DNA of 35,967 nucleotides from an uncultured Prevotellaceae bacterium (lineage in GTDB: Bacteria > Bacteroidota > Bacteroidia > Bacteroidales > Bacteroidaceae): the NCBI GenBank assembly GCA_902800585.1, contig CADCEW010000018.1, positions 1 to 35,967 on the forward strand, written 5' to 3'. Positions 1-35,967 of the stretch are shown piece after piece. The translations under genes were made by a program, and so were the position numbers. Numbering within the stretch: the stretch's first letter is position 1; each line of letters starts with the position of its first letter. Under the pieces are notes generated by a model. That model worked only from the letters and a program-made list of their open reading frames with translations, ran no database searches and was not told the origin of the DNA.

Positions 1-42
1 CTAGAACGTATTAATCGAAAGCATCTGGAACGTTATAGATAG
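1..42 (+). CDS. Possible C-terminal tail of an upstream gene (partial)
   Basis: Frame 1 is open from the window edge for 13 codons (LERINRKHLERYR) and ends in TAG. A terminator-like hairpin follows at 103-127, as expected after the end of a gene. The fragment is too short to assign a family, and it could be chance. Confidence 0.3.
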   Translation, partial: LERINRKHLERYR

Positions 43-102
43 GTAGTGATTGAAATACAATGATGCCAGAAGTAAGAACCAATAAAACGATATGAAAGAT
101 GG

Positions 103-135
103 AAGCCTGAGCAAAATGCTTGGGCTTTTTCTTTG
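103..135 (+). terminator. Intrinsic terminator, junction repeat copy 1
   Basis: AAGCCTGAGC (103-112) pairs with GCTTGGGCTT (118-127) across a 5-base loop, using two G-U pairs, and a T-rich tract follows. The same hairpin recurs at 2568, 5433 and 6772. The tail contains TTTG (132-135), which is the -33 element of the next promoter. Confidence 0.8.
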
Positions 136-162
136 TCATTTCAAAAAAAATGACTACCTTTG
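132..162 (+). promoter_or_regulatory. Bacteroidetes-type promoter (copy 1 junction)
   Basis: TTTG (132-135) and TACCTTTG (155-162) are separated by 19 bases. The expected start near 166-168 would give a short RNA ending at the terminator at 215-246, before the ORF6N gene and its own promoter. Confidence 0.65.
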
Positions 163-165
163 CAG

Positions 166-246
166 CCAATTAATGTTACAAATTTTTATGGTTAATAGTA
201 AAGAGTAAGTTTTTCCGCATAGTCTGTGAAGATTGTGCGGTTTTTT
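166..246 (+). ncRNA. Candidate short transcript or attenuated leader
   Basis: The segment lies between the promoter at 132-162 and a terminator whose stem is CCGCATA (215-221) with TGTGCGG (234-240), followed by six Ts. It could be a standalone RNA of about 80 bases. It also contains an 11-codon reading frame (173-208, starting MLQIFMV) with no strong residue bias, so a classical attenuator leader is not evident. It has no resemblance I recognise to a known RNA family. Confidence 0.35.
215..246 (+). terminator. Terminator hairpin upstream of ORF6N gene
   Basis: A seven-base stem CCGCATA/TGTGCGG (one T-G pair) with a 12-base loop is followed by TTTTTT. Confidence 0.55.
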
Positions 247-310
247 ATGTTAATCTAGGTAAAAAGAGAGGCGTTCTTCGATAGAAATAGCTGAGTCGTA
301 GAAAGCCGAT

Positions 311-341
311 TTTGTTGTTTAATATTTTTGTAGTAATTTAG
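311..341 (+). promoter_or_regulatory. Promoter of ORF6N gene
   Basis: TTTG (311-314) and TAATTTAG (334-341) are 19 bases apart. The stretch TTGTAGTAATTT is shared with the promoter at 6801-6831. Confidence 0.55.
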
Positions 342-378
342 CACTCCGAATAGCGACATCAACTATTCAACAAGCATT

Positions 379-708
379 ATGAACGAAATAGAAGCAATAC
401 AGAACATAATCTATGAGATTCGTGGTCAGCGTGTCATGCTGGATCGCGATTTGGCAGAGTTATATCAGGTAACTACAGGTAATTTGAACAAAGCCGTGAA
501 GAGGATCATCAGAAGATTTCCACCAGACTTTATGTTTCAACTGACAAAAGAAGAATTCGATTTCTTAAAACAAACTTTGATATTCCAAAATGGATTTTCA
601 AGTTGGGGAGGTACTCGTATGCAACTTGATGCTATCAGTACGGCTCTTGCCGAGTTGCAATCAAAAGAGCCAAAGCCCCGAAAGAAGATTTTTATACAAG
701 AAGAATAA
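379..708 (+). CDS. Short ORF6N-domain protein, internally deleted
   Basis: The first 75 residues match the ORF6N (KilA-N-like DNA-binding) domain: IYEIRGQRVMLDRDLAELY, then AVKRIIRRFPPDFMFQLTKEE. Such proteins are common in Bacteroidetes phages and accessory islands, and their role is poorly known. Full-length members continue after the SSWGGTR-type segment with a conserved YAFTEQG-like motif and a helical tail. Here SSWGGTRM runs straight into QLDAISTALAELQ and a basic tail (KPRKK) that resembles the normal C-terminus. The 109-residue protein is therefore probably an in-frame internal deletion, and may be non-functional or a compact variant. It has its own promoter at 311-341. The family assignment is from recognition; the deletion is inferred. 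Confidence 0.75.
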   Translation: MNEIEAIQNIIYEIRGQRVMLDRDLAELYQVTTGNLNKAVKRIIRRFPPDFMFQLTKEEFDFLKQTLIFQNGFSSWGGTRMQLDAISTALAELQSKEPKPRKKIFIQEE

Positions 709-794
709 TTAATAACATATAGTATATTTATTAGTTTAATTTTGTTTTTTTTCCTTGGGTCGTGAGATTCGAGGATATTTTTTGTTGCTTATTA

Positions 795-826
795 TTTGTG
801 ATGTTGGAAAATTCTTCCTACCTTTG
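795..826 (+). promoter_or_regulatory. Promoter of first FecR-domain gene
   Basis: TTTG (795-798) and TACCTTTG (819-826) are 20 bases apart. The start codon lies 29 bases beyond the box. The untranslated stretch resembles the one before the lipoprotein gene at 6861 (shared ACTAATAA and GATA). Confidence 0.65.
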
Positions 827-855
827 TAGCATAGAACTAATAACACGATACGATT

Positions 856-2538
856 ATGAAAACAATTTCGAGGATGATGATGACTATAGTGCTGCTGATG
901 ATGGCGCTGACTGCGAGTGCACAGGAAACGAAAAATGGTGTAACAAGCGGAAAGATGAGCGCTATTTCCAGTCAAAAGGAAATTTCTTATAGTTTTTCTG
1001 GCGGTACTGTGACGCGTGATGATATGCAAGGTAGCGGAGATGGCGGACATTACGATTATGAGGTTGAAGAGGGAGCAACGATCAATCTTTCATGTGGTGG
1101 AACTGAAAATGTTCTAATCGGTGTAACAGCAAATAATAAATCGACGATTCTTGCTTCAGGTGCAAAGTCTGCATCGTGTTCTTATAAGGTTCCGACCGGG
1201 TTAAAGAAATTTAGAATCACCATGTGTAATGATGGGAGTTCTCGTCATCCTATAATGAATATAAATTGTACTGTCAAAAAAGCCTCGAAACAAACAGCAC
1301 CTGCAAGAAAGGAAAAAACTGATGATGAGAAGTTTCCAACAATTTTACGTGCTCCGAAGAATAATGGTTGTCACCAAAAGGACAGTAAAATCCGGTTCAA
1401 CGACTTCTGGGGAGAAGTGAAAATCCGTTGTAACTTTGAAGAGGATGATTCTTATGAATTTGTTGACATTGGTACCGTTATCTATGAGGACGACCGAATT
1501 AAGACGGAGGAAGAGTCAGGCGCCATCTTAGGATTGGAGGATATGAGTACCTATGTCATCAAGCCTGAAACCACTCTTATTATTCATACGGATGAAAAGA
1601 AAACGTCCAAATTGGAGTTGATAATTGGAACGACGATATCCAATATCAAAAAGATGGCAGAGGGAAAATCATTGGAAGTAGAGATGTCCCAATGTGTATG
1701 TGGCATAGAAGGTACCATTGTCGTGTTTGAGCAGAAAGGAAAGGAGTCCAATGTTTGGCTGATGGCTGGCGCTGTAAGCGTCAAGAGCAAGAAGACAGGA
1801 AAGGTGACGAAATTGCAGCCTGGTCAGCGAAGCATTACTGGTACGAATGGCGTGGTACAGGTGAAGTCATTTAATATAGAAGAGGGTGCCAAGAAGTTCG
1901 GCATCAAGATGAGCGACATCAATAACCACTATAGCAAGAAGACAAACAAGACCACAAATACCAACACGACGTCAACCACTAAAACTGCCCCAGGCAAATA
2001 TGCCCGTTATGGTGTGAAGTGTGGTATCGTGAAACGTGTTGAGACGACTGCCAAGGAGCGTACCTATACTACTACATGGTTTGACGACTACGGCCGTTTG
2101 GAGCGTATCGAGAACACCAAGAAAGAGACAAAGAGCGGTAATAACTGGGTGAGTGCCGCCAATTATAAGTTTGTTACCATCATCAAGGACGACAAGCAGT
2201 ATCGTCTTGATCCTAATCGTAAGCGTGGTACATCCTATTCCCTCAGTACTATAACCAACTTCATAGACCCCAACCTGAAACTGGTAAAGGGCTATGGTGT
2301 GCAGAAGACGAATGGCAAGGCAACAGTAGATAACCGTCAATGTGATGTGTTCAAGGGCAAAGAGCCAAAACTCGCTGGCGATGCCACCGTTGAGCACTAT
2401 GTATGGCAGGGCATTCCGTTGAAGAGCGTGGAGAAGGCTCCTGATGGTACAACCACCACGACACTGCAATCGATAGAGTTGCCCAATAGCATAGATGCCT
2501 CTAAGTTCGAGATTCCGAAAGGATATACAGTGAAGTAA
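856..2538 (+). CDS. Secreted FecR-domain protein, paralogue 1
   Basis: This 560-residue protein starts with a Sec signal peptide (MKTISRMMMTIVLL, cleavage after ASAQ-like residues about 20-23). Residues about 25-140 form a strand-rich domain I cannot name. Residues about 175-345 look like a FecR domain: GEVKIRC, then DDRIKTEEESGAILGLED, a GIEGT turn, and WLMAGAVSVKS ending in LQPGQ. FecR proteins are usually anti-sigma/signal transducers next to a sigma factor and a TonB receptor, but neither is present and there is no membrane segment after the signal peptide. The C-terminal 180 residues may form a DUF4412-like domain, which is uncertain. The FecR core is nearly identical in DNA to the gene at 3823. 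The ATG at 856 was chosen for its signal peptide and the promoter at 795-826. Its exact function is unknown. Confidence 0.8.
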   Translation: MKTISRMMMTIVLLMMALTASAQETKNGVTSGKMSAISSQKEISYSFSGGTVTRDDMQGSGDGGHYDYEVEEGATINLSCGGTENVLIGVTANNKSTILASGAKSASCSYKVPTGLKKFRITMCNDGSSRHPIMNINCTVKKASKQTAPARKEKTDDEKFPTILRAPKNNGCHQKDSKIRFNDFWGEVKIRCNFEEDDSYEFVDIGTVIYEDDRIKTEEESGAILGLEDMSTYVIKPETTLIIHTDEKKTSKLELIIGTTISNIKKMAEGKSLEVEMSQCVCGIEGTIVVFEQKGKESNVWLMAGAVSVKSKKTGKVTKLQPGQRSITGTNGVVQVKSFNIEEGAKKFGIKMSDINNHYSKKTNKTTNTNTTSTTKTAPGKYARYGVKCGIVKRVETTAKERTYTTTWFDDYGRLERIENTKKETKSGNNWVSAANYKFVTIIKDDKQYRLDPNRKRGTSYSLSTITNFIDPNLKLVKGYGVQKTNGKATVDNRQCDVFKGKEPKLAGDATVEHYVWQGIPLKSVEKAPDGTTTTTLQSIELPNSIDASKFEIPKGYTVK

Positions 2539-2567
2539 ATTTGAAGTCTGATGTAAGAAGTATGATA

Positions 2568-2600
2568 AAGCCTGAGCTAAATGCATGGGCTTTTTCTTTG
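2568..2600 (+). terminator. Terminator, junction repeat copy 2
   Basis: AAGCCTGAGC (2568-2577) faces GCATGGGCTT (2583-2592) with one A-A mismatch, followed by TTTCTTTG. The tail supplies the -33 TTTG of the Fic promoter. The repeat also includes GTCTGATGTAAGAAG upstream (2546-2560), found again at the third copy. Confidence 0.7.
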
Positions 2601-2627
2601 TCAATTAAATAAAATATATTATCTTTG
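2597..2627 (+). promoter_or_regulatory. Promoter of fic gene, fused to terminator
   Basis: TTTG (2597-2600) and TATCTTTG (2620-2627) are 19 bases apart. The ATG of the Fic gene is at 2635, only 7 bases after the box, so the message probably has almost no leader. Confidence 0.7.
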
Positions 2628-2634
2628 CATAAGA

Positions 2635-3783
2635 ATGGACGAAAAGGAACGATATATCAATTTCGACGAGTATATCCGTCAAGGTGAGCCTCAGAAACGC
2701 GAACGTGCTGAAGCATGGCGCGTGGCTATTGGATTGCAGGCTGTAGATGGGCTGAAGACATCTGAATATCTGCAAGAAACAGCGCGTCGTAATATCGAAG
2801 GAGAGATTACCATTGATGAAGCGCGTGAACTGGTGAAACAGTATTATATCAAGAAAACGACTCATGACAAAGGTGACGAAGATAAAGAAGAGGCAGACCG
2901 TGTATCAAGCAATATCTCGAAACTCTTGCAGACAGATGCTTTTACATATAGTGTAGCTGGGTTGGTTGCTATTCATCGCGCCATCTTCGAAGGTGTGTTT
3001 AAGCATGCAGGGCGATTCCGCGACTACGACATCTCGAAAAAGGAGTGGGTGCTGCGAAACGATACTGTGCTTTATGGACGCTGGCAGGATCTTCGGATGA
3101 CAGTAGAATACGATCTGGAACAAGAGCGGCAGTTCGCCTATACAGCCTTAAACAAAGACGAGATGGTAGAACACTTGGCAAAGTTTGTAGCTGGCTTGTG
3201 GCAGATTCATCCCTTTGGTGAGGGCAACACTCGAACCACTGCTGTTTTTACCATCAAGTATCTGCGCATGTTGGGATTCAGCGTAAACAACGACCTGTTT
3301 GAGCGCCATTCATGGTATTTCCGCAATGCACTGGTTCGTGCCAATTATCGTAATGTGCAGAAAGGCATTAATGCTGAGCCATTATTTCTAATACGCTTCT
3401 TCCGTAACCTGTTACTGGGTGAGGACAATCTGCTGAAAAACAGATACATGATGATAGATGGACCAGAGGAATGGAAAATGCCCGAAAGCGAACAAGCCCC
3501 CGATAAGTACAGGACAAGTACAGGACAAGTACAGGACAAGTTGCACACAGACAACCCCAATGTTGAAAGACTGGTTCATGTAATTGGTGAACAGGAACTG
3601 TCAGTAAAAGAAATGATGAATGGAGTAGGTCTTAAAGGACGTGATAATTTCTTGAATCTTTATCTTAATCCTGCAATAGCAGAGGGTTATGTCCGTCTGT
3701 TATATCCTCAATCCCCTCGTCATCCCCGCCAGAAATACTTGTTGACTGTAAAGGGACTGACGTTGTATAACGAAACTTCGTAA
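2635..3783 (+). CDS. Fic family protein with VbhA-like N-terminus
   Basis: Fic enzymes transfer AMP or other nucleotide parts onto target-protein hydroxyls. The motif HPFGEGNTRT sits at residues 192-201, preceded by the substrate-clamp segment KKEWVLRNDTVLYG. Residues about 25-62 (ARRNIEGEITIDEARELV, then QYY) resemble the built-in VbhA-type antitoxin helix, so the protein is probably autoinhibited. The last arginine of the classical HxFx(D/E)GNxRxxR motif is replaced (TRTTAV), as in relatives of this branch that I recall. A linker with an 11-bp tandem repeat (3505-3540) joins the Fic core to a C-terminal winged-helix-like domain ending PRQKYLLTVKG. The ATG at 2635 fits the promoter box. Upstream in-frame codons lie within the terminator, so a longer start is unlikely. 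The target is unknown. Confidence 0.88.
   Translation: MDEKERYINFDEYIRQGEPQKRERAEAWRVAIGLQAVDGLKTSEYLQETARRNIEGEITIDEARELVKQYYIKKTTHDKGDEDKEEADRVSSNISKLLQTDAFTYSVAGLVAIHRAIFEGVFKHAGRFRDYDISKKEWVLRNDTVLYGRWQDLRMTVEYDLEQERQFAYTALNKDEMVEHLAKFVAGLWQIHPFGEGNTRTTAVFTIKYLRMLGFSVNNDLFERHSWYFRNALVRANYRNVQKGINAEPLFLIRFFRNLLLGEDNLLKNRYMMIDGPEEWKMPESEQAPDKYRTSTGQVQDKLHTDNPNVERLVHVIGEQELSVKEMMNGVGLKGRDNFLNLYLNPAIAEGYVRLLYPQSPRHPRQKYLLTVKGLTLYNETS
3505..3540 (+). repeat. 11-bp tandem repeat inside fic
   Basis: Three exact copies of AAGTACAGGAC (3505-3515, 3516-3526, 3527-3537) are followed by AAG. The unit length is not a multiple of three, so gaining or losing one copy would shift the frame before the C-terminal domain. 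Confidence 0.9.
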
Positions 3784-3791
3784 CTATTTTG
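3763..3791 (+). promoter_or_regulatory. Probable promoter of second FecR gene
   Basis: TTG (3763-3765) lies inside the 3' end of the Fic gene and TATTTTG (3785-3791) 19 bases later. The -7 box is one base short of consensus. The leader to the ATG at 3823 is about 28 bases. Confidence 0.4.
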
Positions 3792-3822
3792 CATCATATT
3801 AATAACTAAAATACAAAAGCGT

Positions 3823-5394
3823 ATGAAGACAATTTCGAGGATAATGATGACTATCGCGCTGCTGTTGGTGGCACTGATAGCGAATGCACAGTATAAGACA
3901 GAAGGAACTATCAATTCCCTCTCTTGGAGAGAAGGGATGACTTACTCTTTCTCAGGCGGTAGGGTAATAGAGAAGGAAACTCCTGAGAAGGACTGCATAG
4001 AATATACGTATGAGGTAGAAGAGGAAACGGAACTTTCGTTCTCATGCAGCAGGACAAAAAGTCCTAAAAAAGGGGGAAGTGTGCCTAAAGTTGAAATTTT
4101 TGACGACAAAGGCAAAAGGATAAAAAAAGCTACAGGTGTAGAAACAGCATCGATGACCTATAAGGTTCCTAAATGGAAAAAAGAATTTACTGTGACACTT
4201 GGAATTTCGTTGATGTCAAATACTGTGGCTGAGGTGGTCATAAAATGCATCGTGATACCTAAGAAAAAAACAGCCCCATACAATGTAAATGTTTGTCCCC
4301 ATTGTCATCATAAAGACAGTAAGATCAGGTTCAACGACTTATATGGAGAAGTCAGTATTCGTTGTAACTTTGAAGATGATGATGCCTATGAATATGCCGA
4401 ACTTGATACTGAAATCTTCGAGGACGATAGAATAAGAACAAAGGAGGAATCAGGTGCTATCTTGGGATTAGAGGATATGAGTACCTATGTCATCAAGCCT
4501 GAAAGCACTCTTATTATTCATACGGAGGAAGAGAAAATGTCCAAATTGGAGTTGATAATTGGAACGACGATTGCCAACTTCAAAACGCTGTGGGAGGGCA
4601 AAACCTTAGAAGTAGAGATGTCCCAATGTGTATGTGGCATAGAAGGTACCATTGTCGTGTTTGAGCAGAAAGGAAAGGAGTCCAATGTTTGGCTGATGGC
4701 AGGCGCTGTAAGCGTCAAGAGCAAGAAGACAGGAAAGGTGACGAAGTTGCAGCCTGGTCAGCGAAGCATTACTGGTACGAATGGCGTGGTACAGGTGAAG
4801 TCATTCAATATCGAAGAGGGTGCCAAGAAGTTCGGCATCAAGATGAGCGACATCAACAACCACTATAGCAAGAAGACGAGTACAGCTCCTGTTAAGAAGA
4901 CCAATATTCTGCCCTCCAGCAGTAATAACCGCTATGAAGTAAAGTGTGCTGTGGTGAAGTATAAGTACACCGAAGGAAAGGTTACTGGTCAGCAAGAGCG
5001 TGCCTTTGACAACTACGGAAAACTGGAGCGACGCCACGAGAAGACGTCAAAACTAGAGACCTATCTTTATATTCGTGACAATAAGAATTACAATCTTAAC
5101 GTCAAGAAGAAGACGATGACAGTCAAAGCCGACAATCAGCTGAACTTCCGCAATCCCAATGAGTCTAGAATAAAGAAAACGGATAAGCGGAAAACAGCCA
5201 CCATATTAGGTAAGACCTGCACGCTCTATCAGACGAGCAGTTCCGACTATTGGGTATGGAAGGGCATTGTACTGAAGAAGGTGGATCACAAGAAGGATGG
5301 CACTCAGGCCATCATAGAAGCCACGTCTATCCAGACACCTGCATCTTTACCCGCCTCGACGTTCGAAGTCCCGAAAGGATATAAGACGAAATAA
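3823..5394 (+). CDS. Secreted FecR-domain protein, paralogue 2
   Basis: This 523-residue paralogue of the gene at 856 has the same layout: a near-identical signal peptide (MKTISRIMMTIALLLVALIANAQ), a divergent strand-rich N-terminal domain, a FecR-like domain at about residues 165-335, and a divergent C-terminal domain. From SQCVCGIEGT through NHYSKKT the two proteins are identical, and their DNA differs there only at scattered synonymous sites. The flanking domains share far less. This suggests recent conversion or module exchange in the core. No sigma factor, receptor or membrane anchor is nearby, so the usual FecR signalling role is doubtful. Both proteins carry several cysteines in the mature part, including SQCVCG in the core. 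Its exact function is unknown. Confidence 0.8.
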   Translation: MKTISRIMMTIALLLVALIANAQYKTEGTINSLSWREGMTYSFSGGRVIEKETPEKDCIEYTYEVEEETELSFSCSRTKSPKKGGSVPKVEIFDDKGKRIKKATGVETASMTYKVPKWKKEFTVTLGISLMSNTVAEVVIKCIVIPKKKTAPYNVNVCPHCHHKDSKIRFNDLYGEVSIRCNFEDDDAYEYAELDTEIFEDDRIRTKEESGAILGLEDMSTYVIKPESTLIIHTEEEKMSKLELIIGTTIANFKTLWEGKTLEVEMSQCVCGIEGTIVVFEQKGKESNVWLMAGAVSVKSKKTGKVTKLQPGQRSITGTNGVVQVKSFNIEEGAKKFGIKMSDINNHYSKKTSTAPVKKTNILPSSSNNRYEVKCAVVKYKYTEGKVTGQQERAFDNYGKLERRHEKTSKLETYLYIRDNKNYNLNVKKKTMTVKADNQLNFRNPNESRIKKTDKRKTATILGKTCTLYQTSSSDYWVWKGIVLKKVDHKKDGTQAIIEATSIQTPASLPASTFEVPKGYKTK

Positions 5395-5401
5395 ATTTGA
5401 A

Positions 5402-5422
5402 GTCTGATGTCTGATGTAAGAA
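5402..5422 (+). repeat. 7-bp tandem array after second FecR gene
   Basis: GTCTGAT, GTCTGAT and GTAAGAA follow directly after the stop codon region. Because the period is 7, the TGA, TGA and TAA triplets fall in three different frames. Confidence 0.6.
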
Positions 5423-5432
5423 GTTAGAAAGT

Positions 5433-5465
5433 AAGCCTGAGCAAAATGCTTGGGCTTTTTCTTTG
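5433..5465 (+). terminator. Terminator, junction repeat copy 3
   Basis: AAGCCTGAGC (5433-5442) pairs with GCTTGGGCTT (5448-5457), followed by a T-rich tract. This copy is identical in stem and loop to copy 1. It lacks a good -7 box at the usual distance, and the next gene uses a promoter about 85 bases further on. Confidence 0.8.
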
Positions 5466-5543
5466 TTAATTCGAAATAATGGTATTCATATTTCGGATTT
5501 TCTAAGAATATCCGAAGTATAACTTCAGATTTTCTGCATTTTT

Positions 5544-5575
5544 TTTGTTGTTATTAATAAAAAGTTTTATCTTTG
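5544..5575 (+). promoter_or_regulatory. Promoter of DUF4143 ATPase gene
   Basis: TTTG (5544-5547) and TATCTTTG (5568-5575) are 20 bases apart, 25 bases before the start codon. Confidence 0.6.
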
Positions 5576-5600
5576 CAGGCGATATAAAAACAAATAGCAG

Positions 5601-6746
5601 ATGCTTGAAAGGATATTAAAACTGACAGAAGTTGAAGAAGACAGCCTGTTCCTATGGGGTAGCCGTCAGACAGGAAAGAGTACATTGCTGAAAGCACTCT
5701 TTCCTAAAGCCCGTCTCTATGACCTTTTAAAAACAGATGTGCGTATGGCATTTCAACTTCACCCTTCCCGTTTGCGAGAAGAATGTGAAATGCTGGATGA
5801 AGGAGAACTGGTGATCATAGACGAAGTACAGAAAGTACCTGCATTACTTGACGAAGTTCACTGGCTGATAGAAAATCGTGGATTACGATTTATTCTTAGT
5901 GGATCCAGTGCCCGTAAACTACGCAGAAGTGGAGCAAACCTTCTTGGAGGAAGGGCTTTGAGGCGAACTTTGTTTCCATTAGTCAGTGCAGAGATTCCCG
6001 ACTTTGACTTGAAACGTGCATTGAACAACGGCATGTTGCCTCGTCATTATCTGGTGGCAGACCCATCAAAACGCATACAAGCCTACATTGGTGATTATCT
6101 ACAGCAGGAAATCGTAGAGGAGGCCATCGTTCGTCAGTTAGATGCTTTCACACGCTTTCTGCAGGTAGCAGCCCTGAGTAATACAGAAATAGTCAATTAT
6201 ACGAATATCGCACAGGATTGTGGTGTGTCAGCCAAGACGGTTAAAGAGTATTTTGCCATTTTGGAAGAGACGATGTTAGGATTCTATCTGCCTGCCTTTA
6301 CTCATGTTGTGAAACGTAGGCTCATACAATCACCTAAATTCTATTATTTCGATGTGGCTATAGCCAATCATCTGTTACATCGCACTCCACTTCAGCCAGG
6401 TAATGATATATATGGACATGCACTTGAGCATCTGGTGGTCCAAGAACTGAGGGCATATCTTTCATATTATTATGGTGAGGACAAAACACTAAGTTATTGG
6501 CGTACATTAGACAATAAATATGAGGTGGATGCTATCATAGGTGATGCTGAGATAGCCATAGAAGTAAAATCTTCAGACAATGTGACATCACACGACACAA
6601 AGGGGTTGAGGGCCTTCGGAGAAGAACATCCCAATGCCAAATTAATATTGCTATCGATGGAGGACAGACCAAGAAAACTGAACGACATCGAGATGTGGCC
6701 AGTAGAACAATTCCTACATAGGCTTTGGACTAGAAGAGTAGTTTGA
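5601..6746 (+). CDS. AAA ATPase with DUF4143 domain
   Basis: This 381-residue protein has an N-terminal P-loop ATPase of the AAA_14 type: Walker A GSRQTGKST at residues 20-28, Walker B LVIIDE at 70-75, and a sensor-like LSGSSARKLR. The C-terminal half is a DUF4143 domain with a restriction-nuclease-like signature (EVDAII near residue 308 and IEVKSS near 320). Proteins of this kind are widespread in anaerobes, often in several copies, and their biological role is not established; a link to DNA or mobile elements has been proposed. Length and motifs look intact. It stands alone between two copies of the repeated terminator, which fits a self-contained cassette. Confidence 0.88.
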   Translation: MLERILKLTEVEEDSLFLWGSRQTGKSTLLKALFPKARLYDLLKTDVRMAFQLHPSRLREECEMLDEGELVIIDEVQKVPALLDEVHWLIENRGLRFILSGSSARKLRRSGANLLGGRALRRTLFPLVSAEIPDFDLKRALNNGMLPRHYLVADPSKRIQAYIGDYLQQEIVEEAIVRQLDAFTRFLQVAALSNTEIVNYTNIAQDCGVSAKTVKEYFAILEETMLGFYLPAFTHVVKRRLIQSPKFYYFDVAIANHLLHRTPLQPGNDIYGHALEHLVVQELRAYLSYYYGEDKTLSYWRTLDNKYEVDAIIGDAEIAIEVKSSDNVTSHDTKGLRAFGEEHPNAKLILLSMEDRPRKLNDIEMWPVEQFLHRLWTRRVV

Positions 6747-6771
6747 TGTCTGAGTAAGAAGATATAGAACT

Positions 6772-6804
6772 AAGCCTGAGCGAAATGCTTGGGCTTTTTC
6801 TTTG
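6772..6804 (+). terminator. Terminator, junction repeat copy 4
   Basis: AAGCCTGAGC (6772-6781) pairs with GCTTGGGCTT (6787-6796), followed by a T-rich tract whose TTTG (6801-6804) is the next -33 element. Upstream, GTTTGAT, GTCTGAG and GTAAGAAG echo the other copies. Confidence 0.8.
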
Positions 6805-6831
6805 TCATTTCAAAATTTTGTAGTAATTTCG
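6801..6831 (+). promoter_or_regulatory. Promoter of lipoprotein gene, fused to terminator
   Basis: TTTG (6801-6804) and TAATTTCG (6824-6831) are 19 bases apart, the same spacing as in copies 1 and 2. The start codon lies 29 bases downstream. Confidence 0.6.
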
Positions 6832-6860
6832 CATCATAAAACTAATAAAATGATATACAG

Positions 6861-7298
6861 ATGAAGAAGAAATTATTATTAGTGACATTGGCAGGATTGG
6901 TATTTGCCTCATGTAATAGTAAGCAGAATCAAGCGAATGCCGCTGAGACGGCAGACAGTACCGTTGTGGATAGTGTGCAGGTGGATAGCCAGCAGGAGAA
7001 GAAGGTGGAGAAGGAGGTGCCTGACATGACTTTCGAAGAGGCGGCTGGTGTATATGAGACGCTGGATGAGAATATGAAAGGCGTGAGCCGTTTTGTCCTG
7101 AAGGCTGATGGCACTGCCACTTGGTGCATGATAGGCAGTCTGAACTATACGGAATACACTTACACCATTCATGGGAATACTATCTGCATGACTCCAAAAG
7201 GTGTTGACTCTGAGGATGACTGCTATGACTACGATGCAGATACACGTAGCATGAAAAACGAACAAGGTACCATCTACTATCGGCAGATAGAAGAATAG
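6861..7298 (+). CDS. NlpE-like lipoprotein
   Basis: This 145-residue protein has a lipoprotein signal peptide: MKKKLLLVTLAGLVFASC, with the lipobox cysteine at residue 18. An acidic, low-complexity spacer (about 20-55) is followed by a small strand-rich domain with the pattern GVYETLD, then RFVLKADGTATW and YTIHGNTI. This resembles the copper-resistance/stress lipoprotein NlpE N-terminal fold, in which a tolerance or envelope-sensing role is known in enterobacteria. The usual CxxC motif of NlpE is not seen, so the function here is unproven. The GtrA-like gene begins 5 bases after its stop and is probably co-transcribed. Confidence 0.7.
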   Translation: MKKKLLLVTLAGLVFASCNSKQNQANAAETADSTVVDSVQVDSQQEKKVEKEVPDMTFEEAAGVYETLDENMKGVSRFVLKADGTATWCMIGSLNYTEYTYTIHGNTICMTPKGVDSEDDCYDYDADTRSMKNEQGTIYYRQIEE

Positions 7299-7303
7299 GC
7301 AAC

Positions 7304-7690
7304 ATGATAAGACTGAATATCAGTAGGGAGGCGATAGGAGAGATGATTCGGTTTGCCATTGTGGGTATACTGGTGACGGCTATCCACTATGGGGTGTACT
7401 GGTTGCTGCAACTGGTGATAAACGTGAATATAGCATGGACAGTAGGCTATATTGCCGGATTTATCTTCAACTATTACATGAGCGCCTATTATATCTTCCG
7501 CAAGAAGACTTCAGCAAAGAATGGAGCTGGTTTTGGTGTGGCTCACATCGTGAATTACCTGTTGCAGATGGTTCTGCTGAATTTCTTCATCTGGATAGGC
7601 TTGAGTGCTGAGATGGCCCCTGTGGGTGTCTATGCCATTTCAATTCCCGTAAATTTCCTGTTGGTAAGATTTGTTTTCAAAAGAATGTAA
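7304..7690 (+). CDS. GtrA-like membrane protein
   Basis: This 128-residue protein has four predicted membrane segments (about 13-32, 39-58, 76-97 and 102-124) and GtrA-family signatures: IRFAIVGILVTAIHYGVYWLL, and GYIAGFIFNYYMS followed by YYIFRKK. GtrA-like proteins are thought to flip undecaprenyl-phosphate-linked sugars across the inner membrane for surface glycosylation. No glycosyltransferase partner is adjacent, so the substrate cannot be named. The length is normal for the family. The gene lies 5 bases after the lipoprotein gene. Confidence 0.85.
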   Translation: MIRLNISREAIGEMIRFAIVGILVTAIHYGVYWLLQLVINVNIAWTVGYIAGFIFNYYMSAYYIFRKKTSAKNGAGFGVAHIVNYLLQMVLLNFFIWIGLSAEMAPVGVYAISIPVNFLLVRFVFKRM

Positions 7691-7692
7691 GC

Positions 7693-7723
7693 TTAGTAGG
7701 TTAATAGGTTAGTAGGTTAAGAG
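7693..7723 (+). repeat. 8-bp tandem spacer array
   Basis: TTAGTAGG, TTAATAGG, TTAGTAGG and a partial TTAAGAG lie just after the GtrA stop codon. The array resembles the 7-bp arrays elsewhere in the window, and each unit carries TAG or TAA. Confidence 0.75.
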
Positions 7724-7750
7724 TTTATACAAACTAAAAACGATTATGGT

Positions 7751-9829
7751 ATGAAAAAGATAGTTCTTTTCTTAATGCTGTTGATTGGTGTTGGGGCACA
7801 GGCAGCAACAAACGACGGCCACGTGTGGCTGAAGTTACAGAACAGTAATGTTCGTATTGTTGAGGCTGTCAATCATTTCGGTGAATGGATTAGCCTACCT
7901 GCCGAATCGACTTTCGAATTGCTGAGTGACGAAACAGATGAGCTTGGCATGCGCCATCTGCGCTATCGCCAGTATGTGGCAGGCGTGGAGGTTCAGGCAT
8001 CAATGCTGATTGTCCATGGTCGCGATGGACGTGTCACAACAGTAAACGGTGTGGTGATGGAACAGGAGGAACAGCCACAAAACATTAGACGCGCTGCAGC
8101 GACGAAAGGAGGATCAGAAAATTGCTATCTTGTAAAGGACGATGAAGGCTATCACTATGCACGACTGGACTATGACAACATTGGTGATGCCGACATCTAC
8201 GTAGATGTGGAAACTGGCAAGGTGGTCAAGTCACTGTCTCGGAAGCATTCTGTCAGCACGACTATGCAAGGACGCTCTATGTATAGCGGCACTGTACCAC
8301 TATCGGTAAAAGAATTGACTGATGGAAAACGTGTGATGATAGACGAGGAACGAAATATTTATACCATGAATGCCTTAGGGATTGGGGAAGTTGCTAATCT
8401 TGATGATTATGAAATTGGCAAGAATGAAAATGATAAAATGGTATATGACCGTGACCGCTACATAAAGGAAAATTTAACTCCATTTTCTACCCAATCAGAC
8501 TTTTGGATTATGCCGAAACTGACGGAAGTGACACTAGACAAGGTTGTTCAACAAGACGATCCTTTTGCTGAGGTCTATATGGTGCTACGCAGTACAAGCT
8601 TTACTGACTTAGAAACGACAGAAACTACATCGCGCACATACTTAAAATCGTTGCCCCTTCAAATAAAACCTACTGCATTAGGTGGTCCAAAACTTTTCTA
8701 TAATATGGGGGCGTTTAGCATCGAGATTTGGCTGTATCAATACAATGGAGATGATGTCCTTCTCGATAAAATTGACATGAGCCAACTATCTGTAGGCCAA
8801 CATAACTGGAGTACGAGCACCACATCTGGATCAGTCACAATAGAGGCTTCTCCACATCCTGTTGTTGACATACATTGGGGAATGCAACAGACCTACGATT
8901 GGTATAAAACAGTTTTGCAACGTGACAGTTACGATGGCAAAGGAGGCCCTATCTATAATATTTTCTTTGCCCCGAAGTCCAACCATTTCATCGGCTTGGA
9001 TAATTATACTAATAATAATGCCTTTGCAAGTCATGATTCAGGGTTTAACTGTTACGTTATGGAATATGGTATCGGTGATGGGGTCATCATGCGTCCTGTT
9101 GTCGCTCTTGATATTATGGCTCACGAGTTCACCCATTTGATAACAGCAAGTACTGCTAAGTTGGAGTCAACTAATAATGAATCAGGTGCACTTAATGAAT
9201 CTTTTTCTGACATCATGGCTATCTGTATAAAGAAGGCTGTCAGAGGTAGTAAGGCAAAGGATAACTGGCTAATTGGAGACGATGTGATGCTGCAAGTACC
9301 ATGTATGCGTGATATGAGCCACAGGGTCGTTGGCTCAAATGGCGTACTGCCTATATATTATCAAGGAGAAGAATGGAAAGACGGTGCTGATGAACATGTG
9401 AACTGTGGAGTACAGAACTATTGGTTCTACATGCTCTGTAAAGGTGGCACTATCAATGGTATACCAGGTCCTTGGGGAGACGTAGTTGATACGGAAGGTA
9501 TCGGTATTGAAAAAGCTGTAAAGATAGCCTACCGCAACTTGACACAATACCTCACACCAACCTCAAACTATCCAGATGCTCGAAAGGGGGCATTACAAGC
9601 AGCAATAGACCTTTACGGAGAGTCTTCTCAAGAATACGAATCCGTTGATAATGCATGGTGGGCAGTCGGTGTTACCCCTGATAAGGAATCGACGGGAGTT
9701 CAGCAGATGAGTCAGGATTTGAAGAGGACATCTGATAGCAATTGGTACAATTTAAAGGGCCAGCGCATCGATAAACCTTCACAGACAGGCGTATATATCC
9801 ACAACGGAAAGAAAGTAACCATTAAATAA
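7751..9829 (+). CDS. Secreted M4 (thermolysin-like) metalloprotease with inserted domain
   Basis: This 692-residue protein has a signal peptide (MKKIVLFLMLLIGVGAQA), an FTP/PepSY-type propeptide (about 40-180, YRQYVAGVEVQASMLIVHG) and an M4 catalytic domain. Zinc-binding HEFTH is at 458-462, the third ligand is in GALNESFSD (Glu 483), and the transition-state histidine is at 549 (ADEHVNCGVQNYWFYML). Between the propeptide end and the catalytic start VVDIHWGMQQTYDWY (about 368) lies an extra strand-rich stretch of roughly 150 residues not expected in thermolysins. The C-terminus (WYNLKGQRIDKPSQTGVYIH) matches a tail common in exported Prevotella/Bacteroides proteins and possibly used for sorting or attachment. 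It likely degrades extracellular protein. All catalytic residues appear intact. Confidence 0.9.
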   Translation: MKKIVLFLMLLIGVGAQAATNDGHVWLKLQNSNVRIVEAVNHFGEWISLPAESTFELLSDETDELGMRHLRYRQYVAGVEVQASMLIVHGRDGRVTTVNGVVMEQEEQPQNIRRAAATKGGSENCYLVKDDEGYHYARLDYDNIGDADIYVDVETGKVVKSLSRKHSVSTTMQGRSMYSGTVPLSVKELTDGKRVMIDEERNIYTMNALGIGEVANLDDYEIGKNENDKMVYDRDRYIKENLTPFSTQSDFWIMPKLTEVTLDKVVQQDDPFAEVYMVLRSTSFTDLETTETTSRTYLKSLPLQIKPTALGGPKLFYNMGAFSIEIWLYQYNGDDVLLDKIDMSQLSVGQHNWSTSTTSGSVTIEASPHPVVDIHWGMQQTYDWYKTVLQRDSYDGKGGPIYNIFFAPKSNHFIGLDNYTNNNAFASHDSGFNCYVMEYGIGDGVIMRPVVALDIMAHEFTHLITASTAKLESTNNESGALNESFSDIMAICIKKAVRGSKAKDNWLIGDDVMLQVPCMRDMSHRVVGSNGVLPIYYQGEEWKDGADEHVNCGVQNYWFYMLCKGGTINGIPGPWGDVVDTEGIGIEKAVKIAYRNLTQYLTPTSNYPDARKGALQAAIDLYGESSQEYESVDNAWWAVGVTPDKESTGVQQMSQDLKRTSDSNWYNLKGQRIDKPSQTGVYIHNGKKVTIK

Positions 9830-9866
9830 ATTGGAAGAGACAGGTTCTACTGAAGAGGGGGTATTT

Positions 9867-10652
9867 ATGGGACATTACGCATTGTTTTTCGATATTGACG
9901 GGACACTGGTGAGTTTTAAGACGCACGAGATACCTCCCTCTACGATATTGGCTCTTACACAGGCGAAGGCTAATGGACATAAGGTGTTTATTGCTACAGG
10001 TCGGCCTCCGTTGATTATCACCAACCTGGGGGCTATCGAGCATCTGATTGATGGTTATGTCACCATCAACGGGGCGTTGAGTTATGTAGGCGACGAGGTG
10101 ATCAGTTGCAAGGATATCCCACACGATGCTGCCCGTCTAGTCGTTGACGATGCACAAGAGAAACAATATGGTGTGATAGTTGTAGGCGAGAAGGATGTGG
10201 CTGTCCTCGACCCCATAGGCGAAGTCGACAAGGTGTTCCGTCAGGAGATAGCCGTCGAGAATCTCAATCTGGCAAGACCTATAGAGGAAGTGATGCAGCA
10301 GCGCATCCTGCAGTTGACGCCTTTCTTCTCTGTTGATTATGAGCGTGAACTGATGGCTTGTATTCCTTGTTGTACATCAGGTCGTTGGCATCCTGCCTTT
10401 ACCGATATTACTGCAAAGGGAGCAGACAAGGGGGAGGGCGTGCTGCTAATGGCCCAGCACTTTGGATTCGACCCGCAATACACGATGACTTTTGGTGATG
10501 GCGGCAACGATGCTTCGATGATTCGTACTGCAGGTATTGGTGTGGCAATGGGTAATGCTCTGGACTCGCTGAAGCAGGAAGCAACTTACACCACGACTTC
10601 TGTTGACGAAGACGGCATCCTTCATGCCCTTCGTCACTATCAACTGATTTAA
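9867..10652 (+). CDS. HAD-superfamily (Cof-type) phosphatase
   Basis: This 261-residue cytoplasmic hydrolase has HAD motif I FFDIDGTL (nucleophile Asp 9, acid Asp 11), motif II in FIATGRPP and motif IV FGDGGNDASM near residue 209, with a Cof-type (C2B) cap between. Such enzymes remove phosphate from sugar phosphates, nucleotides or cofactors; the substrate cannot be read from sequence. The ATG at 9867 places MGHYALFFDIDG at the N-terminus. An in-frame TTG at 9831 would add 12 residues outside the fold and is less likely. The gene follows the protease by 37 bases and ends 12 bases from the convergent permease gene. Confidence 0.9.
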   Translation: MGHYALFFDIDGTLVSFKTHEIPPSTILALTQAKANGHKVFIATGRPPLIITNLGAIEHLIDGYVTINGALSYVGDEVISCKDIPHDAARLVVDDAQEKQYGVIVVGEKDVAVLDPIGEVDKVFRQEIAVENLNLARPIEEVMQQRILQLTPFFSVDYERELMACIPCCTSGRWHPAFTDITAKGADKGEGVLLMAQHFGFDPQYTMTFGDGGNDASMIRTAGIGVAMGNALDSLKQEATYTTTSVDEDGILHALRHYQLI

Positions 10653-10664
10653 AGTCAGATCAGA

Positions 10665-11765
10665 CTATTCTTCTTTTTCTGCCGCTTGCTTTTGTTCTTT
10701 CTTGATGACATACCGTTGGTAGTAAGTCAGCAAGAGGGTGGTCAATGGCAATGCGATAATCATGCCAAGCATTCCTAACAGAGAACCCCAGATAGAGAGG
10801 GAGAGGAGGATGATGGCTGCATTGAGTCCCATCACCTTTCCCATAATCTTCGGCGTGAGGAAAGTGTCTTGTATGAGTTGTACAACACAGAATACGATGA
10901 CGACCATCAACATAATCAGCCAGAAACTCTGCCCCGTATCTGCCGCCTTGACGATAGCCAAGAGAATAGCAGGAATGAAACCGATGAGTTGGAGGTAGGG
11001 CACCATGTTCAACAGTCCGATGAACATACCCAGACCAATCGCCATCGGGAAGTCGATGATGAGGAAGCCGATGCTGAACAGAATACCTACACAGAACGCC
11101 ACTAAGCCTTGTCCGCGGAAATATTTGTTCATACCTTCAGTGACGTCAGCGACCAAGCGGACAGCCATGCCACGATAACGCTCAGGCAGCAATTCAGGCC
11201 ATCCGTTCGTGAATTTCTCATAGTCGATGAGGATGAAGACAGTATATATCAGCATCATGAGAATAGTCACCAATCCGGAGAGTGCACTGAAAGACTGCAT
11301 GACGACATCCCAGATTCTGGGCATCGCCTCCTTGATGGTATTGATGAAACCATCTTGTGTCACAATCGCCTTGATATCCTCAGCCGTCAGATGCTCACGG
11401 ACGAACATCTCTATCTGGTCAGGGATATTGTTTACCATAGCATCCCTGGTGACATATTCTATCAGCATGTCCTTCACACGTACTGACTCTTCGACGACAG
11501 GAGGTATCATAATCCAGAGTACGCCTGCTATGACAAGATTGACAGCAATCAGGGCGCAAAGGATGGCGACAATTCTGAAGCGCATCTTACACTTATACTG
11601 GAAGAATTTCACCAGTGGGAATAGCAGATAGGCGATGAGCCATGCCAGGAAGAAGGGTAGTAATACGCCACTCAGTCGATCGAGTAACAGATAGGCTCCC
11701 ACGCAGCCTAAGACAACCAAGGCACCTCTTACAAACGAGTCGAATGTGATTTGTTTTCGTTCCAT
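10665..11765 (-). CDS. AI-2E family transporter (PerM-like permease)
   Basis: This 366-residue membrane protein has about 7-8 hydrophobic segments and the family pattern: GALVVLGCVGAYLL near the N-terminus, a soluble stretch (VKDMLIEYVT and following) and GLLNMVPYLQ in the second half. Members export small molecules; autoinducer-2 export is known for one branch and Na+/H+ exchange for others, so the substrate is open. The ATG at 11765 (MERKQITFDSF) was chosen because the in-frame upstream TTG at 11807 lies inside the -7 box (11805-11812) and cannot be in the message. The gene is divergent from the Phe/Tyr operon. Confidence 0.88.
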   Translation of the reverse strand: MERKQITFDSFVRGALVVLGCVGAYLLLDRLSGVLLPFFLAWLIAYLLFPLVKFFQYKCKMRFRIVAILCALIAVNLVIAGVLWIMIPPVVEESVRVKDMLIEYVTRDAMVNNIPDQIEMFVREHLTAEDIKAIVTQDGFINTIKEAMPRIWDVVMQSFSALSGLVTILMMLIYTVFILIDYEKFTNGWPELLPERYRGMAVRLVADVTEGMNKYFRGQGLVAFCVGILFSIGFLIIDFPMAIGLGMFIGLLNMVPYLQLIGFIPAILLAIVKAADTGQSFWLIMLMVVIVFCVVQLIQDTFLTPKIMGKVMGLNAAIILLSLSIWGSLLGMLGMIIALPLTTLLLTYYQRYVIKKEQKQAAEKEE

Positions 11766-11804
11766 CTTATATGATTCTTTTTCTAATTCGTGTATAAAAC
11801 TCTG

Positions 11805-11812
11805 CAAATATA
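11805..11812 (-). promoter_or_regulatory. -7 box of the permease gene promoter
   Basis: The minus strand reads TATATTTG, 39 bases before the chosen ATG. No convincing TTTG was seen at the standard distance. It lies close to the divergent operon promoter. Confidence 0.5.
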
Positions 11813-11843
11813 CGTTTTTTTTTCGATTTTTCTTTCAAAATGC

Positions 11844-11874
11844 TTGCATAATTACAGAAAATGTTATACTTTTG
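11844..11874 (+). promoter_or_regulatory. Promoter of the Phe/Tyr operon
   Basis: TTG (11844-11846) and TACTTTTG (11867-11874) are 20 bases apart. Transcription would start near 11878, about 25 bases before the leader peptide and 210 before pheA. Confidence 0.7.
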
Positions 11875-11902
11875 CACCCGATAAGACAAAAACGACAGAA
11901 TA

Positions 11903-11980
11903 ATGTTGAATATGAACGCTTACTTTTACGGTTATTATTTTTACTTTGCAGAGACCTGTGAAGCGGAAAGCCGTATGTAA
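11903..11980 (+). CDS. Tyr/Phe-rich leader peptide of the aromatic operon
   Basis: This 25-residue peptide begins MLNMNAYFYGYYFYF and ends with a hydrophilic segment and TAA. Eight of nine consecutive codons (11921-11947) are aromatic: five Tyr and three Phe, with no Trp. This matches the products of the operon behind it (Phe and Tyr only). A second in-frame ATG at 11912 could also be used. The bases right after the aromatic run (11958-11972) form the 5' arm of an antiterminator. The function is inferred: ribosome stalling on the aromatic codons when charged tRNA-Tyr or tRNA-Phe is scarce would allow read-through into pheA. This was read directly from the DNA. Confidence 0.88.
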   Translation: MLNMNAYFYGYYFYFAETCEAESRM

Positions 11981-11985
11981 GATTA

Positions 11986-12013
11986 ATTGAAATTTGAAGA
12001 TTGAAAATAGAAA
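11986..12013 (+). repeat. 7-bp tandem array between leader peptide and terminator
   Basis: ATTGAAA, TTTGAAG, ATTGAAA and ATAGAAA are in register. The array is A-rich and unstructured, and acts as spacer between the two antiterminator arms. TGA recurs in successive frames. Confidence 0.7.
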
Positions 12014-12020
12014 GATAAGG

Positions 12021-12056
12021 CTCCGCTTCACAAACCAAGTGAAAGCGGAGTTTTTT
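12021..12056 (+). terminator. Attenuator terminator before pheA
   Basis: CTCCGCTTCAC (12021-12031) pairs with GTGAAAGCGGAG (12039-12050) with a single bulged A, followed by six Ts. It lies 34 bases ahead of the pheA start codon, so it must be bypassed for operon expression. Confidence 0.88.
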
Positions 12057-12060
12057 ATAA

Positions 12061-12088
12061 ATTGATAATTGAAAATTGACAATTGAGA
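12061..12088 (+). repeat. 7-bp tandem array before pheA start
   Basis: Four exact-register units, ATTGATA, ATTGAAA, ATTGACA and ATTGAGA, end one base before the ATG at 12090. Every unit carries TGA, which puts stops in all three frames just before the start codon. Confidence 0.9.
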
Positions 12089-12089
12089 T

Positions 12090-12932
12090 ATGAAGAGAAT
12101 TGCGATACAAGGACTGATAGGGTCGTTCCACGATATAGCGGCACACCTCTATTTCGAGGATGAACAGATACAGCTAATCTGTTGTTCCACCTTCGAACAG
12201 GTGTTCCAGCACATGAAGGAAGACCCAACGGCCATCGGTATGCTCGCCATTGAGAATACCATTGCAGGCTCATTGCTGCATAACTATGAGTTGCTGCGTG
12301 ACTCAGGTACAACGATAGTAGGGGAGCATAAGTTGCATATCTCGCATTGTATCTGTTGTCTGCCTGACGATAACTGGGACACGATTACAGAGATTCACTC
12401 GCATCCCGTCGCCCTGATGCAGTGTCGTGAGTTTCTTGCCCAGCATCCGAATATGAAACATGTGGAGGCAGAAGATACGGCAGGCTCGGCGAAGATGATA
12501 GCCGAAGGACAGCATCAAGGATGGGCTGCCATCTGTCATGCCGATGCAGCCAGACAATATGGACTGAAAGTGTTGGAAGACCATATCGAGGACAACAAGC
12601 ATAACTTCACGCGTTTCCTCGTGGTTAGCAATCCCAACAAGGCCGATTTGTTGCGCCCATTGACAGAGGCGAACAAGGCAAGTATCGTTTTCTCACTGCC
12701 TCACGAGGAAGGGTCGCTGAGTCATGTGCTCGCCATTCTCTCGTTCTACAAGATTAACTTGACAAAGATACAGTCATTACCGATTATCGGAAGGGAATGG
12801 GAGTATTTGTTCTATGTCGACCTGATGTACGATGATTTGACACGCTATCGTCAGTCAATCGACGCTATTATTCCATTGACCAAGGACTTTAAGATTTTAG
12901 GAGAATATAAAGATGGTCGTCAGACCAATTGA
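12090..12932 (+). CDS. pheA: Prephenate dehydratase
   Basis: This enzyme converts prephenate to phenylpyruvate, the committed step to phenylalanine. It has 280 residues: a catalytic domain (about 1-180) with IAIQGLIGSFHDIAA, LAIENTIAGSL and the catalytic NFTRF motif near 172-176, then an ACT regulatory domain (about 195-275). In the ACT domain the usual ESRP-type Phe-binding motif reads KIQSLPIIGREWEY. Feedback inhibition by Phe is therefore likely, though the first residue of the motif is Q rather than E. No chorismate mutase domain is attached here; that activity sits on the DAHP synthase two genes on. It is the first structural gene of the attenuated operon. Confidence 0.95.
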   Translation: MKRIAIQGLIGSFHDIAAHLYFEDEQIQLICCSTFEQVFQHMKEDPTAIGMLAIENTIAGSLLHNYELLRDSGTTIVGEHKLHISHCICCLPDDNWDTITEIHSHPVALMQCREFLAQHPNMKHVEAEDTAGSAKMIAEGQHQGWAAICHADAARQYGLKVLEDHIEDNKHNFTRFLVVSNPNKADLLRPLTEANKASIVFSLPHEEGSLSHVLAILSFYKINLTKIQSLPIIGREWEYLFYVDLMYDDLTRYRQSIDAIIPLTKDFKILGEYKDGRQTN

Positions 12933-12951
12933 AAAGTGACAATTGACAATT
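12928..12951 (+). repeat. 7-bp tandem array at pheA/aminotransferase junction
   Basis: ATTGAAA, AGTGACA, ATTGACA and a partial ATT run directly into the ATG at 12952. The pheA stop codon (TGA, 12930-12932) is part of the first unit, so the array forms both the end of one gene and the spacer to the next. Confidence 0.85.
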
Positions 12952-14124
12952 ATGATACAACCAGCAGATAGATTAAGTTTAGTGAGCGAATACTACTTCA
13001 GTCGGAAACTGAAGGAGGTGGCACAGTTGAATGCGGAAGGCAAGGATATCATCAGTCTTGCCATCGGTAGTCCTGATATGCCGCCCTCGGAGCAGACCAT
13101 CAATAAATTATGTGAAGTGGCTCACCAGCCCAATGCTCATGGTTATCAGCCCACGATGGGAACACCTGAGTTGCGCGAAGCAATGGCAGGCTTCTACAAG
13201 CGTTGGTATGATGTCGATCTGGATGCAAAGACAGAAATCCTTCCACTGATTGGTTCAAAGGAGGGTATTCTCCATGTGACGCTGGCCTTCGTCAATCCTG
13301 GTGATGCCGTATTGGTACCTAATCCAGGTTATCCCACCTATACCTCTTTATCTAAAATCTTAGGTGCGAAGATTATCAATTATAATCTCCGTGAGGATAA
13401 TGGTTGGCAACCTGATTTTGACGAACTGGAGAAGATGGACCTCTCGAACGTGAAACTGATGTGGACCAACTATCCAAATATGCCGACAGGTGGTAATGCA
13501 CGTCGTGAGACTTATGAGCGTCTGGTTCAGTTTGCCAAGGACCACAACATCGTCGTGGTGAACGATAACCCCTACAGCTTCATCCTCAACGAAGAGCACC
13601 TCAGTATTCTTCAGGTGCCAGGAGCCAAAGACTGCTGTATCGAGTTCAACTCGATGTCGAAGTCACACAATATGCCTGGTTGGCGTGTGGGACTTTGTGC
13701 TACGAATGCCGAGTTCATCTCATGGATACTGAAGGTACAGTCGAACATTGAGAGTGGTACTTTCCGTGGTATCCAACTGGCTGCCGCTGAGGCTTATAAC
13801 AACAGTGAGGAGTGGCATCGTGAGTATAATATCAATACCTATGCGCGTCGTCGTCAGTGGGCAGAGAAAATCATGGATGTCTTAGGTTGTACGTACGACA
13901 AGAACCAGGTAGGTATGTTCCTTTGGGGAAAAATACCTGCAGATGTCAAGAACGTGGAAGACCTGACAGAAAAGGTGTTGCATGAGGCGCGTGTCTTCAT
14001 CACCCCTGGATTTATCTTCGGCTCGAACGGTGAGCGTTATATCCGCATCTCTCTTTGTGCCAAAGAAGAGAAGATACAGCAAGCCCTTCGAAGAATTGAA
14101 GAATGTAAAAATGCAAAAATGTAA
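12952..14124 (+). CDS. PLP-dependent aminotransferase, class I/II (probable aromatic aminotransferase)
   Basis: This 390-residue fold-type I enzyme has the PLP-binding lysine at residue 237 in SMSKSHNMPGWRVG, a glycine-rich GSKEGI segment, the NYPNMPTGG signature and a C-terminal YIRISL arginine motif. Its position between pheA and the DAHP synthase gene points to transamination of phenylpyruvate and 4-hydroxyphenylpyruvate to Phe and Tyr. By sequence alone it resembles the broad LL-diaminopimelate/aspartate aminotransferase group, so its exact amino donor and range are not certain. The ATG at 12952 was preferred over the in-frame TTG at 12943, which lies inside the 7-bp repeat array. Confidence 0.9.
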   Translation: MIQPADRLSLVSEYYFSRKLKEVAQLNAEGKDIISLAIGSPDMPPSEQTINKLCEVAHQPNAHGYQPTMGTPELREAMAGFYKRWYDVDLDAKTEILPLIGSKEGILHVTLAFVNPGDAVLVPNPGYPTYTSLSKILGAKIINYNLREDNGWQPDFDELEKMDLSNVKLMWTNYPNMPTGGNARRETYERLVQFAKDHNIVVVNDNPYSFILNEEHLSILQVPGAKDCCIEFNSMSKSHNMPGWRVGLCATNAEFISWILKVQSNIESGTFRGIQLAAAEAYNNSEEWHREYNINTYARRRQWAEKIMDVLGCTYDKNQVGMFLWGKIPADVKNVEDLTEKVLHEARVFITPGFIFGSNGERYIRISLCAKEEKIQQALRRIEECKNAKM

Positions 14125-14138
14125 AAAACGATATAACT

Positions 14139-15203
14139 ATGGAATTGGAATTAGAACCCCTGAGATTACCGAGTGACAACGAACGCCCCTTCGTCATTGC
14201 AGGTCCCTGTAGTGCAGAGAGTGAGGAGCAAGTGATGACTACCGCCAAGCAACTGGCGATGTATGGCTGTCATAATTTCCGTGCAGGAGTGTGGAAGCCC
14301 CGTACGAAGCCCGGAGGTTTCGAAGGACACGGAGAACCAGCCCTTGTATGGTTGCAGCAGGTAAAGAAAGAAACGAAGATGCTTGTCGCTACTGAGGTGG
14401 CAACGCCTGAGCATGTGGAACTCTGTCTGAAATATGGTATCGATATTCTGTGGATAGGTGCACGTACTACTGCTAATCCTTTTGCGATGCAGGCTCTTGC
14501 CGATGCACTGAAAGGTGCGGATGTCCCTGTCTTCGTGAAGAATCCCGTTAATCCTGACTTGGAGTTGTGGATTGGTGCACTGGAGCGTTTGAATCAGGCA
14601 GGTGTGAAGCGCATGGCAGCTATTCATCGTGGCTTCTCCAGTTACGACAAGAAGATATATCGTAACATGCCGATGTGGCAGATACCTATCGAATTGCATC
14701 GTCGTATTCCAGAGTTGCCTATCATCAATGACCCCAGTCATATCGGTGGTCGTCGTGAGTTGATTGCTCCGTTGTGTCAGCAGGCGATGGACTTAGGTTT
14801 TGACGGACTGATTGTAGAGAGCCATTGTGATCCTGACAAGGCATGGAGTGATGCCAAGCAGCAGGTAACGCCTGATGTCCTTGACTATATCCTTTCTTTG
14901 CTCGTCATCCGTGATGAACATACCACTACCGAGGGTATTCAGACACTGCGTAAACAGATTGACGAACTCGACAACCAGTTAATGGAGTTGTTGGCCAAGC
15001 GTATGCGCGTATGTCGTGAGATTGGTCACTACAAGAAAGAACATAATATGACTGTGTTGCAGACATCCCGTTATAACGAGATATTGGACAAACGTGGTGC
15101 ACAGGGTTCACTCTTAGGCATGGGGCCTGAGTTCGTTGCCCATGTGTTTGAGAATATCCACGAGGAGAGTGTTCGTCAGCAAATAGAGATTATTAATAAA
15201 TAA
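14139..15203 (+). CDS. Bifunctional DAHP synthase/chorismate mutase
   Basis: This enzyme catalyses the first step of the shikimate pathway (phosphoenolpyruvate plus erythrose 4-phosphate to DAHP) and the chorismate-to-prephenate step. Residues about 15-255 form a type Ib DAHP synthase: IAGPCSAES, FRAGVWKPRTKPGGFEG, PVFVKNPVNPD, AIHRGFSSYDKK and DPSHIGGRRELI. Residues about 265-354 form an AroQ-type chorismate mutase (LRKQIDELDNQLMELLAKRM, then REIGHYKKEHN). In such fusions the mutase part often serves as the allosteric sensor for the synthase, so prephenate or chorismate feedback is plausible. The gene lies 14 bases after the aminotransferase and 3 before tyrA. Confidence 0.94.
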   Translation: MELELEPLRLPSDNERPFVIAGPCSAESEEQVMTTAKQLAMYGCHNFRAGVWKPRTKPGGFEGHGEPALVWLQQVKKETKMLVATEVATPEHVELCLKYGIDILWIGARTTANPFAMQALADALKGADVPVFVKNPVNPDLELWIGALERLNQAGVKRMAAIHRGFSSYDKKIYRNMPMWQIPIELHRRIPELPIINDPSHIGGRRELIAPLCQQAMDLGFDGLIVESHCDPDKAWSDAKQQVTPDVLDYILSLLVIRDEHTTTEGIQTLRKQIDELDNQLMELLAKRMRVCREIGHYKKEHNMTVLQTSRYNEILDKRGAQGSLLGMGPEFVAHVFENIHEESVRQQIEIINK

Positions 15204-15206
15204 GGT

Positions 15207-16001
15207 ATGAAAATACTAGTATTAGGTGCAGGTAAGATGGGAAGTTTTTTCATCGACCTGTTGAGTTTCGACCACGAAGTGGCAGTCTATGAGAAAGACC
15301 CTAAGCGCATGCGGTTTACTTATAACTGTCAGCGGTTTACAGATATGGAGGAGATCAGGGGTTTTGCACCTGAACTCGTCATCAATGCCGTCACGCTGAA
15401 ATATACCATCCCTGTATTTGAAGAAGTGATTCCTTATCTTCCCAAGGAGTGTATCATCAGTGATATTGCCAGTGTGAAAACCGATCTGAAAGAATTCTAT
15501 GAAGGGGCAGGGATGCGCTATGTTTCCACGCACCCGATGTTTGGTCCTACTTTCGCCAACCTGCAACAACTGAGCGAGGAGAATGCCATCATCATCAGTG
15601 AGGGTGACTATATGGGACGTATCTTCTTCAAGGATCTCTACCAGAAGTTAGGACTCAACATCTACGAATATACTTTCGAGGAACATGATAAGACAGTGGC
15701 TTATTCATTGTCTATTCCGTTTGTCTCTACCTTCGTCTTTGCTGCCGTCATGAAGCATCAGGATGCACCAGGTACTACCTTCAAGCGTCACATGCGAATA
15801 GCCAAGGGTGTATTGAACGAAGACGACTATCTCTTGCAGGAAATCCTTTTCAACCCCTATACACATGACCAGGTCAGTCAGATTCGTACAGAGTTGAAAG
15901 AACTCTTAGAGATTATCGATGAGAAGGATGCCAAAGGTATGAAGGCCTATCTCACAAAGATTCGAAATAACGTCAAACGAGACATTGAAATCAACAAATA
16001 G
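15207..16001 (+). CDS. tyrA: Prephenate dehydrogenase
   Basis: This enzyme oxidises and decarboxylates prephenate to 4-hydroxyphenylpyruvate with NAD(P)+, the Tyr branch partner of pheA. It has 264 residues with an N-terminal Rossmann motif GAGKMGSF at 7-14, the conserved SDIASVKTDL segment, STHPMFGPT (catalytic histidine) and a helical dimerisation domain from about 160. No ACT domain is attached, so Tyr feedback is not obvious and control may rest on the attenuator. The start lies 3 bases after the DAHP synthase stop, and the end overlaps the next gene by 17 bases. Confidence 0.93.
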   Translation: MKILVLGAGKMGSFFIDLLSFDHEVAVYEKDPKRMRFTYNCQRFTDMEEIRGFAPELVINAVTLKYTIPVFEEVIPYLPKECIISDIASVKTDLKEFYEGAGMRYVSTHPMFGPTFANLQQLSEENAIIISEGDYMGRIFFKDLYQKLGLNIYEYTFEEHDKTVAYSLSIPFVSTFVFAAVMKHQDAPGTTFKRHMRIAKGVLNEDDYLLQEILFNPYTHDQVSQIRTELKELLEIIDEKDAKGMKAYLTKIRNNVKRDIEINK

Positions 16002-16908
16002 TACAATAGGCTATCATCTGGTAGCCTTCTTGACAGTAGCCATCTGGGGTAGTACCTTTGTCTTTACAAAGATACTGCTTCAGAATGGACTTTCTCCTGC
16101 GCAGATTTTCACGCTGCGCTTTATCATTGCCTATGTACTACTGTTTGGCTATGAGTTGATATTCAAGTATAATAGTTTCCGATTGTTCAGTGATTCGTGG
16201 AAGGATGAACTGCTGATGGTACTGCTGGGTGTGACAGGCGGCTCTGTCTATTTCCTCACAGAGAATGCGGCAATGCTTTTTACGACAGCCACCAATACCT
16301 CGTTGATAGTTTGTTCATGTCCATTGTTCGCGATGTTGGTTTATGCTAATATCTATCGGCATACTGAGCGTTTTACGAAGTTACAGGTATTCGGTTCTCT
16401 ACTTGCTTGTCTGGGTATGGCAGTCGTTGTACTCAATGGTCATTTCGTATTGCACTTGTCTCCATTAGGTGATACGCTTGCTTTTGCTGCCTGTCTTTGT
16501 TGGGCTTTCTATTCTTTGTTGATGAAGCCAGCCACAGAGCGTTATTCCACGCTTTTTATTACACGCAAAGTGTTCTTCTATGGTCTTGTGACAATCATTC
16601 CTTATTATTTCTTTGTACCTAAGGATGTCTCTATCTTCACCACTTCCTTCCATCAACTGTTCAATCCTACTGTTCTTTTGAACCTTCTGTTCCTTGGTGT
16701 CATTGCCTCCATGCTTTGTTTCTTGGTATGGAACTGGGTGATTCATAAGTTGGGAACAGTTGTTGCTACTAATTGGGTCTATTTTAATCCTATTACCACG
16801 ATTATTTTTGCATGGTGGCTGTTACATGAACAAATTACACCTTGGTTCCTTTTAGGTACTTTTTGTATTTTGGTCGGTATGTTTCTCTGTGATCATAGGA
16901 AATATTAA
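15985..16908 (+). CDS. DMT-superfamily (EamA) transporter, TTG start
   Basis: This 307-residue inner-membrane protein has ten hydrophobic segments arranged as two EamA repeats (AIWGSTFVFTK near residue 19 and a second GDTLAFAACLCWAFYSLLMK near 157). Such carriers usually export metabolites. As the last gene of the Phe/Tyr operon it may export aromatic amino acids, as YddG does in enterobacteria; this is inference from position. No ATG exists at the expected N-terminus. The TTG at 15985 gives MKSTNSTIGYHLVAFLTVA, typical of the family, and makes the gene overlap tyrA by 17 bases, suggesting coupled translation. Confidence 0.85.
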   Translation: MKSTNSTIGYHLVAFLTVAIWGSTFVFTKILLQNGLSPAQIFTLRFIIAYVLLFGYELIFKYNSFRLFSDSWKDELLMVLLGVTGGSVYFLTENAAMLFTTATNTSLIVCSCPLFAMLVYANIYRHTERFTKLQVFGSLLACLGMAVVVLNGHFVLHLSPLGDTLAFAACLCWAFYSLLMKPATERYSTLFITRKVFFYGLVTIIPYYFFVPKDVSIFTTSFHQLFNPTVLLNLLFLGVIASMLCFLVWNWVIHKLGTVVATNWVYFNPITTIIFAWWLLHEQITPWFLLGTFCILVGMFLCDHRKY

Positions 16909-16979
16909 TGGATAAATAGTCAAAAAATTGGTATAATTAGGGAAAAAGCTATTTTTTTCTAAAAATATCTTAATTTTTT

Positions 16980-17010
16980 TTTGCTGATTCGACAAATTGT
17001 TCTATCTTTG
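16980..17010 (+). promoter_or_regulatory. Promoter of candidate small RNA
   Basis: TTTG (16980-16983) and TATCTTTG (17003-17010) are 19 bases apart, a near-consensus match. Confidence 0.75.
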
Positions 17011-17014
17011 CATC

Positions 17015-17097
17015 GTTCCCCAGTTGGGGAGAACAATGAATAGTTGATAAATTTGTTGATCGTTCCTTTGCCGTGAGGCAGGGGAACGGTTTTTTTT
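17015..17097 (+). ncRNA. Candidate small structured RNA or leader with alternative folds
   Basis: From about 17015 the RNA can fold a 5' hairpin (GTTCCCC 17015-17021 with the GGGGAGAAC region 17026-17034) and a 3' terminator (17061-17088 plus eight Ts). GTTCCCC is also perfectly complementary to GGGGAAC (17081-17087) inside the terminator, so the two ends can pair instead. Only a three-codon frame (ATG AAT AGT TGA) is present, so it is not a peptide-coding leader. The next gene has its own promoter, which favours a standalone RNA of about 80-85 bases. The family is not recognised. Confidence 0.5.
17061..17097 (+). terminator. Strong terminator of the small RNA
   Basis: CGTTCC (17061-17066) pairs with GGAACG (17083-17088), two T-G pairs follow, and TGCC/GGCA closes on a GTGA tetraloop. 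Eight Ts follow (17090-17097). Confidence 0.85.
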
Positions 17098-17210
17098 GTA
17101 TTTTATTTGGTTTTTCACTCGATCTGGATAAATTTCTTTGACCTAAAGGTAAAAAGTGTGCTAAAGATACGATTTCTCACGCTCAAAAATGAAAATATAT
17201 TCTCATCCTT

Positions 17211-17241
17211 TTTGCTTAATCGAAATTTTAAACTATCTTTG
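17211..17241 (+). promoter_or_regulatory. Promoter of HD-domain gene
   Basis: TTTG (17211-17214) and TATCTTTG (17234-17241) are 19 bases apart, 21 bases before the ATG at 17263. Confidence 0.75.
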
Positions 17242-17262
17242 TCCCCAAATATTAACAAAAAG

Positions 17263-17925
17263 ATGACAAGAGAAGATTTTGAGGCATTGATGGAAACGTA
17301 TGCCGACAAGATTGAAACCATCAGGAAATCAGCACATGATTTGCATCAGAGTGTGAATCAGACCTATGGCGACGACCTGCCTTATGGTTATCATTTGGAT
17401 ATGGTAGTAAATGGAATCAGGGATTTCGGACACCTGGTATGTACCTGTGAGAACGATATCCTACCATTATTCTTCGGCGGTTATTACCACGACAGTATCG
17501 AGGATGCCCGTTTGACGTATAATGACGTGATGAAGGTGGCTCGAGAGATGTTGACTGAGGAGCAGGCATTGATGGCAACAGAGATTGCCTATGCGCTAAC
17601 GAATGACAAAGGACGTTCCCGTGCAGAAAGGGCAGGGGAAAAATACTATAAGGGAATTCGTGAGACTCCCTATGCACCGTTTGTCAAACTCTGTGACCGT
17701 CTGGCGAATATCACTTATAGTTGTTCTGGAGTTAATGCCCACAGTCTCCGTATGAAGGAGGTCTATAAGAAAGAGGTCCCTCATTTCCTTTCCTCTATCA
17801 ATCCACATAGTAAAGATCAGCGTTTCTTGGTACCTCAAGAGGTAGTCTATAAACTGGCAGAGTGTCTGATTGACGACTTGGAACGTGAGGAACAGAACCA
17901 ATCGGCATGGTGGCACGAATACTAG
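17263..17925 (+). CDS. HD-domain (SpoT/MESH1-like) phosphohydrolase
   Basis: This 220-residue cytoplasmic protein has an HD hydrolase core: YYHDSIED (residues 75-82) and VKLCDRLANITYS (about 143-155), with an upstream histidine in GYHLDMVV. This arrangement resembles the hydrolase half of RelA/SpoT and small alarmone hydrolases, which remove pyrophosphate from (p)ppGpp. No synthetase domain is present. Hydrolysis of ppGpp is possible but not shown by sequence alone, and other nucleotides are an alternative. The ATG at 17263 was chosen because the longer frame begins at TTG and runs back over the promoter at 17211-17241. The gene is followed after 30 bases by the co-chaperone gene. Confidence 0.82.
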   Translation: MTREDFEALMETYADKIETIRKSAHDLHQSVNQTYGDDLPYGYHLDMVVNGIRDFGHLVCTCENDILPLFFGGYYHDSIEDARLTYNDVMKVAREMLTEEQALMATEIAYALTNDKGRSRAERAGEKYYKGIRETPYAPFVKLCDRLANITYSCSGVNAHSLRMKEVYKKEVPHFLSSINPHSKDQRFLVPQEVVYKLAECLIDDLEREEQNQSAWWHEY

Positions 17926-17930
17926 TCCAC

Positions 17931-17955
17931 AGTTAAGAGTTCATAGTTTATAGTT
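17931..17955 (+). repeat. 7-bp tandem array before djlA-like start
   Basis: AGTTAAG, AGTTCAT, AGTTTAT and AGTT run into the ATG at 17956, which completes the fourth unit as AGTTATG. The first unit has TAA; the others place TAG or TTA triplets in shifting frames. Confidence 0.85.
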
Positions 17956-18768
17956 ATGGGAATAGGTAAGTGGATAGGTGGTTTTCTGGGTTGGATGACA
18001 GCAGGGCCTTTAGGGGCTTTGGCTGGTATCGTGTTGGGTGGATTTTTCGACTCAATGATGGATGCAGTGAATACCCCAGGGACACAAGGGACCTTCGAAG
18101 ATGCCTTCGGACGACAGACGGGTCGTCAACAAACCTATCAGCGTCAACATAAGTATGAGGGACAGCGTAACAGTTTTCTGTTTTCAATGCTGGTACTCTC
18201 CTCTTATATTATTAAGGCTGACGGCAAAGTGATGCATTCGGAGATGGAGATGGTGCGTCAGATGTTACGTCAGAACTTTGGAGAGCAGGCTGTCATTCAA
18301 GGCAATGATATCCTGAAGAAACTCTTTGACGAACAGAAAAGGGTGGGGATGACGAACTTTAGACAGACAGTAGCAGACTGTTGTCAACAGATAGCCCGTA
18401 ACATGAATTATTCCCAGCGCCTGCAACTGCTGAACTTCCTTGTGATGGTGGCACAGGCTGACGGTAAGGTGCCCCAGAGTGAGATAACAGCCCTGAAAGA
18501 GTGTACTCAGTGGATGCAGATGTCTGCTGATGAGGTTGACTCGATGCTGGGTCTTGGGAAAGATGACTTGGAATCTGCCTACCGTGTATTGGGTGTGTCG
18601 CCTAATGCTAGTGATGACGAGGTGAAGAAGGCTTATCGTCAATTAGCACTGAAGCATCATCCAGATAAGGTAGCTGCCCTCGGAGATGATATCCGTAAGG
18701 CTGCCGAGAAAAAGTTCCAAGAGATTAATGCTGCGAAAGACAAGATATGGAAAGCAAGGGGATTATAG
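17956..18768 (+). CDS. DjlA-like co-chaperone (TerB plus J domain)
   Basis: This 270-residue protein starts with a glycine-rich hydrophobic segment (about 3-33, [19 protein letters not shown]) that may insert into the membrane. A TerB-like helical domain (about 75-190, with the ADGKV motif at two places) and a C-terminal J domain follow (about 198-270, catalytic HPD at 235-237 in KHHPDKV). J domains stimulate DnaK ATP hydrolysis; DjlA anchors that activity at the inner membrane in enterobacteria. The architecture and length match DjlA of other bacteria. Its 3' end overlaps queH by 22 bases. Confidence 0.88.
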
Positions 18769-19343
18769 TGCCAGATGGTGTGCATGAGGTATTGCTACAT
18801 GCCTGTTGTGCGCCTTGTTCATCTGCCATTGTCGAGTGGATGATACAGCACGATATTCGTCCTACGATTTTCTATTATAATCCCAACATTTTCCCTCGTG
18901 AAGAGTATGATATCCGTAAGAATGAGAGTAAGCGTCATGCAGAAAGTCTCGTACTGCAATGGATAGATGGAGACTACGACCATGAGCAGTGGCGACAGGA
19001 TGTCTGCGGACTGGAAGACGAACCAGAACGGGGACGACGCTGTGAACAGTGTTTCGTCCTTCGATTGACGGAGGCTGCTCGACAGGCCAAGAAACTGGGA
19101 TTGCAGTATTTCGCCACCACTTTGGCTTCCTCGAGATGGAAGAGTATAGAACAGATAGAACGTGCTGGGCATCTGGCAGAACAAGCAGTGGAGGGTACGA
19201 CGTTTTGGGCACAGAACTGGCGCAAAGGAGGACTCTATGAGCGGCGCAACCAATTGTTGAAGGAGTATGCCTTCTATAACCAGCAGTATTGTGGTTGTGA
19301 GTTCTCTCAACGTAAAGTATTAATAGATAATAATAACCAATAG
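18747..19343 (+). CDS. queH: Epoxyqueuosine reductase QueH
   Basis: QueH reduces epoxyqueuosine to queuosine in the wobble base of GUN-anticodon tRNAs, the last step of queuosine synthesis, and replaces the unrelated QueG. This 198-residue protein has the family's ligand cysteines: CCAPC at residues 20-24, GRRCEQCF near 95-102 and YCGCEFS near the C-terminus. These bind an Fe-S cluster and a second iron site. [12 protein letters not shown] is another family marker. The ATG at 18747 lies inside the 3' end of the djlA-like gene, an overlap of 22 bases that suggests translational coupling. Confidence 0.92.
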
Positions 19344-19355
19344 ACCGACAGAACA

Positions 19356-20051
19356 ATGAAAAAAGTATCTTTAATGATTTTAGGTGTTGCCTTTTTCACA
19401 CTTCAGGCAAACGCACAGATGAAACCAGACAAAAGGTATGCACCAGCTTACACGTATGACTCTTATGAGGATATGGACATGGTGAAATGCGGCAAGGGTT
19501 GGGCTACACGTCCTATCAAGGTGAAAGGTGGTGGTAAGGCTCCTGACATTGTTACCTTGACAAAGGCTTTCAACGACGTATGGAAGATTTATGTAGTCAG
19601 TGGCATCCTGAAACAGGCCAAGAATCCGAAGTTTACCAGTCAGAAGTATCCGGAATACGACTCTGAGGATATCGTAGATCGTCCCAATGGTTATATGTGT
19701 GTAGATTCTGGAGGTACGGACAGTGACTATATGGAGTCGTGCGTATGGCGTTGCGACAACGGCCATCGTCTCTTTGCCATTCTCATGGGCGGACCTACCG
19801 ACCCGGAGATAGAGCTTGTCTGCTTCTATGATTACGACCCCGACACCGAGACGATGACACCCGTGGTAAGTCCTGTTGACACGTTCAAACCCAAGGCAGA
19901 GTATTACAGCTATGACCTGCCTCGTAAGGGCAAGGATTTCATCATCACTGAGTATTTCTTAGATACAGATAGTAATACGGAACATGTCTATACCTTTGAC
20001 GGCCAAAAGCATGTGTATGCCTTTGACCGTGTCATCAAGGAAAAGAAATAA
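19356..20051 (+). CDS. Secreted protein of unknown function
   Basis: This 231-residue protein has a clear Sec signal peptide (MKKVSLMILGVAFFTLQANAQ) and a mature part rich in Tyr, Asp and strands, with no family I recognise. It contains three cysteines (in VKCGKGW, YMCVDSGG and CVWRCDNGH-type segments and a later LVCFYDY), so disulfides are possible. There is no lipobox or membrane anchor, and it is presumably periplasmic or secreted. It follows queH by 12 bases, but functional linkage is unlikely. Its end converges on the aldo/keto reductase gene with 5 bases between stop codons. Confidence 0.72.
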   Translation: MKKVSLMILGVAFFTLQANAQMKPDKRYAPAYTYDSYEDMDMVKCGKGWATRPIKVKGGGKAPDIVTLTKAFNDVWKIYVVSGILKQAKNPKFTSQKYPEYDSEDIVDRPNGYMCVDSGGTDSDYMESCVWRCDNGHRLFAILMGGPTDPEIELVCFYDYDPDTETMTPVVSPVDTFKPKAEYYSYDLPRKGKDFIITEYFLDTDSNTEHVYTFDGQKHVYAFDRVIKEKK

Positions 20052-20065
20052 GACGTCTATTTCTT
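20043..20065. terminator. Possible weak bidirectional terminator between convergent genes
   Basis: AAGAAATA (20043-20050) is complementary to TATTTCTT (20058-20065) with a 7-base loop, overlapping both stop codons. The stem is A/T-only apart from one pair, so strength is doubtful. Confidence 0.3.
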
Positions 20066-21418
20066 CCTGACACGCAGGGTCTCCACGATACGACTCATCT
20101 GGTTGGGAATACGTATCTGTTGCGGACACTTGGATAAGCACTCCTCGCAGTCCTGACAGGCACGTGCCCATGTGTTGGCATCAGGAAGAGCCTTGCGATA
20201 GCCTTCGATAAACTGTTGTTGCTGTTCTGCATAGTTAGCGGCAGTAGTAGCTGGCAGGGGAAGGATATGGTCTGTCACTGCCTCATTGTAATAGGCGAAA
20301 TTTTTGGGAATATCAACGCCATAGGGACAAGGCATGCAATAGCTGCAGGTCGTACAGGGAATGGTGGGGAAGCCTGACATCTGGTCTGCAATATCTGCCA
20401 ACAAAGCATTCTCTGCCTCTGTGCATATCTCAAGCGGTGAGAAGGTCTGGATATTCTCTTCCAAATGTTCCATACGGTTCATACCACTAAGGGTGGTGAG
20501 GATATTCGGATACGAACCAACCCAGCGGAATGCCCAGCGTGCCGTACTGTCGTCTGGACGACGTGCTCTTAGTTGGTCTGTAAGTTCCTGTGCCATACGT
20601 CCGAAGGATCCACCCCGTAATGGTTCCATCACCACACACTGGATATCCAGTTTCTCGCATTTGTTATACAGGTATTCCGCATCCGCGTCTTTCTTCCATC
20701 CACCTGTGTTGAGTGAGGCGTGTCGCCAGTCAAGGAAGTTCATCTGTATCTGTACGAAGTCCCAGTGATAGTCGTCGTTATGATCGAGCAACCAGTCGAA
20801 GGCACTGACATCACCATGATAGGAGAAACCCAGGTGACGGATACGTCCTGCCTCACGCTCTTTTAGTAGAAAGTCGAGTAGGCCGTTATTGATAAAACGT
20901 TCTTTAAGCGCGTCAACACCTCCGCCTCCGATGCTGTGCAGGAGGTAGTAGTCTATATGGTCTGTCTTTAGTCGTTGGAATGATTGGTAGTACATCTTAA
21001 TGGATTCATCGATGCCCCATAAACTTCTGTTCTGATTTGACATCTTTGTTGCAATGTAATACTTATCACGAGGATGACGGGCAAGGGCATTGCCAGTAAG
21101 CACTTCCGATTGTCCTCCCATATACATCGGAGCTGTATCGAAATAATTCACCCCATGCTCAATGGCGTAATCAACAAGTTGGTTGACTTCCTCTTGATTG
21201 TTGGGCAGTCTCATCATGCCGAAGCCGAGTAGGGAGATTTGTTCCCCAGAGCCATGTTGTACACGATAGGTCATTCTGTTGTCTGTAGGAACCATTTTCT
21301 TGTCTTGCGCCAGTACGCGTAAAGGTTCCATTGCCATCATTGCTGCGGCAGATCCCATGCCAATACCAAGTCTGCGAAGAAATTCGCGACGGTCCATGTT
21401 AGGTCTTTTCTTTTGCAT
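20057..21418 (-). CDS. Exported aldo/keto reductase with ferredoxin-like C-terminus
   Basis: This 453-residue protein has a Tat-type leader (MDRREFLRRLGIGMGSAAAM near residue 8), an aldo/keto reductase barrel (about 60-350, with ISLLGFGMMRLP, the NYFDTAPMYMGG catalytic Asp/Tyr motif and HIDYYLLHS) and a C-terminal extension with cysteine clusters CTTCSYCMPCPYG and CQDCEECLSKCP, expected to bind 4Fe-4S clusters. This combined form is common in anaerobes, with the natural substrate usually unknown. The ATG at 21418 precedes the Arg-rich leader; MDRREF at 21394 is an alternative. A -7 box (minus TATCTTTG) is at 21457-21464. Confidence 0.88.
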   Translation of the reverse strand: MQKKRPNMDRREFLRRLGIGMGSAAAMMAMEPLRVLAQDKKMVPTDNRMTYRVQHGSGEQISLLGFGMMRLPNNQEEVNQLVDYAIEHGVNYFDTAPMYMGGQSEVLTGNALARHPRDKYYIATKMSNQNRSLWGIDESIKMYYQSFQRLKTDHIDYYLLHSIGGGGVDALKERFINNGLLDFLLKEREAGRIRHLGFSYHGDVSAFDWLLDHNDDYHWDFVQIQMNFLDWRHASLNTGGWKKDADAEYLYNKCEKLDIQCVVMEPLRGGSFGRMAQELTDQLRARRPDDSTARWAFRWVGSYPNILTTLSGMNRMEHLEENIQTFSPLEICTEAENALLADIADQMSGFPTIPCTTCSYCMPCPYGVDIPKNFAYYNEAVTDHILPLPATTAANYAEQQQQFIEGYRKALPDANTWARACQDCEECLSKCPQQIRIPNQMSRIVETLRVRKK

Positions 21419-21456
21419 TTTAGTAGTATTTGTGTTAGATGTTTAGTTTTCAGGGG

Positions 21457-21464
21457 CAAAGATA
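21457..21464 (-). promoter_or_regulatory. -7 box of the aldo/keto reductase promoter
   Basis: The minus strand reads TATCTTTG, 38 bases before the start codon. It lies back-to-back with the ffh promoter, 43 bases away. Confidence 0.5.
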
Positions 21465-21507
21465 ATAAAAAAGAAGGAAGAAAGAATGAAATTTCAAATA
21501 ATATTTG

Positions 21508-21515
21508 TACCTTTG
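21508..21515 (+). promoter_or_regulatory. -7 box of the ffh promoter
   Basis: TACCTTTG lies 23 bases before the ffh ATG. The -33 element is not clear. Confidence 0.5.
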
Positions 21516-21538
21516 CACCCTAAAATAAATAATGTATT

Positions 21539-22891
21539 ATGTTTGAGAACTTAAGTGACAGACTTGAACGGTCGTTTAAGATACTGAAAGGTGAAGGAAA
21601 AATCACCGAAATAAATGTGGCGGAGACCTTGAAGGATGTGCGTCGCGCTCTATTGGATGCCGATGTCAACTATAAGGTTGCCAAGACATTTACTGATACC
21701 GTCAAGCAGAAGGCAATGGGTATGAATGTGCTCACTGCCGTGAAGCCTGGACAGTTGATGGTGAAGATTGTCCATGATGAGCTTGCAGAGTTAATGGGTG
21801 GTAAGGCTTCAGAGTTGAAGTTGGAAAACCGTCCTGCTATTATCCTAATGTCGGGTTTGCAAGGTTCTGGTAAGACAACGTTCAGTGGAAAACTTGCTAA
21901 TATGCTGAAGAATAAGCAGCATAAGAATCCTTTGCTTGTTGCCTGTGACGTTTACCGTCCTGCTGCTATCCAGCAGTTGCATGTAGTAGGAGAGAGTATT
22001 GGCGTTCCCGTCTATTCGGAGCCTGACAATAAGAATGTGGTGGAGATAGCCAATAACGCTATCCGCGAGGCGAAGGCAAAGAATTATAATGTCGTCATCA
22101 TCGATACCGCTGGTCGTTTGGCAGTTGATGAGGAGATGATGAACGAGATTGCCACATTGAAAGAGGCAGTCAATCCTGATGAGACTTTGTTCGTTGTTGA
22201 CTCGATGACAGGTCAGGATGCCGTAAATACTGCCAAGGAGTTCAATGACCGTCTCGATTTCGATGGTGTCGTACTCACCAAACTGGATGGTGATACTCGT
22301 GGTGGTGCTGCCCTTTCTATCCGTACTGTTGTCACGAAACCCATCAAGTTTGTAGGAACGGGTGAGAAGATGGAGGCGATAGACGTATTCCATCCTGAGC
22401 GTATGGCAGACCGTATCCTCGGTATGGGTGACATCGTCTCTTTGGTGGAGCGTGCCCAGGAGCAGTTTGACGAGAAACAGGCACGTGAGTTAGAAAAGAA
22501 GATCCGCAAGAATAAGTTTGACTTCAACGATTTTATGAGTCAGATTCAGCAAATTAAGAAGATGGGTAACCTCAAGGATCTTGCTGGCATGATTCCTGGA
22601 GTAGGGAAGGCTATCAAGGATATTGATATCGATGACGATGCTTTCAAGGGTATTGAAGCAATGATTAATTCGATGACATTGAAAGAACGTGCCAATCCGG
22701 ATATCATCAACCAGAGTCGCCGTATGCGTATAGCTAAAGGTTCTGGCACGAAGATAGAGGAAGTGAATCGCCTGATGAAGCAGTTCGACCAGATGCGTAA
22801 AATGATGAAGATGGTAACAGCCGGAGGTAACTCGAAGATGGCACAGATGGCTGCAGCCATGAAGATGCGTGGCGGTAAGATGCCATTCTAA
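21539..22891 (+). CDS. ffh: Signal recognition particle protein Ffh (SRP54)
   Basis: Ffh is the GTPase of the signal recognition particle: it binds signal sequences at the ribosome and 4.5S RNA, and delivers inner-membrane proteins through FtsY. This 450-residue protein has the N domain (1-90), the GTPase G domain with G1 GLQGSGKTT near 104-112, [14 protein letters not shown] and TKLDGD, and a methionine-rich M domain (about 300-450, [20 protein letters not shown]). It is full length and intact. It has its own promoter box at 21508-21515. folD follows after a short C-rich spacer and is probably co-transcribed. Confidence 0.96.
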
Positions 22892-22892
22892 T

Positions 22893-22919
22893 CCCCCCAT
22901 TACCCCCATTAAATCCATA
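22893..22919 (+). repeat. 9-bp C-rich tandem spacer array between ffh and folD
   Basis: CCCCCCATT, ACCCCCATT and AAATCCATA follow right after the ffh stop codon. The complementary strand has two runs of five or more Gs. It is similar in placement to the 7-bp arrays. Confidence 0.7.
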
Positions 22920-22928
22920 AAAAGAAAC

Positions 22929-23807
22929 ATGCAACTGATAGACGGAAAAGCAACGGCAACAGCCATTAAGGCGGAGATAGCCGAAGAGGTAAAGAAGATT
23001 GTAACAAATGGCGGTAAACAACCCCATCTTGCTGCTGTATTAGTAGGTCACGATGGTGGTAGTGAGACGTATGTGAAGAACAAAGTGCTCGCATGTGAGG
23101 CATGCGGCTTTAAGTCGACACTCATCCGTTATGAGGATGATATCACAGAAGAGGAACTCCTACAATGTGTCGACCGCCTTAATAAGAATGGTGATGTTGA
23201 CGGCTTTATTGTACAGTTGCCACTCCCTAAGCATATTGATGAGCAGAAGATTATCGAAGCCATCGATTATCGTAAGGATGTCGACGGTTTCCATCCTATT
23301 AATGTGGGACGTATGGCAATCGGACTGCCATGTTTTATTTCTGCTACTCCGTTGGGTATAATTACCCTATTGAAGCGTTACAACATTGAGACTTCTGGTA
23401 AGAAATGCGTCATCCTTGGACGAAGCAATATTGTAGGTAAGCCTATGGCACAGTTGATGATGCAGAAACAGTATGGTGATGCTACTGTGACAGTATGCCA
23501 TTCGCGTTCAAAGACACTGAAGGAAGAATGCCGTGAGGCAGATATTATCATCGCTGCCATCGGTCAGCCCGATTTCGTGACTGCTGATATGGTGAAAGAG
23601 GGAGCCGTTATTATTGACGTAGGTACTACACGTGTCCCTGATGCCACCCGTAAAAGTGGTTTTCGCCTGAATGGTGATGTAAAGTTTGACGAGGTGGCTC
23701 CAAAGTGCTCATTCATCACTCCCGTTCCTGGTGGAGTAGGACCGATGACTATCTGTTCGTTGATGAAGAATACCCTTGCTGCAGGCAAGAAAGAATACTA
23801 TAAATGA
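22929..23807 (+). CDS. folD: Bifunctional methylenetetrahydrofolate dehydrogenase/cyclohydrolase FolD
   Basis: FolD interconverts 5,10-methylene-, 5,10-methenyl- and 10-formyl-tetrahydrofolate in one-carbon metabolism. This 292-residue protein has the catalytic lysine in [13 protein letters not shown] (residue about 54), the substrate-loop [10 protein letters not shown], the DVDGFHP motif, the cofactor-binding [11 protein letters not shown], and [26 protein letters not shown] near the C-terminus (quoted in two parts: GDVKFDEV, then [12 protein letters not shown]). The ATG at 22929 gives [10 protein letters not shown], the usual start; the longer frame from 22869 lies inside ffh. The stop codon overlaps the ATG of the next small gene (ATGA at 23804-23807). 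Confidence 0.95.
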
Positions 23808-23983
23808 CCGCACAAGAATATTACGAGCGAGGCAATGCTTTTCGAAAAGCAGGCAACTGGCAGGAAGCTATCAATTGCTACATCAAGGCAGTAGAACTCG
23901 ACCCTAACAGTCCAGCAGTGGAGGCAAAGCGGATGCTCGACGACATTATGAATTATTATCACAAGGATTATTATAATCCATAA
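23804..23983 (+). CDS. Small TPR-repeat protein
   Basis: This 59-residue protein is read directly from the DNA. It has one tetratricopeptide-like repeat ([20 protein letters not shown], then [15 protein letters not shown]), followed by a short acidic/Tyr-rich tail. TPR units mediate protein-protein contacts; a single repeat suggests an adaptor or oligomeric scaffold. Its start overlaps the folD stop (ATGA), and the ferredoxin subunit of the oxidoreductase begins 15 bases after its stop, so it links two otherwise separate gene groups. It may act as an assembly or regulatory partner of the oxidoreductase; that is a guess from position. Confidence 0.8.
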
Positions 23984-23998
23984 ACTAAATTTATAGAA

Positions 23999-24229
23999 AT
24001 GGCTAAACTGAAAGGTGCTATTGTGGTGAATACCGACCGTTGCAAAGGATGTGTACTCTGTGTAAGTGCATGTCCGCAGGGCGTCATCGCTTTAGCCAAT
24101 CGTGTCAATGTACATGGCTATCCCTATGTGGAGCCAGTACAGATAGACAAGTGTACGGGTTGTACCTCGTGCGCAGTGGTATGTCCTGATGGATGTATCA
24201 CAGTCTATCGTAAAAAGGTAGAGGAGTAA
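23999..24229 (+). CDS. 2-oxoacid:ferredoxin oxidoreductase delta subunit (KorD/VorD type)
   Basis: This 76-residue ferredoxin-like subunit has two 4Fe-4S motifs, CKGCVLCVSACP and CTGCTSCAVVCP, near residues 15 and 52. It carries electrons from the catalytic subunits encoded next door. It lies 4 bases before the alpha-subunit gene in a four-gene operon ordered delta, alpha, beta, gamma. Confidence 0.9.
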   Translation: MAKLKGAIVVNTDRCKGCVLCVSACPQGVIALANRVNVHGYPYVEPVQIDKCTGCTSCAVVCPDGCITVYRKKVEE

Positions 24230-24233
24230 AAAG

Positions 24234-25313
24234 ATGACAGAACAGGAAGTAACTTTGATGAAAGGCAATGAGGCAATAGCCCATGCTGCCATTCGTTGTG
24301 GCGCAGACGGATACTTCGGATATCCCATCACACCACAGAGTGAGGTGATAGAAACGCTTGCTGAACTGAAGCCTTGGGAAACGACGGGAATGGTCGTGTT
24401 GCAGGCTGAGAGTGAGTTAGCTTCTATTAATATGATTTATGGAGGTGCCGCCGCTGGTAAGCGCGTGCTGACCTCTTCTTCTTCACCTGGCATTGCCTTG
24501 ATGCAGGAAGGTATCACCTATATGGCTGGAGCTGAACTGCCGGGCGTGTTTGTCAATGTACAGCGTGGAGGTCCCGGACTGGGAACTATTCAGCCATCGC
24601 AGGGCGATTATTTTCAGGCGACGCGTGGTGGTGGTAACGGTGACTATAACACGATTGTACTTGCTCCGAACTCCGTTCAAGAAATGGCAGACTTCGTCGA
24701 CCTCGCTTTTGAGTTGGCGTTCAAGTACCGTAATCCTGCCATGATACTCGCTGACGGCGTTATCGGACAGATGATGGAGAAGATAGTACTTCCTCCCTAC
24801 AAGCCCCGTCGCACCGAGGAGGAAATCCGTCAGCAGTGTCCATGGGCTACCATCGGACGTACGAAGGATCGCAAGCCGAATATCATCACATCTTTGGAAT
24901 TGAAGCCTGAGGTGATGGAGGCGCGCAACCTCCATTTACAAAAAAAATACGCAGAGATACGAGAGAAGGAGGTACGCTATGAGACATTACATACTGAGGA
25001 TGCCGAACTGCTGATAGTCGCCTTCGGTTCTGCTGCCCGTTTGACACAGAAAGCCATTGAGATGGCGCGTGAGGAAGGTGTCAAGGTCGGTATGCTGCGT
25101 CCTATTACACTTTGGCCATTCCCCTCAAAGGCTATTGCCGAGGAGGCAAAGGGTAAGAAAGGTGTACTCGTCGTGGAGATCAATGCTGGACAGATGGTGC
25201 AGGACGTTCGTCTTGCTATCAATGGGGCATTACCTGTTGAGCAGTTTGGTCGCTTAGGTGGAATTGTTCCTGAGCCAGAAGAGATTGTAGAAGAACTAAA
25301 GAAGATGATGTAA
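24234..25313 (+). CDS. vorB: 2-oxoacid:ferredoxin oxidoreductase alpha subunit (VorB/KorA type)
   Basis: The enzyme decarboxylates 2-oxoacids to acyl-CoA and reduces ferredoxin, here either branched-chain oxoacids (VOR) or 2-oxoglutarate (KOR). This 359-residue alpha subunit has GNEAIAHAAIRCGADGYFGY, PITPQSE and the domain II segment VLLVVEINAGQM-type motif (here GVLVVEINAGQMVQDV). The domain order fits the four-subunit class in which the gamma domain is a separate gene. Substrate choice between VOR and KOR cannot be settled from sequence. In an anaerobe it may also run backwards to make oxoacids for amino-acid synthesis. It overlaps none of its neighbours but is spaced by 4 bases each side. 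Confidence 0.88.
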   Translation: MTEQEVTLMKGNEAIAHAAIRCGADGYFGYPITPQSEVIETLAELKPWETTGMVVLQAESELASINMIYGGAAAGKRVLTSSSSPGIALMQEGITYMAGAELPGVFVNVQRGGPGLGTIQPSQGDYFQATRGGGNGDYNTIVLAPNSVQEMADFVDLAFELAFKYRNPAMILADGVIGQMMEKIVLPPYKPRRTEEEIRQQCPWATIGRTKDRKPNIITSLELKPEVMEARNLHLQKKYAEIREKEVRYETLHTEDAELLIVAFGSAARLTQKAIEMAREEGVKVGMLRPITLWPFPSKAIAEEAKGKKGVLVVEINAGQMVQDVRLAINGALPVEQFGRLGGIVPEPEEIVEELKKMM

Positions 25314-25317
25314 GGCT

Positions 25318-26079
25318 ATGGAGAATAATATCATTTCACCAGAGAATCTGGTATATCAGAAACCCACACTGATGAACGACAACCTCATGCACTATTGTCC
25401 TGGTTGTTCACATGGTGTGGTACATAAACTTGTGGCTGAGGTCATCGAGGAGATGGGCATGGAGGAGAAAACCGTCGGCGTATCACCTGTCGGTTGTGCT
25501 GTCTTTGCTTATAATTATCTAGATATCGACTGGCAGGAGGCTGCCCATGGTCGTGCACCTGCTGTCGCTACTGCTATCAAACGTCTGTGGCCTGATCGTC
25601 TCGTATTCACCTATCAGGGTGATGGTGACCTTGCTTGTATCGGTACCTGTGAGACGATTCACGCTCTGAATCGTGGCGAGAATATTACTATTATCTTCAT
25701 CAACAATGCCATCTATGGCATGACGGGTGGACAGATGGCTCCTACAACACTGATGGGTATGAAGACGTCTACGTGTCCTTATGGTCGTCAGGCTGATCTG
25801 CACGGTTATCCTTTGCATATCACTGAGATTGCCGCTACATTAGAGGGCACTTGCTATGTCACTCGTCAGAGTGTAGAGACTGTGGCCGCCATTCGTAGTG
25901 CAAAGAAGGCGATTCGTAAGGCTTTCGAAGCTTCTATGGCAGGAAAGGGCAGTAGTCTCGTAGAGATTGTCAGCACCTGTAACAGTGGTTGGAAGATGTC
26001 ACCGAAGGATGCCAATGACTGGATGGAGGAACACATGTTCAAGTATTATCCGAAAGGAGATTTAAAAGACACGATTTAA
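25318..26079 (+). CDS. 2-oxoacid:ferredoxin oxidoreductase beta subunit (thiamine-diphosphate binding)
   Basis: This 253-residue catalytic subunit has YCPGCSHGVVHKL near residue 27, the cofactor signature GDGDLACIGTCETIHALNRG (Mg and thiamine diphosphate) and INNAIYGMTGGQMAPTT. It holds the thiamine diphosphate that attacks the oxoacid. It works with the alpha subunit (24234) and the gamma subunit (26081). Cysteines in the CPGC motif fit an additional Fe-S cluster as in relatives. Confidence 0.9.
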   Translation: MENNIISPENLVYQKPTLMNDNLMHYCPGCSHGVVHKLVAEVIEEMGMEEKTVGVSPVGCAVFAYNYLDIDWQEAAHGRAPAVATAIKRLWPDRLVFTYQGDGDLACIGTCETIHALNRGENITIIFINNAIYGMTGGQMAPTTLMGMKTSTCPYGRQADLHGYPLHITEIAATLEGTCYVTRQSVETVAAIRSAKKAIRKAFEASMAGKGSSLVEIVSTCNSGWKMSPKDANDWMEEHMFKYYPKGDLKDTI

Positions 26080-26080
26080 G

Positions 26081-26623
26081 ATGAAGAAAGAAATAATCAT
26101 TTCAGGTTTCGGAGGACAGGGTGTCCTCTCCATGGGTAAGATTCTTGCTTATTCAGGATTGATGGACGATAAGGAGGTGACATGGATGCCAGCGTATGGT
26201 CCCGAGCAGCGTGGCGGTACTGCGAATGTAACGGTTATTGTTAGTGACGAGAAGATTTCGTCGCCCATCCTCAGTAAGTTTGATGTTGCCGTTGTGCTGA
26301 ACCAGCCCTCATTAGAGAAGTTTGAACCGAAGATCAAACCTGGCGGCATCCTGATATACGATGGCTTTGGTATTATCAATAAGCCGACGCGTAAGGACAT
26401 CACTATTTATCGTATCGATGCGATGGATAAGGCTGCAGAGATGAAGAATGCCAAGGTATTCAATATGATTGTACTCGGCGGATTACTTAAAGTGGCACCT
26501 GTTGTTAGTACAAAAGGTGTGGAGAAAGCACTTCGCAAGACACTCCCCGAACGTCACCACGACATGATTCCTATCAATATGCAGGCGATAGAGGAGGGCG
26601 GTAAGATCATCGAACAGGTATAA
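26081..26623 (+). CDS. 2-oxoacid:ferredoxin oxidoreductase gamma subunit
   Basis: This 180-residue subunit has the family signature ISGFGGQGVLSMGKILAYSG at its N-terminus and MPAYGPEQRGGTANV. It forms the CoA-proximal domain of the complex. It begins one base after the beta-subunit stop and ends the operon, which is closed by a hairpin at 26645-26675. Confidence 0.9.
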   Translation: MKKEIIISGFGGQGVLSMGKILAYSGLMDDKEVTWMPAYGPEQRGGTANVTVIVSDEKISSPILSKFDVAVVLNQPSLEKFEPKIKPGGILIYDGFGIINKPTRKDITIYRIDAMDKAAEMKNAKVFNMIVLGGLLKVAPVVSTKGVEKALRKTLPERHHDMIPINMQAIEEGGKIIEQV

Positions 26624-26644
26624 TTATATTATAAATAAGGTGTT

Positions 26645-26675
26645 ATAAAAGTCTCTGTTTAACAGGGACTTTTAT
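26645..26675 (+). terminator. Terminator after the oxidoreductase operon
   Basis: ATAAAAGTCTCTGT (26645-26658) pairs with ACAGGGACTTTTAT (26662-26675) over 14 pairs with one T-G pair and a TTA loop. The palindrome could work in both directions. Confidence 0.8.
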
Positions 26676-26730
26676 ATTTATATTCATTGCGAAACATAAT
26701 ATGTTAATTAAACGAAATACCAAATTAATT

Positions 26731-26761
26731 TTGGTTTTTCTTTCGAATTGCATTATCTTTG
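26731..26761 (+). promoter_or_regulatory. Promoter of OmpP1/FadL-like gene
   Basis: TTG (26731-26733) and TATCTTTG (26754-26761) are 20 bases apart, 27 bases before the ATG at 26789. Confidence 0.6.
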
Positions 26762-26788
26762 CAGACACAAACCATTAAAAAGAGAAAA

Positions 26789-28108
26789 ATGATGAAGAAA
26801 CTTTTGATCCTGACAGCGATGGTGAGCCTATCTATCTGCGTCCGTGCTGGCGGACTGATGACTAATACAAACTATCATATTGCCTTTGACCGTATGATGG
26901 CGCGTGGTGCTACGTTTGATATTGATGCAGCCTATAGTAATCCTGCAGGACTTGCATGGGGGCATGAAGGCTGGCAACTCTCTTTGAATTTCCAAAAGCC
27001 TTGGCAGGACCGTGATATTGAGACAACGATTCCAGGATTTATGGGTGACTTTAATCATAAATTTAACGGAAAGGCTTCTGCTCCTATCGTACCTGCCTTG
27101 TTTGCATCGTGGAAGAAAGACCGTATTGCTGTTTCTGCCATGATTGGTATTGTGGGCAGTGGTGGTTTCGTGGAATATAAGGAAGGTGTTCCGATGTTTA
27201 ACGTACCCATAATGGCACTGCTTGCACAGAGTGGTGTGACACCAGATATGTATACCCTCGACTCGCAGATGAAGGGTAAGCAATATATCTATGGCGGACA
27301 ATTGAATTTCACTTATAAGATTACTGATTATCTCGCTGCTGCTGTTGGTTTCCGAGCTAACTATTACGATGGTTATTATCGTGGTCATGTGGTTGCAGAC
27401 ATGAACGGAACGAAACTTATTAATCTGCAACTCGATTGTAACCAGCGTGGCTGGGGCTTTGCACCGATTATTAGTCTAAACTATCATCAAGGTCCTATTA
27501 CCGTGGCTGGTCGCTATGAGTTCAGGACGAAAATCAATGTACCCAATGATACGAAGGAGTTGACGGCAGAGATTGCAGGAATGACGCCAGAGCAGACTGC
27601 GGCAGTATTGGGAAATAAGGTGGCTGCCTATCAAGATGGAGTGAAGACACGTTATGACATGCCTGCACTGCTTGCTCTTGCAGTAGGAATAGATTTTTCT
27701 TCGAAACTTCGTGGAACACTGGAGTATCATTTCTTTGATGATAAGCATGCGAAAATGGCTGGCGACCGTCAAGAGACATTGAAACGCGGAACACATGAGT
27801 TCCTTGCCGGTGTTGAGTATGATATCAACGAGAAGTTTACTGTCAGTTGTGGTGCTCAGCGTACAGACTATGGCTTGAGTGACGATTATCAGCAAAACAC
27901 TTCTTTTGCCTGTGATAGTTGGTCAATTGGTCTTGGTGGTGCCTGGAATATCAACGAGAAGATTCGCCTGAATGCTGGTTATTTCATTAGTCTTTACAGC
28001 GACTACGAAAAGAATCAGTCTCAATATATGGGACTTCCAATGGCAGGTAAGGATGTGTACTCTCGTACCAATAATGTAATAGGTATCGGTATCGACTATA
28101 AGTTCTGA
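26789..28108 (+). CDS. OmpP1/FadL/TodX-family outer membrane protein
   Basis: This 439-residue beta-barrel protein has a signal peptide (MMKKLLILTAMVSLSICVRAGG) and the OmpP1/FadL hallmark just after it: TNYHIAFDRMMARGATFDID, then AAYSNPAGLAW. It alternates strands to the terminal phenylalanine (VIGIGIDYKF), which is typical of barrel insertion by BamA. Family members move hydrophobic compounds such as long-chain fatty acids across the outer membrane; the ligand here is unknown. The ATG at 26789 was chosen because the longer frame begins within the -7 box. Its stop abuts the stop of convergent cobS with no base between. Confidence 0.85.
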   Translation: MMKKLLILTAMVSLSICVRAGGLMTNTNYHIAFDRMMARGATFDIDAAYSNPAGLAWGHEGWQLSLNFQKPWQDRDIETTIPGFMGDFNHKFNGKASAPIVPALFASWKKDRIAVSAMIGIVGSGGFVEYKEGVPMFNVPIMALLAQSGVTPDMYTLDSQMKGKQYIYGGQLNFTYKITDYLAAAVGFRANYYDGYYRGHVVADMNGTKLINLQLDCNQRGWGFAPIISLNYHQGPITVAGRYEFRTKINVPNDTKELTAEIAGMTPEQTAAVLGNKVAAYQDGVKTRYDMPALLALAVGIDFSSKLRGTLEYHFFDDKHAKMAGDRQETLKRGTHEFLAGVEYDINEKFTVSCGAQRTDYGLSDDYQQNTSFACDSWSIGLGGAWNINEKIRLNAGYFISLYSDYEKNQSQYMGLPMAGKDVYSRTNNVIGIGIDYKF

Positions 28109-28933
28109 TTATCTTAAGGAATAGACAGCGACGAGATAGAACATCAACTCGGTTAGCAGGAAAACGGTTCCACAACAATCTCCCGTATAACCTTTAAGTC
28201 GTCGCCAAATCAATAGATAAAGGAAATAAACGACAAGGGCTGGCAGAAAGACTAACATCTGCCAGTCTGTTTTTTCATGCATCAGATAGATATAAAGTCC
28301 TAATGGTAACAGTCCCTGAACGGCAAGACTGATACCAGCAATGACATTGAACTTACGGTAGACCGTATGGTTTTTTGCCGTCTCCTCTGTCCGTGCATAA
28401 GGCATCATCTGTATCAGTTGTGCCGATAGCATCTTGGCATAAGGATCAGCAACGATAACAGTCAGTGCGGCATCCTGCGGATGCATGGAGACTAAGGCGA
28501 AGAAGAGCAGGAGAAAATAGATAATCAGTGAGATAACCCCATAGGTTCCGATATGCGAGTCTTTCATGATGTCGAGGATACGCTGACGATCAGAGCCGCC
28601 TCCGCCGAAGCCGTCCATAAAGTCGGCCAATCCATCCTCATGCAAGGCGCCCGTTATCAACAAGCGTGTAAGGATGGCTAGGATGATAACAATAGGATAG
28701 GGTAACGCCATGCTGCCAAACCAGATAATGGCAGCCATTACACAACCTGTGAGCCAGCCTGTCAACGGCCAGTGTTCCACTACAGTCTTGTAAGCTTCTT
28801 TCTTCGGCTGATAAATGCGCCAGAAAGGTAGTCGGGTAAAGAAGATGAACGCCGCCCAGATGCGGTCGTACCAAAGGCTACGGGTAGGCGAGCCTTGCTC
28901 GGGATTTTTAGAAGTATCGAGTGATATTTGCAT
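28109..28933 (-). CDS. cobS: Adenosylcobinamide-GDP ribazoletransferase CobS
   Basis: CobS joins adenosylcobinamide-GDP to alpha-ribazole (or its phosphate) to finish cobalamin; it is an integral inner-membrane enzyme. This 274-residue protein has several membrane segments and the family motif GALHEDGLADFMDGFGGG near residue 95, then DSHIGTYGV. The ATG at 28933 (MQISLDTS) was chosen; the in-frame TTG at 28939 adds only two residues. Its start overlaps the end of cobT by 26 bases. It is the last gene of a minus-strand cobU-cobT-cobS operon. Confidence 0.93.
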   Translation of the reverse strand: MQISLDTSKNPEQGSPTRSLWYDRIWAAFIFFTRLPFWRIYQPKKEAYKTVVEHWPLTGWLTGCVMAAIIWFGSMALPYPIVIILAILTRLLITGALHEDGLADFMDGFGGGGSDRQRILDIMKDSHIGTYGVISLIIYFLLLFFALVSMHPQDAALTVIVADPYAKMLSAQLIQMMPYARTEETAKNHTVYRKFNVIAGISLAVQGLLPLGLYIYLMHEKTDWQMLVFLPALVVYFLYLLIWRRLKGYTGDCCGTVFLLTELMFYLVAVYSLR

Positions 28934-29945
28934 TGTCAAAGTTATTCATTTCATTCATCATACGGACAGCAGAGTCCACTATGGGGAAGGCGCACAAGGC
29001 TCCTGTTCCCTCACCGAGTCGAAGTCCAAGTTGTAGTAACGGTTCTGCGTTTAAAGCATCAAGCATCCGTTTATGCCCTCCCTCATCACCGCAATGGGTG
29101 AAAATCATATAGTCTTTCGCCTGAGGATAAAGATGACAGGCAGCCAGCGCACATGCCGTCATGATGAATCCGTCAATTAATATAATAAGGTGTAGTTCTG
29201 CAGCACGGAGCATTGCTCCGATGGCTGTTACCATTTCGAAACCACCGAAATAGTGGATGGGTTCATCATTCATCGCGTTTCGTTTATATTTCTCAACAGC
29301 TTTCCGCAGCACCTCATATTTATGACGAATCCCTTCAGTATTCAAACCTGCCCCAGCACCAATACATTCTTCAAGGGGGATTCCTGTAAAGAGATGCATC
29401 CAGATACTGCTGGGCGATGTATTGGCAATACCCATCTCGCCGATGGACAAGAGGCGGCATCCTTTTTCTTTGCAGTCATCAACTAAGTCGATGCCTACAG
29501 AGAGGGCTTGCTCATATTCTATCTCATTCATGGCAGGCTCGTAAAGGAAGTTCTTGGTGCCACGGGCTATCTTCCGATTCAGGATGTCGGGATAATGGCT
29601 CAAGTCATAGTCTACACCTACATCAACGATGCGGAGATTGAAACCATGCTGACGGCAGAACATATTCACACCACCGCCGCCTTTGGTGAAATTAATCATC
29701 TGTTGCCACGTGACTTCGCGAGGACTCACACTAACACCTTCACGCTCAATGCCGTGATCGCCCCCTAATAGGAGATGACAGGGATAGGCAAGGTTGGGCG
29801 AGGGAGTCTGTTGGATAAGACAGACTTGCATGGCAAGAGACTCCAAACGCCCCAATGAACCTTTGGGTTTGTTCAGGTTGTCAATCTTCTGCTGAATCTC
29901 TTCGCGCAGTGACTCGTTTACGTGTTTTATATTAAATGTCCTCAC
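28908..29945 (-). CDS. cobT: Nicotinate-nucleotide-dimethylbenzimidazole phosphoribosyltransferase CobT
   Basis: CobT makes alpha-ribazole 5'-phosphate from a lower-ligand base and nicotinate mononucleotide. Family features in this 345-residue protein are KIDNLNKPKGSLGRLE, GGDHGIEREGVSVSP, the GGGGVNMFCRQ segment, SIGEMGIANTSPSS and the C-terminal HCGDEGGHKRML with GEGTGA. There is no ATG at the expected N-terminus; GTG at 29945 gives MRTFNIKHVNESL, with TTG at 29954 as an alternative. The start lies in a 7-bp repeat array shared with the cobU stop. Confidence 0.92.
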   Translation of the reverse strand: MRTFNIKHVNESLREEIQQKIDNLNKPKGSLGRLESLAMQVCLIQQTPSPNLAYPCHLLLGGDHGIEREGVSVSPREVTWQQMINFTKGGGGVNMFCRQHGFNLRIVDVGVDYDLSHYPDILNRKIARGTKNFLYEPAMNEIEYEQALSVGIDLVDDCKEKGCRLLSIGEMGIANTSPSSIWMHLFTGIPLEECIGAGAGLNTEGIRHKYEVLRKAVEKYKRNAMNDEPIHYFGGFEMVTAIGAMLRAAELHLIILIDGFIMTACALAACHLYPQAKDYMIFTHCGDEGGHKRMLDALNAEPLLQLGLRLGEGTGALCAFPIVDSAVRMMNEMNNFDNANITRYF

Positions 29946-29979
29946 CTTTACCAATAATCTTTTAACCTTTAACCTTTAC
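29945..29979 (-). repeat. 7-bp tandem array at cobU/cobT junction
   Basis: On the minus strand, GTAAAGG, TTAAAGG, TTAAAAG, ATTATTG and GTAAAGG are in register. The array encodes the C-terminal residues VKVKG and the stop of cobU, and leads into the cobT start. The TTAA units place TAA in successive frames. Confidence 0.8.
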
Positions 29980-30501
29980 CGGTATTCCACTTACCATCAG
30001 GATCACTTCATCGGCTTTGGAAGCAACATACTGGTTCATCCATCCTTCAAGGTCTGTAAAACGACGTTGGATGGCATCGGGGCTGACACCACCGGAACCA
30101 ATCTCATTCGTGACAAAGATATAGGTTGCTTCTTGTGTCGTGAATTTGTCAAACTCCTCTTTGGCTGCCTCTAAGACTTTAGAGATATCTGAGTGTTCTG
30201 AATAATCAGAGTTTTCAGAATATTCAGAGTAGAAATAGTTAGTCAACCATAGGGTGATACAATCGATTACAGCGACCTTCCCTATGATATGATGGCGACT
30301 GAGATATTTCTCCTCCTCAATGTTAGTCCATTGGGAACCTCTGCGCTCCTGATGCTTCATGACACGTTGCCTAAATTCTTCATCCCAGATATGTGCGGTG
30401 GCGACATATATGGGATTTGGACTCAGACGTAGAGCTAATTGCTCTGCATACATGCTTTTTCCTGAGCGTTGTCCTCCTGTAATAAGTATGATTTTTTTCA
30501 T
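29962..30501 (-). CDS. cobU: Bifunctional adenosylcobinamide kinase/guanylyltransferase CobU
   Basis: CobU phosphorylates adenosylcobinamide and adds GMP, the step before CobS. This 179-residue protein has P-loop GGQRSGKS at 9-16, the second motif VATAHIWDEEF with HQERRG, and VTNEIGSGGVSP. Between LWLTNYF and the helix starting ISKVLEAAKEEF lies an insert of about 15 residues made of three-residue repeats (YSE, NSD, YSE, HSD), encoded by a degenerate 9-bp repeat near 30183-30230. The ATG lies 8 bases after a -7 box (minus, 30510-30517), so the leader is very short. No cobalamin riboswitch was seen upstream. Confidence 0.92.
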   Translation of the reverse strand: MKKIILITGGQRSGKSMYAEQLALRLSPNPIYVATAHIWDEEFRQRVMKHQERRGSQWTNIEEEKYLSRHHIIGKVAVIDCITLWLTNYFYSEYSENSDYSEHSDISKVLEAAKEEFDKFTTQEATYIFVTNEIGSGGVSPDAIQRRFTDLEGWMNQYVASKADEVILMVSGIPVKVKG

Positions 30502-30509
30502 TCTATGTG

Positions 30510-30517
30510 CAAAAATA
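30510..30517 (-). promoter_or_regulatory. -7 box of the cobUTS operon
   Basis: The minus strand reads TATTTTTG, with the cobU ATG only 8 bases further. The predicted leader is a few bases at most. Confidence 0.5.
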
Positions 30518-30590
30518 CGGTAAATATTTCAATAATAACCCCAAATAGGTCAAGAAAATCGTATAAAAAGGTACTTTTTATCAGTTTTTC

Positions 30591-30621
30591 TTGGAACTTA
30601 TCGTTTTTTTTATTTACTTTG
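30591..30621 (+). promoter_or_regulatory. Promoter of ompA-like gene
   Basis: TTG (30591-30593) and TTACTTTG (30614-30621) are 20 bases apart. This leaves an untranslated leader of about 60 bases before the ATG at 30688, long compared with most genes here and A/T-rich. Confidence 0.5.
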
Positions 30622-30687
30622 CACTCGAAAATCAAACCAGAAAAAAATAGGTAGATATTTTAATATTAATTTTAAGTTAGTAAAAAG

Positions 30688-31857
30688 ATGAAGAAATTGT
30701 TCTTAATGCTTGCTGTCTCATTGATGACAGCTTCTGTGTCTGCACAGAACACTGCAGTAACTGCAAACAAGGCGGGTGACAACTGGTATCTTGGAATCAA
30801 TGCTGGTGTTGCAACTCCTACTTTTAAGATTGGTGACGCTGGCTTCTTCAAGGGCTTTGCTCCTAAGGTAGGTGTTCGTTTGGGTAAGAACCTGACCACC
30901 GTATTCGGTCTGGCTTTTGATGCTGATTTCTATTTTGCGTCTTCAGAGAAGTCTTTCATGAAGAAGAAGACTATGTTTGATGCAATGAACTTAGACATTA
31001 TTGGTACTTTCAACCTGAGTAACGCTTTCTCTTGTTACCAAGGTGAGCCCCGTTCTTTTGAGGTTATCGCTTTGATTGGTGCTGGTTATAGCCGTTCATT
31101 TGGTGAAGCAGCACATGGTGGTCTCAACGCTAAGGCTGGTTTTGATTTTGCTTTCAATCTCGGTGCTTCAAAGGCTGTTCAGGTATACATCGAGCCTGCT
31201 ATCGTTCTGGGTCAGCCCATCGTTCGTGCTGCCAATCCTTTACGCAGAGTTCAGACTATTGATGGTAAGAAGTGGGATGGTATATTCCAGCTCTCTGCTG
31301 GTATCAACTACAAGTTCGGTACAAGCAATGGTACTCACAACTTCAAGATTGAAGAGCTCCGTGACCAGGCAGAGGTCGATGCTCTGAACGCTAAGATCAA
31401 TGAGCTCCGTTCTGACGCTGATGCAAAGAATGGTCAGATTAACGCTGCCAACCAGACTATCGCTGACCTGAAGGCTAAGCTCGCTGAGTGCGAGGCTCGT
31501 CCTACTCAGATTGTTGAGGAGAAGAAGGAGACTACTCTCCAGCCTATCGTTATCTTCCGTCAGGGTAAGAGCACTATCGACGCTGCTCAGTATGCAAGTG
31601 TTGAGATGGTTGCTAAGTATATGAAGAACCATCCTGAGTCTAAGGTTCTCGTTAAGGGTTATGCTTCTCCAGAGGGTAGCGCTGAGTTGAACCAGAAACT
31701 GTCTGAGGCTCGTGCTACTGCAGTTGCTAACGCTTTGATTAAGCGTTACAAGATCTCTAAGGATCGCATCACCACACAGGGTCTGGGTGCTACCAGCGAG
31801 CTTTCTGAGGAGAACGACTTCAACCGCGTTGCAATGTTCGTTGATACTACTAAGTAA
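30688..31857 (+). CDS. OmpA-family outer membrane protein
   Basis: This 389-residue protein has a signal peptide (MKKLFLMLAVSLMTASVSAQ), an eight-strand-barrel-like N-terminal domain (about 30-215), a coiled-coil-like linker (about 225-275, AEVDALNAKINELRSDADAK) and a C-terminal OmpA domain (about 285-389). The last contains the peptidoglycan-binding pattern VKGYASPEGSAELN with LSEARATAVANAL. It ties the outer membrane to the cell wall and is probably one of the most abundant surface proteins. Codons are strongly biased to a small set (GCT, AAG, CGT), which supports high expression. A strong terminator follows at 31880. Confidence 0.92.
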   Translation: MKKLFLMLAVSLMTASVSAQNTAVTANKAGDNWYLGINAGVATPTFKIGDAGFFKGFAPKVGVRLGKNLTTVFGLAFDADFYFASSEKSFMKKKTMFDAMNLDIIGTFNLSNAFSCYQGEPRSFEVIALIGAGYSRSFGEAAHGGLNAKAGFDFAFNLGASKAVQVYIEPAIVLGQPIVRAANPLRRVQTIDGKKWDGIFQLSAGINYKFGTSNGTHNFKIEELRDQAEVDALNAKINELRSDADAKNGQINAANQTIADLKAKLAECEARPTQIVEEKKETTLQPIVIFRQGKSTIDAAQYASVEMVAKYMKNHPESKVLVKGYASPEGSAELNQKLSEARATAVANALIKRYKISKDRITTQGLGATSELSEENDFNRVAMFVDTTK

Positions 31858-31879
31858 TTAACACATTCATTAATAATTA

Positions 31880-31911
31880 AATCCCCGTAGATTTCCTGCG
31901 GGGATTTTTTA
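31880..31911 (+). terminator. Terminator after ompA-like gene
   Basis: AATCCCCGTAG (31880-31890) pairs with CTGCGGGGATT (31896-31906) over 11 pairs with a 5-base loop, followed by a run of Ts. Confidence 0.92.
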
Positions 31912-31939
31912 TCTTTTACTACTAACTGACGATAAATTT

Positions 31940-34450
31940 ATGAAGAAATTACAACAATCTATGATGAAACCTTTTCAATGGTTGCTCAGTCTATTATTTG
32001 TTGTGAGTATGGAAACGATGGCGGCATCACGCTTTGTTTCCTTTGAAAATGGAAATGTTCTGCTGACAGAGGGTAATGTAACAATTGGCTATGACGTAGC
32101 TGATGCAAAAGCGGTAGCGATTGCTGCGCAAACATTGGCGGAAGATTTCGGTAGAGTGACAGGCCAACAAGCTCAAGTAGTGAATTCCAGTGATGCACGA
32201 ATCATTATCGGAACCCTTGGAAAGTCTTCCATGATAGATTTGTTGGTGAAACAGAAGAAGATAGATGCCTCCCTATTGCAGGGAAAGCGGGAGAAATATA
32301 TAATTACACTGATAGACAAACAATTGGTAATTGCCGGTAGTGATCGTCGTGGTACGGTATATGGCATCTATGAATTATCAGAGCAGATGGGTGTTTCTCC
32401 TTGGTATTATTGGGCAGACGTCCCTATAGAGAAGCATCAACAAATTTATATCAACAAAGGAATATATACAGATGGAGAACCTGCCGTTGAGTTTCGTGGT
32501 CTCTTCCTGAATGATGAGGCTCCTTGCCTTACCACATGGGTAAAGAATACGTTCGGTACGGATTATGGTGACCATCGTTTTTATGAGAAAGTCTTTGAAC
32601 TGATTCTCCGTCTGCGTGGCAATATGATGTGGCCTGCCATGTGGGGATGGGCTTTCTATGCCGATGATCCTTTGAATTCAAAGACAGCAGACGATATGGG
32701 TATCATCATGGGTACTTCTCATCATGAGCCGATGGCACGTAACCATCAGGAGTATGCCCGTCATCGTGATGAGTGGGGACCTTGGAACTACCAGAAGAAT
32801 GAAAAGAAACTTGACCAGTTCTTCCGTGAAGGTATTGAACGCATGAAAGGCACGGAGGATATGGTGACCATTGGTATGCGTGGTGACGGTGATGAGGCCA
32901 TGAGCGAGGATGCCGATACCAAGCTATTACAGCGTGTTGTTGAGAATCAGCGTCGTATCATCAGTCAGGTGACAGGTAAGAAAGCAAAGGAAACCACACA
33001 GGTCTGGGCTTTATATAAAGAGGTGTTAGACTATTATGACAAAGGTATGCGTGTACCTGATGATGTCATCATGCTGCTGTGTGATGACAACTGGGGTAAT
33101 GTGCGTCGTGTACCAAATATGAAGGAGCGTCAGCATCCAGGTGGCTGGGGTCTTTATTATCATGTAGATTATGTCGGTGCACCCCGTAATACCAAATGGT
33201 TAAACGTTACGCCGATACAGAACATGTGGGAGCAGTTGCATCTCGCCTATGTCAATGGTATTGGACGTATGTGGATATTGAATGTTGGTGACTTGAAGCC
33301 GATGGAGTATCCTATCACGTTCTTTATGGACATGGCATGGAATCCGCAGATGTGTGATGCAGGCACTATTACTCGTCATACACTGGATTTCTGTCGTCAG
33401 CAGTTTGGAGAGACACAAGCTGTTGAGGCTGCACGACTACTGAATCTGTGTTGTAAGATGAATGGTCGTGTCACGGCAGAGATGTTGGATGCGCGTACCT
33501 ATAATATATATTCAGGCGAATGGCGACAGGTTGCCGATGATTATATGCGGTTGGAGGCAGAGGCATTACGTCAGTATCTGACAATCGATGAACGTTACAG
33601 GGATACTTATCAACAAATTATCTTGTTCCCCATCCAGGCGATGTCGAACATCTATCAGATGTATTATGCGCAGGCAATGAACCAGAAACTTTTCTCAGAA
33701 GGTAATCCCGATTGTAATCTGTGGGCTGACAGGGTAGAGCAGGCTTTCCGTCGTGACTCTATGCTGTGTGCCAACTATAACCACCAGATTGCCAATGGTA
33801 AGTGGAATGGTATGATGATACAGAAGCATATCGGTTATACCTCATGGAACGATGATTTCCCAGCCGACCGTTTGCCTCGCGTGAATCGTTTGGAAACAGA
33901 AAAGGTTGGTGGTTATGTCTTTAAGATGAAGAATGGTGTCGTTTCCATGGAGGCAGAGCATTTCTTTGAAGCGCAGAATGCTGCCAATACCACATGGACG
34001 GTAATACCAGACATGGGACGTACCCGTAGTGCTGTTGTGCTGATGCCATACACAGAGTCGACAACAGATGCCCAGTTATCGTATCGTTTCAAGACAGATG
34101 ATGCTTCTATACAGAAGGTGAAGGTGCATGTTGTGGTGAAGTCTACACTCGATTACCTCAATAAGGGTGGTCTTACCTATCAGGTATCACTGGACAATAG
34201 TGCTCCTGTGACTGTTAATTTCAATCACAATCTGAACGAGAACAAGGAGAATATCTATTCCATCTATTATCCTACTGTTGCCCGTCGTGTGGTGGAGAGT
34301 GTCGTGGAATTACCATTGGGAACAGATAAAATGCATACATTGACAGTCCAACCCAACGATCCTGCCATCGTTTTTGAGAAAATTATAGTGGATGCAGGTG
34401 GTTATCAGCCATCGTATCTCTTCATGGATGAATCGCCGTGTCGGAGATAA
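31940..34450 (+). CDS. Glycoside hydrolase family 115 (xylan alpha-1,2-glucuronidase)
   Basis: GH115 enzymes remove (4-O-methyl)-glucuronic acid side chains from xylan. This 836-residue protein has a signal peptide (MKPFQWLLSLLFVVSMETMA), an N-terminal domain (about 30-170), and the catalytic core with EFRGLFLNDEAP, RLRGNMMWPAMWGWAF, MGTSHHEPMARN, TIGMRGDGDEAM and NVGDLKPMEYP, all hallmarks of the family. A C-terminal strand-rich domain (about 660-836) ends the protein, as in known members. It likely acts in the periplasm or at the surface. No SusC/SusD pair or other xylanase is in the window, so its polysaccharide locus, if any, lies elsewhere. Confidence 0.9.
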   Translation: MKKLQQSMMKPFQWLLSLLFVVSMETMAASRFVSFENGNVLLTEGNVTIGYDVADAKAVAIAAQTLAEDFGRVTGQQAQVVNSSDARIIIGTLGKSSMIDLLVKQKKIDASLLQGKREKYIITLIDKQLVIAGSDRRGTVYGIYELSEQMGVSPWYYWADVPIEKHQQIYINKGIYTDGEPAVEFRGLFLNDEAPCLTTWVKNTFGTDYGDHRFYEKVFELILRLRGNMMWPAMWGWAFYADDPLNSKTADDMGIIMGTSHHEPMARNHQEYARHRDEWGPWNYQKNEKKLDQFFREGIERMKGTEDMVTIGMRGDGDEAMSEDADTKLLQRVVENQRRIISQVTGKKAKETTQVWALYKEVLDYYDKGMRVPDDVIMLLCDDNWGNVRRVPNMKERQHPGGWGLYYHVDYVGAPRNTKWLNVTPIQNMWEQLHLAYVNGIGRMWILNVGDLKPMEYPITFFMDMAWNPQMCDAGTITRHTLDFCRQQFGETQAVEAARLLNLCCKMNGRVTAEMLDARTYNIYSGEWRQVADDYMRLEAEALRQYLTIDERYRDTYQQIILFPIQAMSNIYQMYYAQAMNQKLFSEGNPDCNLWADRVEQAFRRDSMLCANYNHQIANGKWNGMMIQKHIGYTSWNDDFPADRLPRVNRLETEKVGGYVFKMKNGVVSMEAEHFFEAQNAANTTWTVIPDMGRTRSAVVLMPYTESTTDAQLSYRFKTDDASIQKVKVHVVVKSTLDYLNKGGLTYQVSLDNSAPVTVNFNHNLNENKENIYSIYYPTVARRVVESVVELPLGTDKMHTLTVQPNDPAIVFEKIIVDAGGYQPSYLFMDESPCRR

Positions 34451-34498
34451 TTTTTACTGGAAAGGTTGTGTATAACAAAAAAAAGATATACCTTTGTC

Positions 34499-34506
34499 TC
34501 CGATTT
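34499..34506 (+). promoter_or_regulatory. -7 box of the ilvD promoter
   Basis: TACCTTTG lies 54 bases before the ilvD ATG. No clear TTTG was seen at the standard distance. No leader peptide rich in branched-chain residues was found in the 54-base stretch. Confidence 0.45.
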
Positions 34507-34560
34507 ATAAAAAAGATGTCAAACCATCAATAAAAATACTGAAATAGAAACTAAATAAAT

Positions 34561-35967
34561 ATGGAATACAAGCATCCATTACGCAGTGCGGTATGCACAG
34601 AAGGAAGAAGAATGGCAGGAGCGCGTGCACTCTGGGTTGCCACAGGTATGAAACACGAGCAGTTCGGTAAACCGATCATCGCTGTCGTCAACTCCTTTAC
34701 CCAGTTTGTGCCAGGACATACGCATCTGCATGAGATAGGACAGATTGTCCGTGAGGAGATAGAGAAGATGGGCTGTTATGCCGCAGAGTTCAATACCATC
34801 GCCATTGACGACGGTATCGCCATGGGACATGACGGTATGTTGTATTCACTGCCCTCACGCGATATCATTGCCGACTCAGTGGAGTATATGGTGAACGCTC
34901 ATAAGGCGGATGCGATGATATGTATCTCCAACTGTGACAAGGTGACGCCAGGTATGCTGATGGCATCGATGCGCCTGAATATCCCCACCATCTTCTGCTC
35001 TGGCGGTCCGATGGAGGCAGGAAAGTGGCGCGGTGAGAATGCCGACCTCATCACGGCGATGGTAAAAGGTGCCGATCCTTCAGTAACGGATGAAGAGATG
35101 AAAGAGATAGAAGGTTGTGCCTGTCCAGGCTGCGGTAGCTGTTCGGGTATGTTTACCGCTAACTCGATGAACTCCCTGACGGAGGCTATCGGACTCTCTT
35201 TGCCAGGCAACGGTACCATTCTTGCTACCCATACCAACCGTGTGGAGTTGTTTAAGCAGGCTGCTCGCCAGATCGTGAAGAATGCCTTTGCGTACTATCA
35301 AGATGGTGACGAGAGCGTGTTGCCTCGAAATATCGCTACCCGTCAGGCTTTCCTGAATGCGATGACACTGGATATCGCTATGGGTGGTTCAACCAATACA
35401 GTACTTCACCTGTTAGCAGTTGCTCAAGAAGCAGGTGCTTCTTTCACCATTAATGATATTGATGCCTTGAGTCGTAAGACACCATGCCTCTGTAAACTGG
35501 CTCCTAATACACAGAAGTATAGTGTACAGGAGTGTAATCGTGCTGGTGGTATTCTCGGTATTATGCATGAATTATCCAAGGGCGGACTTATCGAGAAGTC
35601 GGCTCCTCGTGTCGATGGTATGACGGTAGGTGAGGCCATGGATAAGTATTGTATCACTGACGGACGTGTCGACTATGACGCTAATCGTATCTACCAAAGT
35701 GCTCCGGGTAATCGCTTCTCAACGAAGATGGGAAGTCAGAGTGCGGAGTGGGGTACACTTGATACAGATCGTGCCAATGGCTGTATCCGTGATTTGGAAC
35801 ATGCTTATACAAAGGATGGCGGTCTTGCCGTGCTTTTTGGAAATATTGCCCAAGATGGTTGTGTCGTTAAGACTGCTGGTGTGGACGAAAGCCTGTGGCA
35901 CTTCGAAGGTCCTGCCGTCTGCTACGACTCTCAAGAGGATGCCTGTGAGGGAATCCTTGGTGGTCAA
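34561..35967 (+). CDS. ilvD: Dihydroxy-acid dehydratase IlvD (partial, 3' end outside window)
   Basis: IlvD dehydrates dihydroxy-acids to the 2-oxoacid precursors of valine, leucine and isoleucine, using an Fe-S cluster. The frame is open for 469 codons to the window edge, against about 600 in the family, so roughly 130 residues are missing. Visible motifs are [40 protein letters not shown], the cluster segment [19 protein letters not shown] and [14 protein letters not shown]. The ATG at 34561 gives MEYKHPLRS, typical of the family. Confidence 0.95.

Follow-up and report, generated by a model that had tools for sequence, protein, structure and literature searches.

The window analysed here is a stretch of 35,967 nucleotides from an uncultured Prevotellaceae bacterium, and its forward strand carries a run of genes for aromatic amino acid synthesis. 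The first is pheA (12090-12932), for prephenate dehydratase, followed by genes for a PLP aminotransferase resembling LL-DAP aminotransferases (12943-14124), a DAHP synthase fused to chorismate mutase (DAHPS/CM; 14139-15203) and prephenate dehydrogenase, tyrA (15207-16001). These assignments were made by profile similarity, with matches that lie under the NCBIfam curated cut-offs, the best one for pheA included. A preliminary description of this DNA had spoken of a complete aromatic amino acid operon; that holds for the Phe/Tyr branch plus the DAHP synthase/chorismate mutase, and not for the whole shikimate pathway. A DMT-family transporter gene, also recognized by its profile (15985-16908), overlaps tyrA and is probably cotranscribed with it. 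Farther on, at 17058-17091, a simple scan lists a terminator-like hairpin as a possible operon end. That the operon ends there, possibly together with the transporter gene, is only suggestive, the same scan finding six terminator-like sites in the region where 5.7 are expected by chance. The preliminary description had overlooked the transporter gene, this hairpin and the 1:2 hairpin described below.

The region upstream of pheA has the parts of a leader-peptide attenuator. A promoter of the Bacteroidota type (TTG at 11844-11846, TAnnTTTG at 11867-11874) would place the start of the transcript near 11880. The leader ORF runs from the ATG at 11903, with a second ATG within it at 11912, to the TAA at 11978-11980; its 25 codons read MLNMNAYFYGYYFYFAETCEAESRM, the stop codon following directly, and no Shine-Dalgarno sequence precedes them. 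Codons 7-15 (11921-11947) spell Tyr-Phe-Tyr-Gly-Tyr-Tyr-Phe-Tyr-Phe, so that eight of nine are aromatic, five for Tyr and three for Phe, with none for Trp. In the 13 large ORFs of the window, Phe and Tyr together account for 430 of 5881 codons (7.3%), and simple arithmetic from this background gives about 0.0005 runs of eight in nine expected by chance over all starting points on both strands. An intrinsic terminator, recognized from sequence, folding and covariation, is formed by 12017-12031 with 12039-12054 and ends in a T-tract at 12051-12056. Promoter, leader, aromatic run, terminator and pheA are all as first described. Within the leader frame, 3′ of the control codons, lies the 5′ arm of the antiterminator, segment 2 (11957-11967), which is perfectly complementary to 12022-12032 in the 5′ arm of the terminator. 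The latter stretch is segment 3, common to antiterminator and terminator, and it lies within one base of the shared interval claimed at first, 12021-12031. Folding also predicts a segment 1:2 hairpin (11919-11981, with a core of 11944-11951 paired to 11956-11963), possibly a pause or protector hairpin. It is contained in the leader frame, and with it the window has all four classical attenuator segments.

For the leader region the folding energy is -44.2 kcal/mol, where shuffled versions average -27.2 (sd 3.4), which gives a z of -5.0 that none of 200 shuffles equalled; the antiterminator stretch on its own has a z of -4.05, with one shuffle of 200 as low. A simple consensus scan of the region lists neither this terminator, the stem of which is bulged, nor the promoter, the scan being designed for sigma-70 promoters and this one being of another type. 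At the Rfam gathering score the window has no match, families included being the Phe leader, the T-box and Bacteroid-trp (RF01692), the last of which, going by its name, we take to have a role in trp control. A relaxed scan of 11840-12090 gave six matches at chance level, none of them to an amino-acid leader or T-box, and RF01692 found no match at E ≤ 0.001 in the window's own genome. A search of that genome for five consecutive Phe/Tyr codons returned 86 matches, compared with 116 in a reversed control; such a pattern is therefore unable to reveal further members of a regulon.

The arrangement recurs widely in relatives. The named relative nearest in PheA, at 99% identity, is the uncultured Prevotellaceae MAG RUG11506, and the 80 named relatives carry the names Prevotella, Prevotellaceae, Xylanibacter, Bacteroidaceae and Bacteroidales, many of them coming from ruminant stomachs. 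PheA was found in 120 of 150 genomes of the genus, and 70 of these 120 loci were read, these being the window's own locus, the 29 that matched best and 40 selected among the remaining 90. A leader, taken as at least seven Phe or Tyr in ten codons within 300 nt upstream, is present in 68 of the 70, and so the aromatic run is conserved, as it ought to be on the preliminary account. The same is true of all 79 named loci with enough upstream DNA (80 were fetched, and these may overlap the genus set). Among the 79, a strict segment 2-3-4 motif is matched in 64 and the run YFYGYYFYF is found in 61; the same run recurs in L143, a distant member of the class. Between relatives, the control run retains its aromatic class with Phe and Tyr interchanging, and both its length and its flanking residues differ across the order.

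In the rest of the order, 62 of 148 genomes searched have PheA, and 60 of these loci were fetched. Automatic scoring of the 130 genus and order loci (70 and 60) found a leader with a terminator, called a unit here, in 115; this count uses a relaxed terminator rule, a stricter one having lost several loci. Two of the 15 loci scored without a unit have less than 100 nt upstream, and in five others of them, L006, L017, L038, L086 and L128, a leader with a hairpin was seen by eye; these five were not counted as units. Allowing up to 700 nt upstream, 25 of 40 loci from other orders of the class have a unit, as do three of 40 outside the class, 37 being without one. The same rule applied to control DNA, for which the opposite strand and the downstream portions of the 80 loci served, finds 13 units in about 948 kb. 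In L191 a unit was discounted because it lies too far off, 1.4 kb upstream. The preliminary description would have counted against itself any related genomes that keep the operon and lack the element. These are rare in the order, where two loci retain the operon genes and have no leader, L066 and, from a genome of 1.2 Mb, L081. They are commoner beyond it: among the 15 loci of the class in which no unit was detected, automatic calls rather than reading by eye place a gene for an aminotransferase, DAHPS or tyrA behind pheA in 13. The attenuator element is thus common, not universal.

In the 90 nt that precede the leader start, the promoter motif TAnnTTTG is present in 61 of 64 genus units, 41 of 59 order units and 11 of 29 class or phylum units, compared with 4.1, 4.4 and 3.0 in shuffled sequences. 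A Shine-Dalgarno-like motif upstream of the leader occurs in three, none and none of the same units.

The switch itself can be examined across these units. The antiterminator duplex is stronger than in shuffles at p ≤ 0.05 in 116 of 124 genus and order units. When segment 2 is paired with its own segment 3 the mean energy is -15.6 kcal/mol in the order and -16.4 in the class and phylum, against -10.2 and -11.0 with segments 3 swapped between units; in the genus the gap is smaller (-22.1 against -19.6), because the arms are nearly identical there. In each group, none of 2000 permutations reached the observed mean for own pairing. The median distance to the start of segment 2, measured from the opening base of the last aromatic codon, is 11, 12 and 10 nt in genus, order and class/phylum, and the distance falls between 8 and 17 nt in 97%, 91% and 86% of 64, 57 and 29 units, three order units with weak duplexes having been omitted, whereas shuffles give 19-26%. 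Its standard deviation is 2.3, 2.7 and 3.3, compared with 5.2, 12.4 and 11.4 for the distance between segment 2 and the stop codon. The front edge of a ribosome with the last aromatic codon in its A site stands at about this distance.

Folding with a masked ribosome agrees with such a ruler when it is computed before segment 4 has been added. With the ribosome stalled, the 5′ arm of the terminator is held upstream with a median probability of 0.84, 0.77 and 0.69 (genus, order, class/phylum), and with the ribosome at the stop codon the medians are 0.19, 0.05 and 0.10; for the window the two values are 0.91 and 0.35. The probability exceeds 0.5 in 62 of 64, 56 of 60 and 27 of 29 units in the stalled state, and in 0, 2 and 0 units with the ribosome at the stop codon. 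Segment 2 is accordingly predicted to be free when the ribosome is on the control codons and covered when it is at the stop codon. With no ribosome at all, the arm is also largely held upstream at this stage (0.74, 0.67 and 0.72). Full-equilibrium folding with a masked ribosome leaves the stalled and terminating states unseparated in most units, in contrast with the calculation before segment 4, which separates them: even when the ribosome has stalled on the final control codon, the terminator wins in 44 of 64, 46 of 60 and 25 of 29 units, with a probability of 0.45 in the window, and with no ribosome it wins in 60, 52 and 26. Since the terminator usually prevails at equilibrium even over a stalled ribosome, the switch would have to be kinetic, as the trp attenuator is.

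Covariation was assessed in 64 aligned genus sequences, each reaching from the end of the aromatic run as far as the terminator, with shuffles that ignore relatedness. The terminator has 62 double-change cells over seven pairs; none of 500 shuffles reached the number of cells and 44 reached the number of pairs. The 1:2 hairpin has 21 such cells in a single pair, A-U to G-C, again with no shuffle of 500 reaching that number. For the antiterminator, there are ten double-change cells over five pairs, the cells being reached by five of 500 shuffles, the covariation score by 50 and further pair types by 94. Covariation had been expected in both stems; it is found in the terminator, and in the 1:2 hairpin too, and in the antiterminator it is weak in the genus because the bases of the arms hardly vary. 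The alignment contains no conserved aptamer-like part apart from the terminator, its invariant columns being confined to segments 2 and 3.

The preliminary description held that the codons of the leader match the products of the genes behind it, and comparison of operons with differing content upholds this. Both Phe and Tyr occur in the run of 151 of 153 units. The two exceptions, L073 and L111, together with L106, which has one Tyr only, are the three order units with pheA alone. Their families were searched with a looser leader rule (four aromatic in ten), the loci being checked over up to 1.5 kb downstream; tyrA matches are weak in relatives as distant as these. In the 16 stand-alone pheA loci with a leader, the runs hold 89 Phe and 7 Tyr, with a mean Tyr fraction of 0.07 and a maximum of 0.20. 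By contrast, where pheA is followed by other genes of the pathway (149 units in 138 loci), the mean is 0.48 and the minimum 0.11, three units reaching only 0.11-0.18; the difference gives a Mann-Whitney p of 5e-11, with relatedness ignored. Left out of the 149 were L073, L111, L106 and L024, a mixed leader whose contig ends just behind pheA; L331 likewise ends at a contig edge. A 17th stand-alone locus, L086, was read by eye and its run is Phe-only. In family f16 (L305-L321), with further genes behind pheA, leaders are mixed in 17 of 17. No leader was detected at the stand-alone pheA loci L326, L332, L335, L342, L344, L082, L087 and L130.

A PheA tree of 99 rows, in which 16 stand-alone loci with Phe leaders are set against 76 labelled as operon, has four changes between the two contexts, the same across bootstraps and also the minimum forced by its well-supported branches. 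They are placed where L073 adjoins L088, which has a mixed leader; at L086, inside mixed-leader relatives; at the f92 clade, which adjoins the mixed-leader L099; and at the f36 clade. The genes parted from pheA have leaders of their own in two readable genomes. In G164, DAHPS and a weak match to tyrA make up a separate operon, with the Tyr-rich leader MNNTFGYYAFYYYFFYNN, and in G241 a separate aminotransferase-tyrA-DAHPS operon has two Tyr-rich leaders, the antiterminator of the first being borderline (10 of 200 shuffles) and that of the second reached by none of 200. In G184, of f36, the DAHPS match sits at the start of a contig and a leader there is out of reach. Judged from these sequences, relatives with a split operon appear to have changed their leader codons to fit the genes left behind them.

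Some relatives have two complete units in series, an arrangement that is absent from the window. Both antiterminators pass at p ≤ 0.05 in seven order loci from six families (L079, L080, L112, L115, L120, L127 and L129), and they also pass in L155 and L329, with L330 borderline. L072 looks tandem by eye. The automatic tandem calls at L071 and L118 were rejected, at least one antiterminator in each being no better than shuffles, as was L159, where the antiterminator of one unit fails.

We consider it very likely that transcription is attenuated here by a ribosome translating the leader, with the charging of tRNA-Phe and of tRNA-Tyr sensed jointly. This reading is based on sequence anatomy, conservation, geometry, pairing and the tuning to gene content; from these we infer that the leader is translated in step with transcription, that ribosomes stall on it, that transcription terminates and that Tyr, like Phe, is sensed. 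The logic of the phe and trp attenuators, invoked in the preliminary description, gains support from the conservation, the own-versus-swapped arms, the ribosome ruler, the covariation and the gene-matched codons. The leader would be translated as it is transcribed. With Phe-tRNA or Tyr-tRNA scarce, the ribosome would stall in the nine-codon run, its front edge halting just before segment 2 (11957-11967), which would then capture segment 3 (12022-12032); no terminator would form, and transcription would read through into pheA, the aminotransferase, DAHPS/CM and tyrA. With both amino acids plentiful, the ribosome would reach the stop codon and cover segment 2, leaving segment 3 to pair with segment 4 and transcription to end at 12051-12056. 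Because a stall is possible with either amino acid short, the run would act as an OR gate for shortage.

Other readings of the locus deserve to be weighed against this attenuator. One is that the Tyr codons are passengers and only the charging of Phe-tRNA counts. A single base separates Phe from Tyr codons, and the aroR leader of Corynebacterium glutamicum, with its Phe-Tyr-Phe, is said in a review to answer Phe and not Tyr (PMC11802643). Passenger codons would hardly follow the gene content as these do, with a Tyr fraction of 0.48 where an aminotransferase, DAHPS or tyrA lies behind pheA and 0.07 where pheA is alone, and the tyrA-DAHPS operons that lack pheA carry Tyr-rich leaders in both genomes where they could be read; we judge a sensor of Phe alone improbable. 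Arrest by the nascent peptide itself, as with TnaC and perhaps with free Phe or Tyr as ligand, would account for the near-fixity of YFYGYYFYF in close relatives and its recurrence in L143. Yet across the order Phe and Tyr replace one another, the run differs in length and in the residues beside it, and what is conserved is the distance from the last aromatic codon to segment 2 rather than any peptide motif, all of which makes such arrest very unlikely.

Two further readings would dispense with control by the leader codons. A structured leader with a terminator ahead of a biosynthetic operon could be a riboswitch or a protein-binding leader for Phe or Tyr, with the ORF incidental; it is hard to credit this given that Rfam offers no match at the gathering level and only chance-level matches when relaxed, that segments 2 and 3 contain the invariant columns, that the aromatic codons are conserved and that the geometry follows the last of them. 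The short ORF, having both a promoter and a terminator, might instead be a small-protein or sRNA gene unconnected to the control of pheA. Its codon content tracks the genes behind it, however, its antiterminator arm fits its own terminator, and elsewhere units occur at the chance rate of 13 in 948 kb, so that this explanation is equally implausible.

Beyond the window, we think it rather probable, with less assurance than for the attenuator itself, that these leaders form a Bacteroidia regulatory family in which the mixed Phe/Tyr run is an OR gate, re-tuned with gene content (Phe-only before a lone pheA, Tyr-rich on a separate tyrA-DAHPS operon) and repeatedly doubled in series. Phe and Tyr would then apparently be sensed together in a major gut and rumen group. 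The natural splits of the operon amount to an evolutionary test of the codon logic, and with the tandem units nature offers a way to ask what advantage a second terminator in series brings. Such a family would imply close coupling of transcription and translation in Bacteroidota on leaders with no Shine-Dalgarno sites. The mechanism requires that the ribosome follow RNA polymerase closely, and for that reason a conserved ruler of about 11 nt on such leaders makes the question of coupling in Bacteroidota directly testable.

Leader-peptide attenuation is textbook knowledge for the enterobacteria, where Phe is served by an attenuator and Tyr by a repressor; the four segments of the E. coli pheA attenuator are known in detail, and the leader of ilvGMEDA mixes codons for several end products. 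In E. coli, pheA is attenuated via PheL (PMC8262941, PMC11802643). As with PheL, a control-codon leader and a terminator precede pheA in the window; unlike it, the window has mixed Tyr and Phe codons instead of Phe, no Shine-Dalgarno sequence and no match to an Rfam leader, and its operon also holds the aminotransferase, DAHPS/CM and tyrA. The ilvGMEDA attenuator is described as multivalent (PMC1183508) and shares with the window a leader for several products, although the amino acids there are the branched-chain ones and the operon is different. Two leader ORFs in one leader are found in the tandem attenuators of Salmonella mgtCBR (PMC3641672) as in the tandem units of the relatives, the signals and the operon of mgtCBR being different. 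In C. glutamicum, the leader AroR puts Phe-Tyr-Phe before a DAHP synthase operon (Neshat et al. 2014, as reviewed in PMC11802643); it belongs to another phylum, has three control codons and, according to that review, responds to Phe but not Tyr. Bacteroid-trp RNA (RF01692, listed in PMC2864571) is a cis-regulatory RNA of an aromatic operon in Bacteroidetes, with no match in the window or its genome.

The preliminary description knew of no described example in this phylum, which must be amended: a table of 2005, drawing on the Merino web site, includes a putative attenuator before the Bacteroides thetaiotaomicron operon pheA>hisHb>aroAIb-aroQ>tyrA (PMC1173090, Table 7). Operon and gene order are the same, hisHb being the counterpart of the window's aminotransferase, and terminator and antiterminator were predicted; the passages concerned give no leader peptide, codon content or comparative test. 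In Flavobacterium psychrophilum, a structured 5′ element before pheA, kept in other Flavobacteriaceae genera and with no Rfam hit, has been reported in a study that proposes leader-peptide attenuation for amino-acid operons (PMC9723704); the structured 5′ element is a likeness to the window, and the passages on it do not give codon content or mechanism. For B. thetaiotaomicron, short ORFs within long 5′ UTRs have been likened to attenuation leader peptides (PMC7366714), the example being BT_4401, with pheA absent from the main text. A pair of candidate uORFs with Phe and Tyr codons, located near shikimate genes (PMC6429828, Figure 6b legend), links such codons to aromatic biosynthesis as here, the relevant passages naming neither organisms nor structure. 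In the literature searched, which does not extend to Vitreschak 2004 and Lopatovskaya 2010, two works that may bear on Bacteroidetes, we found no paper describing a Phe and Tyr leader in Bacteroidota, the organisms of the PMC6429828 uORFs being unnamed in the passages cited; nor did we find a literature report of tandem leader attenuators before pheA, or of codon content following operon content. Given the B. thetaiotaomicron listing of 2005, the Flavobacterium element and the C. glutamicum leader, the mechanism is of a known kind; what look new are the gene-matched mixed run as a common design of the class and the tandem double attenuators.

Two complete leader-peptide attenuators lie in series upstream of pheA at ten of the loci compared with the window, namely L072 (assigned by eye only), L079, L080, L112, L115, L120, L127, L129, L155 and L329. 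A serial pair, whose first unit is borderline, also precedes the separate aminotransferase-tyrA-DAHPS operon of L292. Such pairs before one operon are spread over several families.

Within the genus, the terminator stem has moved upstream at L049, L051, L058, L062, L063, L067, L068 and L070, where it is formed by ACGGTCC paired with GGACCGT or similar sequences, and the antiterminator arm is retained. Directly 3′ of segment 2, the antiterminator 5′ arm, many genus relatives in alignment A1 carry an additional local inverted repeat, AAGTTG ... CAACTT (L035, L044 and L053 among them), which is absent from the window.

Trp codons occur in 30 of the 153 leader units whose codons were counted, for example in L091, L096, L105 and L124, frequently within the aromatic run or at its end. 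Since DAHP synthase supplies Trp too, these leaders are possibly three-way sensors. At L037, what reads from sequence as the end of trpA lies immediately upstream of pheA; the leader is absent before this pheA, as are matches to the aminotransferase, DAHPS and tyrA downstream of it. Perhaps this pheA was taken up into a trp operon.

Outside the class, L205 has a candidate Phe/Tyr leader (FSFYFYFYF) with a GTG start, which lies between 543 and 399 nt ahead of the matched domain. Its antiterminator beats 200 of 200 shuffled controls, and this leader could be either a chance occurrence or a distant member.

At the possible end of the operon in the window, a gene at 15985-16908 overlaps the end of tyrA and is followed by a terminator-like hairpin at 17058-17091; the gene encodes a DMT-family transporter that weakly resembles the aromatic exporter YddG.
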